From: Basidiobolus meristosporus CBS 931.73
Taxonomy: Eukaryota > Basidiobolomycota > Basidiobolomycetes > Basidiobolales > Basidiobolaceae
Direction of reading: 5' to 3'
NCBI GenBank assembly: GCA_002104905.1
Contig: MCFE01000501.1
Span: 1-64,000, forward strand
Length of the DNA stretch: 64,000 nucleotides
Both the position numbers and the translations under genes were made by a program. Below the pieces are notes generated by a model. That model did no database searches, was not told the origin of the DNA, and saw nothing but the letters and a program-made list of their open reading frames with translations. Positions within the stretch are counted from its first letter, which is position 1; each line of letters starts with the position of its first letter. Below are positions 1-64,000 of this stretch, piece by piece.

Positions 1-1450
1 ATGTATGGATACCACCAAAATCTGAAACGCTAAGTCTGAGGTGCTCAGTGCTTAACAATGGGCAACACAGTGACATTGCCAAGAGGAGTGACATTGTTAA
101 ACCTAGAGGACATTTACAGAAACAACCAAGGACCACCTACAAACAAGGAACTAGAAGAAGAACTCCCCAAACTATATGTGGACCCTGAACTACCGCCTGC
201 AATATGAGACAAGTACCCAGAAGGAATTCACCCACTTGCCCAAGTATTCACTAAGAACCAAGTAATTGGTCATATACCTGGGGTGTATCACCAAATCCAC
301 CTTGCCAACAAATACTGCATCAAGCAAAAAGCCTATAGGAACTTGAAAATTGACACAGGCTATATCAAAGAGATAATTGCAACTTTATTAAAAGACAACA
401 TCATTACAGAGAGCCAGTCTACATGGTCCTCCCCTGTAGTGATAATCCTAACAAAAGATGGAAATCAATGTTTTTGCATCAACTACTAAAAATGAGCACA
501 TTCACCTGGAAGGACATGTATCCACTACCGCAAATATACAACCTCTTATAGCTAAATACTTTAGCTCTCTTGACTTAGTCCCTGGGTATTGGCAAGTAGA
601 AGTAGCCCCAGCAGATTGACCCAAAACCACTTTTATAACATTGTTTGGATTATGGAAATGGAACCAACTACCCTTTGGCTTGTGCAATGCTCCTGTTACA
701 TTCCAAAGGATGATCAAAAAGGTGCTAGTAAATTTACAGTGGGAATGTGCTCTTGTGTATCTAGACAACATCACAATCTATTCCTCCAATGTAGAAGAAC
801 ATATACACAATGAGCAATGTATCCTGACAGCCCTCCTTGAGAACCAACTCAAACTTCATTCCAACAAGTGTCATTTCCTGTATACAAAATTATTGTTCCT
901 AGGCCACAAGATCTTGGCAGATGGGATATACCCATTTACTTCACTCCTGATAGCCATTCAAGATACACCCACACAAAAGAATATCAATGCAGTGTTGTGA
1001 TTTCTAGGATTAGCCAGCTACTATTGCTGCTTTGTCAATAACTTTGCAACAATAGCAGCCCCCCTGTACAAATTGACGCAAAAAGGCCAGTGTTTTGTTT
1101 GGTTGGAGCCCAAAAAGAGAGCATTTGATCTGCTGAAACATTCCTTGACATCAAAGCCAGTGTTATGTTTTCCTAATTGGGATGCAAGATTTTTTATAAC
1201 TGCAATGGAAGTCTCACTGGTATAGGTGCTGCATGGGACAATACCACCAACCCAGCAAATTCCACCCAATTGGTTATGTGAGCCATTTGCTAAACAAGCA
1301 CAAATGTCACTACCCTGTTACCAAGTTAGAATGTCTGGCTGTTGTCTATTCAATTAAACAATTCCATATGTACATACATGATTGCCAATTTACAATAGTA
1401 ATGAACTGCAGTGCTCTGGTCTGGCCAATGAAAACTATAGACTTTACCGG
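1..1450 (+). mobile_element. Old Gypsy (Ty3-type) element, first pol segment: reverse transcriptase to RNase H, decayed
   Basis: This is the oldest element in the left-hand nest. In broken frames it encodes the reverse transcriptase: an entry region with SSPVVIILTKDG near 430-465, then ALVYLDNITIYSS near 750-785, which is the catalytic YxDD box with the last Asp changed to Asn. It continues into an RNase H tether (NCSALVWPMKTIDFTG, 1,400-1,450). Many stops and frame changes show that it is dead. It is cut at 1,450 by LTR-B, resumes at 2,255, is cut again by Gyp-A at 2,744, and resumes at 9,901. Its left end lies outside the window. Confidence 0.85.
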
Positions 1451-2254
1451 TGTGGTAGGGTAAACATACCTCCCACAGACAAGTTTATTCATATAGTCAT
1501 TATGATATACTTATCCATATTTTATCTTATCAGTATTATCCCATTCTTCTTTTGCCCATATTATCAGTATTAATCCCATATGATGTTTACCCTGATTAGT
1601 TATTAGCATTAGTTATCCCAGATGTTATTCAGCTTTGTGATCAGTAGATGTATCTATATAAGGCATGTATCCGCGTCAGTACCCGTGACACATGACCTAG
1701 GTCTGTGTTACCATCCCTACCATTTCAATACCATACATGGTATTTCTATGTTGCACAGGTTTCAGACTACTGATTCCTGATTGGTTGAGAGTGCTGTGCC
1801 TTTTAGAACCTTCCAGGACATTCTTGGCATATTTTTAGCTCATAGTGATGTCATCAAGAATTCCACTGATACCTAGAATCTTCTAGAACCTTGTCATTAG
1901 TAATCTCTTGGCAATCAGGAAAAGTATTTAAGGGAAAGCAATCCCTCATCAATAAATCATCCCTTCTATCAGTAACACTTCTCCCTTATTGATTAGCAGT
2001 TGATCACTGCACCTGCCTTCAACAGTACATCTCAGACCTGCCATCAAGGAGCTTTTCAAGGTAGTGCACAAGACACACAGAGGCCTTTGGAGACACTTGG
2101 AGCACCTAGGAAGCTAGAGAAGCAGGAGCTTTTACCATAGTGACATATTGACAAAGACACCAGCAGTTTAGACACAGAGGTTATCGCACCCATCAGACAC
2201 CTCACACACCTTGAGTTGTGTAGCTTCTCCCAGGAGTACCTCTACACCACCACA
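1451..2254 (+). repeat. Solo LTR, family LTR-B (804 bp)
   Basis: The repeat begins TGTGGTAGGG and ends CCACCACA, so its ends are inverted TGTGG/CCACA. The flanking pol coding continues on the far side, so this is an insertion into the old Gypsy element. The 4 bases before it are CCGG and the 4 after are CCAG, which fits a 4-bp target duplication with one G-to-A change. It has TATA-like motifs (ctatataagg near 1,655). A - strand fragment of the same LTR lies at 26,300-26,447. No internal region remains, so it arose by LTR-LTR recombination. Confidence 0.8.
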
Positions 2255-2740
2255 CCAGTTGACTAGCACATTGGGCCCTCCAACTAGAAGAATAAAGCTT
2301 CAAATAATTCATTGCAATGGCAAGAAACAACAGGATGCTGACTTCCTCAGTTGCTATCCTGTTTGCCAAGTATGCATCAGCAATGACTACAAGGACATAA
2401 TCTGCTTTAAAAGAAGAGGGAAGTACCCCAAACACATTGTTACAAACAAGCAGAAGAGAGACTTTCAAAGAAAATGGTGTCAGTACAAAGCACAAGAAAA
2501 CCAATTATGGTTCCTCCAAGGACAGCTCAGAGCTGAGGTACCCTCAGCAACTGCCTTCAAAGAAATAATACAAGAAAGACATATGTCAGTAGGACACGCT
2601 AATCCCCTGATGACGTATAAGATGTTAAGAAAGACATTTTACTGAAGAAAAATAATGACTAACATCATGAATATGTTACACAGATGTTCCACCTGCAAAA
2701 GATCAACCAGAGATAGAAGATAGAGACAACCACACCAATA
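2255..2740 (+). mobile_element. Old Gypsy element, second pol segment: end of RNase H and integrase zinc finger
   Basis: Reading resumes with the end of RNase H and the linker (IHCNGKKQQDADFLS near 2,307-2,350). A decayed HHCC integrase zinc-binding region follows: HMSVGHANPLMTYKMLRKTF at 2,580-2,640, then CSTCK near 2,685. There is a stop at 2,643. The segment ends at the CCGC target duplication of Gyp-A. Confidence 0.8.
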
Positions 2741-2744
2741 CCGC

Positions 2745-3809
2745 TGTAGCGGGGTGACAGTGACACCCACTGACAGATGTGCTCATTCCCTTATTTTCTA
2801 CTTCCCTACATCTCTACTACACTTATTTTAGTTTTGTCCCATTTGTCTTACCCAATCAGTACTATCCCATAAGCCGGTTGACTATCACACCTGCTTACCT
2901 TATTGCATAAGTTACTCCTCACTTTGTGTAAGATTACTAGCTATAAGTGCTTCTATATAAGGCAAGTACCCACGCCAGTACCTGTGACACATGACCAACC
3001 TGTGTTACCATCATTTCCATACCATATATGGTATCCACATGTTACACAGGCTTCAGAATACTGATTCCTGATTGGTTGGATGTGCTGTGCCTCTTAGAAC
3101 CTTCCGGCACCTACTTAGAACATTCTTAGGTCATTCTGATGTCATTAAGATTTCTATTGATATCCAGAACCTTCTGGAACACCATGATTAGTAACCACTT
3201 AGCCAGTAAGAAAAGTATATAAGGGAGGCTATCCCTCAACAATAAATCATCATCCCTTTTATCAATATATCAACTTGTTGATTAGTGTGATCACTGCTAC
3301 CTGCTGCTACCTGAACTTCCAACCCCAGACCACATGACACTCCCAGGAAACCATGCTGACAGCCAACTGACCTTGGAGGCGCTACTTGTGAGGAATACTC
3401 AGAGTAGGTATCTTTTGTTATATTTGATTCTTTCCCAAGGTTGTTCTTGTACAGGCAAAGATACTTTTCTGTCTTTGTAACTATTGACCACAGCTACATT
3501 CTTATCAAGTCCCTGCTGGTGGAGTTTACAGTTGTTTTGACTTTGGAAGCTATAGTACATTGTCATCTCAAAGGATGCTGAACCCAGCACATACTTTTGT
3601 TAAGATGCCAACTAAGTTGGGGATTGTAGCTCAATAGTTTTCCCTTGACAAGCTTGTGGCTTTATTCCCCTTCACATTAGATTAGAGACAGAACCCAAGT
3701 ATTCCTAGCAGGCTTTTGCCAGAGGTTATTGCACCCAGTGAACACCCCACACACAAAACACTTGAGAAGTGTTGGATGTATCTCTCCCTTAGACTTATAC
3801 ACCACCACA
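2745..3809 (+). repeat. Gyp-A 5' LTR (LTR-A)
   Basis: It starts TGTAGCGGGG and ends CCACCACA. TATA-like motifs (tatataagg) lie near 2,953 and 3,216. The same repeat recurs complete at 8,832-9,896 and 22,079-23,137, and truncated on - at 17,212-17,914. Confidence 0.95.
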
Positions 3810-3811
3810 TA

Positions 3812-3830
3812 TTTGGCACCCAACATGGGG
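3812..3830 (+). other. Probable primer binding site of Gyp-A
   Basis: The stretch TTTGGCACCCAACATGGGG lies 2 nt past the end of the 5' LTR, where a tRNA-primed minus-strand site is expected. The TGGCACC...GGGG form is typical of Gypsy elements. I could not assign the tRNA species. Confidence 0.6.
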
Positions 3831-3949
3831 GGTTCATACAAGCTCCCTAGGACCCAACAAGATTTACCTGAAGATTTGAGCCGTTATCCACTTATTGAAA
3901 AGAGACTACCAATATTATCAAGACTACAACACCAACCTACCTGCCCAAA

Positions 3950-4574
3950 ATGAATTCAATGCCATTACCACTCTCACATGGAGCCCCACAGTTTGATGGA
4001 AAGAATGTGGAAAGCTTCATATTCAAATGGGAGAAGCTCTGCAAGATGTGCAGCCTAATTGAAAAAGAAATGGCTGAAGACTTCCCCTACTACTGCACCA
4101 ATGATATTACCACTAAGCTTCTCAGACAAGGAGACATTCTCACTGACTGGGCCTTAATGAAGACCTACCTACAGACCAAGTATGGTAGACCCCAGATATA
4201 CTATGGAATTGAAGACCTCAGACACTTTGGAAGAACTGGACTTTCCAAGCTACCACTTTCAACAATATGAAGATATGGCCAAGCTACTCCTAGAGTCCCA
4301 GGCTATAACTGAGTTTACCATGACACTTTACCTTGCACAAGGGCTTCCCCAGGACTTGGCAAGTAAAGTTGACTTACATGCAGCCAAGGATGACAAGTCT
4401 GGCACTCCTTGCTTTGCAGAGATGAAACATGTTCTCCTAGAGGCAAAGCAAACTTCTACCTTCATGAGACTCCTGACATCTAATCTGCCAGACCAGTCAA
4501 CCAAGGAGCCAAGGAGTGCTGCTGCTGACAATCAAACCTACACTTCCGACAGAATTGACCAACTTGCTGAATAG
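3950..4574 (+). pseudogene. Gyp-A gag (frameshifted)
   Basis: The region opens with MNSMPLPLSHGAPQFDG and continues (NVESFIFKWEKLC), the kind of retrotransposon capsid start seen in fungal Gypsy gags. The frame ending at 4,270 overlaps a second frame (4,182-4,574), so one frameshift near 4,200-4,260 breaks the gene, followed by a stop at 4,572. Further gag-like sequence runs on in pieces to about 5,018. No zinc knuckle was seen. It was the structural protein of the particle and is inactive in this copy. Confidence 0.75.
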
Positions 4575-5018
4575 CTACAAAAGCTAGCCCTCAAGATTAA
4601 TGGCTCAGCTGAGGTTGCTACTGAGGGCCAAAGACCTTTGCCCAGGCACTGCATCTGGTGTTACTCTACTCAGCATGCCAGATGAGAATGCTCAGAGCTT
4701 AGTCAGCTACTCAGAGAAGGAGCAGTATAGTTTGATACTGATGGAATGCTTGCTGACAAGGAAGGAAGAAGAATTCCCACTAATTTCTGAAGAGGAGGGA
4801 TGAGAGCCCTTTTCCAGAAATCTGACTCAGCAACAAGAAAGATTACTGTTGATGCCCCTATTGGGACTCATAAAGTGAATCCAAGCAGCCCTGACAACAG
4901 ACAATACAAAGTGGATGCCTTTGCTGCCAAAAGACATCTCCCTGAAGAACCTGCCAAACCCATCCTTAGAAGACCATAATTTGAAGAGCCTGAAGTTGTT
5001 ATTGACAAGAGGCCTAGT

Positions 5019-5897
5019 ATGCTGCCCACCCAAGATCCATTGCCTCACTTTCAGATGACTTCAAAGATAGCAAGCTACTCAAGCCCTCAACTGATCACTG
5101 AGAAGCTGCTGAAGCAGAACCTCACTTTGCTGGTTGGAGAAATCATGAGTGTATCCACATCTATTAGGAAGACCTTTGATGAGCAGCTCAGAACAAGACA
5201 ACAAGCTGTTGAACATATGGACACCCATATAATTCAGACAAACCATGAAGACCACCTAAAAGACAACAACACTACTGAATATAAGACCTTTTACTCAGTT
5301 GCAACTGCTGTGGTGAAAGGGTATATATATGATGACCCTGTTGACTGGCATATTGACAGTGGCTCAGAGATTTGTGCTATGCCACTAGACTTCTGGAAGA
5401 CACTTAGAAGCAAGGAGCTACTACCTGTTGATAGAGATATTGGATGGAACATGACTGATGCAAACTCAGGATCTAGTCCACTCTACAGTGTAGTGGACAA
5501 ATTCCCTATTGAGGTACAAGGAATCAAGGTCTGGCTTCCCCTCTTCATCTGCCAGAAGGCAAACTTTGACCTTCTGCTTGGTAGACCATGGGAAACCAGT
5601 ACTAAGCCTACAACCACCAACTATTGCAATGGGTTAGTATGGTACACCATACAAGGATCCAACCCAGGACTACAGTCAATCTTCTGTGGTGTAACACCCA
5701 ACAATAAGAGGACACATACTGCTTGCCAGAAGACACATCTTGCTATGGAAGAAGATGAGGAGCCTGGCAATATACACCCCAACATTTGGAGCTGCTCATT
5801 AGGTATACAGGAGCAGACAGCTATGGTTTGGACTAAATACAAGACAGTAGAACAGAAGATTAGACCATCACTTACCCCTTTGACTGATGGATCTTGA
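5019..5897 (+). pseudogene. Gyp-A aspartic protease region
   Basis: This 292-codon open stretch contains WHIDSGSEICAMPL (about 5,345-5,390), where DSGS is the catalytic loop of a retroviral-type aspartic protease. LLLGRPWE (about 5,570-5,592) matches the second conserved ILGRPW motif. A stop at 5,895 separates it from the reverse transcriptase frame. Confidence 0.8.
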
Positions 5898-5939
5898 CCT
5901 GCTGATTACATTAGACTACCAGAAGAAACACCAGAAAAT

Positions 5940-6860
5940 ATGCAACTTAGACCTGAGAGACTTAATCAACCTATCATTGGTGATGGAAACCTTACACCAG
6001 AGGAGATACTACTATTTGAAGAAACCTTGAAAAGGCATGATAAGGTTTTCTCATATGACAACAAGGAGATGTGGCTCTTAAAGACATTGGTTGAAAAACC
6101 CATCAAGATTCATACAGTGCCCCACACACCCTGGTCATTTAAGCCTTACCCACTGCCCAGAGGACTCCAAGCTGATGTGCATGACCTACTCAAGAAGAAG
6201 ATAGAAGCTGGTATCCTAGAACCTTGCCATGGACCCTATGCTAACAGATGGTTTGTGACCAAAAAGAAGAATGGAAAGCTCCAATTCATTCAAGACATGC
6301 AACCTGCAAATGCTGTCACTATCAGAGAAGCTGCTATACCTCCATCTATTGATGACTTTGCAGAAAGCTTTAGTGGTCACTCCATCTATTCAACAAACAA
6401 TCTCTACTCAGGATATGACCAGATCCCCCTTGATGAGACATCAAGAGATATGTTTGCACTACAGACACCATTTGGACTTTTAAGGATGACAAGACTCAGC
6501 CAAGGGGCTACAAACTCCGTGGCTCAGTTTCAGAGATGCATGGTGAGTGTGCTATACCAGTTTATACCTGAGAAACTTGCTGTCTTTGTTGATGACATAG
6601 GCATCAAAGGACCAAAAACCTGGGACACCATTGAAGTCATGCCTGGAGTAAGAAAGTTTGTCTATGATCATATTTCAGACAATGATCCCATATTAGGAGC
6701 CATAGAAGAAGCTGGACTCACCATCAGTGGTGAGAAAAGCAGCTTTGGTGTATCAGAGATATCCATTGTTGGACAAAAATGCAACACCTTTGGGTGTTCA
6801 CCTGGAGACTCCAAGACACAAAAGATATACAACTGGCCTACCCCCACAAATCTAACATAA
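5940..6860 (+). pseudogene. Gyp-A reverse transcriptase
   Basis: Motifs in order are RWFVTKKKNGKLQFIQDMQ (fingers), YSGYDQIPLDE (motif A region, with the catalytic Asp in GYDQ), SQGATNSVAQFQ (motif B) and LAVFVDDIGIKG (motif C, FVDD). The frame stops at 6,858 (TAA) just before the RNase H tether. A functional polyprotein would need to read across this point. The enzyme copied the element RNA into DNA in the virus-like particle. Confidence 0.9.
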
Positions 6861-6872
6861 GCTTGTGGCTTT

Positions 6873-8048
6873 GTGGCAGCTTGTGGGTTCTTTAGGATCT
6901 GGATCCCAAGATTTTCTGAGATAGCAGAACCAATCTACCAACTACAGAGAAAGAATACCCCATTTATCTGGGGAGAAGAGCAAGAAGAAGCCATGCAATT
7001 ACTGAAAGAGGCCTTAGTATCTCCACCAGTTCTAAGACCTCTTGACTATCAAAACATTGAATGCCCACCTATTTTGACAGTGGATGCAAGCCCTATAGGA
7101 GCTGGAGCACTACTTGGACAAGATGATGAAGATGGCAACTGCTATGCCTGCAGATATGAGAGCTGCCTATTCTCTCCTAGAGAGCAAAGGTACTCACAGA
7201 TTAAGAGAGAGCTACTGGGAGTTGTGAAGATGCTGAGGAAGCTGAAGTCACAACTCTACATGACACATTGTATCCTGGAGACAGATGCCAAGTCACTTTT
7301 AGGAATGATCAACAAGCCTGACCTACCTGATGATGCCACAAACCAATGGATGGCATGGCTGAAAATGTTTGACTTTGAGGTCAAACATATCCCTGGCAAG
7401 ACAAATGTTGTGGCTGATGCACTCTCCAGGAAGGGACCACAATTATTTGAAGACTTGGACCCTCACTTTGATGATATTATTGATGCAGAGATCCAACAGA
7501 TTGCCATCAAAGACCAAGAGAGAACTACCTGGAGTCTGATCAAGGAATATCTAAGGACACTTCAGAAACCTAGTTGGATGGAAATTCAGGAGTTTAGAAA
7601 ACTCAGGAAGAAGGCACACCACTACTATCTTAAAGATGATCTTCTCTTTAAGCAAGTGAAGCCTGGACTTATGCCAAGAAGAGTAGTCACTACCCCTCAA
7701 GAGCAACTAAACATCATGACAAGTATCCACCTAGGAGAACCAGGAGGACATAGAGGACAAGAAGCCCCCTACAATACCACAGCTCAGAGGTACTACTGGG
7801 AAAACATGTACCATGATATCCAACACTTTGTTGAGTCATGTGTAGCCTGCCAGAAGAGATCCTCCCAGCATTATGAAGAACCACTGCATCCTACTTACAC
7901 AATCTGTCTATGGCAAAAGGTTGGTATTGACCTTGTCCACATGCCAACAGCTGGATCAAAAAAGTACCTGATTGTTACTAGAAATGACCTTAGTGGATGG
8001 GCAGAGGCTCAAGCCTTGCCCAACAACAAGAGCCATACCATATGGTGA
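6873..8048 (+). pseudogene. Gyp-A RNase H and integrase N-terminal part
   Basis: TVDASPIGAGALLGQDD (about 7,078-7,130) is the RNase H start and AKSLLGMINK follows. An integrase HHCC zinc finger comes next: HLGEPGGHRG (about 7,730-7,760) with CVACQKRS (about 7,840-7,865). The integrase core begins with VGIDLVHMP, containing the first catalytic Asp. The frame is broken by TGA at 8,046. Confidence 0.9.
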
Positions 8049-8138
8049 TTTATACTTGAAGACATCATCTGCAGATTTGACTGCATCCAATAGTTTGTTG
8101 CTGTCCAAGGAGAGATGACTTCCCAAATGATCTAGGAG

Positions 8139-8792
8139 TTGTGCTCAAAGTACAAGATACACATTGCTTTTACAACAGCTTACCACCCTCAAGCCAATGG
8201 AATGATAGAGAGAGGACATGGACCATTGGTGAACTCTCTTGTCAAGGCCTGTGAGAATAACACAACACTGTGGCCACAACAATTACATCTTGCACTCTGG
8301 GCAGATAGAATTACTTCCAAGAGAACAACTGGATTATTGCCATTCAAACTACTCTATGGACATGACTGCAAACTACCAGTTGAGTTAAACACAGTCACTT
8401 GGAGCTCATTGAATTGGAGATCCAATATGCAGACTGAAGACCTCCTTGCAAGTTGCATACAGCAACATGATCACCATGACTTGAATATCAGCAGAGCTGC
8501 TGAACAACTTAAGGATACATGATTGAAGGACAAGGTGTCCTTTGACAAATCACACCCAACAAGACCAAAACCACTATCACTAGGAGACCCAGTATTACTC
8601 TATGATTCTACCTTGGACAAGCAATGGAGTTGGAAGCTTGACAACAAATGGACTGGTCCCTACCTCATTTCCAAAGTAATTGGAAATGGAAGTTATTACA
8701 TATCTGAGCTTGACAACACCCAGTTGAGAGCACCACTTGCTGGAAACCAACTTAAGTTATTCAAGCATAGGAATTTTGCACATCAAGATTAG
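8139..8792 (+). pseudogene. Gyp-A integrase C-terminal part with GPY/F motif
   Basis: AYHPQANGMIERGHGPL (about 8,178-8,228) carries the catalytic Glu of the DDE triad. A TGA at 8,520 breaks the frame. WTGPYLISKVIGNGSYYI (about 8,650-8,705) is the GPY/F module. No chromodomain follows before the stop at 8,790. The polypurine tract (gagaggggggtgga) then leads into the 3' LTR. Confidence 0.85.
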
Positions 8793-8831
8793 TTTGCTTT
8801 GACCCAAGTTCAAAGCTGAGAGGGGGGTGGA

Positions 8832-9896
8832 TGTCGTGGGGTGACAGTGACACCCACTGACAGATGTGCTCATTCCCTTATTTTCTACTTCCCTACATCT
8901 CTACTACACTTGATTTAGTTTTATCCCATTTGTCTTACCCAATCAGTACTATCCCATAAGCCGGTTGACTATCACACCTGCTTACCTTATTGCATAAGTT
9001 ACTCCTCACTTTGTGTAAGATTACTAGCTATAAGTGCTTCTATATAAGGCAAGTACCCACGCCAGTACCTGTGACACATGACCAACCTGTGTTACCATCA
9101 TTTCCATACCATATATGGTATCCACATGTTACACAGGCTTCAGAATACTGATTCCTGATTGGTTGGATGTGCTGTGCCTCTTAGAACCTTCCGGCACCTA
9201 CTTAGAACATTCTTAGGTCATTCTGATGTCATTAAGATTTCTATTGATATCCAGAACCTTCTGGAACACCATGATTAGTAACCACTTAGCCAGTAAGAAA
9301 AGTATATAAGGGAGGCTATCCCTCAACAATAAATCATCATCCCTTTTATCAATATATCAACTTGTTGATTAGTGTGATCACTGCTACCTGCTGCTACCTG
9401 AACTTCCAACCCCAGACCACATGACACTCCCAGGAAACCATGCTGACAGCCAACTGACCTTGGAGGCGCTACTTGTGAGGAATACTCAGAGTAGGTATCT
9501 TTTGTTATATTTGATTCTTTCCCAAGTTTGTTCTTGTACAGGCAAAGATACTTTTCTGTCTTTGTAACTATTGACCACAGCTGCATTCTTATCAAGTCCC
9601 TGCTGGTGGAGTTTACAGTTGTTTTGACTTTGGAAGCTTTAGTACATTGTCATCTCAAAGGATGCTGAGCCCAGCACATACTTTTGTTAAGATGCCAACT
9701 AAGTTGGGGATTGCAGCTCAATAGTTTTCCCTTGACAAGCTTGTGGCTTTATTCCCCTTCACATTAGATTAGAGACAGAACCCAAGTATTCCTAGCAGGC
9801 TTTTGCTAGAGGTTATTGCACCCAGTGAGCACCCCACACACAAAACACTTGAGAAGTGTTGGATGTATCTCTCCCTTGGACTTATACACCACCACA
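8832..9896 (+). repeat. Gyp-A 3' LTR (LTR-A)
   Basis: This is the same 1,065-bp repeat as 2,745-3,809 with about a dozen substitutions, mostly transitions. The purine-rich tract at 8,815-8,831 is the plus-strand primer. The last bases CCACCACA are followed by the CCGC target duplication. Confidence 0.95.
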
Positions 9897-9900
9897 CCGC

Positions 9901-10742
9901 TTGACCTACCCTTCCACCAGGTAGGGATTGACTTTGTTGGCCCCTTCACAAAATCAAGGAAAGGAGAAAAATACATAATAATTGCTACTGATTATTCCCC
10001 AAAGTGGATAGAAACCCCAGCCATTCAAAATAAATATCAGAAGACAACCGCACAATTTATTGTAGAACACATCATCTGTTGGCACAGATATCCTCAGATA
10101 CTCCTGTCCAGCAATGGTGGTTCCATCTTGAATGACATCATGGCCCATTTGTGCAAAATGATGGGCATGAAACAGGTCTTCATGGCTGCATATCACCCCC
10201 AGACCAATGGATTAACCAAGAGGATGAGCCAGATGTGTTGCCACATGCTAGAGAAGCTTCACTGGGAACTTCCCCAGTTGTGGGCTGAGCTTCTCCCACT
10301 GACACTTCTAGCAATTTGTACAATACCAAATAAAAAGAAAGGTTTCTCCCTGTACAAAGCTCTTTATGGACAAAGGCCCAAGTGGTGTGAAGAAGCTGGA
10401 ATGACAACAAAAGGTGTCCCCTTGACAACACATCACAACTATGTAGAAAGGCTGATACACCATATTGCCCACCTATACATAAAAGTTTTTGAAAATGTTG
10501 ACAAGCACATTCCCCCTTCACCCAAAAATGAGAAACTAATGGGACAAAAGTGGAAACCAGGCAATAATGTGTAGTACAACTAAACCATTCCAGGCCTCAA
10601 GTTTTACCCACAATTTACACCCTGATGGATTGGCCCTTGCACTGTTATTAGTTTGGACCACAGGCCAAAGTACACCATCACCCTGAACAATAAGACAATC
10701 AGCAATTTAGTGCCAGCCCATCTGAAACCAAAGTGTGGTTAA
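9901..10742 (+). mobile_element. Old Gypsy element, third pol segment: integrase core and C-terminus
   Basis: The frame continues from 2,740 as PLDLPFHQVGIDFVGPF (catalytic Asp) and AYHPQTNGLTKRMSQ (catalytic Glu position changed to Lys). The last recognisable part is LNNKTISNLVPAHLKPK (about 10,683-10,738), a typical integrase end, with a stop at 10,740. There are frame breaks at 10,572 and elsewhere. Confidence 0.85.
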
Positions 10743-12290
10743 ACAATTATCAGGACAAGGATAGAGGAAGACACGGGATACATATAAAGTTTATTAGAGG
10801 AAATTTTAGTTGATATAGGTACAAATGACATGCATGAGGAGGTTTGCCTAAAAGGGGGAATAAAAGAACACATATGGAAAGCACCAGAGGAAACAGTTCA
10901 CCTGAAACTGGTGATACCCCTCCCACCAGCAAGAACCAAGATGATATCAAACACAAGACCAACCTGCAAGTGTTGAGAGATATGGTATGAGCACTACGTG
11001 CAACAAGAGCCACCTATGAAGAGTTGTTTGCTGGAGCAATCTTGTTGATACAAGACACCATCAGAGAGGGACAAGACAAGTTATCCACACCAATACAAAG
11101 TATGGAGATACTAACCAAAAAGACCTTGTACCACCTGAGAGGAGGTTCCTTGATCATTAAGGAGAAGGACACTGCACTGGTTCCTGTATCCATACTGGAC
11201 ACAGTCAGACAGAAGACGCAAGGAATCAACTGTTGCACCCTCACAAGGCCTTAAGAGCCCCCCTGTTTTGTTGCATACTTGCCATTAATAGGTACCATGG
11301 TTGTTGAGGTATATGCAGACCTGGTTCAAGCCACAAGAGCACCAGAAGTAGAACTCCCATTTGAAGGACTCCTCCAAGAAATTTGCAAACATCTCAAAAG
11401 GCATTTCCAAGAAGGAACTATCCTATAAAAGATACACAAACAGACTAAATACACTGGCCAGTTAACCCATGCAATCCACTGAGCTGCTGTGTTACAACTA
11501 TTACAGTGGTTTACCATAGGACAGCGCAGGAACCAGTACAAGGTCCAACTCTAAGAAGCCAAAGAAGCCACCATGGACTCTGTAGAGACCATGAGGAAAG
11601 TGCAAAAGCGCCTCAATTGTGCCACAATTTCTACAGACAAGCCACAATACATCTTGGAAGAAGCAACAACTTGTTATTGACAATGGGTGACTGCCAGCCA
11701 AGTGTATACCCTCTTCAAAAGGTCCCCCAACATCATATTGAGCACAACAATGGCAAGCCCTAACAACAAATGCAAGATAAAGAAGCAAGACATTATTGCA
11801 TTATTGCATCTCTTCTAGTTCTCCAACCCTCCTGGGGAACCTGCCCAGAACCCTATGGTATGCCAACTGTTTGGCTTTGTGAAAAACATCCCTTGAGCAA
11901 CACAAGCCACACCCCACTCTGCTGTCAAATGGTATCAGGTACTTGCCTGCAACCCCCTCACAAGTGACAATCAGAAATGGTACTATGGTGACTCCCCATG
12001 CTCTGTAAACAAAATCAACCCTGGAGAAGTAAGTTAGTCAAAGAACTTTGAGGACAAAGCTCCCTCTTAACCCCTGGGATATGTGAGTACTAAATGTGTT
12101 ACCCACACTTTGCCCAGGAGTTCTCCCCAGAGTCATACCTGAAGTCCCCCAGTACTGTGCCTATGATTCCCCTATGCATCCTCCCTCCTATTCCTGCCCT
12201 CATCTAGTTAGAACATCTACAATAATAGGAAGATGTTCACACCCCTATCTTATAGCACATTGTCTATGATCTCAGCCCCCCCAAGTGATA
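10743..12290 (+). pseudogene. Decayed reading frame(s) downstream of the old Gypsy pol, function unknown
   Basis: Between the pol end and the next element lies about 1.5 kb with broken but coherent + strand reading. One open stretch is 11,024-11,254 (FAGAILLIQDTIREGQD). Others are near 11,260-11,428, 11,560-11,760 and 11,770-12,030, the last with several Cys and Trp. It sits where some Gypsy elements carry a third gene. I see no clear signal peptide or membrane segment and no known domain, so I do not call it an envelope gene. It could also be a piece of another element. A (TA)n run occurs at about 12,291-12,305. Confidence 0.35.
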
Positions 12291-12621
12291 TATATATATA
12301 TATATCCAATTGAACAAAGTGAGGGAACAAGAAGATTTGGACAGAATAAACACAGGTCTTTATTACCTTGCTACCTTCTATTGGAAGCTATTCTGAACCA
12401 AGTGGTATTGGCTTGACCTACAAGCTCTCCCACTCACCAAGTACAGTCAGTAATAACCCACAGTGGGTACACCCACATATTCCATCTCATCTACCAGCAG
12501 GGTAACTCTGTTAATTCAATTTTTGATTCTATTGCTGGCTGCATTTTTGTAGTAAAGAACTTTGTCTCAGATACATTTTCTTAGCACATGTACATGACTG
12601 GTAGGTGTCTTCTAGTGCCTT

Positions 12622-13155
12622 TCAGGCATTCTTTTCTGTTTTTGCTCTTGAGCATTGAATTAGCAATTTGTCTTTGACATTGAGGCAAATGCGGTTAAAG
12701 GCACTTTGTTCTCTCTTCTGGTACTTCAAGGCTTCCTCTCCCATGTGCTTATTAGGGTATTTTTCTCCCATGACAATATCCCAAAGGCTTTTTTCTTGTA
12801 GCAGCATCTTCATCATCACCTTCCACACAGGGTAGTTAAAACCAACCAACTTTTTGACAGTGAGGAAAATTCCATTAATAGCAGTAGTATGCATTGCAGA
12901 GAGTGACAGCTTGAGACTCATAACTTGTTGTAAGAGTCCTGGAGATATTGAAAGTAACTGGGAGAACCAATAGATTATGTGGTTTTCACTTAATGATCTA
13001 TTGAGTGTAAAAGTAGTGTTTATACTTTTACATGGTCTTGACATAACAATCACATTGAATATATTCAGAAAGGTCTCAAGAACATGTGTGCAAAGTTTGG
13101 GTCTGCTTGGATAACTTAGAGAATTTTATGTTCTGGGTGCCTGGTATTTTGGTAA
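12622..13155 (-). mobile_element. Copia family 1 fragment: truncated LTR, primer site and gag start
   Basis: Read on -, an LTR piece ends at 12,926 (TTACAACA). A primer site with GTTATGAG follows, then a gag start (MSLKLSLSAMHTTAINGIF) with KLVGFNYPVWKVMMKMLLQE and LWDIVMGE, the typical UBN2/DUF4219 Copia gag motif. The gag frame runs to 12,622. The LTR is truncated at about 13,155, so only its 3' part (about 230 bp) is present. Confidence 0.8.
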
Positions 13156-13835
13156 GCCAGAATATCCAATGAAGGAATCTGGCACATTGAGACATATGGG
13201 ATCAAAGGCTTTTCTCTCCTTCTTTGGAAACTTTTCAACTTTTTCTGCTGCTCCTATGGGCTCAACTTTCTTTCCTTTTACTATATTCTAAGGCTTTCTT
13301 TCCTGAAGGTGGATCTGCATTTTGAATCTCAAAGGTCTGTAGTTTTTACCATCAAGCCTCTCCTTTACAGGGAAAATGCTTGTGTTCTTCTGCTTACTAG
13401 TAGAAGTCATCTTTAGAATAGACTAAGCACTTGGGGCACATAACCTGTTACAATTTAAGAAGTTTTTGCATCTGGCAACATAATAAGAAATACTGTTAAT
13501 AGTTAAGCTATTGTCAATTCATAAAGAAGCTCAGTATTTATACCTTTGTAGAAGTAATATCTCTGTAACACTAAGTTAGAAGAGTTTTGCAACATTGAGG
13601 AGCACTCTGCAACAGTTTCATGGTGTATATATGTTGGTACATCTAAATTAATGCCTAATTCTTTGGATAGTTTTGTGAATTTAAAGCCTTCTTAGGTGCT
13701 TGACAAGCAGCCATATATTCAGCTTCAGTTGTATAGAGGGCCACAGTTAGCTGTTTCTTGCAATTGCAAGTAATAGCTGCACCAGCATATAGAAATACAT
13801 ACCCAGTGGTAGAGCATCAGTCATTCCAAACACTT

Positions 13836-13871
13836 GGGGGGAGTTGGGTGAGGGAGTGGGGGAGGGGTTGG
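13836..13871 (+). other. G-quadruplex-forming tract
   Basis: Five G runs of three to six lie within 36 nt, separated by AGTT, TGA, AGT and A. This meets the usual four-run G4 pattern. It sits just upstream, in the Copia sense, of the RNase H remnant and may be an LTR or UTR piece. Confidence 0.6.
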
Positions 13872-13995
13872 CACAAGGTTGAAGGCCCAGTAGCCAAGGG
13901 GGAAAGAGCTCTCCCCTGGGGGGCAAATAATGGCCCCCCAATATTTCAACAAGTTGCCATGCAAATAGCACAAGCAGAGAGCATTCATGTACTGC

Positions 13996-14046
13996 AGGGG
14001 GTGATGATGACACCCACTAATAGGCATGCTCATTCCCATACCAAAT
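13996..14046 (+). repeat. Short LTR-A-like fragment
   Basis: GGGGTGATGATGACACCCAC and the following bases match the first 50 bp of LTR-A (which reads GGGGTGACAGTGACACCCAC) with a few changes. Nothing else of the LTR is visible here. Confidence 0.5.
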
Positions 14047-15299
14047 ATAGCACACTTCTTAAATGGAAGTATTTCTTTCAGATTGATGATCCTATGATTC
14101 TGCACATATGGTATATATGAAATAAGCACAATGACCACACATCCTGTATTGACTTTAAAGATGTTACAGTATGCTCCAGATTATTAAAAAACTCTGATAA
14201 TCCAGTGCCACTTTAGTATTACTTCAATAAAGTTTTAATACTGAGACATTTTGCAAGCTAATTGCAGTTCAACTTTTAACTAACTTTTGAAAAGTTCCTC
14301 ACACCCAAAGCACTGCTAGGATTGCAACAGCAATTTTGGCCCAAAAAAGTTGGTTTTTATCAGTTGGCTCATTATCTGTAATACCAATGTATCCAACCTC
14401 CTATGGCACACTTTCTAGTCAGGTTAATTGGTTTCATTAGTTACATCATTAAAGCATACAATTATATTGCATTGTAGTATACAAATGCTGAGTGGATTGA
14501 CTCCAACAGCTACCTTCTGCCTTTTGTCACTCCAAATTGAGAATCTGGGCTGAGTAAAAGCAATTATCAGTCCCTAGCTAGTAGCTTTACTCACCAAGAG
14601 TAGGATTGTAGCTCTTCCAGGTATATGGAGCTTGTGAGTCAGTTTAGCCATCTTAGTCCTTGAGAGCTCACTCATATTGGACATCTATAGACCCATTAGC
14701 AGTAGCTTTGAATGCAGAGGAGACCACCAGGTAAGTCTTCTTTATCAGAAAAGTCCTCAAGTTCCTTGATCATTCTTTTGTACCACAAGTATGCATCAAC
14801 TCTCCACAGACAAGATACTAATCATCAATAAAATATTTTGAAATCTCTTGTACTATTAGAAACTTTACTTGTCTAGCTTCTTTTTTTCCTCAAGTAAGAG
14901 GTCCTTGTTCCTGATCAACATCTAAGTTGAACATATACTTACTCATTGCCCTACAGTGCCTGCACCATACTCAAAAATATTCTTTTTCTATTCTTAGCTT
15001 TCAAATCTGAGTGTTTGCTATTAGAATTATTATAGAAACATAACATTCACATATTCAGAGATGATGGAGATCTAGAATTTTACCTGTCCCAGCTTCAAAG
15101 ACTGTAGAGTCATGTAATGCTACTGTTAGGATTCTTGTCATTCCTATGTATGATAGTAGCAACTGATTCAGCCTAGAACCTATAGAATGTTGCCTTACCA
15201 TGTAGCTTAGATCTTCACATCTCCACTCTTGTTCTAATTGCCTGTTCTACTACTCTATTTTGCTATTTTCTGGCAATATTGTTGTGCATATGATAAAGT

Positions 15300-17211
15300 A
15301 TTGAATCTGATACCTTGTACTGGTATGAATGCATGATCAAGTGATGGCCTACTATAGGCAGCCTTAAGTATGTAGTTGTGGCACCACATACTGACATATC
15401 TTTAGTAACACATCTCCCCTAGCTTGATTACATTCTGTAAGTATGCTGCTAATCACAGGTTGTTAACCTGTCCCACCATAGACAGCTAAATATGTATGGA
15501 AGGTGGATCCTTGCTAGACATCTGGCATGCATACATGGCTATATCCAACAACACAATGTGGGCAGTGTGCTCACCATGGATGATAATACAGGCTTCACAG
15601 GCAATTACTAAAGCAACTAATACAGAGTCTCTGAAAAGCTGCAGGCCAGTTGCAATGCTTAGGCAGATTCCCACCACCATTATTTTCAACCATGTTGTCA
15701 GCTCATATAAAAGTATTAATTAGGCAATCAAGTGCAGTAGCTAATATAATTGATGCAATGGCACCAAGTACATAGTCCACAGATCAGTTAAACAGACAAT
15801 CCATTTATAGCAATGAAAGGAACAAGTATTAAGTGCAGTATCTTTGCTGCAAAGAAGGAGCTTGTGTAGCTGAATGTTGCAGACCTGGATTGAATCTCAC
15901 TCTAATGCTACTACAGAGGAGCATCATATATTCTTTAAAGCACAGCTACAGCATCCATAGCTAAGACTGATATAAAAACCCATTACTGCTTGGCCGGTAG
16001 TGTTTATAACATATCTACCAAAGCTTGAAAATACACTGAAATGGAAAACATGTAGTGCCACCAAGCTCAATGATGAGAAGTGTGCTAATATTCAAAAGGC
16101 AGAGGGAAATTTGGCATGTTACTCTGTAGGAATCAGCAGATTATGGGACCATCATCAGCCAAAGACCAAGTGCTATGTGCTGAACAAGTTTCACAAACAT
16201 TATACATGATTCAGACAAGCATATGGACTTTGGGCCAGTAATGTTATGGTCAGAAGCTATATCAGGAATTTTGCACTATCCAAGACAGAAAAAGAATGGT
16301 TCCACAGCCAAATATTAGCAGCATCCTCCAGAGTCTGTTGCAAGCAGGGCTGAAAGCTGTAAACAAGCATTAAAAAAAATGTTGGGAAGCTAGAAGAGAG
16401 CTGTTAAGCCACTAGCAGGCAGAATTGGATGCACTAATGCAACATTGATTTAGCAAAGATATAGCACAATGAAAGAAACACTCAGTCTCAGTGGCAATGA
16501 TGTACCAGGCAGTGCTGAAGTTATAGTGAATAGGAAAGGAAAGAAACCAATTGGAAGCAGTGACATAGAGGCAGGAGTAAGAAGCCGCAGGCTTTGCCAA
16601 ATAGTATTGTTGACATGGAGTAGTCCAAGCTCTATAGCAGCCAAGCAGAGGTACTACAATGACTTTAGGTGCTTTCTCAAATTCTTGAAGTACCACTGGT
16701 GGAACAACACTCTGATATAGTAGGTAGGCTTGATGCAAAAGGCAACATAATATAAGCACTAAATCCTGAGTTTTGGCCTTGCCAATGCCCATCATCTGGA
16801 GCATTCAGTGCGGCCAAGCTCCAGCATTACATTCATCAATTAGGATGCAAAATACTGACTACAAGTAAACAAGTAGCCAAGATGATAGTAAACAAGTAAT
16901 TAGTCAAGGTGTGCAAAGGGGACCATTACCAAATGCTTCAGTATAATCCCTGTGAGAAAAAAACCTAGGAGTAGATGATGCAATTGCCTTGAGTTGTTAG
17001 CATTTGTCATGATCTAAACAACAAATTTTTTTTGCAATCTGAATCAAGAAATTGCAACTTAGTGATTACTAAGTTTTTGATATAAGTAATATCATGGTTG
17101 TCTCACATTTGAGACAAAGCCCCTACATATGAACACCCTGTATATATGCACATTATCTGTGACAACAGTGCAGCTACTTAATAGGATTTGCACCTGTGCA
17201 ATCAGTTGCAT
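15300..17211. other. No gene recognised
   Basis: The sequence is AT-rich, CpG-poor and full of stops. The short open frames (for example 16,000-16,209 on +) carry no motif I recognise. It is probably old transposon debris. Confidence 0.5.
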
Positions 17212-17914
17212 TGTGGTGGTGTATAAGTCCAAGGGAGAGATAGAACCAACACTTCTCAAGTGTTTTGTGTGTGGGGTGCTCACTGGGTGCAATAGCCTCT
17301 GGCAAAAGCTTGCTAAGAATACTTGGGTTCTGTCTCTAATCTAATGTGATTGGGAATAAAGCCACAAGTTTGTCAAGAGAAAGCTATTGAGCTACAATCC
17401 CCAACTTAGTTGGTATCTTAACAAAAGTAGGTGTTGGGTTCAGCATCCTTTGAGATGCCAATGTACTAAAGCTTTCAAAGTCAAAACAACTGTAAGCTCC
17501 ACCAGCAGGGACTTGACAAGAATGCAGCAGTGTTCAATAGCTACAAAGACAGAAAAGTATCTTTGCCTGTACAAGAACAAACTTGGGAAAGAATCAAATA
17601 TAACAAAAGATACCCACTCTGAGTATTCCTCACAAGTAGTGCCTCCAAGGTCAGTTGGCTGTCAGCATGGTTTCCTGGGAGTGTCCATTGGTCTGGGGTT
17701 TGAAGTTCAGGTAGCAGCAGGTAGCAGTGATCATACTAATCAACAGGTTGGTATTTTGATAAAAGGGATGATGATTTATTGTTGAGGGATAGCCTCCCTT
17801 ATATACTTTTCTTACTGACTAAGTGATTACAAATTATAGTGTTCCAGAAGGTTCCAGATATCAATAGAAATATCAATGACATCAGAATGACCTAAGAATG
17901 TTCTAAGTGATGGT
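17212..17914 (-). repeat. Truncated LTR-A on the - strand
   Basis: It begins on + as TGTGGTGGTGTATAAGTCC, the reverse complement of the LTR-A end. It follows LTR-A to about 17,914, where similarity stops before the U3 start. About 700 of 1,065 bp remain. It is more diverged from the Gyp-A LTRs than they are from each other. Confidence 0.85.
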
Positions 17915-18841
17915 AACCAAAGTGGTAAGTATCAGTGTAATCTGTAGTGTGATATGCATTTGTTTCCATTAGCATTAAGAAACCATATCTAAATACCAGA
18001 TTCTACCTACCACAATAATGGTATCTGATTGCACATGTGATGCCAATATTACAAGCTAGCACAGTCATCTGTGCTAACCTCATTGTGTAAGAATGTGCCA
18101 TAGTGTGCAGGATTGTCCCAGATTGTGCAAAATTTTCCAGGAGCAATCCTGCCTCTTGGTAGCTACAATATCATGCCCAATTGTTCTTAACAACCATGGA
18201 TTGGGCTGCATGCCCTGGCACAGTACAATGAAACAAGTCAAATATCCTTATACTACTGAGTAAGTTGTACATGGGGCATTCCAAGCTAAATGAGCCCTTT
18301 GAGATATCAGGGAAGTTTGAAAGAATTGGCAGATTTTACAGAGAATCTGCCCCCAAAGTACTTCTGACTAGCTCCAATCAATATTTTGATACATATGCTA
18401 CAAATCAAGTGCAAGGACTGGATCAGCTGGATATATATTTGCTCCAGTGGCCTTCTGAAGCCATTTCTACCAAGAGTACATTGGAAGCATTAGGAGTCAT
18501 ATGTTGACATTGTAGGAATATTTATCCAGAAGTGGATCACCAATGCCAGCTTGATGCATCTACATCATTTATGCAAAGAGTTTGTGATGGGATTTGAGTG
18601 GCTGTACTACAAACATAAAGCTGATCTTGCAGATCTCTGCTGCTACTGTATCCATTCTCTACTCCATCTTACCTAGTGTGTGGAGAATATTGGGCCTTGC
18701 TTCACATTTTGAAAGTTTCCTATGGAGCAGATGTGTGCGGAGATAGGAAGACAAGTCAAGTTGCAGGTACTACAATGTTACAATTTCATCAAAAATATTA
18801 ACTTCAAGTCTATCATGGATGTGATGAGTTGGCACATGGAG
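17915..18841. other. No gene recognised
   Basis: Stop-rich, CpG-poor sequence between two repeats. One 80-codon open frame (18,265-18,507 on +) shows no known motif. Confidence 0.5.
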
Positions 18842-18846
18842 GACAG

Positions 18847-19062
18847 TGTTATGAATAGACACAAGGCAGGAGAGTAGGACTAGGCAAGGCAGGACCAGGA
18901 AAGGACTTAGGTGTGGATCAACAAGGCAAGGTGGATTTCCAAGGCAAGGCTGTTTATTCAAGGCCTGTGTTTATCAGACTGAGGAGTACATAAGGGGAGA
19001 TAGGCCTATATATACTTTTTGGCAATATGGATGCCAAGAGATATTGGCTAATACTGATGGGG
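18847..19062 (-). repeat. Gyp-C 3' LTR remnant
   Basis: It is nearly identical to 23,530-23,745 (starting TGTTATGAATAGACACAAGG on +). Similarity stops at about 19,062, where the pol frame begins. The pol open frame runs into this LTR and ends at 18,974, so its last codons are LTR-derived. Confidence 0.85.
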
Positions 19063-20665
19063 TTTCTGATATCCTTACTAGGAATGAAAGGATGACAAGA
19101 CTTGAGGGCTGGGTGGCAAGAATCTCAAAATGTTTCTTGCTCAGCAATGGGTGTTCCATTTGCCAACAGGCATCATCTCCCTCTTCCAGGGCATATTCTT
19201 TTTTTCTGGACAGGGTATCAGGCTTTCCTTGCTTTGCACCAGGTCTATAGGTAATAGTAAAGTCAAAGCTGGACAGGAAGAGTGACCATCTGGCTTGTCT
19301 CCGGTTAAGTACTTTGGGGGTTGCAAGGTACTTGAGGTTCTTATGGTCACAGAAGACTTTGATTTTGTGTTTTGCACCATCCAGGTAGTGTCTCCATTGC
19401 TCAAAGGCTACAATGATGGCAAGCAACTCCTTATCATAGATATCATAGTTGATCTCTGCAGGGGAATACATCTGAGAGTTGAATGCAATGGGGTGCAACA
19501 CATTGTCTTCATTGTACTGGGAGAGTATGGCACCAAGGGCAAAATCAGAAGCATCAGTCTCCACTATGAATTGCTTCTCAAGGTCAGGGTGGGCAAGCAG
19601 GGGGGCCTTCAGGAAAGATTTCTTGAGTTGGCTGAACAAGGTGGATTGCTCCTCATTCCAGGCAAAAGGTGTGTTCTTCTGGGTAAGCTTTGTCAGAGGG
19701 GTGACTATCTTGGAGTAGTTGGCTATGAACCTGCAATAGAAGTTGGCAAATCCCAGGAAGGATTGTACTTCCTTGACTGAGCTTAGAGTTTTCCAGGATT
19801 GGACTGAGTCAACTTTCTTTGGGTCCATTCTTGTTCCCTCAGGGCTGATGAGGTAACCAAGAAACTCCACTTCTCTCTGGTCAAATTCACACCTCTTTAG
19901 CTTGGCATAGAGACTGGCAAAGCCTAGTTTTCTTAATACTTTCTTGACATGTTCATCATGTTCATCTTGGCTCTTAAAGTATATGAGAGTATCATCAAGG
20001 TAGACTGCCACAAACTGGTCAAGGTACTCACAGAATATGTCATTCATGAGGTGTTGAAACACAGCAGGGGCATTGGCGAGGCCAAATGGCATTACTTTGT
20101 ACTCAAAGTGACCATATCTTGTGCAAAAGGCAGTTTTCTATTCATCACCAGGCTTGATTCTGGCAAAATTGTAAGCTCCTCTCAAGTCAATCTTGGTGAA
20201 GTCTTGGGCAGCAGATAGCTGATCCAACAGTGTGTTGATCATGGGCAGGGGTTAGCAGTTCTTGACTGTGATCTTATTCAAAGCACAGTAGTCCACACAC
20301 ATTCTGAGGGTGCCATCCTTCTTCTTGACAAAGAGGATTGGGGCTCCTGCAGGTGATTTGGAGTGCTGAATAAAGCCCTTCTGGAGGTTTTCTTAAATAT
20401 AACCATGGAGTTCTTTCAACTCCGGCTGGGAGAGGTTACATATTGGGCCAAATGGAGGGACTTTTCCATCTTCAAGATCAATAGGGCAGTCATAAGGCTG
20501 ATGATCAGGGAGGAGTTCTGCTTTCTTCTTGTCAAAGATATGGGCAAACTCTTGGTACTTGGCTGGTATATTTGCTGAGGGGGCTCCTTCAGCTGGCAAG
20601 ATATCTTGGGCTATTGAACTGTTGGCAACAGTCTTTTCACGGTTATCAGGGTCTGGACATTTCAT
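18974..20665 (-). pseudogene. Gyp-C reverse transcriptase and RNase H
   Basis: The frame reads down from 20,665 with a few stops (near 20,395, 20,250 and 20,140). It contains [26 protein letters not shown] (motif A), MPFGLANAPAVFQHLMND (motif B) and VAVYLDDTLIYF (YLDD). RNase H starts at FIVETDASDFALGAILSQ and a tether end reads PDTLSRKKEY. The 372-codon stretch 18,974-20,092 is fully open. Three conserved Arg positions have become Cys (VDYRALN as VDYCALN, VKNR as VKNC, FRTRYG as FCTRYG), each explained by CGN to TGN. Confidence 0.9.
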
Positions 20666-20710
20666 GGAGTTGACTTGGTGGGATCTGGTGAATGACAGGA
20701 TCTTGGATTT

Positions 20711-21112
20711 TCAATCAATACTTGGATTGTGGTAGCTCAGCCATGAGCTTCCAAGCACAATAGGATTGTGTGGTGAGTTGATGATGTTGAATGCAAATCT
20801 TTCTTGGTGAGCAGTACTGGACAGCTGGAGTAAGCATGTTTCATGGGTAATGGCACCAGAGGAGAGTGATCTTCCATCAATAGCTTCTAGTTGGACTGGA
20901 CAGGATTTCAAGGTAACAGGAATGGAGTGCTTCTGGACAAAGGCTTGGTCAATGAAACAGGATGAAGCACCAGAATCAACCTGGACTAGGACTGGGACAG
21001 GACTGGAGTCAGGGATCTGGATCTTGACAGGCATTCTCATGGACTGGATAGATTTTGTGGCAAAGGAAGATTCTTGGATATGCTGGATTTTCATGGGTGG
21101 GTCCAGTTGCAA
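20711..21112 (-). pseudogene. Gyp-C aspartic protease
   Basis: The open frame contains VLVQVDSGASSCFIDQAF, where DSGAS is the catalytic loop, and IVLGSSWLSYHNPSID, the usual LGxxWL motif. It follows gag and precedes the reverse transcriptase in the same direction, as in Ty3-type polyproteins. Confidence 0.85.
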
Positions 21113-21117
21113 GCCTG

Positions 21118-22050
21118 TCAGTGCAACTGGACATTGGAGTTTCCCGACAGATCTGAATCAGGTTGATTACTAGAGGACTGCATCAGCTTGAAGCTGGACT
21201 TCTTGTTGGGGCAGGATTTGGCAATGTGACCTGGTTGGCCACAGTATAGACAGAGGTTAGCTTGTTGACATCTGGACTTTTCACTCTTTGATAGTTTCTT
21301 GTATTTGGCACTATCAATCTGCATGGGATCTTCTGGAGTGACTTGGGGAGCAGGAGGGGCTGGGACTGCAACAGGAATGTGTCTTTGATGGTTCTTTTGC
21401 TTCTTCTGGAATAGTCTGTTATCACACTGGATTGCTTGGTGCATAGCTTCAACCAATGTATCTGGATCTGGGAGTGTGAGTAGCAGATCACAAACTTCAT
21501 CATTGAGGCCATCTTGGAATTGGCTAATCAAGGCTGCATGACCCCAGGAGCTGAGGTCACTGGAGAGTTGTTGGAATTCTGGGGCATAGACTGATGCTGG
21601 CTTGTTTCCTTGTTTGAGGGTCTTGATCTTGTTGGCAGCAGTTCTGGCTTGGTCAAGGTTACCAGATGTTAGCTCCATATCAGTGAGGAAGGCTTGGTAG
21701 TCTCTGAGTAGGGGAGAGTTGGTCTCCACTAATGGGGCAAACCACTTGAGAGCTGTACCAGTAAACAGGTTGGAGATGAAGCCAACTTTGGCCTAGTCAG
21801 TGGGGTACCGGTTGGGCTGGAGTGCAAGATTGTTCTTCACCATGTTTATTAAGCCAGGGAATTCATTCTGAGAGCCATAGAACTTGGTAGCAGGTGTATA
21901 CTTGGGTTCTTAGTTGACTGGGACATGGCTAGTTTGCTGGACACTTTGGTTCTAGAACTGAGCAAGAGTGTTTCTGAGGTCTGCATGGTCTTGCTGCAGT
22001 TGGGTAAAGGCAGCCATTAGCTGGGCAAAGTTCAGCTCTAGGTTGGACAT
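21118..22050 (-). pseudogene. Gyp-C gag with CCHC zinc knuckle
   Basis: The gene starts near 22,050 (MSNLELNFAQLMAAFTQLQQ). A retrotransposon gag domain spans about 21,400-21,800 (FISNLFTGTALKWFAPLVE, FQQLSSDLSSWGHAALI, FQDGLND). A zinc knuckle CLYCGQPGHIAKSCP (C-x2-C-x4-H-x4-C) lies near 21,205-21,250. Stops in the first 300 nt (near 21,915 and 21,795) inactivate it. Confidence 0.85.
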
Positions 22051-22078
22051 GGTAGGAGAGGAAGGCAGTGTAGTGGGG

Positions 22079-23137
22079 TGACAGTGACACCCACTGACAG
22101 ATGTGCTCATTCCCTCATTTTCTACTTCCCTATATCTCTACTACATTTATTTTAGTTTTATCCCATTTGTCTTACCCAATCAGAACTATCCCATAAGCCG
22201 GTTGACTATCACACCTGCTTACCTTATTGCATAAGTTACCCCTCACTTTATGTAGATTACTAGCTATAAGCGCTCCTATATTAGGCAAGTACCCGCGCCA
22301 GTACCTGTGACACATGATCAACCTGTGTCACCATACCTACCATTTCCATACAATATATGGTATCCCTATGTTACACAGGTTTCAGAATACTGATTCCTGA
22401 TTGGTTGGATGTGCTGTGCCTCTTAGAACCTTCTGGCACCTACTTAGAACATTCTTAGGTCATTCTGATGTCATGAAGATTTCTATTGATATCCAGAACC
22501 TTCTGGAACACCATGATTAGTAATCACTTAGCCAGTAAGAAAAGTATATGAGGGAGGCTATCCTCAACAATAAATCATCATCCCTTTTATCAATATACCA
22601 ACTTGTTGATTAGTGTGATCACTGCTACCTGCTGCTACCTGAACTTTTAACCCCAGACCACAGGACACTCCCAGGAAACTGCGCTGACAGCCAACTGACC
22701 TTGGAGGCACTACTTGTGAGGAATACTCAGAGTGGGTATCTTTTGTTATATTTGATTCTTTCCCAAGTTTGTTCTTGTACAGGCAAAGATACTTTTCTGT
22801 CTTTGTAACTATTGACCACAGCTGCATTCTTATCAAGTCCATGCTGCTGGAGTTTACAGTTGTTTTGACTTTGGAAGCTTTAGTACATTGTCATCTCAAA
22901 GGATGCTGAACCCAGCACATACTTTTGTTAAGACACCAACTAAGTTGGGGATTGTAGCTCAATAGTTTTCCCTTGACAAGCTTGTGGCTTTATTCCCCTT
23001 CACATTAGATTAGAGACAGAACCCAAGTATTCCTAGCAAGCTTTTGCCAGAGGTTATTGCACCCAGTGAACACCCCACACACAAAACACTTGAGAAGTGT
23101 TGGATGTATCTCTCCCTTGGACTTATACACCACCACA
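22079..23137 (+). repeat. Solo LTR-A inside the Gyp-C leader
   Basis: It is full length, TGTAGTGGGG to CCACCACA, about 1,059 bp. GCAG precedes it and GCGG follows, fitting a 4-bp duplication with one G/A difference. It lies only about 30 bp upstream (in the Gyp-C sense) of the Gyp-C gag start. On its far side (about 23,180-23,480), the Gyp-C leader itself resembles a diverged LTR-A piece on -. Confidence 0.9.
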
Positions 23138-23529
23138 GCGGATGAACTTGCAAGGAATACTGGAATATACTAAACTAGATTGTGGGTTTATAAAGCCACT
23201 AGTATGTCAAGAATACAACTATTGAGCCACAATCCCTAACTTAAATAAGTTAGCGTCACTTCAGAAGGTACTGGTCTTGATGTCCTTTGATAGAGTATTG
23301 TACTAAAGCTTCCAATACTGTAACAACTGTAAACTCCACCAGCAGGGTAATAAAGTGAATGCAGCTTTGACCAATAGTTTTACAAAAATAAAGTATCTTT
23401 GCCTTTATAGGACAAGATTTGGGAAAGATGGTGGGTGATACTTATGGTGAGTATTCCTTTTACAGGTTTTCTTAAAACTTTGGGCAGAAGGCAGGGATCC
23501 ACAGGTAAGTCAGGAGAGTCTGATAAAAC

Positions 23530-24057
23530 TGTTATGAATAGACACAAGGCAGGAGAGTAGGACTAGGCAAGGCAGGACCAGGAAAGGACTTAGGTGTGGA
23601 TCAACATGGCAAGGTGGATTTCCAAGGCAAGGCTGTTTATTCAAGGCCTGTGTTTATCAGACTGAGGAGTACATAAGGGGGGATAGGACTATATATACTT
23701 TTTGGCAATATGGATGCCAAGAGATATTGGCTAATACTGATGGGGTTCTGAGTGAGGCACAGTAAGTGTGCCAAGATAGAATATACCAAAGAACAGACTG
23801 AAATATCACATGGAGGTATGTCAGGGGTCAGCTGGTCATGTGACTAGGTCATGTGACATGTAGTTACCATATATGGTACTGGACTATGAAAGATACAATG
23901 GGAAGCTTCCATGGAATGTTCCATTGTGTAACAATGGTTTGGAATGGTCAGGAACTTTCTGGAAGGTGGTAGAAGGTTCCTGAAGGAATCTCTTAGAAAT
24001 TGAGCTAGGAAGCTGAAACTTGGCATGGGTGTTCATGGTTGTCATGTGATCATGACA
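23530..24057 (-). repeat. Gyp-C 5' LTR (LTR-C, 528 bp)
   Basis: On - it begins TGTCATGATCACATGACA and ends CTATTCATAACA. The start is set by the GACAG duplication at 24,058-24,062. It contains a TATA-like run (tatatatac near 23,692-23,701 on +). Confidence 0.8.
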
Positions 24058-24062
24058 GACAG

Positions 24063-24653
24063 CAAGGAAGAGTTAGAAAATACTGAAGACAGATGAGCAC
24101 ATGGAGACACCTATGCCTTTGGAATTAAGAAGCTAAGCAGCCTCAATGCATGAATAATCTTGTTGAACAGCAAATACATTGCTCCCAGTGGAAAGCTTTG
24201 ACTCCAACAGATACCTGCTATCTTAAGTATCACTGGCTTCCAATTAATTCCATATTCTGGCCAACAGCATATAGCTTGCCAACTTTGCTACAATTGCATG
24301 CTGACTTCTGTACACTCCCTTGTTGGGAGATCATGTTCTTAGTGTTAGTGTTTGGATAATAATAATGTGTGTGAGTTACGGTGTAAATCTCCTGGATCTC
24401 ATGCATTTGACAGCAATACCATCCATTGTGCCCAGAAAACTGGCTATCTTGCTGATGGCTGGGTATCTCCAATGTAGATAATAATAAGCACTTAGATATG
24501 ATGGCCATTTAGTAGTAACCTGCTGGAAAGCATACAAAATTCATCCAGCAATGGATACAGGTGGCTGTCAATGTTGGACAGTGATTTAGGCCCAGATACC
24601 AGTGGGACAACCATCAGATCTCTGATCTAACACTATAAGATAGGTGCCAAACT
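24063..24653. other. No gene recognised
   Basis: CpG-poor, stop-rich sequence with no motif I recognise. Confidence 0.5.
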
Positions 24654-25355
24654 TTTTGTAAGTTTCTTGAAGATACCGGAAGTGATTGGGAGAACAAATA
24701 GATTATGTGGCTTTCACTTAATGATTTATTGAGTGTAAAAGTATTATTTATTCTTTTACATGGCCTTGGAATTACAAGTACATAGAATAGATTAAGAAAG
24801 GTCCCAAGTGTTGTAAAATTTGTAATTCCACCTAAATATTCACCTAAATTAGTCACTTAGATCATTACCCTCAGATCCTAGAGAATACTGAGCAAATTCT
24901 TTGTTGAGATTTACTTAGAATATTTTCACCAAAATACCAGGTACTCAGAACATGAGAATTCTCAAAGTTGTCCAAACAGCCCCAAACTTTGCACACATGT
25001 TCTTGGGACCTTCCTTAGCCTATTCTACATGCTTATAATGCCAAGACTATGTAAAAGTATAAATACTACTCTTACATTCAATAAATCATTAAGTGAAAAC
25101 CACATAATCTACTTGTTCTCCCAATCACTTCCAATATCTCCAAGACTCTTACAACACCAAGAACATGTGTGCAAAGCTTGGGGCTGCTTAGACAACTTTG
25201 AGAATTATAGCATTGTGGGTACCTGGTAATTTGGTGAAAATATTCTAAGTAAATCTCAACAAAGAATTTGCTCAGTATTCTCTAGGATTTGAAGGTAATG
25301 ATCTAAGTGACTAAGTTAGGTGAATATTTAGGTGGAATTACAAATTTTTACAACA
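24654..25355 (-). repeat. Copia family 1 solo LTR on -, interrupted by another copy
   Basis: Its start (TGTTGTAAAAATTTG on -) is at 25,355 and its end at about 24,654 (TTACAAAA, altered). The middle is split by the + strand copy at 24,809-25,156. No matching target duplication of the outer copy remains (AAACT versus AGATT), which fits its greater age. Confidence 0.85.
24809..25156 (+). repeat. Copia family 1 solo LTR on +, 348 bp, inserted in a sister LTR
   Basis: It runs from TGTTGTAAAATTTG to TTACAACA and is bounded by CCAAG at 24,804-24,808 and 25,157-25,161, a perfect 5-bp duplication. It contains a TATA-like box (aaagtataaatac) and an AATAAA motif. The same LTR occurs with gag at 58,103-58,451. 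Confidence 0.95.
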
Positions 25356-26015
25356 AGATTAAGGTTTATGAGAATCAGTGAGCAGCAGTATATGCTGGAA
25401 GAGTACTTGTTTAATGAGAATCCATCAAGTACTAAGGTAAAGGCATGGTCAAACATACCTTCAAAGTAGCCCTTGCTTCTTAGTTGTTTGTAACATTTGC
25501 CATCAAATATATTGGAAATGTTTGTGCTTGATTGATACTGAGTGCAGTACTTTATAGCTTCACAATATTTGTTGGGCTGCATAAGCTTATTGTAAAGTGG
25601 TATTACTGGAATATATCCAGAGTGCAAATAATACTTTCCTCCAATGGTGATGGATTCCTGACAGGTTGGACACCTTGAAATGGTAGCATTTTCTGATGTG
25701 AATGCCATACAACTGTTACACATGCTAGTATCAGGACATTTTGTGGGTCATATGTTACCAGCCACATGATGGTTGTCCACTTGTACCATGTGCTTGGTAA
25801 GTTGCATCCCAGAATGATATGGCAAGAAGTAGTAGCAAATCCTTGAAGCCCCCATTACTGATATTTGTGGAAACACTGCACTTTTCCAGCTGCAACATCA
25901 CATTGTTAGCCAGTAGATGGACTACTGGGCTCACTTGACTCCATAGAATATCTTGAGCATTTTTTCCTACAAGTGTTGTCTCATTGCATATTGGTACTTG
26001 ACCAGGCTCATGCAT
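25356..26015 (-). pseudogene. Fragment of a Tnp2-like (CACTA-type) DNA transposase
   Basis: The reading frame near 25,723-25,356 contains a CxxC pair (SRCPTCQESI). YIPVIPLYNKLMQPNKYCEA, then NIFDGKCYKQLR, then TLVLDGFSLNKYSSS and LILINLNL follow. This order (zinc pair, Y-x-PL-x-P, FDG, L-x-x-DGF, ILIN-x-N-LP) is that of the N-terminal part of fungal Tnp2 transposases. A possible upstream piece lies at 25,755-26,015. The frame is cut at 25,355 by the Copia LTR. The assignment rests on remembered motifs only. Confidence 0.5.
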
Positions 26016-26299
26016 GGTACTGTTGTTAGGGTAGATAGGCTCTCAATCCATCAGTGAGCCTTCTTCTTCAGAGCTATTACTCTGTGTGCCATATTCAGAA
26101 GGCTGAGGTGAACCTAAAGGCATTACAACTTACCTGACTCAGTTTGTGCAAGGTGACAGGTACAGCTAGGTACCAATATATAAGTATTAGGTAGCTGGCA
26201 AGATATTGCTGGTATAGTAGTGACTGATGAATGGTCAGATATGACTTGGGTGGCACAATACTGTCCATGATCCTTGTAATACTTCACATGCTGACTGTG

Positions 26300-26447
26300 T
26301 AGTGGTGGTGTAGAGGTACTCCTGGGTGCTGCTACACAACTCAAGGTGTGTGAGGTGTCTGATGGGTGCAATAACCTCTGGGTCTAAACTACTGGTGTCT
26401 TTGTCAATATGTCACCATGGTAAAAGCTCCTGCTTCTCTAGCTTACT
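26300..26447 (-). repeat. LTR-B fragment on -
   Basis: From GTGGTGGTGTAGAGG onward it matches the reverse complement of the last about 150 bp of LTR-B (2,105-2,254), including the gaggtgtctgatgggtgc segment. Only the U5 end remains. Confidence 0.75.
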
Positions 26448-28432
26448 AGTAATCGGTGATCCAGATTGGGTCCACCTGCAGGACTAAATTATATTTCAAA
26501 GATCTGCCATTAAGCAACACTCATTAAGGCCAAGGACTGTACAGAGAAAGGCACTTCTTCTACAACAGCTGCATCCTTGTGAATTATTAGTAGAACAAGC
26601 CCCATTGGTAAGTAAATCAACAATGCTAAGATGCCAGACACTGATGCACATAGTATGGTTCTCAGATGGATGAATACACACAAAGAGATTGTTTCACTTG
26701 CTCCAGAGCAGTACCATGATGTGTATGGTTGGATACTACAAAAGTTGTTGCAGTAACTAGTAGATAACATGCTACACCTTGCTCTAACATCAGACAACCT
26801 GGATCTATGGAAACCTGTAAGCAAAAGATGATACAAAGCCTCACAGTTCACACTCAATATGCACTGTGGCTGGTAACTCTGACATGATCACTTCTGGGAC
26901 AGCACAAAGCTTCCCTATACACAGCTCTGCACTGTCTTCCTGCTGAGTAGATATCCCCATTCTTGCTTCATTGTCTCTCTTCTACATGTAAGCACTGTGT
27001 CTAGAAGTGTGGTGTTTAGCTTGTGTGTAATCAGTAGTAGCAACTTCTTTAGAGAGTCACTTCAATAAATGTATATCCATTTTATTCCATACTAGTGATT
27101 GGACTGCTATACATACATATGAGTGTTTATCATAGCTTGTGAGAAGTATTTTAGGCAATGAAATCTGCTATATGCCGCCATTTTCTTTGATTTCACAGGT
27201 ATTTCAAACTGTTAATTTGGCTAGAAATGCCTCATATAAAGCTGTGTCATTAATAGTGGAGTATTATTGAGGAGCAAATGCATTGCCTCCAGCACAAAGC
27301 TTTTGCCCCGGCAAGTTTTCTCCATCTTCAATAGCTGTGATGTCTACTGGTCATGTGTTGTCAGAGACCTTTTGCCTTTCCACCTTTTCAAAGGAAGATT
27401 GAGGATTGTATGAAACCGACTTCAAACAAATGAGCATTGATTTCCAGACTTTGAGATTACTCTATTTTGGATGGGTGGATCATTAGCATCTAAGCTAATT
27501 ACTTCTAGCAATGAACATATGCTGGAATTCATATACTCACAAGTAGCCAATATCTTCCAAGAGTTGCTTTCCGGCACTGTGCCATCCAATACTCAGATAC
27601 CGGAGTTCCCAAGATTCAAAGGGCATTGAATTCTCGCCAGATGGCTTGAATAATCACCCATGTGATCCAAAACACTCTCTAGCTCCCCACCCACCCCATT
27701 AGACTGTCTGCATACTACCAACAATTTGATCTTCGCCAGAGATTTTGCGGAATGCAGCCAGCCAAGTTATATAGTTTGTGAAGGCGGGGTGTCGCTGGGG
27801 GCCTATATTATATATATGTATGTATATTTAGCGCCATTCTCCAATGAAGACTCCGCTCTGAATTAGTAAAAATTGTCACTTGACAACCTGGCCTTCTACT
27901 AGATTGAATTGTGAGCTACCTGCAACGTGGAGACCTTTCATGGTCGCCACAAGGACACCATCATCCACGCCTCATTGCAAGATTCTGGTAAGGCTCCACT
28001 AAAAAGTACAAGCTAACCCCAATAAACCAACCAATGAATGACACGCCGCTCCCACCTTAACCGTACATTTGAAGGATGGGAACGAGTCAGCCCCCTACCC
28101 CTTTTTATTAACCTGGGGCCAACACCTCTCAGCGACCGACTTCCCACCTATTGTATTCCAAGAAACTTACCATTGGCCTACATTTCCACCATGGGGATCC
28201 GGTGCCATCTTTATCAAGCACTCTCAGGTGTCTCCAACATTAGCCATTGCAACCGTTCACTCCAGTGCACGGTGGGTGATGCGGTGTCCATCATGGCATG
28301 GAGCCTTCCCGATAGAGGAACAGGAACAGGAACAGGAACTTGGGAATGGGAGGTGAGTACGAATTGGATTTATTGACGGTTAGGCGGCCTGGATTACACC
28401 CTTGTTCAGCGACCCACAGGCCCGGGCTCCCT
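26448..28432. other. Boundary region between repeat nest and gene block; no gene recognised
   Basis: CpG is scarce up to about 27,150 and then appears at normal frequency, marking the edge of the repeat-rich block. Open frames here (for example 26,510-26,857 on - and 28,038-28,376 on +) show no domain I know. A TA-rich run (tatattatatatatgtatg) lies near 27,805. Confidence 0.5.
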
Positions 28433-29430
28433 CTAGCACGGAGGGCTGGATTGGAGGGCCTTGATGTAGTATCCGGATACGTAACCATTGCTGACCTTGT
28501 ACCAACGAGGGTTCTCGAAGATCGACTCCCCGCTTACCTGACAGAGGATGGTGACCTTGGCTCCGGGTGCCAGGGTGCCAACAACGGTTCCCCCGGTGCC
28601 GGCACTGGATCTGACATTAAGCGGGGTGCTCGAGGTGACAGTCCCGGTGGAAGCCCCTCCGTTGCCACCGTTGAGGTACTTGAACATCTCCGCCCAAGGG
28701 AATGGGCCGGGGCATCTGGCGCGGCTCTGGGGTTGCATGGAGTAGTGGCCGGTGATACCCCCTGAGGCATCGGCCCAGCCCACGCGGATCCCGGGGTTTC
28801 TGGCGATGATGTTCTTGATCAACTTGAAGGTGGCGGTCTTCTGGGCCGCGGTGAGCTCGTTGGAATTGTCGGTCTTCGGCTTCACGTGCTCGATGGAGAT
28901 GGTGCGATCGTTGGGATTCGCGCTGCTGTCCGTCCACCCTGGGAAAATCTGGGAGTTAGCATCGTAGGCAGGTGTGAGGATGGGCTAGGCACTTGTGCTT
29001 ACAGTAGTCAGCCCCAGGCTCCTTTCCACCGTTAGCCCAGGCACCATCGGATTCTTTCACACATTGGACAACCTTGCCGTCTTGACCTACAACGTAGTGA
29101 GATGCCACCTGGGAGGAAGGATCGGCAAACCAATGACCGACGTCCTCAGCCTTGGTGAACCCGGCAGTCCCTGGGGGGCAAACTCAGCAACAGTATTACG
29201 AACCAACGGTCGAGATTCCATACCGTGAACAATGAGATATGTGGGCTTCAATCCATGGCGGTTTGCGAAGAAATTTGGGCTACCGATCCAGAGCGCCCCA
29301 GGCTCGTCGGCCTGGCTAAAGGGTACGGTTAGCAAATGAACGATACCCGGCTGAGGATGCCATTCGCTTACCAGTTCACGCTTCCCAAAGTGGCCAAGAA
29401 TAAGAGAGCAGAGACGGAGAGAAACTTCAT
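28433..29430 (-). CDS. Secreted N-acetylmuramoyl-L-alanine amidase (Amidase_2) with C-terminal bacterial-type SH3 domain
   Basis: The predicted enzyme cleaves the amide bond between N-acetylmuramic acid and the peptide stem of bacterial peptidoglycan. Four exons (29,372-29,430; 29,224-29,315; 29,003-29,170; 28,433-28,938) give about 274 residues. They encode a signal peptide (MKFLSVSALLFLATLGSVNC), then YLIVHGTAG with the first zinc His, ASHYVVGQDGKVVQCV, DGAWANGG and ISIEHVKP. GITGHYSM and ARCPG supply the second His and the Cys ligand. The last about 65 residues (TPLNVRSSAGTGGTVVGTL to WYKVSNGYVSGYYI) form an SH3b domain, which usually binds cell walls. Introns are 53-64 bp and two have CTAAC branch points, so this is a true nuclear gene. 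Fungi have no peptidoglycan; a bacterial origin and antibacterial role are inferences. Confidence 0.9.
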
Positions 29431-30750
29431 TGTGTGGGGAACGTGGGCATGGTGGTGGTGAGTTTAAATAGCTTTAAGCCTCGCATGGGGGCCATCTTTG
29501 GAATAGGCATGTTTACACGGTGGGACAGCTCGAATTCACGCCACAGGAATCCGGTGGACGTGTGAAAGTAACATATGCAGGTTGCTTGTCTTACCCCGAG
29601 GGCGAGTGGAGATTACCTACTGAAGTGGGCATCAAGAGGACGACGGATAAGTGGTGAGGATTGGATCTGAGCGAGGCCATTTCGGGAAATGATGAGATTG
29701 AGCAACGTAGGGCCGTGGAATCGAGCCGATTTTGGAAGCTTCCTTGACCGTGACGTGCGGGAAATTCCAGGTCATCCGGGCATGTCCATCAGTACCAAAG
29801 AATTATTCGGGAAATGATCGACCCTCCGTGACCGAAAATCCCGTTCCCCGGTCCCACGGCCCATCACAGCTGCCAGGGAAATGGATGCTCGGTGGTGGGA
29901 CGGTACAGATTTGGTATTTCTCTACCTTTCCTTCTCCCGTTTCTGAAATGTCGCTGCTGCCTCGCTTCGCACGTAGATCCTAGTCGCTGCAAAAGGATTT
30001 CAGGAAGATCATTCAATATCCGGAATTAAGAGGGGATCAATCTGGAGCCTGTATGTGAAGTGGGCGGGTGTTGCGGCGTCCACCACTTGATGGTGGAACT
30101 GTAGGTGTAGATATTGCTTTGTACACACCAGCAGGCCCATCCATGCTTTTCGGTTAACCCGTCTACACACAGCCGCCTCTTGCTGCGCGAGACGTACTGA
30201 AACAACCCCATCTCATGAGCCTGTAAGAACCAGATTGGTTGTTTGAGAGTGGCCCTCTTGCCAATGGGCAACCCTGGCGGAGATTCATGTTGAGTGCGGC
30301 AACTAAACATTGGAAATGCAGGGTCGCATATTAGCTCCGGTATGAGAGGTGCCATGACCAGCCCGACAAGGCATACAACCGCACTGATGGTCCATTGCCT
30401 CCAAAGATCGAGGTGCACTTTGCGAAAGATGCAGTCAGATGGATAGACTTGATTCTAGAGTATGCAAGCGGTTCCCTTACATTCGGCAAACCCAACCCGG
30501 ATCAACTTTAGTGGTTCGTCATCTGATGCCATATAGCGAGCTACTCACTATGAAACGTCTCCGTCAGATGTGTAGGGACTCTGTACGCCCTGTTCATTCG
30601 CGTGTTCCGATAGGGCTTAGACTCGGCTACTCTTATGCAGTGCGGTTTGAATGAACGATCCCTACTCAAGATCTCAGCTACCTTCGCATCAATTGATGTG
30701 TCGGTTGGGTGACTTTGAACCGAAACAATACCAGAGGGAGCAGAGAATCC
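29431..30750. other. Intergenic region between divergent secreted-protein genes
   Basis: The amidase (-) and the Kunitz gene (+) diverge from here. The open frame 30,026-30,418 on - has no recognised domain and no convincing start context. No RNA gene was seen. Confidence 0.5.
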
Positions 30751-30753
30751 CGC

Positions 30754-30760
30754 TATATAA
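30754..30760 (+). promoter_or_regulatory. TATA box of the Kunitz gene
   Basis: TATATAA lies 48 nt upstream of the start codon at 30,808, with a short leader. It is the clearest core promoter in the gene region and suggests strong or inducible expression. Confidence 0.65.
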
Positions 30761-30807
30761 GGATCGTAGGATGTTCCACTAAAATCACCACCGTAGAGGC
30801 ATCCGCC

Positions 30808-31764
30808 ATGCACAAGTTTGCTCCTCCCGCCATCTTAGCACTCTCGGTATTATGTGGGTCACTCAGTGCGTATGATTTGCCCCAAGTGTGCTACCGCCAG
30901 GGCGACCCTGGGATGTGCAAGGCAGCTATTCCTAGATGGCACTACAATCCAGCCACCGAAAAGTGTGAGGAGTTCACCTATGGTGGCTGTGGTGGGTACG
31001 TTCCATTTAAGAGCCTGGAGAAATGTCAAACTACGTGCAAGGTGGAATGGGAGCCTGAGCTAGGACCCGAGCCCAAACATGACAAGCCCAAGGTCTGTTA
31101 TCGCAAAGGAGAAACTGGGCCATGTAGAGCAGCGATGCCAGCATGGCAGTTCAACATGAAGACCGGAAAATGTGAAAAGTTTACCTATGGTGGATGTGAT
31201 GGCTTTGTCCCCTTCAGGTCGGTGAGCGATTGTCAAAAGACGTGTGCAGGTGAGGAGTCCAAGCCAGAACCTATGCCGGAACCTGAGCCAGAGCCCAAGC
31301 ATGACAAGCCCAAGGTCTGCTATCGCAAAGGAGAAACTGGGCCATGTAGAGCAGCAATCCCAGCATGGCAGTTCAACATGAAGACCGGAAAATGTGAAAA
31401 GTTCACCTATGGTGGATGTGATGGCTTTGTCCCCTTCAGGTCGGTGAGCGATTGTCAAAAGACGTGTGCAGGTGAGGAGTCCAAGCCAGAACCTATGCCG
31501 GAACCTGAGCCAGAGCCCAAGCATGACAAGCCCAAGGTCTGCTATCGCAAAGGAGAAACTGGGCCATGCAGGGCAGCAATGCCGGCTTGGCAGTTCAACA
31601 TGAAGACCGGAAAATGTGAAAAGTTCACCTATGGTGGATGCAAAGGCTTTGTTCCCTTCAGATCGGTAAATGATTGCCAAAAGACGTGTGGAGATGAAGA
31701 TCCCGTCCCTGTGCCTGTACCAGTACCCGTGCCGGAGCCTGAACCCGAATACGAATCCTATTAG
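30808..31764 (+). CDS. Secreted four-domain Kunitz (BPTI-type) protease inhibitor
   Basis: This single-exon gene encodes 318 residues. A signal peptide (MHKFAPPAILALSVLCGSLS) precedes four Kunitz domains at about residues 28-77, 97-146, 171-220 and 245-294. Each keeps six cysteines with BPTI spacing and the FTYGGC core. The P1 residue after the second Cys is Lys in domain 1 (GMCKAA) and Arg in domains 2-4 (GPCRAA), predicting inhibition of trypsin-like proteases. Domains 2-4 are nearly identical and arose by recent duplication. Linkers are Pro-Glu rich (PEPMPEPEPEP), and the tail is a PV/PE repeat. Kunitz domains are mainly animal; a fungal one is unusual. It may block proteases of hosts, prey or competitors (inference). 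The start follows the TATA box and gives a good signal peptide. Confidence 0.93.
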   Translation: MHKFAPPAILALSVLCGSLSAYDLPQVCYRQGDPGMCKAAIPRWHYNPATEKCEEFTYGGCGGYVPFKSLEKCQTTCKVEWEPELGPEPKHDKPKVCYRKGETGPCRAAMPAWQFNMKTGKCEKFTYGGCDGFVPFRSVSDCQKTCAGEESKPEPMPEPEPEPKHDKPKVCYRKGETGPCRAAIPAWQFNMKTGKCEKFTYGGCDGFVPFRSVSDCQKTCAGEESKPEPMPEPEPEPKHDKPKVCYRKGETGPCRAAMPAWQFNMKTGKCEKFTYGGCKGFVPFRSVNDCQKTCGDEDPVPVPVPVPVPEPEPEYESY

Positions 31765-31799
31765 CCCGCTTCCGACCAGGAAAGGCCTCAAGTATACGG

Positions 31800-31805
31800 A
31801 ATAAA
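31800..31805 (+). terminator. Poly(A) signal of the Kunitz gene
   Basis: AATAAA begins 36 nt after the stop codon of the Kunitz gene. Confidence 0.5.
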
Positions 31806-32337
31806 GTGGCCATTTCTGAGATGGAAGTACCATATAAGGCGTATACGACCCAAAAAAGGACACATCACTTTGTTTGTTGCTAAGAGACAAGGTGGTTGTT
31901 CCATGCATCAAGAATAGGATGTGTTCTGCCACATGCTGACTTCTATTAAAACTGACTTTGCTTAATTGATGCTGTGTTGATGGTTTGAGTGGAGTCAAGT
32001 GGATCTCGAGTTTTGATGACAGCCCCACTCCTGATTGGGATGGGCTCGGTGTGCAGATGGGGCTGAAAATAGGCTTTAGACATGGATGGGGTAGGCTGTT
32101 CAGGATGTTGGTCTCATGAGTGTAATGCAAGCACCATCTCCACTCCTACAACACAGAATGACCACCCGTCGTTATGTGGATCAGAAACAGAAAACCATCA
32201 GTGGACACCATTGCTAGGATGTTGGTCCTTGGGATGACTGATGCATACGGTATGTCTGATATCCAACGAGACATCTATGGGGGGTTTCAATTTTGGTTGA
32301 TACAGAAGAAACCAGTTTTACACGATCTTTCTGGAGA

Positions 32338-32635
32338 TCATGAAGAAGTCCGGAAGATAGGTGTTTCAACCTCAATGGCCAGAATAGGATGAGTACCATT
32401 GTCAAGCGTGTATCCATACCATTTAAAACCCGGATGTGAAATTACTGTGGAACATCTGGGCAGGTTGTGTGCAGGATTGGTTACCACTCCGACATTTAGT
32501 TGCGAGGGAATTCCTGGCTGCTGAATGCAACTACGGAATGTTGCTGTGTACGCCAAATTGGCTGCCATATTAATCATCACTAATAGGAGAACGTAAACCT
32601 TCCTCTGTAACCCCCCCCCCAAATCCCATCACATT
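32338..32635 (-). CDS. Possible small secreted protein, start region in a G10 run
   Basis: An open frame on - encodes a hydrophobic start (RKVYVLLLVMINMAANLAYT), which looks like a signal peptide. About 65 residues with two Cys follow (FRSCIQQPGIPSQL, HNLPRCSTVISHPGF). The only upstream ATG (about 32,629) is out of frame by one base because of a run of ten G on - (10 C at 32,611-32,620 on +). With nine it would be in frame. An internal ATG (near residue MINMAANLAY) could serve instead but shortens the signal. No homology is recognised and the gene may not be real. Confidence 0.3.
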
Positions 32636-32639
32636 TAGG

Positions 32640-35133
32640 CGTTGATCTCTTCCCGCCGTTACCTAGCCATTAAAGGCATCGCCAAGCAGAGGAATCCATG
32701 TGAACCAGCGCATTGTTTGCTGCCATATGAGCCATACATAGTGATCAGAACTAATTAATTAAATCAACAGGCCGCTTACTAGCGGTCAGTAGGGCAGCTA
32801 TCCTTGGAGGGCAGGACCAGCTGACCAGCCTTGAAACCACCAGCTCATGTACCTCCTAAAATCCCCCACTCTCTTATGGCTAACTGAACAGTGACTCACT
32901 AATGATTCATTGCAGATCTACTGAATTTCAACCGATGATCAGCAGTGATTTGATCAACTCATTTCCACTCCTTCGATTCCTAATGAGCCTTGGGAATCCA
33001 ACTGACCTCGTTCCGCCCACCACAACCACTAGTCTCAGACAAAAGCCATCTAGGATTCAAATCTAGGGCCCGTCAATGACCAGTAGAGAGACCTCGTTGT
33101 GTGGTCAGTGTAGCTTCGAATGGAAGATTCATGTGCAGCGATGGCAGAAGCTGAGCCTCGAATACCTGGATCGACTGCATAGCCCGGCATATTCGACCGA
33201 CCTGCCGCATGGCTTGGGATTGGCGGATCATCTCGGATACGGGGAGCCACCATCTATCCCGTGCATTCTCCTTATCGCCAAATCGAATGGGCCAATTCCA
33301 TCGCTGGCCCATCTGGTACGAGTTTGGAACGCTTCGAGGGTCTCGTGGTATCTTGGCCTCATGAATCTTGGGGACTTGGCGTGGCGGGGAAATCTTGTTT
33401 GCGGATACCGGTTACTCACATAAGGCCAACCTCGAAGCCTCAGCAGCAACCACTGAAGCCATGGACCTCTCCTTACGAGGTTCCCACCGCACCATCACCA
33501 CTCCCGCCCAATTGGGAAACACCCCGCTACACACATTCTCGCCCAGCCTGGTACCCAACATATACCAGAGCCTAGGCAATGCCCTGATTGCAAGTGATAC
33601 TAATGGATTGATGGAAGCTCTCACATTAATGATGATGTGTCATCCGGTGAAGGCAGGGAACTGTGTTGGTGATGAGGATGGCTAGGCAAGGTTGGTTGCG
33701 GACATCTCAACTGCACACTCAACACCAGGTACTACGGCACCCTCAACCCCCAGCTTCATTCGGGTAGGCGGGGTGGGTAAGGACCATCTTACTTATCCCA
33801 AACAGGAAGGGCAGGTTACCTTAGACCACCGTTGTAACACAACCAATGGTTTGGATCCATTGGGGCTACACTACACGCTAGAGTGGGATATCAGGTCGAA
33901 CCATGTTAACCTAACTATATGGGTACTGGATGCTCGTCTTCTACCAGAGAATTCATGCAGGAATCTCAACCAATCCTTGGGGATCGCAGTAGAGCGCGGT
34001 TAGGATGGGCATCTGGGACTCATGCGTGAGACCTTAAGCCAATGGATTAGCCGGTGAGTGACATTGATGAAACGCCCAGAATGGCTTGGAATCCTTGATG
34101 GGTGTTTGGATTATCGCTGTGTGGATGCGTAGCTCACACACATACAACATAAATTGCCAAGATCACACGGACTTGGTTCCATTGCCAGAATGAAACCTTG
34201 GTTGATCTGGGATGCATCACATGGTTGGATCTTGAGTCTCCTAAGTAAGTGGCTAGTGCGCAAGAGGTAAACTTCAATTGAATTGATAAAATTAGCCCCA
34301 TTCTAACCATGTTGGGTTATTAATTGGTGAAACGTGATCGAGCTACGAATATAATTAGATGTTTGATTCACTGCCCAATAGACACTCAACAGCAAAATGA
34401 TGGGTGAATGTGCTGCTGACGGGGAAACGTTTAACCTGGATTGCGCCAGGATCGACCCCTCATTGATTGGATCCGGAAGGGTGACTCGAAAAACGAGTCC
34501 AGATAAGCGAATGTTATATATGAAATTCGGGGACTGAGGCAGTCAATAAGCATCCATCAAATGGGGTTTTTTCAACGGTAGGAACCAGAAAACAACCACG
34601 CATACACTGCGAGGGTACAAAGTATTGGCTGACGCGGCGAGAAAATTAGGCCCATCTCTGTATGGTTTTAGAGTGGATCCCGTCTTGATGAAGATATTTG
34701 ATGGGTGCACTCACCCAGGAACTGCCTCAACCCTAACCCTAGCCACATCAGTAACTTCAATTAGCCACAATACTCTATGATACTAAAAATGGTTAGGCTT
34801 CAGTCACCCAACACTGACAAGGGATTCATTCAACATCCCCCCCCCACTTTGAGAGGTTTTGATCTGACTATCTCGTCTTCTATTTCCATTGGTTTGTCTC
34901 ACATAATCATCCACTCAATAGCCCTTAAACCCATTCACCTAATTCGTTCTTTCGTACAACCCTTACCTGCTCTTGGCCAACACATTTCGTATATTAAGCT
35001 GCTCTCAGCCTACATTCTACCACCCATTTCAGCAAAAACGATTCTCTTTCGGATTAATATCGTTTACACCTCCTTTGGGCATCCTCACATCCACCTTGTC
35101 TCTGCTATAGCTCTCTGCTTGTACTCTCTAATA
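32640..35133. other. Intergenic or unresolved region
   Basis: Two + strand open frames (33,368-33,685 and 33,692-34,003) follow each other without a recognised domain, signal peptide or clear introns. They could be a decayed or fast-evolving gene. A short CCCTAACCCTA motif occurs near 34,730. Poly-C runs of 9-10 occur here as elsewhere in the gene region. Confidence 0.4.
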
Positions 35134-35637
35134 ATGGTCATGTGTGTCAGTGCCCATCCTCCTTCACCCACCCCCGTTGATACCACTTACTCGCTTCCCG
35201 AAGCTGCCGAGGCTGACCGTGAGCCTGGCAGAGGATTGCGCGTGCTAGTGGTTGATGACAACCGCATATATCTCAGTATTGTCACTCGAATGCTTGAGAA
35301 GTATTTCACCAACATAGTGACTTACACTTTCGCGACCACCTCCGCACTTTGCGCACTCGAATCGTTATCCCTTTACAATTACGACCTGATCCTTCTTGAC
35401 ATCGACATGCCAGTGCTGACTGGTATCGAGGCGACACAAGAGATTAGAAATCCGTACAGTCGATTCCAGGTTCTGGATGCGAACAGGAGGATCCCCATTA
35501 TCGCCATCACCACCAACGACCTAGAGGAGCACCGCAAACGCTATACCGAGGTGGGGATGAATGCGTGTGTGGGCAAACCAGTGACACTGGATGAGCTACG
35601 ATTGGCCCTCAGCACAGTCATGGGATCAGCCATGTAG
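35134..35637 (+). CDS. Small stand-alone response regulator (receiver domain), SRR1-like
   Basis: The protein has 167 residues, nearly all one receiver domain (about 35-160). It has the acidic pair in LVVDDN (Asp41-Asp42), the phospho-acceptor Asp89 in LLDIDMP, Thr126 in AITTND and Lys148 in CVGKPV. All residues needed for phosphotransfer are therefore present. In fungi such proteins take phosphate from a histidine phosphotransfer protein in stress signalling. There is no output domain, and it resembles the fungal SRR1 class. The open frame extends upstream to 34,777, but that part is low complexity. The ATG at 35,134 was chosen because the receiver follows closely. Confidence 0.8.
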   Translation: MVMCVSAHPPSPTPVDTTYSLPEAAEADREPGRGLRVLVVDDNRIYLSIVTRMLEKYFTNIVTYTFATTSALCALESLSLYNYDLILLDIDMPVLTGIEATQEIRNPYSRFQVLDANRRIPIIAITTNDLEEHRKRYTEVGMNACVGKPVTLDELRLALSTVMGSAM

Positions 35638-36104
35638 TTTAGCCACACCCCCGCATGGGGTTTTACCTCAGCTTCGGCCATCAGCCACGCCTGGTTTATG
35701 TACAGTCTTTCTTTTTCGCACCTTGGCAACGGCTGCCTTGAAGATACTCACCCCCGCCGACCTTCTATCTATTGTTCAACCCCATAGACTTCACCCCCCC
35801 CCTCTCGCCCGCCTCGTTATGTGTCATTACTATCATCACCATACACCATCACCACCTGCTGTACTTCCATTGGCATTAAACATATTTGTAATTTCCTTGT
35901 AAAAATTGGCATTTTCCCCTAGTTCGATTAAACTTCGCTTGAGCAGCATGGCATTTCGTGATACGATTCATGGGATATGCGACCGGGTGAAGAAGGGGGG
36001 GGTTAGGGATCCGGGGGCAAGTTGAAAGGCGCGCGGATTTATTGCTGAGATTTTAAACAAGGGTAACATATGTGAGTGCTGTGGGTTGTCCGACTCCGAC
36101 AAAT

Positions 36105-38440
36105 CTATTGGTCCTTGGGCAAGCCGCACATCTCACAACTGGAGAGATTAGATGGGTTCACAAATGTACAATGTCGACACGCCCAGGTGGCTTGTGTTGC
36201 CGAGGAGCCGCCGCCGCTACTGGAGCCGTGTCCCGTGTGACTACCCCCAAATCCGCCCAGCCCCTGGGAGTGGTCGGCTTCCCTCAGAATGGCGAGCAGT
36301 GTCTGCCATCCGGAGGAGGCTTCGAGCTTCCTCGCTGCGTCATCGGTATGGGTAGTGGCCGCTTCGCAAAGAAAGCCCATGTCCCCAGAGTCGAGGACGT
36401 TCATCTGCTGGACAAACGCCATCAGGTGGAAATCGGAGATCCCGTGAACATTTTGGCTGGAGGGGAGGTATTTCTTGAGGGTGTAGATCTCCTGCACCTC
36501 GAGCCCCGACCGGTTCTCGATGGGAAAGTGGGTGGGGGAGGTGAAGAGAGGGTTCGGCTGGGATGGGAAACCGTGGGTAACATTCACCAGCAGATACTCC
36601 ACAGGGAAACTGGGTTTGGCGTTGTGACTCACCGTGACACCGTATTCATTCTTATACTTGTAGAACACCTCGGGGATGTATCGGGTGGAGGTAGCCTCCT
36701 TCACTCGCATGATCGATGGCTTGATAGATGCTTCGATGATATCCGCGTCCACCATGGCCACACATGAGTTGGAGACTTGGTATGAGGAGACATCGATGTC
36801 ACCCGTTTCGTTTCCTGACACGACACAGGTGACAAACTTACTGCCAAACTGTCCGGAAGCGCACCATTTGGAGGGGCTGGGGTGGTTCGCCTGCATGGCA
36901 GCTGCGAACGTGATTTCAAGGGAGGAGAGGAAGAAGGAGTCGATGTGCCTTTTGCAAACTACCTTTCCTTGACCTGTCCCGTCATCCATGAGATCCGTAA
37001 AGATCATTCCTACCTTGAGGCTGGAGGTTAATGTCCATTCGGAAGGAGAAAAAACGAACTCTTTATATACCTTCACTAGGCCGCATCTGGAGGCCAACTC
37101 ATCGATGGACTTCTCTTCACTCCATGGAAGCAAAAGTGTCAAGCCGTCCGGCTCGTTTGTCTGAGGTGGTTCATAAATGGCCTCAACCACGGCTTTGATA
37201 CCTAGAGGCACTTCGTTGTAAGGCTCATAGCGACCATAAAGGTAACCGAACCTCTGACAACCGGTGGAACGCCAGTAATTTATGAAGTTATCAATCAAGC
37301 TGGCGGATGAAAACTCCACATGATCAACCATTCGGAATGCCTGCCAGCAGGAGTGAAGCAGGGGAGGGGGGATTGAAATGGTTAAATACGGTCCATAAAC
37401 CAGATTTGCTATTCACTCCGTTACCTGTCTTTGCAGTGTAATGGCACTGGGCTGGCATTTGGTGCAAATGCTCTCCGGCCACGGTGGGTGACCACCCTTG
37501 CAATTCCTGTTCACCCGGTAATTAGGCTCTTCCAGTGGGGGTAGATACGACGATTTCGCGCCGCTCTTTTTGTTCTGTACGTTTAGCTGACGAAGATAGG
37601 CATGGAACGACATATGTTTAATCTTATTCTCATCCAAATACTTCGCATCGAATGGCTGGGGGTCATTCGGTTAGATCCGTTAGGGCGTATGGTCTGTGCG
37701 TACCGCATAATTGACTTACCTCAAGTGGCATGCAATAGTCACACATTCCGTTGTAGGCGTGCTTACAGCTAGACAGAAAACCGCCAAGGTTAGCATTGGG
37801 TAGAGGCTTATGCTCTGCGATGAGGAAAAGATACCGACAAGTTAGGGTCCCTTCCTCTTTTTATAAGCCCGTCCTGTTTATCCAGATGGTCGTCGATCTC
37901 GTCTTGCTTGACCGTCTTGAAGGAGGCGGTGGCTTCCTTCACCTCGGGCTGTTGTTCGTCGGCGGGTTTGGAGATTTGTGCGTACAACATATCCCCATGT
38001 CTTTTTGAAATTGGATGCTTGGTGAGCGAGCAGTTTAGGGCGACTTGTGAGTTAGACATGGCGATATCTTACTTCAGGCCTAGCTGCTCGACGGTCGCAC
38101 CACTTGTGGCAAGCGCGGTGGCACAGTCAGGTCGAACAGATAAAACGATACTGCTTGGGTCGCGCTTTAATATCTCGGCAAGCTACCGTGGCAATGATTG
38201 GATGTGAGTGACCGTCCAAAGGAAACCAGGTTCGTCTATGGGCTCCAACCGAGGGACATGACGTATCCATACAAGCGTGGATTCATACCTTTTGAATGGC
38301 GAACGATATGTCTTCAGAACCATCGACCTGCACTCTACTTGTCCCTTCGGACGACCGGATACGAAGAAGCTGTCATAAAAGAAAGGGGTTTAGGTTGGTC
38401 CAAGAGAAACATCCGCCGCGTCTATGATAAATAATACCAT
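36105..38440 (-). CDS. NPL4: Npl4, ubiquitin-binding cofactor of the Cdc48/p97 segregase
   Basis: Npl4 pairs with Ufd1 to bring ubiquitinated substrates to Cdc48 for ER-associated degradation. Seven exons are modelled: 38,438-38,440 (ATG only), 38,289-38,369, 38,073-38,182, 37,839-38,000, 37,720-37,768, 37,425-37,655 and 36,105-37,340. They give about 623 residues, close to family length. Order: UBX-like N-terminus ([15 protein letters not shown] to LGLKHGDMLYA), zinc region ([29 protein letters not shown]), inactive MPN domain ([20 protein letters not shown]), C-terminal NZF finger ([20 protein letters not shown]). The start codon is an exon by itself. The fourth intron needs a non-consensus GTCGGT donor. 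The next gene, also on -, is about 300 bp upstream. Confidence 0.93.
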
Positions 38441-38754
38441 TGAATCGGTTTGCTTGGTCAGGGGAGGGCGTGGTACTGTGTTGGAAAGGAAAACCTTCGG
38501 GGACGTAGCTGGCACTGTACGGTAAATAGAAAGGCTGGGCTCTGTTGACACTATTGAACAGTTGAACTGCGGTGGAATTTTTCATGTACTAGGAACGACG
38601 CAAGGCCAGGATGACATCACCAGTTGCGTAAGATACTTTGATTAGCAACCCAGCCAATGTTGCATAAATCGACTACAGAGATCTCTGGTGTAACATATTG
38701 ATCTATTTATTGTTTACTGGTTCGCGCTTCCAGACATCCAACTGTTGGCCACAT

Positions 38755-39861
38755 TCAAAACATCATTGGTGGAGCACACATATCTACAACCTGGTTGAAG
38801 GGAGTGACAAGAAGGGGGGCGCTCCACAAGAAGAACATATTGGATGCCAAGATGGCGAACCGCTCGGGAAGAACGTTCTTACCCAGGATTTTCTCCAAAC
38901 CCAACTGTAACCCAAGTGCGGCACTATGGACCAGGACAAACAAGGGGTCCTCGACAGAAGGGGTGGAGTTCGACTTGGATATGGTCACGAGCTTGGGCAC
39001 CACGAAGGCAAGCAGGGTGAGCACCCCGATGGAAAGGCAAGCACCCGACTTTCCCCTGGTGGCCGCACTTTTTCTGGGGAACACTTTGTTCATAGGGCCG
39101 AGAATACGCTTCTCCATATTCTCGCAAAAGCCTTTATTCCACCGTACCTTCCAAAGCTCCTTGGGCTTGTGGGGGAAGTTGGGGAGGTCAAATAAAGGGG
39201 AATACTGTTTGCCAGTTAGAAAGCAACATGGGTATAACAACACGAAGTGATAGATTGAGACGTAGAGACACAAGAGCGCGATATAGAGGTACTGCTGAAA
39301 GGCGATCTCTGGTTGCCGTAGCGACAATAGCGAGCGTAGAGTGAGGGAGGTCTGAGGTGGTTGATAGCGAAAATAAAGCTGAATCAGATTTGCCAATAAA
39401 TACTGCACAAGAGTGATCGTTAAATACCATAAAAACCCTCTCTTGCCGTTTGGCCACCTCTTGAATATAGACTTCCTCGCCTCATCGGGAAACAAGAACA
39501 CCCGACGATAATACTCCGCGAGCCCTAGCTTCTTCTTGGAACTGGCTGGTTTGGTTCCCAGCTGGTACACCCGGTAGCCAACAAAGAGACTTCCCCCCTT
39601 CAATATCAAGCTGTCGATAAAGCCCTTGGGTGTAAAAGCAAAGCAGATCAGCCCTTGCAGCCCCAAGGCCGCCAGCGTGATCTCACGTAGCGTAAATTTG
39701 CCCTTTTTTTGACAAAGTGCCCAGTACTGAAACACCGTCGGGAGTAGTGGCAGCAGTAAGGCACCACAGGATGGGAGGAGTGCGTTCTTTGCCCTTTGTG
39801 TTACCTTGCTGGCCAAGAGCTCCGATAGATAACGTATCCCAATCGTCCTGAGAACGTTCAT
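38755..39861 (-). CDS. Multi-pass membrane protein with wax-synthase-like (MBOAT-related) signature
   Basis: The gene is a single exon of about 368 residues starting MNVLRTIGIRYLSELL. About seven hydrophobic segments are visible. After TM segments near LYHFVLLYPCCFLTG comes SPLFDLPNFPHKPKELWKVRW, which matches the LFD-P-x(n)-S-x-x-x-FW-x-x-RWN signature of fungal wax-synthase-like acyltransferases. These enzymes move an acyl group to an alcohol or sterol-like acceptor in the ER. The usual catalytic His region is not clearly seen, so substrate and activity are open. Confidence 0.6.
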   Translation of the reverse strand: MNVLRTIGIRYLSELLASKVTQRAKNALLPSCGALLLPLLPTVFQYWALCQKKGKFTLREITLAALGLQGLICFAFTPKGFIDSLILKGGSLFVGYRVYQLGTKPASSKKKLGLAEYYRRVFLFPDEARKSIFKRWPNGKRGFLWYLTITLVQYLLANLIQLYFRYQPPQTSLTLRSLLSLRQPEIAFQQYLYIALLCLYVSIYHFVLLYPCCFLTGKQYSPLFDLPNFPHKPKELWKVRWNKGFCENMEKRILGPMNKVFPRKSAATRGKSGACLSIGVLTLLAFVVPKLVTISKSNSTPSVEDPLFVLVHSAALGLQLGLEKILGKNVLPERFAILASNMFFLWSAPLLVTPFNQVVDMCAPPMMF

Positions 39862-40080
39862 AGTTTGAGGCAAAGGGGGAAGTAGAGCGCGCTCACACGC
39901 AGATCAATATTTACATAGACCTCAGCCTGACCAATCACGGGGGGTTTCTGGTCGACGGTACACAATGGATTGGCAATATGCAACCTCTACACTGCACCCA
40001 GGTGAACATCGAGTAGATTTCATGGTTTTATTCAAGCAAAGGCAAGACATCATGCTATAAATTGAATAACAAGTGGATAT

Positions 40081-40633
40081 TTAAACACGGGATGGGTACA
40101 TCATGACACGGACGCTAGCACCGAAGGAGTGAGGAGGCAAGTTGGAACGGAATTTGGCCTTGACAACACCGGAGTTACCGTGGGGGCGGGTAACGCGACC
40201 CCAGATGACACGGACCTTGGAGCCGTTGATTTCGCGCTTGGCACGATAGACGTAGGCCACACGCTTACCAAGGTAGAACTGAGTGTCTTCCTTGGTGGCA
40301 ACGTTCTCGAGTTGGATAAGAGAGGTGTTGGTTCTTTGGTTACGCTTGGCGCGCTTGAAGCCCAAGACACGGCCCTTGGAGTAAAGTCTGGTAGGTGGAG
40401 AAAAGAAAGGTTAGCATGCTGCCGTCGAGAAGAGGGTGGGAATGATCATGTCGCATAGGTATGGGATGGTCGTGGTGCCGCCAACCCAGCAAATCCGATG
40501 GATGGACTTGGCCGCTCTTTCGATGCTCCAACAAGCATGCGGCCGCTTGGCGCAGCGGCTTCGCGGTTTGGCCCGAATCGACATGTCCCGGCAAAGAAAA
40601 GCAAAAGAGTACTCACCGAACGGGTTGGCTCAT
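40081..40633 (-). CDS. RPL33: 60S ribosomal protein eL33 (L35Ae/Rpl33)
   Basis: Two exons (40,617-40,633 and 40,081-40,387) encode 107 residues: [70 protein letters not shown] and [14 protein letters not shown]. It is a complete, highly conserved member of the family and part of the large ribosomal subunit near the tRNA exit site. The 229-bp intron after codon 5 is the longest clear intron in this block, typical for ribosomal protein genes. It has a CTAAC branch point before the acceptor. I saw no snoRNA boxes in it. Confidence 0.97.
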
Positions 40634-40869
40634 GGTAAGTTCTACGTCTACGTGTGCAGAGAACGAAAGAAAGAGAATCCCAACCCGAGACTGCCAACTT
40701 GACTATATGCCTTGACCCAGGCCAGGCCGGTGATGAAAAAAACGGGTCGGATTTTTTTCAGGGATCCCCCGATTGGCTGATGGGCGGCATCAATGTGTGC
40801 ACAACAATAGGTAATTTAACTCGACAGGAATGGGTGCTATGTTACAATGGTTTTAATGCTTATGGAGAT

Positions 40870-41989
40870 TCAAAGCTTTTGGTAGAGTCGAACGAAGAAA
40901 CGCATGTTGTTGAGGTCTAAGGGGTAGCTGAGGTGGTTGGGATATCTGTACCATCTTGCGTTATCGCTGATAACTGGGGCAAAGTGGTTCTTCAAAGCGT
41001 CGAACAGCATGTATATCATGTACGTGCGCTCACCAACCTTCAGGTTAGAAAAGGAGCCAGCGGAATCGACGATCTGCGCTGTCGGTTAGTAATGGTCCTT
41101 CGGTGGAAAGTGGGATGAATCTTACCAGTAGATGGGATCCCTTGCGCATATTCTTGATTAGTAAACTGATCATATCCATGGCTCGCTTCTTGGTGACAAA
41201 TAACTCATTCATGACAAACATGGCGGTGATAAGGTCGGCCTTTTGAAACTGCTCCTCAAGCTGAGGTGTAGTCTCCAGCACACTTCCCATAGAGAATTCG
41301 CACCTGAGGTTGTTTTCTTCCAAGCCCCAACGTTTACGTATGGTCGTTTCCAAATCACCCAGCACCGCGCTCCAATCGGCGATATCTTGCGTGTGACAGG
41401 TGATCTCCTGTTGCTCGGAAGGTGCGTGCAGCATGGCAGCTGAAATCCCAACCAGCTCGCTTCCCGAGCCAGCCCCCATGCAATAGAGATGGGATTTCTT
41501 GCTCAGGATGTCTAGCAGCTCCGGCTCTTTACTGAATAAAGTGTAGTAGCAGAGAGCTCTAGCAGGTATGTACTGCGCGGAATACACCGGGAGGTGCTCA
41601 GGTGTGCCAAACACCCCATCGTAGTCTCTATTGTAAAACAGGGACTTGATGTTCTGCAAGATCTCCCGGAATTCGGGCAGTTGAAAACTATCGTTGCATG
41701 CGATTTGGATGGCATTCAGAATCTCTGTGGGCAGGGCAATAACAAGTTAGTGGCAAGGCCTAGAAAAGCTTTACCGATATCTTGGAATACCTTGTTCTGG
41801 ATCTCTCCCCAGAAGTTTCTTGGCTCTTGTAGGGCTAGGTTTCTTTTTGCTGGGGTTTTTTTTCTCCGAGATCTTCCCCTTTCCCGAGGCCACCTTCTCC
41901 TTCGATATAGACAGGGCCTCCATCTTATCCTTCAGCTCAGGTGCTGTGTCTGTCTCTGCTTGGTTGGTATCCTTTGCTGTGGCACTCAT
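40870..41989 (-). CDS. BMT6: 25S rRNA uracil-N3 methyltransferase, Bmt6-like; one-base frame break in the N-terminal lysine tract
   Basis: Exons are 41,775-41,989, 41,126-41,724 and 40,870-41,073. The core has NFWGEIQNKVFQDIEIL, YIPARALCYYTLFS, the SAM-binding CMGAGSGSELVGISAA, and LITAMFVMNELF. The end reads IVDSAGSFSNLKVGERTYMI and FVRLYQKL. This is the fungal Bmt6 layout; the yeast enzyme makes m3U in 25S rRNA. The Lys-rich N-terminus (MSATAKDTNQAETDTAPELK) is open but lies one base out of frame with the core. The frames meet at a run of eight A (on -, near 41,855-41,862), where seven A would join them. The cause may be a sequencing error, a null allele or slippage. Confidence 0.85.
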
Positions 41990-42277
41990 TGTTCAGAGTT
42001 GCGGCAGCCCGATTCTGTTGAGTGCAATGGCCAAGAAGAAAGCCCACAAATGATCGCAGCTACCATGTTAATTTCGCTCGACTTTTGGGACGGTCCAGAA
42101 AAATTCACCCACTGGTCCAACGAAAACCAATTTATTTTGCTCATTTGTTGAGATTTCGATTTGATTTGGAATTGATCTTAAATAAATTAGCCCATTCAAT
42201 CAAGAAACTGGGAAAATAAAATGTAGTGTAGGGAATGTACAGCGAATGGTGATAGCGTCCAATGCCAATGACACTGC

Positions 42278-45200
42278 TTATGCACCCGTGCTCTTGTATA
42301 ATGATTCTGCGGTAAGCGAGGTCTCACCTTGGGTTGAGGTGGACGTGATTAGACGGAATAAATAGTGCTCATGGTTGCGTAAAGATTCCATCCTAAAATA
42401 GACGCTATCTTTGTGTGTGCCAGGGTTGAGGTATTGAAGGTTACATCCGTTGATGACTTGAATCAACTCTCCGGACTCGGCATGGCGAATTTCCATGAAA
42501 AAGTTGCCGAACGCAATGATATATTGTCCGTGCAGCGCTGTGGAACGAGAATCTCATTAACCTTGGCCCGTGATACTTCGCGCACCAATATACATACCAA
42601 CGCTATTTGGCCGCCCTTCCCATTCGATCAGCAGATTGGGCCGCGTGCGGCGTCCAAGTTTATCCAAATGGAATGCAAATTCTACTCTTGTTAGTGGGTG
42701 TTCCATAAAGGACACTTGGGAGGAATTCGTCTCACCATTGTAACATAAAAGAAATTCTTCGGTGTCGAGTGGGAACATCGCCAGTGGCCTACACTCCTCG
42801 CGCCGATTGATGAATCCGAACTGGGCCTCGTCGCTCAGATCGGGAATACCTGTTGTTTGGGAAGTCAGTGATTGAACGCAGCCACGAAGGGTGAGAAACC
42901 TTACTCTTGTTTAGGTGAAGTGCTTCCAGGTTGATGATTTCGAACCCTTTGGGACACACCACGTATAGTTTCTTGGTCAGAAATTGGACCGAGTAAGATT
43001 CAGCCCCGATGTAGAATTCTTTGAATAGTCTGAGAGCGAATCCATTGCGTTGACACAATAGCTTCCCTTTAATCTTGGGGTTCTCTCGCAGCGACACTGG
43101 CTCGAGCACCTTAAAGAAGGATTTCAGCCCTTTCAGCTTCATGAGTACGACCAATAGTTGTCCATCACAGCGACCAGTACCGAAGTAGCTCACTTGTGAA
43201 GCCAGCTTCTGGCCTTGACGATTCGCACACGACTCAGGATTGTCAAGCACGTCTATCGAATAGGTCAGCAGTAGCTTGTCTGTAAGCGGTAGGGGTTAGC
43301 AACCGTATCCAGAAGTAGGGAGTCTGCTGGCAAGTAAACAAACCTTGGAGAACAATCACCATGCCGATTTCTTGTAGGGTTTCAACCTGTTGGATTCGCG
43401 GATGGTCAAGGACTTTCCTGAAGCTAGCGGGGTCTCCCTCGAATCCAGAGAAGAGGCCATCCTTGGTTCCAACGGCAATCTTTCGTCTGCCATCATGGGT
43501 AACTGTGGATGGTTCGGTTAGAGCATTGATCTCCTCGGAGGCCAGAGTAGTTCTACTTACAATACGCGCAAGTGCACGATGCGGTCTTCTCCGGGACGAA
43601 TCCATGGTCTGAAACGCGAGCAATCTCGAAGATTCGAGGCTGCTTGTACATGCGCTTGGCTTTTTGCTCCTGGATCTTATCCATCCACTGCTTGCGCTCC
43701 GCAAACGTGCTGGCTATCAAGGTGAAGGACCCTCCGCATTTGCTCAAATTCGTGATGGTAAAGCTGTGCGAGTTCTTGGTGGACTCCTCGCCTGTGGCAA
43801 TGGAGCTGTCCGAGTGCGCTTGGAGGGTCAGGAGCTCGAGCGGAATAGGCTGGTGTTGGGGTTGGTGATTGGCTCTAGTGGATAGATTGCTGATGGCCTT
43901 ACCTTGGCGTAGGCCCGATACGTGATGTTGTTATTGGTGAACGCTTTTTTGTCTTTCGCCAGAAATAGCACGTGATCAAACAGAATCAACCTCAGGCTCT
44001 GCCCGATGGAGCGCTTAAGCAGGCCTTCTCGTATGAGCTGACGGTCCTCGTCATCCAGCCTCAGGTCCTATTATGAGGGTTAGTAGCCGATGAGAGGGAC
44101 CGAAAGATGGCTCGTCGCATACCATGCAATCATCAGTCTTGAATTCGATTTTGTCTCTGATCTCCTGTAGCTTAAGCCTGTTTTCCTCACGTCCTGTTTC
44201 TTCATTGAGTCGTGTTAAGAATGCCTTAATGGAGTTGATGGCGTTGGATAGTATTTCCCGATCTACATTGTCTTCTGGAGTGTACTTCAGCACTCGATCC
44301 AAGAGAAGGGGGTACCGAGCAATTCTCGAATTGGGTCTCGACAGGAAGCTCTCTAACGGCAGCTTGCGGGCTTCTGGCTTCTTCTGACATTCCTATAATG
44401 GACACCCATGTCAATACCTGGCTAATCAATCTATGGCTGGCAATGGGCCTGACCTCCAGGAAGCCATCTAGGGCGGATGAGTGCGCTCGCTCATTCTTCA
44501 GGACACGACCGGAGTTCACGGAGCCGGTGCTGAAAAGAACATAAGGCTCAAACCTTTCGATAAACTGCAGTATCACATCCCCGATGATTTCGATAATTGC
44601 ATTCATCGACTGACGCTCCTTCAGGATGGCTATGGTTTCCTCATGAATTTGCTGTAGCTCACGGTAGTTCACGAACACGTCTTGAACGAAATTCTCGGTT
44701 TTGTCGCAGTTGAAAACCCGTGCGGCGTGCAGGGGCTCAATGAAGAGCTAGAAAATGCCGCAGAAGAAGGGAGATATTAGCGCTTAGGCGATCGCAATGC
44801 ATCTGTGAGTCGGCCCACCCACCGTATCATACAACTTCAGGTCACGAAGGTACTCCTCCTCGGTGTATATGATCTCGAAAATGGCGATTTGTCGGTTCCT
44901 CTCTTTATCGCTCAGGGTTTCAATAATCTCTTCAGGCACAGAGGTCAGCCACAGGCTCTCGTACTAGGAATGAATTGAATATGCATGCTCTTTAAGTGTA
45001 TTCGATGCGGAATTACCTCGTTGGTGGATTGTCGAATCAACTCAGTAGGCTTTCTCGAAACGCTGGTTGAGGTGTAGAGCGGGGTATCGGAGGGCTGGAG
45101 TAGGATGGATCGTATGTTAACGATAGGCTTCACTGAAGTGTTTTAAGGAACTCATACTTGGTCATTTGCAGCCTGCTCGACCAGTGATGTGGTATCCTGC

Positions 45201-46278
45201 TCTTGGTTTTCTGTTGGGACTGGTTGCTCTGCAGCAAGTTGGCTAGAATCGCTCGTTTCTAGTGAATCGACCTTGGGCTCATCTTCGGCTTCGGGGATGC
45301 AGAGTCGGTAGAACTCTTGGTCATTATCCATCAAAATCCGGTTGTTGGAGCTGACGTGCTGGAAGACTTCGTTTTCTTGAAGTAATCGACCGACTTTCAA
45401 TGCGGTTTCTCTTCGAGCCACCTCAAGAACATCGCAGATGGCGCTCTAGTGCAAGCTATGGTTAGAGCGGGTGCTGGGGCTTGTCTGCTGAGCACTAGAC
45501 GTACCACTATCTCATGGCCGCTGAAGCAATTGAAGTACTCATTGTTTTGGCCGATGCCGCGTTTGCTTTGAAGGGTTCTCAGCAAGCCCTCATGCGCTAT
45601 GGGTAGGAGGGCTGGGTCGTATGGGTTGATGTCCGCCTGTGATACCTGATAGTCTGGGAGAACAGTGAAAAACCGCGCTGGAATCAAAATATCTAGGAAA
45701 GTACCTCTTGGATCCGGGATTGTCATGAAATCGGAATGCTCATAGCCAGCTGGATAATACGGACTCATCTCGAAAGCAAAGTGTGGGTGGTTGCTGGATA
45801 TGTAATCCAGCGGATCAGGCATCCGTAAAGGATAGCCAGAGTGAGGCTCCGAGCTTTCTTGGAAATGGCCCTGGGGGAACTCGGCGTGGTGGCCATAATA
45901 TATGGGGGTCTCTCTTGCGGGATATGACGGCTGAGGGAAATATGGGCTGCTGTTCTGATGTGGGTGATATCCGTAGGTGTCATTCTGTTGATTCCAGTAG
46001 TTGTATCCATCCTGGTGAGTTGCGTGCTGGAAGCTGGGCTGAAATGGCGGAGGTGGTGCCCCATAATATTCGTGCTGTGGGGTCAGCACTGGCTCGTACG
46101 GTTGGTAAGGAAAACCCTGGTGAGGGGTAACCATGGTAGAGCCCGCGTAGTAATGACTATTTCTCGGCTGGCTCCTTCCCATCTCTTTCTCTCGTATCGT
46201 CCAGTATTGGGCGGAAGCTGATAAGTCATCGATCAGCTCGCTGGACTCGGGTGGTTTTGGGATTGAGGTATACGGCAT
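42278..46278 (-). CDS. Rho1 guanine-nucleotide exchange factor, Rom1/2-type (DEP-DH-PH-CNH)
   Basis: The protein activates Rho1-type GTPases at the plasma membrane for cell-wall integrity and polarity. Reading on -, at least ten exons encode a Pro/Tyr/His-rich N-terminus (MPYTSIPKPPESSELIDDLS, exon 45,505-46,278), then a DEP domain (SAICDVLEVARRETALKVGR, exon 45,158-45,445). The DH domain comes next (RQIAIFEIIYTEEEYLRDLK; YPLLLDRVLKYTPEDN), then a PH domain (EGLLKRSIGQSLRLILFDHV; HSFTITNLSKCGGSFTLIAS), and a C-terminal CNH domain (KIAVGTKDGLF, LEALHLNKS, MEIRHAESGELIQVINGCN). The stop is at 42,278. Exons in the 42.5-45.1 kb part were placed by domain continuity, so some edges are approximate. 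Introns carry CTAAC. Confidence 0.9.
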
Positions 46279-46997
46279 CCAATGACTTCAGTAAACACCA
46301 GTCTCGAGGCGTAAAGTAGTTGAAGGGCAAGGGCGATAGTCAAACGGTGGCTTCTCAAGAAAGGAGGTCAAGTTACCAAACTCTATGCTGCACTACCGAG
46401 TGATGATGGGCAAGGATTTATGTTTGATAAGATGCACTATGGATAACAATAAGTTAAACCAGCGACTCTGATTTGATACCTGACTCTCATTAAATGTACA
46501 AGGCTTCAATAGAGATTTGGTTGGTTTTGAAATGTGTTACAAACTTCCAAATCACGGCTAATTGCGATCAGTAGGAGCAGTATTTAAAGAAGCAAAGCAA
46601 TTGACAGAGTTATTAGAGTCTCAAGAATGTAGATTTTATCACATTGCATGGATGAGTCTCATGCCTCCGAATCACCATTGGAGGCAAACCGGTATCGGAA
46701 TGAGCGATCCTACACTTGCGTTGGAATTGGATGGTTCAATGATATCTATGCATTCATAACTCGATCAGTCGGGCTGAATACCTTGATCAACAATGAATGT
46801 GCTGGGCTGATTTGCTCAATGCATCCTCTTAGGCCTCAGTCTCATTGGCACCATGGTTGGAAGGGGATACAGGAGGAGCACAGAGGGAGCACGAGGGCGG
46901 GCGTAGCGATCTGTGGAGTCACATGTTCTCGTTTATTCGTATGTTAAAAGTACAAATGGATGAGAGAATAAGCAGATAATTGTGAATTAGAACATGT
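46279..46997. other. Intergenic region
   Basis: Promoter side of the Rho GEF and 3' side of the lipase. No gene or RNA recognised. Confidence 0.5.
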
Positions 46998-49756
46998 CTA
47001 ATCACTGTCGTCGTCGGAGGTTTCTGTGTGAGTTTCGGTGGTATCCTGCTGCCACTTGAACACCTGATTGTCTTCGATGTATTCCACAGCCTCGCGGATC
47101 TCCCCAGCTGCTGCATCGCCCTCACTGCCGCTGTGAGATCCATCCGCAGCCAAGGCCTCATACTGATTTGGATCTACACCGGGGGAGCGAAACTTTTCCA
47201 CCTTGATCCGGTCTCTGGTTTGCTCAATGATCCTCTCGATACGCATGCGGTTCTCAATCATATGGAGTTTTGGCCAGGTATTGCGTTGGCCTTGACTGAT
47301 GTAATTGACCATTCTTTGGTGATCAGGATCGCGAAGAATATAGAGGTAATCCATAAATGTGGATTTGGGCTGGATGTTGCAAGGTGTTAGCTAGATCCAA
47401 TGGCTCATGATTGATCTGGCACCACTAACCAGAATAGTCACATTGCCCTCAAACTTTTGCAACCAGATGAACGACCAATCTTGGTTCATGACGTTGGGCA
47501 TCAATTCCAAGTCTCGTAACACGCGCAGCCATTTCTTGAGGTCAAGCTTGATGTACTGCTCCAACGTGGATGCAACAAATCCGCCACGCCTGCACAATGT
47601 GGGGTTAGTATCTTTGGTCACGCGGGCTTTACGACGCTCGATACAAACCATCCTTTCCCTGAGCGGTGAGAGGTAGGCCTGCCTACGCTGCCTTTGTTGT
47701 TGTAGAAAAACAATGTGATGTGTGGATTGACCTGGCTAACAACGGCATAACGGACATTAAACTATATATGGTTAGCGACTTTATGAGATCAATAGAACAA
47801 ACTGAAGCTTACGAAGTGATGCAACGAATCCAATGGGATATCCTGGATAGAAGACTTGAGTGTGTGCTGACTTGCAACGATCCTATTCAAACATACCGTG
47901 CGGAGACTCCCGTCGCGCCATCTGTGGCCGCTATTCATAAAAGGCTCAATCTTTCCCTCCTTTGTCTTTCTTAGCAAAACAACTGGCTTCAGAATTCCCG
48001 GAATTGCTGAGCTGGCAATGACTGGGCAAGTGAAAACATGTTTAGTTAACAATCCATCTCCAATACACCACAATGCATGAGTTGCTCACCTGCAGTCCAT
48101 ATCACGCAGTCAGGAGCGGTGATATAGTTGAGAAGTTTAGGCGGCGCCTGTGTCCCCATCGGAACCACAGTAATGTTAAGAATACGCCCAGTTCGTTTAT
48201 ATGCTTCCAAAAAAGTCATGCACCCTTTAGTGATCCATTGAACCTTATGTGCCCAGTCTCCGGCGTCAAAGCTAAATGCAAAGCTTAATCAACGGCATCT
48301 AGGGATTTCCACGGGCGCTTGCTTACCATGACCCAGTAAGAAGGAAATTCAATGCCATTTTCTGTCGCGGGGGAGGGTAAGTCAGTGGCCTGAAGACTGA
48401 GACTTTGTGCTAATCTACTTAATTACCGAATAACCCCCAGCGCAGGCATTGAGAAGCTCACATATCTCTGGCCTGATTATATCAACAAGCTCCTCATTTG
48501 TTCGGCAGCCAACCATCGCAGCTATGGCAATCGTTAGCAACTATGCGCTCACGGCGGTCAACTGCATAAGCATACCAATCAACGAGCCAGCACTGGTCCC
48601 GGTAATCACGCGCGGTAGTAAGTCGTTTTCCGCAAGAGCCTTGATAACACCTGTGATGGGCGATCAGTGGCTGTTGCATAAGCTCAGCAGAAGATGTGAG
48701 CCCTACCAAAATGATAGTAGCCAAAGGAGGCACCTCCACTAAGACATAAAGCAGTTCTTCCATAATTTTTGCTGGCTATTTTGAAGAAATGGCGTTTCTC
48801 ATCCAAGGGGATACTTTCATTCTCCGCAATAAAGGCGAGAGATTGGGCCACTAAGCGGCAGATTTAGATTTCATTGATGCCAGAAAGCAGTATCCCCTCC
48901 AGAAAATCACTTACCTTCGTCAAGGAAGTCCTCAACCACCTAGAAGTGCGCAGAAGTTAAAACGAGTTGAGTTCCTCAATCCTCAACTCCATACTATATG
49001 ACAGCTAACCTTCTTTGTCCCGTAGTAAGTATTCGAGTAAAGGCGAACATTTTCGCACCCTCCAACATTACTTTTGACCGCTCCTTGCAGCAAGAGTTCG
49101 CGAAGTTGCTGTTCATCCCCCTTTTCTCTTAACTTCTTAAGCCGAATTGAAAGCTTGGTGATGAGCTTGTAATCATAATAGTGGTACGGGGTCTGCTCCT
49201 TCCAATCGTCTTTTTTCAGATATGTATCCAAAGCCTTTGCTGCCTCCTTCCATTCCTCAAATGTCTTTGCATTGCGAAGACACTCGCGAAGTTTTCTTTT
49301 TTCTCCACGCCTGTGGTAAATATAAAGGTTGAGATGGATTCGAAGGCTCAGGATGGTAAAAGCTCTAGGTACCAAGAGTAAAAATATTCCCACGTGTTGA
49401 CGATCTGTCGAAGAAGGAAATAGAGAAACAGCTCAAAGAAAATGATACTAAACACGAATATCTGTTGGAAAAGCCTAGTTAATGGGTGTGCCAAGCAGTA
49501 GCAACAAAAGATGCAGTACCAATAAAGGAAAGCGAAGAAGTGAATAGCTAAAACCCTCGTGTTTGTGTGGCACAGCGTTTGCTGCTTTTGAATTGGCTAC
49601 GGTAGGGGCAGCGTATAGATCTTTGTCAGATATATAACCTTCAGCCTCATCGTGTAGTGCTTGGGTAAATTTTTCTATTTGCTCTTCGTTTGGATATTCA
49701 ATTTCACTGCACCCTTTTTTCTGTGCCCAACTTAAACCACCCTGGGTAAAGTCCAT
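46998..49756 (-). CDS. Triacylglycerol lipase of the TGL4/TGL5 type (DUF3336 + patatin)
   Basis: The enzyme hydrolyses stored triacylglycerol on lipid droplets. From the start (MDFTQGGLSWAQKKGC) come a membrane segment (FVFSIIFFELFLYFLL), then a DUF3336 region (RNAKTFEEWKEAAKALD, YHYYDYKLITKLSIRLKKL, LYSNTYYGTKKVVEDFLDE). The patatin domain has the nucleophile box VITGTSAGSLIGML (about 48,555-48,610), IASSAIPGILKPVVLL, and RWRDGSL with the catalytic Asp. The C-terminus is acidic (TETHTETSDDDSD). There are at least eight exons with short CTAAC introns. The ATG at 49,756 is the first in frame downstream of an in-frame stop. Some exon edges are approximate. Confidence 0.9.
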
Positions 49757-51149
49757 GAAGAAGAACAAAGGATCGGCCTCTACTTTGTCGGGAATGATGA
49801 AAATTGATCAAGTGTTAAAAAACAGGGGTCTCGTTAGCAGCAAGAGGTTGATAAAAATTGACTGACAGCGAGGCAAGGGGATGTAATGAGTAATTAATAA
49901 TTGGTTATTAATTAAGGCTGTGAAGTGAAAATTTCACTCAACTCTCCAGCTTAAAGAAAGTGGTAGTGTTAAGATTTTGTCTGAGAATTCAAGAGGTGTG
50001 CAACTTTTATCTGACAGGCCGAGCCTTAATAAAATCTCGAATTGATGCGAACACATGCAAATCTAAAATGATGCAAGGCCATGAATCCGCCCCAACGCTT
50101 ATCTAGTTTGATAGCTATTAGCATTTACTAAAAACCAATCCACTCGACCAGCTTGGTAAAGAGAGCCGTTACATCAGACCTGCCAGACATGTGTCTGCAT
50201 AGGTCAGCAAACCTGATTTGGAAATCATATATTAGCTATAGTAAACGCTCAGTGGCTGTGTATTAGATAAAATGGAAGGGTTAGCAGTCGATCTAGTTGT
50301 TTATTATGCTGTTTAATCAGACGAGATGTGGTTATTGTTGTGTTCATGCGAGTCACATCTTGGAATACGTCATAGGTTGAGCCTTGCAATTTGACAAACA
50401 GCAATCAGTTCCTTAACGCTCTCCAAGAGTGGATAGCTGCCCAAACCCCATTATCGAAGTTCTCTATCTCTTGTTGACCAGGAGCAGTACTAAAGCAGAA
50501 TGTTCGGGTGATCTGTGGTGTGGCTGCCCAGTGGCAGTATCAGCTCATTACAGATGTGGCTAGTGTTGCTTGTGATGTTGAAGTGCGCTCTATTTCAGAA
50601 GACACCGCAAAAAACCCGTAAGTATGCTTGTCATCTGACCTGCGCCTTCGCAAGCATTTTGAAGCTCATATTCGTCATCAGAGTAGAGAATTCAATGAAT
50701 TACGTAGATGGAGATGTTGCCAAAATATAGGAGTTTTGGCATGCACATCTGAATGATTGGCCAGTAGCACGAGTATGTGGAAACACGAAAGCAATAATAG
50801 TAATGAATACCAAGGCCTCACGCGATTTAAGATGGTATAGCTAGGTGAGAAGTGGCTGATGATTCAAGCTGACAACGCGACCTTTAGGACTCAATCATAT
50901 CTACCCCAAGGATTCATTAAAATAGGGGCGCTCCACAGATATCTGTCGGTAAATATAATTCCAGACGGTGACCAGGGTGAGGGGTTAAGGTGTTAGTGGC
51001 GCTTATAGATTCGTGTAATTCCACCGCACTACTATTTCAAATCACACACATCTCTTGGCCCTTATAAATCCAGCTAATCCGCACGATTCTTCCTCAATTT
51101 CCTTTACTACTTTCTTTCTCTTCATTTATTCCTTTGCCTTACCTATAAT
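49757..51149. other. Intergenic region; no gene recognised
   Basis: AT-rich with only short open frames (50,515-50,730 on +) and no motif. A pyrimidine-rich stretch just before 51,150 is typical of a strong fungal promoter. Confidence 0.5.
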
Positions 51150-51691
51150 ATGACCTCTGCCGTGATCTATGCTGAGCCCATTCAACACATGGTTAGCCCC
51201 TACTGCACGCCCTCGTCTCCTCATGACTAACGATTTTCTTTCAGGATGTCTTTAACTACGCATCCATTACCGGTATGACAAAGAAATACACCGAAATAGC
51301 GTATGTCGCCGAGCCTAAAGATGCTGATGACGGCGAGAAGGAGCAACCCAATCCCAAAAGACAAAAAACTGATAACGATGATCAAGAAAAAGAAGAGGAG
51401 GCTCAGGATGATGATGCCGAAGACAACAAGGAGGAGGGGGACGGAGATGCTGAAGATGCCGGTGAGGCCGAAGAGGAGGGCGATGGCGCTGAGGAAAATG
51501 ATGGTGAAGATGATGATGCTGAGGAAGGAAATGGCGAAGAAGAAGACGAAGACGAAGAGGATGATGGGGATTATCAGGGAGAAGAGTAAGTTCTCCACAC
51601 TGTTCGAAATATTCGTTTGCTAACACTGCATTTCAGAGACGAAGATGGAGAAGAGGCCGAAGGAGAGGCCGAAGAAGAGGATGAGGAATAA
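51150..51691 (+). CDS. Small very acidic nuclear protein (prothymosin/parathymosin-like composition)
   Basis: Three exons (51,150-51,191; 51,245-51,585; 51,637-51,691) encode 145 residues. After MTSAVIYAEPIQHM and DVFNYASITGMTKKYTEIAY comes a putative nuclear signal (PNPKRQKTD). About 85 residues then consist almost wholly of Glu, Asp, Gly and Ala, ending in EEDEE. Such tails bind histones in prothymosin and histone-chaperone proteins. No domain proves function, so the role is inferred from composition. Introns are 53 and 51 bp with CTAAC branch points. The first donor is GTTAGC and the second GTAAGT. Confidence 0.75.
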
Positions 51692-53249
51692 TTACCGCAA
51701 TAGATCATCCTTGATTATAGACTTTCTCCCATGAGCTCATTTGGCTCGAGATGTTCTTGACGTATGTTGCCTTCTCTTGTTCATTTTTCTTCAGATTTTG
51801 TACTCTTTCCAAGCCACTGATTTAATAAATCCACCTAACACTTCGACATGACGTGTACACTTCCGCATATCAATTTCGTGAATCATGTGGGATTCTTGAC
51901 TTCTTCCAGACGTTCACCGCAGGGGTTGTTGATTCAACCTCCCTACCATTTGAGCAATGTTTAAGAAATATCCGAAAGCCAATAATCCAGCATCATGCTA
52001 CCATACGGAGTCCCATCCAAAAGTGGTGTATAGCGTGGTTGTCGCGATTGTGCGCCCTCAACTCGTCAAAGAAAGCCATGGCCAAGCAATATTGATTGGT
52101 TGGGAATCATTTGACAATGAGCCTCGTGGTATTATAGAAAAACGCGTCACGAAGATTAGTGATGGGGGTTGATCTCATTACCATTACCATTACCATTACC
52201 AAATCCCCCATCGCCCAGGCAATATATGGAAAGGATTGTCCAGCGGAAAGGGTGACAAATACAAATAATCGACCATATCGGAGCAGTGGTGTGAAGACAA
52301 TGGAGCACGCCTTCCGGTTGAATGTGTGCGGGAGCTTTTTTGCTTTATATTATGAGTCACTTGTTGATTATCTTCTACGAAAAATGATGAATACCCTGTA
52401 CAATCTACCTGGGAATAGAAATGCACAATCTTGTATAACTTTCCAAGTAAACTAAGCGCTTTTGTCGGTTGACTTAAAATCAACTCTTGTGCATAACTTT
52501 TTGAGTAGATAACTTTTGGGTGAAGTAAATAATATACAGCTTTTTGCACAAATTAGCTCTTCTTCGTAGCCTCCAATCCAAACCATCTTGGATAACTTCC
52601 TAGGTAATCAAGGCACCGTGGTATAAGCTCTGAAGTGGTCCAGGTCTAAATGGCTAATTTCCACAGATTACGCAGGCACTGGACTTGTGAAAATACTCTC
52701 TAGCTCATCGACTATTGAGGTGCAGGCCACCGAGTCTTCAATCTGGTGATGGTTCACGCAAGCAGGTAAGCAGAGTTTAGCCTAACCATTGTCAACCCAT
52801 ATCAATCACCCTAACCCTGGGCTTTGCTGGCTAACAAAGCTCTTGCCATACTGATCCTTCAACCAGTAGAATCGAGTTAGTTTAGGAAAATTAAGCTTAA
52901 ATTTGAAACAGCGGGTCTAAATCAGGCAGGAGAAAGTACAAGGTCGCCCTCAAGTAAATAGAATTCGCAGTCAATTGGTACCCTTAGAACGCTTGTGTTT
53001 CCAAATGAAGCACAAGCTTTTTCATAGCGTACACAAGAACTTTCTTTCATGTAAAGAGTTGCTCAGAATGTTCGATGCAATCTGCTGGTCAGGTGATATT
53101 GCTAATTCTTGCATCCACAGTAATCGTGTATATATATTCTCTGCATTCTACTTCTTCCATGATGAGATGTTGTACAGATTTGCCCTATCAAATTAGCACA
53201 CACCACACGCTCCCCCATTACAACTTCGCACCACCACCTTGTATTTAGT
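51692..53249. other. Intergenic region
   Basis: No gene recognised. A short tandem repeat of ATTACC (four copies) lies at about 52,178-52,200. A TA-rich promoter-like stretch (gtatatatat near 53,128) lies before the next gene. Confidence 0.5.
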
Positions 53250-54166
53250 ATGCTGAAACCTTTCTTGACAAGCCTTCTTTCGCTAACAGCGGTGTTTGGC
53301 AACAGTCTTTCAGCCCCGGAGTACGACACTCTGCTGGTTTCCGATCACGAGCTACCTTTCATGGCCAACGTTTTCATCATCTCAATTGGCACCTGTAACG
53401 GAGCCATACTAAGTGACAGATGGATTGTGGCATCAGCCAACTGCCTAACAGGGCAGATACTCGACTACGATAGCCCTATAGTCGTTTCTCCAACCTCATA
53501 CTTGGTCGTTGTTGGTACCAACAGCAGGGCAGGCGAAGTGTCCCACGCAGTTCAGCGAATTGTTTTCGATCAGGAGAATGTAAGTACTCGCGGCGTGTTG
53601 AGCTGGCAACCTATCCACTAATCTCCAGCTCTATTGCATAGGGTGGCATTGCGTTAATCGAGCTGAAGAAGCATTTGGCTTTTAATCACAACATTCAACC
53701 TATCTCCATCGGATCTGACCCACCTACCTCTGGCATGGAGGTTTATTCTGCAGGATGGATTCCAACATTGAGAAAGGCCAAGATGAGTATCGCATCGCCA
53801 ACAGGCTGCGAGAACCACTACCCAGAACGGTTCCAAGACCAATATTTTTGTGTGAGGGGGATGCTTTGTTTACCAGAAGTTGGCGGTCCGTTGTATACTA
53901 GAGAGGGTGATGAATATCGGCTTGTCGGACTCAAAACAAATAGCACAGTTCTACAGAAACCTGAGACAGATTGCCTTCAGACTGCTAAGGGTAATTTTAC
54001 GAGCTTATTCACACACTTGGGTCATCGCATCGAATATATCCAGCAAGTCACCGGTTTGAATAGGAATTATCTACTGGGCTATACAAAAGTGAGCCAAGCA
54101 TGCACAGTCACCTACACATCATTTAGTTTCGTACTATCCTTGGTCCTGGTACTCGTATATAGCTAG
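53250..54166 (+). CDS. Secreted or GPI-anchored trypsin-fold protein lacking the catalytic triad (pseudoprotease)
   Basis: Two exons (53,250-53,579; 53,642-54,166) around a 62-bp intron encode 284 residues. There is a signal peptide (MLKPFLTSLLSLTAVFGNSL). The S1 signature GTCNGAILSDRWIVASANC keeps the His-loop disulfide cysteines but has Asn64 where catalytic His should be. The Asp site reads GGIALIEL (Gly112 in place of Asp). The Ser site reads CLPEVGGPLYTR (Val190 in place of Ser). The protein should therefore fold but not cut, as in animal serine protease homologues. A hydrophobic C-terminus (FSFVLSLVLVLVYS) after a small-residue stretch suggests a GPI anchor. No stop or frameshift interrupts it, so it seems to be kept as a non-enzyme. 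Confidence 0.85.
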
Positions 54167-55381
54167 CTGCTGTTGTTATGTAAATCTATTGTAAATATGC
54201 CGTATCTTTTCGTTAGCATCTTACTCAAAAGGACTTAAAGCAAGCACTTCTATCAAGCGGGAGGTTGTGTTTATAGCGGGTATGGCTTCCATGGTGCATT
54301 TGAGTTAAGAGAAAGTGTTAACCTGAGGACTGTTCCTTTTTCAAGACCCGGTGATGCGGTTGGATGTTTGTCACGGATACCAGCCAGCCTAAGAGGTGCA
54401 TTTATACCTTCTTTGCTTTGGGGTTCTTGTTCCTTTTCTACAGAAAGCATAGAAGTATCCGAGTCTAGATATGCCGGGTACATAATCTCATGTTTGCTCC
54501 TTGAATTACCAGATACATTATATCCCATTGTCCACGCAGAATGGGGAAACATCCATGATACTAAAGCCAAACCCGGAACTTTGCTATGAAATCCCTAGAG
54601 CTAGAATTCCATAACATAAGGATATATTTGGATCATGTAACAAGTTTTTCTGGTTTATATGATGATGGTAACTACGCTGGCCTGTCCACACCGATTACTT
54701 CCTCACCCAAAACCTCTCTTTGTGGCCTACCTTTCCGATAGTGGTAGTTCGGGCCTTGGTATGAAAAATGCAAATAGAGTCATAGTAATAAGACTTCATG
54801 TCACTGTAAGCAGACATAACAGCTGCTATGTATTCCACTGGTGCTCGCTCAGGCAATTCGAACACTAGGCTAGCATCAACGCATTGAAAGCTACGTCTTA
54901 GGTTTGATATACATCGCAGAGACTGTTTTGGTATAGAGTGCTTACTCACAAGGAAATGAGGCCGAAGAAGACTTTGTTTCTCTATACTCGTATATGTTGA
55001 CAGAGAGTGATCGGTCTTGATTTAGGGTTAGGGACCATTTGCATTAGGTGAATTGTTTGCCGCTTCGAGGTTTGAGATATTGCGAGGGCCACATCAGAGG
55101 TTGTTTTGGTGGTCGTAATTCCTGGTTTCTTGTAGTTTACCCTTGAACTTTTCGCTGCTGGCGAGTGACAATTTAGAGTTGTGGATGAAACGAAAATCGT
55201 GTATTGCGAACTCACATGGCTTGTAATAAATCCATGGGATTGAAATTGGTTTGATTTAGTATATGGACTGCTATACATAATAAAAGTCTAGTGATGAAGC
55301 TTATATTAGGGAACGTAATTTTACAGAGATAGGGCCAAGTTATCTAATGAGATGTTTTCAAGAAACGAGTTGATCATGCAT
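54167..55381. other. Unresolved region; no gene recognised
   Basis: Three consecutive - strand open frames (54,271-54,570; 54,695-54,949; 54,982-55,278) could be exons of one gene. I recognise no domain and cannot place consistent splice sites. Their codon content does not settle the matter. Confidence 0.35.
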
Positions 55382-56171
55382 TTAGGGATTTGTCAGAGAC
55401 AACAGACATGTTTTGACAAGATGCTCCATGCGGCATGACGGGCATTTCACATAAGAGTGGCGACCTGATTGCTCCGTGATGGCCAGCGGTCTAAGGCAGC
55501 TTTTGTGAAATTGATGTTGACAACCAATCAACGTAATGGTGTCCGTCCTGGAGCTCTCCCCACTCTGGTCCTCGACAAAAGCTACGTGACAGTGACCACA
55601 CGCGATAACACTCGAATTGCTGTTTTGTCGGGACTCATGCACATGGGCCGGGAATCTTGAGTTGGGTTCTATCCTCAGGCGGCAGATTGGACACGTATCG
55701 CATTTCTTGAACCAAGGAGATATGCAGTGCTCATGAAATACGTGATGGCAAGGTGTTTCAACGATAGGATGCGCAGTTGTTAAAAAGTTCTCCTGGCATA
55801 TGGCGCAGCAGGGTTGGGCCGCTAAAGAAATCAAACGTTAGGCTGAGTGGAAGTGATCGCGTAGCATTTGGCTTACCCACGAGGGGAGATTCAAGCAAAA
55901 CTCTGGGTAGCTCTACAGTGAGCTTTTCGAGATTGCAGAGATCATAACGGCGCAACACAGATACCAGGTTGGAGTAGCGACTGACGAGAGACCTAGTGAT
56001 CGAGTCGCTGCAGTTAGCAGAGATTAGTCTGGTAGAGGTTGGATGAGCAATGACCGGAATGAGAAAGATTGTCTGAGTAGTTAAAGACATTCCGTTATAT
56101 GGAAATTGGTTAGATGCTTGTACCACTTCCTGAGATGTTCCCGTTTTAAAGGTGGAAGGATCCAATGGCAC
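55382..56171 (-). CDS. Tandem RING-H2 protein, putative E3 ubiquitin ligase; 5' end unresolved
   Basis: Two exons are clear. The 3' exon (55,382-about 55,821) starts at AAQPCCAICQENF after a CTAAC intron. The upstream exon runs from about 55,877 to at least 56,171. The first RING is C-x2-C...CHHVFHEHC...CDTCPIC, a full RING-H2 set. A second cluster (CGHCHVAF, CQHQFHKSCLRPL, YVKCPSCR) looks like another RING-H2. Such proteins recruit E2 enzymes to ubiquitinate substrates. The upstream exon (VVQASNQFPYNGMSLTT) has no known domain. The true start may be upstream, toward 56,410. Confidence 0.7.
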
Positions 56172-56410
56172 TGCAGTTCTGGAAAACCCAATTATGTCAT
56201 ACCACCCGATATGGATACGTCTATGCAGAGGGGCTCTGTGATGTCATTGAATCTCGGTTCTGCGTCTTGATAAGCTTCAGAAATACTGACATCGAATTCC
56301 AGCGATCTCCTCAGAACATTAATGCATATTAGCTGATCATATTCCCGTCGTTGTCGCAAGATCCGTATTTGGTTTGATGAAGCCCGATCAGTAGGATCTT
56401 CCCGTGACAA

Positions 56411-58102
56411 CTGATGTTAGGGTCGCCTTCCGCCAAACCTTCAACGCTGGTAGGCTCTTGAAAATAGCCAACGACCTCATTGTCCATGAAAAGACGCCAT
56501 GGAGAACATCCCTATCTTAATGAATATAGCGAGTATCCTTTGGCACTCACTCAAGTATATATCGCTGTCTGTGGTTTTGCCCATCAGCAATCATTATCAT
56601 CCCATTTGTACAAAGCATGCTCATTCCCGTTACTGTTCGCTGGCCTGTCAATAGCGGTGATCCCACTCGGACCAATATTAAGTTTGGAGAATTGCCCTGG
56701 CGACGGTAGTTTAGCACTTGCCACATCAAGTGCGCATTGAATTTTGGTGCTTAGCAGCAATGAATCCAGGATTTAAGAGATTTTCAGAGCAGCAGGATAG
56801 ACCTAAACCACACTGTTCTAAAGCCAGCACCAACGTGTTCGAATCGTTGATGAGATGGTGCGATTTTATGCTCTTGTCTGCACTCCAAATGTATTCGTAC
56901 GTATGTATTTTCAAGTGGCGCATATGCAAACTCTTGCTTAACTTTGGCTTTTTAATTTAGAATGTGATAGGCTTGAAACAGGAAAGAAGTGCAACCTGGT
57001 AAGAATTTCCAATACACATTATCAGAATACCATACGGTATTCACAGAAATCTATCGAGCTTGCAATTGCCATTTTGAGTATAACCCTCCGTGTTACGTGT
57101 GAATCCGCCTCTTCTGGTGCGGAATCCTCAGCAGAAATCTCGAAATTGGATATTTCTTGGATTTTTTGATAGATTTATACCTTTTCAATACGGAGTTGTG
57201 ATGGTATTCCACCCCAGATAGAGTCATAAATTTCTTATTACTCATACCAAAAGCTGGTGGCTAGACTTCATGCTTTGCCCAGGAATAGTGTATACAACGG
57301 CCTATATAGTGCATGTAGTATCGCGCTTGGATATGGACCTTAATCCTCATTTTTGAATTGATGTAGGTTCAATCCGTGTTGGGTTTTTCAGATCCACATG
57401 TACTATTCTGATGGGTTGTATCAAAAGCTTCTGATAGAGTTGAATGAGTATTTACTTACAATAAAGTTCTTTATGCTTCCCGATCCTAACAAGTTTCCAT
57501 AAACGCAGTTGTTCTGATATCTTGCAACTGAATTAAAAATTTGAAACATTAACATAGTTCCCTCTATGAACAATTTTTTCGAACTAGATATCTTCCGAAA
57601 ACACTCTAGCCATGCTGCAATCCAATATAACTTTCAGAGTATGATTGCTGATCATTTGGTGCTGATATTTTCGGGGAGTCGCCAAGGACATCAAATGAAT
57701 GCTGAAGAATGAACATTATGTGAGTTTGTGTAGTATTGGAAAATCTATGTGGTATTCAGTTGTACATTAGTTAAGGCAGTCAAAGCTTGGCTATTTTTTG
57801 GAATGTTGCGGACGTATGATATGAATACTCTACTATAAAGGGAGACTATGTACATTTTAGGGCTCAGTAGTACAAGTGGGCTCACAATGTTTAAGACGCT
57901 GTAGATTCGAAATGAACAAAGAAAAGCGAAGGAATAACTTTTTTGGCAGAGTAACAATTAAAATACAATACACTTTCAACTCAAATTGTTGAAAGCTAAA
58001 GCAGGGTGCTTTTTGTGGTGACAAATCCAATTGTATTACATAAAAGCATAGAAATGTCAATATCAAGGGTAAAGTTTCAACATATTCCCAAGTGGTTGAA
58101 TT
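56411..58102. other. AT-rich distal region; no gene recognised
   Basis: No open frame here (for example 56,480-56,740 on +) carries a motif. AT content rises toward the Copia remnant, consistent with subtelomeric position. Confidence 0.5.
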
Positions 58103-58600
58103 AGTTGTAAAAATTTGGAGTTCCACCTAAATATTCACATAAATTAGTCACTTAGATCAATACCAACATATCTTAGAGAATACTGACCAAATTCCTTGTT
58201 GGGATTTACTTAGAATATTTTCACCAAAATACCAGGTACCCAGAATATGAAAATTAGATATGTTGTCCAAGCAGCCCCAAACTTTGCACACATGTTCTTG
58301 GGACCTTCCCAAACCTATTCTACATGTTTGTCATGCCTTGATCATGTAAAAGTATAAATACTACTCTTACATTCAGTAAATCATTAAGTAAAAGCCGCAT
58401 AATCTACTTGTTCACCCAATCACTTCCTATATCTCCAAGACTCTTACAGCAGGTTATGAGCCCTGAGCTGTCACTCCCTGCAATGTCTACTACTGCTATT
58501 ACTGGAATTTTTCCCTCTGCTGAAAAGTTGAATGGATCTAACTAACAAGTGTGGAAAGTAGTGATGAAGATGTGGCTACAAGAAAGAGGCCTTTGGGATA
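58103..58600 (+). mobile_element. Copia family 1: LTR, primer site and gag start, cut off by telomere repeat
   Basis: The LTR is 58,103-58,451 (349 bp; first base altered, ends ACAGCA). GGTTATGAGCCCTG follows, complementary to the anticodon stem-loop of initiator tRNA-Met. This fits priming by a half-tRNA as in Drosophila copia. Gag opens at the ATG inside this site (MSPELSLPAMSTTAITGIF) and has one stop in KLNGSN-stop, where the family has NY. It runs to ...GLWDI at 58,600, where the family sequence would go on but TTAGGG begins. Confidence 0.9.
58452..58465 (+). other. Copia primer binding site matching the initiator tRNA-Met anticodon arm
   Basis: GGTTATGAGCCCTG directly follows the LTR. 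Its complement is CAGGGCTCATAACC, the conserved anticodon arm of eukaryotic initiator tRNA-Met, known from established tRNA sequences. The same site in related copies reads GTTATGAG (about 12,917-12,924 on -) and GGTTATGTGCCCC (about 13,439-13,451 on -). Confidence 0.75.
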
Positions 58601-58612
58601 TTAGGGCTAGGG
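58601..58612 (+). repeat. Telomere repeat at the Copia/array junction
   Basis: TTAGGGCTAGGG, one perfect and one variant unit, directly joins truncated Copia gag to the first LINE 3' end. Confidence 0.85.
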
Positions 58613-59354
58613 GGAGACAGTCACCAACAGGGGAAATCTTTATTTCTGCTGAAACAAAGAAGCCAGTGCTATTGTTGTGGCATTGATCCAAGAGTGTGTA
58701 GCTGAGGGGAATTTGTAGGTAAGTTAATCAAGAGAAATGATGGTTCTTCAGTACTCAAGACACTGTTCAGCAGGAAGGGGGTAGCAAGTGGGATAAGGAT
58801 GATTTGTGAGCAACATTGATCATGGGAGTATGATAGGGATTGATATTCATAATGAAGGGAGTGTGTTGTTTCAGATATTGCTGCCAAAGGTCTGTCAAGT
58901 GCTCAGGCAGGCCAGCTTGGGTTTTTCTGACTGCAGAATATAATGAGCAAACTTCTTGACATCAGGATCTCCAAGTATTGTTCTCCAGCAGGAGCCAGGT
59001 GTAGTGTGGTGTGTTCTCATCCAGGCCTTGAGCAGTGGGTTGTTGCAGTGGTGAAGTCTGTGATATATTCCGGTTCTATGGTAGAGAAGTCTGATTTTAT
59101 AGGGCATAAAGCCAAAAGCACCAAGAATTGCATGTCTGTAGTGGCATTCAGGCAGATGAGGCACCAAGGAGGTAATACACCAGACTGCAAACTTGTCAAG
59201 CTTAGTGCAGTCTCTAGAAGTTAGTGAGAGAAGTGGTAAGCCAAATTCCAGGACAGGGAAGACAAACTGCTTGAGTAGAAGGAGACAGCTGGGAGCTGAA
59301 GTTGTAGGAGGAGAAACAGCCAGTAGTTTGTGGAGTGCCTGTCTTGCCAGGAGG
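58613..59354 (-). mobile_element. Telomeric LINE copy 1, 5'-truncated (742 bp)
   Basis: On - it encodes the C-terminal part of the LINE reverse transcriptase protein (LARQALHKLLAV, FPVLEFGLPLLSLTSRDCTK, HLPECHYRHAILGAFGFMP), then the 3' UTR with AATAAAGATTTC and the terminal hairpin. Its hairpin has one mismatch (CCCC for CACC). It is truncated inside the coding region at 59,354, directly against TTAGGG. Unlike copy 2, it has a Tyr codon after GFMP. Confidence 0.93.
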
Positions 59355-59360
59355 TTAGGG
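59355..59360 (+). repeat. Telomere repeat unit
   Basis: A single TTAGGG between LINE copy 1 and element X. Confidence 0.85.
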
Positions 59361-59977
59361 GGGATGAAAATCACCAAAGGGTGAAATCTTTATTAAATAA
59401 TAAATAAAGAAGCCAAGTTTGAATATGGGAATCTGGAATGAAGAAGGCCTATAAGATAAACTTGGACTTTGCTGTTTCCCAAATATCCTCAATATCAAAG
59501 TCTAGAGAAGAATGTAGCAAAACTGCTTATTCACTGCAATACTTCTTGAGGAAGTTTGTGACTTGAAGTGAAGGAGAGTTTTTCAATAAGCTGGTAAATC
59601 TTTTGAGGAGTTCTTTTTCAAGAGAGAATGGTACAAAGAGTGGAATGTCCAAATGATGTCTAAATATATGCTCTGAGAGCTCCCAATCCAGCATATTTTT
59701 GACTTCTTCTGTAAAATCTTCAACAATATCCTTATCAAGAATAACTTGCAGGAGATCCCTGGCAATGTACTGAATGTTATTTATCTTAGGCATATGAATA
59801 CCTAGGTCCTTGAGGTAGTTTCTCTGTTCTGATATTGGGAGATAGCCTGCATTTCTGAAATTGCAAACAGCCCAATTGGCAGTGGGAGGAGTATCAGGGC
59901 TGACAGGGAGTCTGCTTCTGGCTCTAGAGTGCACTGGCTTAGGAGACTGTCTTGATGGAAGGGCAGCTTGTTTTGGG
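59361..59977 (-). mobile_element. Telomeric element X, 5'-truncated, unknown family (617 bp)
   Basis: It shares the 3' terminus (AATAAAGATTTCACCC then TTGGTGA) with the LINE and SINE, but its coding is different. An open frame at 59,527-59,934 (up to 135 codons) contains YLKDLGIHMPKINNIQYIAR and DIVEDFTEEVKNMLDWELSE, with no domain I recognise. It may be the C-terminus of another non-LTR element's protein. Confidence 0.75.
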
Positions 59978-59983
59978 TTAGGG
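59978..59983 (+). repeat. Telomere repeat unit
   Basis: A single TTAGGG between element X and a 46-bp stub. Confidence 0.8.
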
Positions 59984-60029
59984 GAGGGAAAGTTACCAAG
60001 GTAGGTGAAATCTTTATTTGATTTCAGAC
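59984..60029 (-). mobile_element. 46-bp 3' stub of a telomeric element
   Basis: Only the 3' terminus is present: AATAAAGATTTCACCTACCT then TTGGTAAC on -, flanked on both sides by TTAGGG. It is an extreme 5' truncation. Confidence 0.75.
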
Positions 60030-60041
60030 TTAGGGTTAGGG
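60030..60041 (+). repeat. Telomere repeat, two units
   Basis: TTAGGGTTAGGG precedes the 3' end of LINE copy 2. Confidence 0.9.
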
Positions 60042-62838
60042 GGGGAGACAGTCACCAACAGGTGAAATCTTTATTTCAGTTGAAACAAAGAAGCCAGCGC
60101 TACTGTTGTAGCTTTGATACAAGAGTGTGTAGCTGAGGGGAATTTGTAGGTAAGTTAATAAGAAGTGATGATAGTTCTTCAGTGCTCAGGACACTGTTCA
60201 GTGGGAAGGGGGGTAGCAAGAGAGGTAAGAATGACTTGTGAACAACATTAATGAGGGGAATGTGATAAGGATTGATATTCATCATAAAGGGAGTGTGCTG
60301 CTGCAGATATTGCTGCCAAAGGTCTGTCAAGTACTTCAGGTAGGCCAGCTTGGGTTTTTCTGACTGCAGAATATAGTGAGCAAACTTCTTGACTTCAGGA
60401 TCTCCAAGTATAGTTCTCCAGCAGGAGTCAGGTGTAGTGTGGTGTGTTCTCTTCCAGGCCTTAATCAGTGGGTTGTTGCAGTTGTGAAGTCTGAGGTATA
60501 ATCTGGTTCTAAGGTAGAGAAGTCTGATCTTTTAAGGCATAAACCCAAAAGCACCAAGAATAGCATGTCTGTAGGGGCATTCAGGCAAATGAGGCACCAA
60601 GGAGGTAATGCACCATACTGCAAACTTGTCAAGCTTAGTGCAGTCTCTAGAAGTAAGAGAGAGAAGTGGTAAGCCAAATTCCAGGACAGGGAAGACAAAC
60701 TGCTTGAGTAGAAGGAGGCAGCTGGGAGCTGAAGTTGTAGGAGGAGTAACAGCCAGTAGCTTGTGGAGTGCCTGTCTTGCCAGGATAATTCTCTTCCTCA
60801 GGTGTGCTCCAGAGTCTAGTCCAGTAGGAAGGAAAGGAAAGCCATGATATGTAGCAGAAACCTGAGCAGGTAGAGTGGAGTTCTCCAAGTTGATGGGAGA
60901 GCCCAAAGGTACTGTCTTTGCAATGGAAAGCTGGAGATTATTCTTCTGCAGATACTGGTGGATGGTCTGGGAGTCATGTTGCACATTGGAGGAGGATATT
61001 CTGATGTCATCAGCAAAGAGAGTAACCAGGCAGTCAGCTGAGAATCTTGGGAAATCATTCAGGAAGATGGCAAACAGTATAGGACCAAGCACAGAGCCTT
61101 GAACTACTCCATTAGGAACTGAGAACACAGCTGATTGCTCACTTGGGTGCAGAATTCTTGCTTGTGGATCCAGAAACAGAGATCTGACAAGGAGGGTAAG
61201 AGAGGTACTGGAGAAGCATTGCAACTTGGACCAAAGCAGATTTCTGTCAACTGAATCAAAGGCCTTAGTAATATCAAACAGAACAGAGGGATACTTGCAC
61301 TGGAGAGAGTGATCTTGGCTAAGTATGACTGCATATTCCAAGGAGAGGCCAGGAACAAAGCCAAACTGTGCAGGATGAAACTTGAGGGAGTCAGAGTAGA
61401 GCTCCTGAGCAAGCAGAAGCTCAAACACCTTTCTGCAGGTGGGCAGCAGAGATATTGGCCTGTAGGAGCTAGGATCCAGGTGCTTTCCTTTACCCTTGTA
61501 CAGTGGCAGAACATTTGCAAAGGACCATTCCTCAGGAGTAGAAAGCTGGGCTGAGCATTGCTGAAACAGTGGAAGCAGAAGTGCAGACATGGCCTTGGTA
61601 CTAGTCTTCAGAAGCTCATAGGAGATTGTGTCCACACCTGGAGCAGTAGAGTTGGGAAGCCTCTTGAGCACATTATGGATTCTCCTTTGATCAAGTGCAA
61701 GTGGGATGGGCAGAGTCTTCAAGTCAGGATGAAAGCCAGGAGTTGAATACTGCTTTGTAGAGAAGAAGATGTTAGCCAGCTGTTCTGTTGAAGGTAACTT
61801 CCTGGAAGAGGGCCTCATTGCCCTGTAGAGTCTTGATACTGTTCTTGTTATAGAGTTGGAAGATTGCAGAGGCAAAGAACTCATAATATGATCCCAGAGC
61901 TGAGTATGCAGAGTGTGGTGAATTGCCTTGGAGTGGTGTATTGCTGTCAGGAGGAGTTTCTCTGTTTTTGGGTTAGGGAAACTCAGGTAGCTTTGTTGCA
62001 GGGCTGAAACAATGGATTCCCATTTTCTTGAGGTAACAGCAGTAGTCTTGCATGGCAGTGAGAGGGAGGCAGACACCAGAATCAGATGCTTCACAAAGAG
62101 CCAGGCATAGTTGAGATCATCTGGCAGAGAAAGTAGCAAACTGGCAAGCTTCAAGTAGTTCCCAAAGTCTTTCTTCTGATTCTTGGTAGCTTTGTGGGTG
62201 AGCACAGTAAGTTTTGGCAGATTCTTCTTCACAACTGGTTGCATAGAAAGGGACCAGGCTGGGTGGTCAGAGGCTCTCAAGGATCCTAGCTCAGCTCCAG
62301 AGAATTGCTTGACTTCATTCACAAAGTAGAGGGTAGCAGCAGAAGGGCAGATCCAGTCAACACATCTTTTCTCAGATTGAGCACCTAGTGCTAGCAGATG
62401 GCTTTCTCTCAGGAAGTTCAGTAGGAATGTAGCTCTTGGCTTCATTCTTGCAGTCAGAGTAGTCTTGTTCTCAGGATGGGGAATGTTGAGATCTCCAAGC
62501 AAGATAATAGGTGTTGATATAGATTGCTGGTATTTCTGGACTTTCTGGCATATAACTTGCCTTCCTGAAGGGCAAGACTTGGAGGCAGATAGCAGAGCAC
62601 CAGACTGATAGTTGGCAACTGGAGAGCAGCACAGTAAGGGGAGTAAAGAGGAACACAGAGCTGAGGAGTATTGATGGTAGAAGAGATGAAGCAGATAGAG
62701 GAGGTATTCTTTGTTCTAGGAGTAGAAAAGCAATATAGATTAGTCAAAAGTATAGAGTGTAGCTGGACATCAATCAAACACAGGAGGGAAAATCTTGAAA
62801 GAAGTCTCTCTAGAGTTGGTCTTGATGGCTGTATGCTG
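60042..62838 (-). mobile_element. Telomeric LINE copy 2: APE-RT non-LTR retrotransposon, 2.8 kb, 5'-truncated
   Basis: This is the most complete copy. It holds the C-terminal half of an apurinic-type endonuclease, the whole reverse transcriptase, and a 3' UTR ending in AATAAAGATTTCACC and a GGTGA hairpin arm before CCCTAA. The 5' end is cut at 62,838, against TTAGGG. The endonuclease frame above about 62,640 appears shifted. I counted no CpG in 60,901-61,380. Confidence 0.95.
60100..62502 (-). CDS. LINE endonuclease (partial) and reverse transcriptase, one premature stop
   Basis: From the N-terminus, LLGDLNIPHPE and LRASDHPAWSL are the GDLN and SDH motifs of the APE endonuclease. The reverse transcriptase shows APGVDTISYELL, VLPLYKGKGKHLDPSSYRPI, SVLFDITKAFDSVDRNLL (motif A), VPNGVVQGSVLGPILFAIFL (motif B) and VTLFADDIRISS (motif C, FADD). 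The 656-codon open frame ends at 60,532, where a TAT to TAA change stands (copy 1 has Tyr). After that stop the same frame stays open to 60,100. The protein would nick or use a DNA end and copy the element RNA onto it. The start lies beyond the truncation. Confidence 0.93.
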
Positions 62839-62844
62839 TTAGGG
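62839..62844 (+). repeat. Telomere repeat unit
   Basis: A single TTAGGG between LINE copy 2 and SINE copy 1. Confidence 0.85.
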
Positions 62845-63364
62845 GGAGGAAAGTCACCAAGTGGTGAAATCTTTATTTACTTATGACAAGTATCTAAAGA
62901 AGCCAAGTTAATCTGAAGTAATTCCTAGAAAGCTAGGTCTGAGAGATATCTTCCTGGTAAGCCAGGTCTGAGAGTTGAGAATCTGAGTGGTACTATATTT
63001 CCTAGTTAGCTAGGTCTGAGAGTGGTTTCCTGGAAAGCCAGGCCTGAGAAGTGAGAATCTGAATATATCTGAGCTAAGTTATACTGGTTTGCGGTAGCTG
63101 AATTGTGGCCGGAATGGCCAGTAGACTGGGGGAACTGAGATGTATTTCTGGGCGATCACTGGCCAAATTTACTAGGCAAATCTGGCCATTAGCATTTCAA
63201 GGATTTCAGCCAATCAGAGCCTTTACTTTGCCCGATGGTTGATCAAGCCATCTCCCAATGAGCACACATCAATTTATTAATCAAATTTTGCTGGATCCAG
63301 GATTTGAACCCACAACCCTGGGTATGGAAGGGTTAGGGATAACCACAAGGCTAAGTGTTCTTGG
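62845..63364 (-). mobile_element. Telomeric tRNA-headed SINE, full length (520 bp)
   Basis: Read on -, it starts next to CCCTAA at 63,364 with a tRNA-like head: an A-box-like TAGCCTTGTGG, then a B box GGTTCAAATCC (about 63,300-63,310), the RNA polymerase III internal promoter. The body (about 63,050-63,290) is unique. Four 14-nt hairpins follow, then a tail with AATAAAGATTTCACC and TTGGTGAC shared with the LINE. It encodes no protein. Sharing the LINE tail is how SINEs borrow LINE machinery. Confidence 0.8.
62924..63042 (-). repeat. Four small hairpins in the SINE body
   Basis: Stems of 5 bp with 4-nt loops lie at 62,924-62,937 (CCTAG/CTAGG), 62,953-62,966 (CCTGG/CCAGG), 63,001-63,014 (CCTAG/CTAGG) and 63,029-63,042 (CCTGG/CCAGG). 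Each is followed on + by TCTGAGA or CCTGAGA. The fourth stem pair changes between A-T and G-C with both sides altered together. Confidence 0.8.
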
Positions 63365-63382
63365 TTAGGGTTAGGGTTAGGG
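63365..63382 (+). repeat. Telomere repeat, three units
   Basis: Three perfect TTAGGG units between the full-length SINE and the next SINE. This is the longest tract in the window. Confidence 0.95.
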
Positions 63383-63632
63383 GGAGGAAAGTCACCAAGT
63401 GGTGAAATCTTTATTTACTTATGACAAGTATCTAAAGAAGCCAAGTTAATCTGAAGTTATTCCTAGAAAGCTAGGTCTGAGAGATATCTTCCTGGTAAGC
63501 CAGGTCTGAGAGTTGAGAAGCTGAGTGGTACTATATTTCCTAGTTAGCTAGGTCTGGGAGAGGTTTCCTGGAAAGCCAGGCCTGAGAAGTGAGAATCTGA
63601 ATATATCTGAGCTAAGTTATACTGGTTTGCGG
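63383..63632 (-). mobile_element. Telomeric SINE copy 2, 5'-truncated (250 bp)
   Basis: It is nearly identical to 62,845-63,095 of copy 1, including all four hairpins. It is cut off (actggtttgcgg) at 63,632 directly against TTAGGG, so the tRNA head is missing. Confidence 0.92.
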
Positions 63633-63638
63633 TTAGGG
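63633..63638 (+). repeat. Telomere repeat unit
   Basis: A single TTAGGG before LINE copy 3. Confidence 0.85.
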
Positions 63639-64000
63639 GGGGAGACAGTCACCAACAGGTGAAATCTTTATTTTAGTTGAAACAAAGAAGCCAGCGCTAC
63701 TGTTGTAGCTTTGATACAAGAGTGTGTAGCTGAGGGGAATTTGTAGGTAAGTTAATAAGAAGTGATGATAGTTCTTCAGTGCTCAAGACACTGTTCAGTG
63801 GGAAGGGGGGTAGCAAGAGAGGTAAGAATGACTTGTGAACAACATTAATGAGGGGAATGTGATAAGGATTGATATTCATCATAAAGGGAGTGTGCTGCTG
63901 CAGATATTGCTGCCAAAGGTCTGTCAAGTACTTCAGGTAGGCCAGCTTGGGTTTTTCTGACTGCAGAATATAGTGAGCAAACTTCTTGACTTCAGGATCT
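63639..64000 (-). mobile_element. Telomeric LINE copy 3, runs off the window
   Basis: It is nearly identical to the 3' end of copy 2 (60,042-60,404), including the C-terminal frame 63,697-63,927 (DLWQQYLQQHTPFMMNINPY, QLHTLVSKLQQ) and the terminal hairpin. Its 5' end lies beyond 64,000. Confidence 0.93.

Follow-up and report, generated by a model that had tools for sequence, protein, structure and literature searches.

Probable end-primed, telomere-dedicated non-LTR retrotransposons with a shared 3' tail in Basidiobolus meristosporus

One contig end of Basidiobolus meristosporus, probably an early-diverging fungus, carries an array of non-LTR retroelements which, with related copies across the assembly, very probably represents a system of retrotransposons dedicated to telomeres; on our best reading these would be primed from the end of the telomeric G strand and resealed by telomerase. 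More tentatively, and with confidence a little short of even, we propose that the LINE protein acts as a telomere-end polymerase, which would extend a free TTAGGG-3' end without a nick by means of the C-run at the 3' end of its RNA and would support a parasite guild (a SINE and ORF1-only elements) copied at chromosome ends alone.

The window (the whole 64,000-nucleotide stretch analysed) is part of a 65,913-bp contig (C760) in an assembly of 89,006,234 bp and 1311 contigs, and the features of its array are collected in Table 1. A sequence-only reading had described at least seven elements here in one orientation with TTAGGG joins, and our analysis bore this out: all seven of the 3' ends that it named were found within ~10 bases, all seven elements are in minus-strand orientation, so that the 3' end points inward and the 5' end towards the tip, and each 3' end adjoins one to three TTAGGG units, those of the innermost being degenerate. 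Allowing at most one mismatch, TTAGGGTTAGGG occurs eight times in the window against 0.26 expected, a number reached in 0 of 100 shuffles; five of these matches are array junctions, one (61967) lies inside the coding part of a LINE and two (34731 and 55022) fall outside the array. The innermost LINE A copy is judged older because of its 91.5% identity to the reference copy (Table 1), while the longer copy further out contains an RT frame (60532-62502). The D element holds an ORF1-like open frame (59530-59982) that extends into the junction and is followed by ~160 nt without ORF2 and then by the tail, and the 54-bp remnant is C-type by its tail sequence, with the E tail giving its best BLAST score (87%). 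A search of positions 57000-64000 against Rfam gave no match. Beyond the window, the third LINE copy runs on and is followed by a 70-bp LINE piece and a ~10-nt SINE stub, before a 192-bp telomere tract (~32 TTAGGG units) closes the contig 1.9 kb past the window.

Table 1. Elements and telomeric junctions of the array, in window coordinates
Feature	Position	Strand	Basis
Degenerate telomeric junction TTAGGGCTAGGG, array base	58601..58612	+	repeat matches
LINE A copy, 5'-truncated (A positions 3817-4561), 91.5% to reference copy	58610..59352	-	segmentation
Junction of single telomere unit	59353..59358	+	repeat matches, segmentation
Family D element, 5'-truncated, with shared 3' tail	59359..59972	-	segmentation
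C-type 3' tail, 54-bp remnant	59975..60028	-	tail sequence, segmentation
TTAGGGTTAGGG junction	60029..60041	+	repeat matches
LINE A copy, 5'-truncated (A positions 1761-4562)	60040..62840	-	segmentation
SINE B, 529 bp, complete	62838..63366	-	segmentation
Three TTAGGG units	63365..63382	+	repeat matches
SINE B, 5'-truncated (B positions 272-529)	63376..63633	-	segmentation
Junction of single telomere unit	63634..63639	+	repeat matches, segmentation
LINE A copy, continuing past the window to contig position 65615	63637..64000	-	segmentation

The same reading had described a mixture of three kinds of element, and the mixture stands while the number does not: the window alone holds A, B, D and the C-type remnant, and segmentation of the array and 35 fetched loci distinguished no fewer than five tail families across the assembly (LINE A, LINE E, SINE B, C and D). 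Genome-wide, we counted 653 exact LINE A tails (610 + 43), 414 exact SINE B tails (390 + 24), 247 C tails with at most one mismatch (218 + 29) and 83 D tails with at most two (74 + 9), the structure of D resting on the single window copy, from which 80 of the 83 tail matches differ at 2 bases. The RT regions of E and A are 56% identical over 333 aa. Families C and D carry an ORF1-like frame only, then ~130-160 nt without ORF2 and then the shared tail; their frames are 45% identical to each other over 129 aa, and that of C is 35% identical to LINE A ORF1 over 163 aa. SINE B has four CCTRGCTNNCYAGG hairpin motifs in its body and, in its head, a B-box GGTTCAAATCC that matches the B-box consensus at SINE position 57, with no A-box found by regular expression and no tRNA found by ARAGORN in the window. 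Complete 5' ends matched exactly at 173 sites for the SINE and at 22 for the LINE, the latter all forward and, with three tandem pairs among them, spread over 19 places; one further full-length LINE copy (L022) differs at its 5' end and stands outside those 22. The LINE is probably the self-sufficient copier, with the smaller tail-sharing elements borrowing its machinery. Two further recurrent sequences in the arrays lack the shared tail.

Restriction of these elements to chromosome ends is supported by the positions of their tails, which are end-proximal in four families on contigs long enough to be informative; the many internal copies without TTAGGG that would have spoken against the sequence-only reading were not found. 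For LINE A, counted on the first 100 of the 653 tails, all 40 on contigs >100 kb lie no further than 18.3 kb from the end they face, where ~10% would be expected within 20 kb by chance; the remaining 60 fall on smaller contigs (median 17 kb) that give the test little power, as do the short contigs bearing the other listed tails of B, C and D. On contigs >40 kb, all tails lie within ~20 kb of the faced end for SINE B (49/49 among the first 100 of 414; 12% expected), C (82/82 among the first 100 of 247; 15% expected) and D (68/68 among all 83; 22% expected), and one D tail on a ~37-kb contig (C1086) is ~21 kb from its end. The distances draw on the contig numbering, which is the lexicographic order of size rank and in which the 27 sizes known are monotonic; the other sizes are interpolated, coarsely for some short contigs. 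Among the best 67 LINE copies, scored from 1090 candidates, 66 face a contig end at most ~10 kb away. The exception (C726) lies 57 kb from the end that it faces and is read as an embedded array in opposite orientation because its LINE tail joins a SINE 5' end; it is either a relic or a misjoin.

What the five families have in common is the 3' tail, for which one representative each of A, B, C, D and E forms two hairpins when folded, with a C-run behind them (fold z-scores of -3.8, -2.5, -4.1, -2.7 and -3.7, respectively). Both hairpins are whole in seven of the eight tails folded, the eighth being the old A copy at 58,613 with a mismatch in the second, and SINE B and LINE tails carry the same hairpins. 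The first hairpin varies across families yet stays paired: depending on the family, one pair is G-U or A-U and the last pair C-G or G-C, in a comparison made by eye and separate from any covariation test. Because MAFFT fails to register the first hairpin across families, we give the shared hairpins as single-sequence folds and no covariation count.

The coding potential of LINE A is best seen in its reference copy (4562 bp, contig C713), which lacks terminal repeats and begins with a 5' leader of ~225 bp bearing a CAACCCTAACCCTAA motif, followed by an ORF1 of 502 aa whose N-terminus shows a Cys pattern, one in-frame UGA and, in the same frame, an ORF2 of 922 aa. In all 24 copies that match the full ORF1-ORF2 border (25 anchors), CUA directly follows the UGA, and UGA CU(A) is described in PMC4207609 as a tested leaky readthrough context in fungi (Ustilago) and in human cells. 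Besides free ORF1, LINE A probably yields a readthrough product, ORF1-UGA-ORF2. The label APE-RT LINE given by the sequence-only reading holds for the RT, whose domain (PF00078) scores 86.4 bits in ORF2 and 87.2 bits in the window copy and which, with the 5' truncations and the missing terminal repeats, gives the element its non-LTR features. For the APE part the N-terminus of ORF2 offers a weak match to Exo_endo_phos_2 (PF14529; 20.9 bits, E 3.3e-4) below the cut-off of 27.4; GDLN, SDH and a Tyr are present, and by the APE motif positions Asp appears to replace the usual catalytic Glu. ORF2 also carries FADD. Searched against the PDB, the endonuclease piece retrieved no APE structure up to E 10, and its AlphaFold model (pLDDT 39) was uninformative and too poor to serve as a search query. 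In the ORF2 of one locus (L050), regular expressions found no RLE motifs (CCHC-like plus RHD, R/KPD) and Pfam no RLE family. Among PDB sequences the RT matched human L1 ORF2p at ~1e-12 and a group II intron RT at 7.5e-6, with nothing named R2 up to E 0.1, and a single scan across viral contigs, with the ORF2 of LINE A as query, returned no relative.

The LINE also shows signs of recent activity, as judged from its reading frames. An open frame of exactly 922 aa is listed for 46 of the 67 best LINE copies, one of which (C96) has an internal TAA, and a full 922-codon ORF2 was recovered from 19 of 30 loci under the search used. These 19 intact ORF2 are 98.4-99.9% identical in pairs (mean 99.3%) with a dN/dS of 0.166 across 171 non-independent pairs, both measures describing intact frames alone, with decayed copies excluded.

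From these observations we infer the following course of events. LINE A, and with it the diverged LINE E, would encode an APE-RT protein whose RT recognises the 3' tail with its two hairpins ending in a C-run. This C-run would base-pair with the terminal GGG-3' of a telomeric G strand, whose 3' OH would prime reverse transcription in the outward direction; because synthesis proceeds outwards, copies would come to lie with the 3' end inward and the 5' end towards the tip. Synthesis would often abort early, giving 5' truncation down to stubs of ~10 nt, and telomerase would then add TTAGGG to the new end, after which the next element could follow. Two stubs retain just the 3' end, and as a sign of healing the repeat overlaps in register by at least 2 nt at 21 of 36 truncated 5' ends, against 19% in a LINE A simulation. 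SINE B and the ORF1-only C and D, having the same tail, may be copied in trans. Telomerase is the likely resealer given the TERT-like exons in the assembly, where two neighbouring matches to TERT RBD exons score over the cut-off (C880), one of them with an internal TAG.

The lengths of the telomere tracts bear on where priming takes place. The 70 inner tracts comprise 47 single units, 16 double and 3 triple ones and 4 that are longer, up to seven units, and terminal tracts measure 156-240 bp (n=11). Inner tracts this short speak for addition to ends that were almost bare. The main alternative, which we regard as possible but doubtful, is that an APE cuts one strand, the G strand, within long duplex stretches of telomere, as in SART/TRAS, so that elements insert internally with the outer telomere kept, and that longer interstitial tracts break later to leave short inner ones. 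The APE-like match in ORF2, albeit below the Pfam cut-off, speaks for such a nick, and the inner tracts of one or two units (63/70) agree with subsequent trimming; for Magnaporthe, the cited part of PMC7367193 holds that interstitial tracts of at least three units promote breakage and that two units are stable. However, uniform insertion into tracts of 156-240 bp would make single units rare, contrary to the 47 of 70 observed, although later trimming could still explain them. Priming at the chromosome end rather than at an APE nick is accordingly the reading we favour, as a conjecture from tract lengths.

A second alternative, that the arrays spread mainly through recombination or break-induced replication between ends, with retrotransposition rare or over, is in our view unlikely. 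Contigs do share subtelomeric sequence, and such processes are documented for MoTeR arrays in the cited part of PMC7367193, but 5' truncation points vary from copy to copy, the families are arranged in many orders and the frames described above are intact with low dN/dS.

At the 3' ends, a strict TTAGGG lies within 7 nt of 516 of the 653 exact A tails and is absent there from 137, and TAGG lies within 16 nt in 75 of 78 comparable A tails, leaving 3 without. In the fetched loci (L021 and L038, which repeat other loci, being omitted), 70 of 80 junctions read [TC]TAG plus a G-run, and the other 10 are not clean TTAG, among them degenerate forms and some that lack a clear repeat. The modes of the G-run differ by family (6-7 in A, 5-6 in B and 4-5 in C and E, whose tails were pooled), as expected if the element encodes the C-run. 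That the junctions are assembly artefacts of collapsed repeats is highly improbable: junctions of one type recur hundreds of times across the assembly, and the 80 read in loci show family-specific G-runs and single-unit spacers, even though contig-end repeats are error-prone and telomere 18-mers are biased to one contig orientation (8002 against 103).

Known systems share parts of this arrangement. LINE-dependent SINEs of the UnaL2/UnaSINE type have a 3' tail in common with their LINE, and a hairpin tail is likewise common to SINE and LINE here, with the difference that both are end-restricted. SART and TRAS have an APE endonuclease and a poly(A) 3' end; SART1 and TRAS1 are, like LINE A, LINEs in telomerase-type telomere repeats, whereas the present elements have a C-run instead of poly(A), an in-frame UGA CUA and a SINE partner. 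For SART1 of Bombyx, the cited part of PMC2881922 has ORF2 translation depend on ORF1, and a UAAUG stop-start is known from a title that it cites. HeT-A, TART and TAHRE of Drosophila resemble our elements in their addition at chromosome ends and are comparable to C and D (PMC5009743, in the part cited); in contrast to HeT-A/TART, whose host lacks telomerase, long TTAGGG tracts and TERT-like exons remain here.

The closest architecture is fungal. According to the cited part of PMC7367193, MoTeR elements are arrayed head to tail, separated by anything from half a TTAGGG unit to >20 units and with the 5' end to the tip, and show 5' truncation, healing with in-frame seeds and a non-autonomous partner, MoTeR2, that has both ends in common with MoTeR1. 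FoTeR of Fusarium oxysporum has that same orientation, with 3-7 units at the 3' end (PMC12857005, cited part), and CNL1 of Cryptococcus forms subtelomeric arrays flanked by telomere repeats (PMC12810828, cited part). All three resemble the present elements in being fungal and telomeric, with array architecture and the 5' end towards the tip. Yet according to these sources they are of the RLE or R2-superfamily kind, MoTeR1 and FoTeR encoding RT and REL domains in a single ORF, whereas in LINE A a UGA separates two ORFs, the APE-like match is N-terminal and no RLE motif was found; unlike MoTeR2, the SINE and ORF1-only elements here share the 3' tail alone, as far as seen.

A search of open-licence PMC full text, a scope outside which most subscription journals fall, returned no telomeric non-LTR elements in Basidiobolus and no telomere-restricted SINE. 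The fungal telomere LINEs in the literature found are of the RLE/R2 kind, so an APE-type element outside that clade would mean independent telomere targeting in fungi. The tail common to five families, a SINE and two ORF1-only kinds among them, would amount to a natural experiment on what an RT requires of its template at a telomere end, and the system bears on the old question of how telomerase is related to non-LTR RTs. If the LINE protein is indeed an end polymerase, Basidiobolus would hold a telomere-only LINE-SINE pair and offer a natural model for retrotransposition that is end-primed and needs no endonuclease while the cell still has telomerase.

Gypsy borders were seen in two loci, inside a C element (L014) and inside a SINE (L031). 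We considered capture of a Gypsy transcript by template switch at L014 and rejected it, given the same LTR terminus TGTTGTATCC at both visible borders; this terminus, common to the two loci, therefore points to DNA integration with truncation afterwards. MoTeR arrays are likewise known to contain insertions of a Gypsy-type element, MAGGY (PMC7367193).

Across the whole genome assembly, telomere 18-mers numbered 8002 in the forward orientation against 103 in the reverse, so that the telomere seems to lie on the right in most telomeric contigs, and at some 30 such 18-mers per tract this would amount, as a rough estimate, to about 260 telomeric ends. One array (C726:56822-59430) is embedded, 57 kb from the contig end that it faces; it is an internal relic or else the product of a misjoin.

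The arrays also carry a chromodomain Gypsy element whose LTR terminus, TGTTGTATCC, forms the border with a C element (the family with an ORF1-like frame and no ORF2) in locus L014 and with a SINE in L031, and in L049 no border is visible. Telomere repeats truncate the outer part of this array-borne element. Two further recurrent sequences, both lacking the shared 3' tail, lie between telomere units.

Features in array loci (L, coordinates within each locus) and in the window
Feature	Coordinates
Chromodomain Gypsy element	L014:3425-5775; L031:474-850; L049:1-857
Recurrent sequence 1	L037:4288-4968; L040:3855-4848
Recurrent sequence 2	L032:4371-4968; L047:301-1000, 3949-4406
Frame with four Kunitz/BPTI domain matches	window 30709-31764

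At three contig ends (C373, C442, C516) the first ~100 bp of the telomere-dedicated LINE A form tandem pairs spaced by 101-102 bp, an arrangement that, by analogy, is reminiscent of promoter monomers; L040 repeats the same stretch in a different form. The body of SINE B (window 62838-63366) holds four CCTRGCTNNCYAGG hairpin motifs at sense positions 325-445, with paired changes in their arms (CCTAG/CTAGG versus CCTGG/CCAGG). Kunitz/BPTI domains are uncommon in fungi, and the frame that matches them overlaps a tandem repeat of 2.8 copies of a 222-bp unit.
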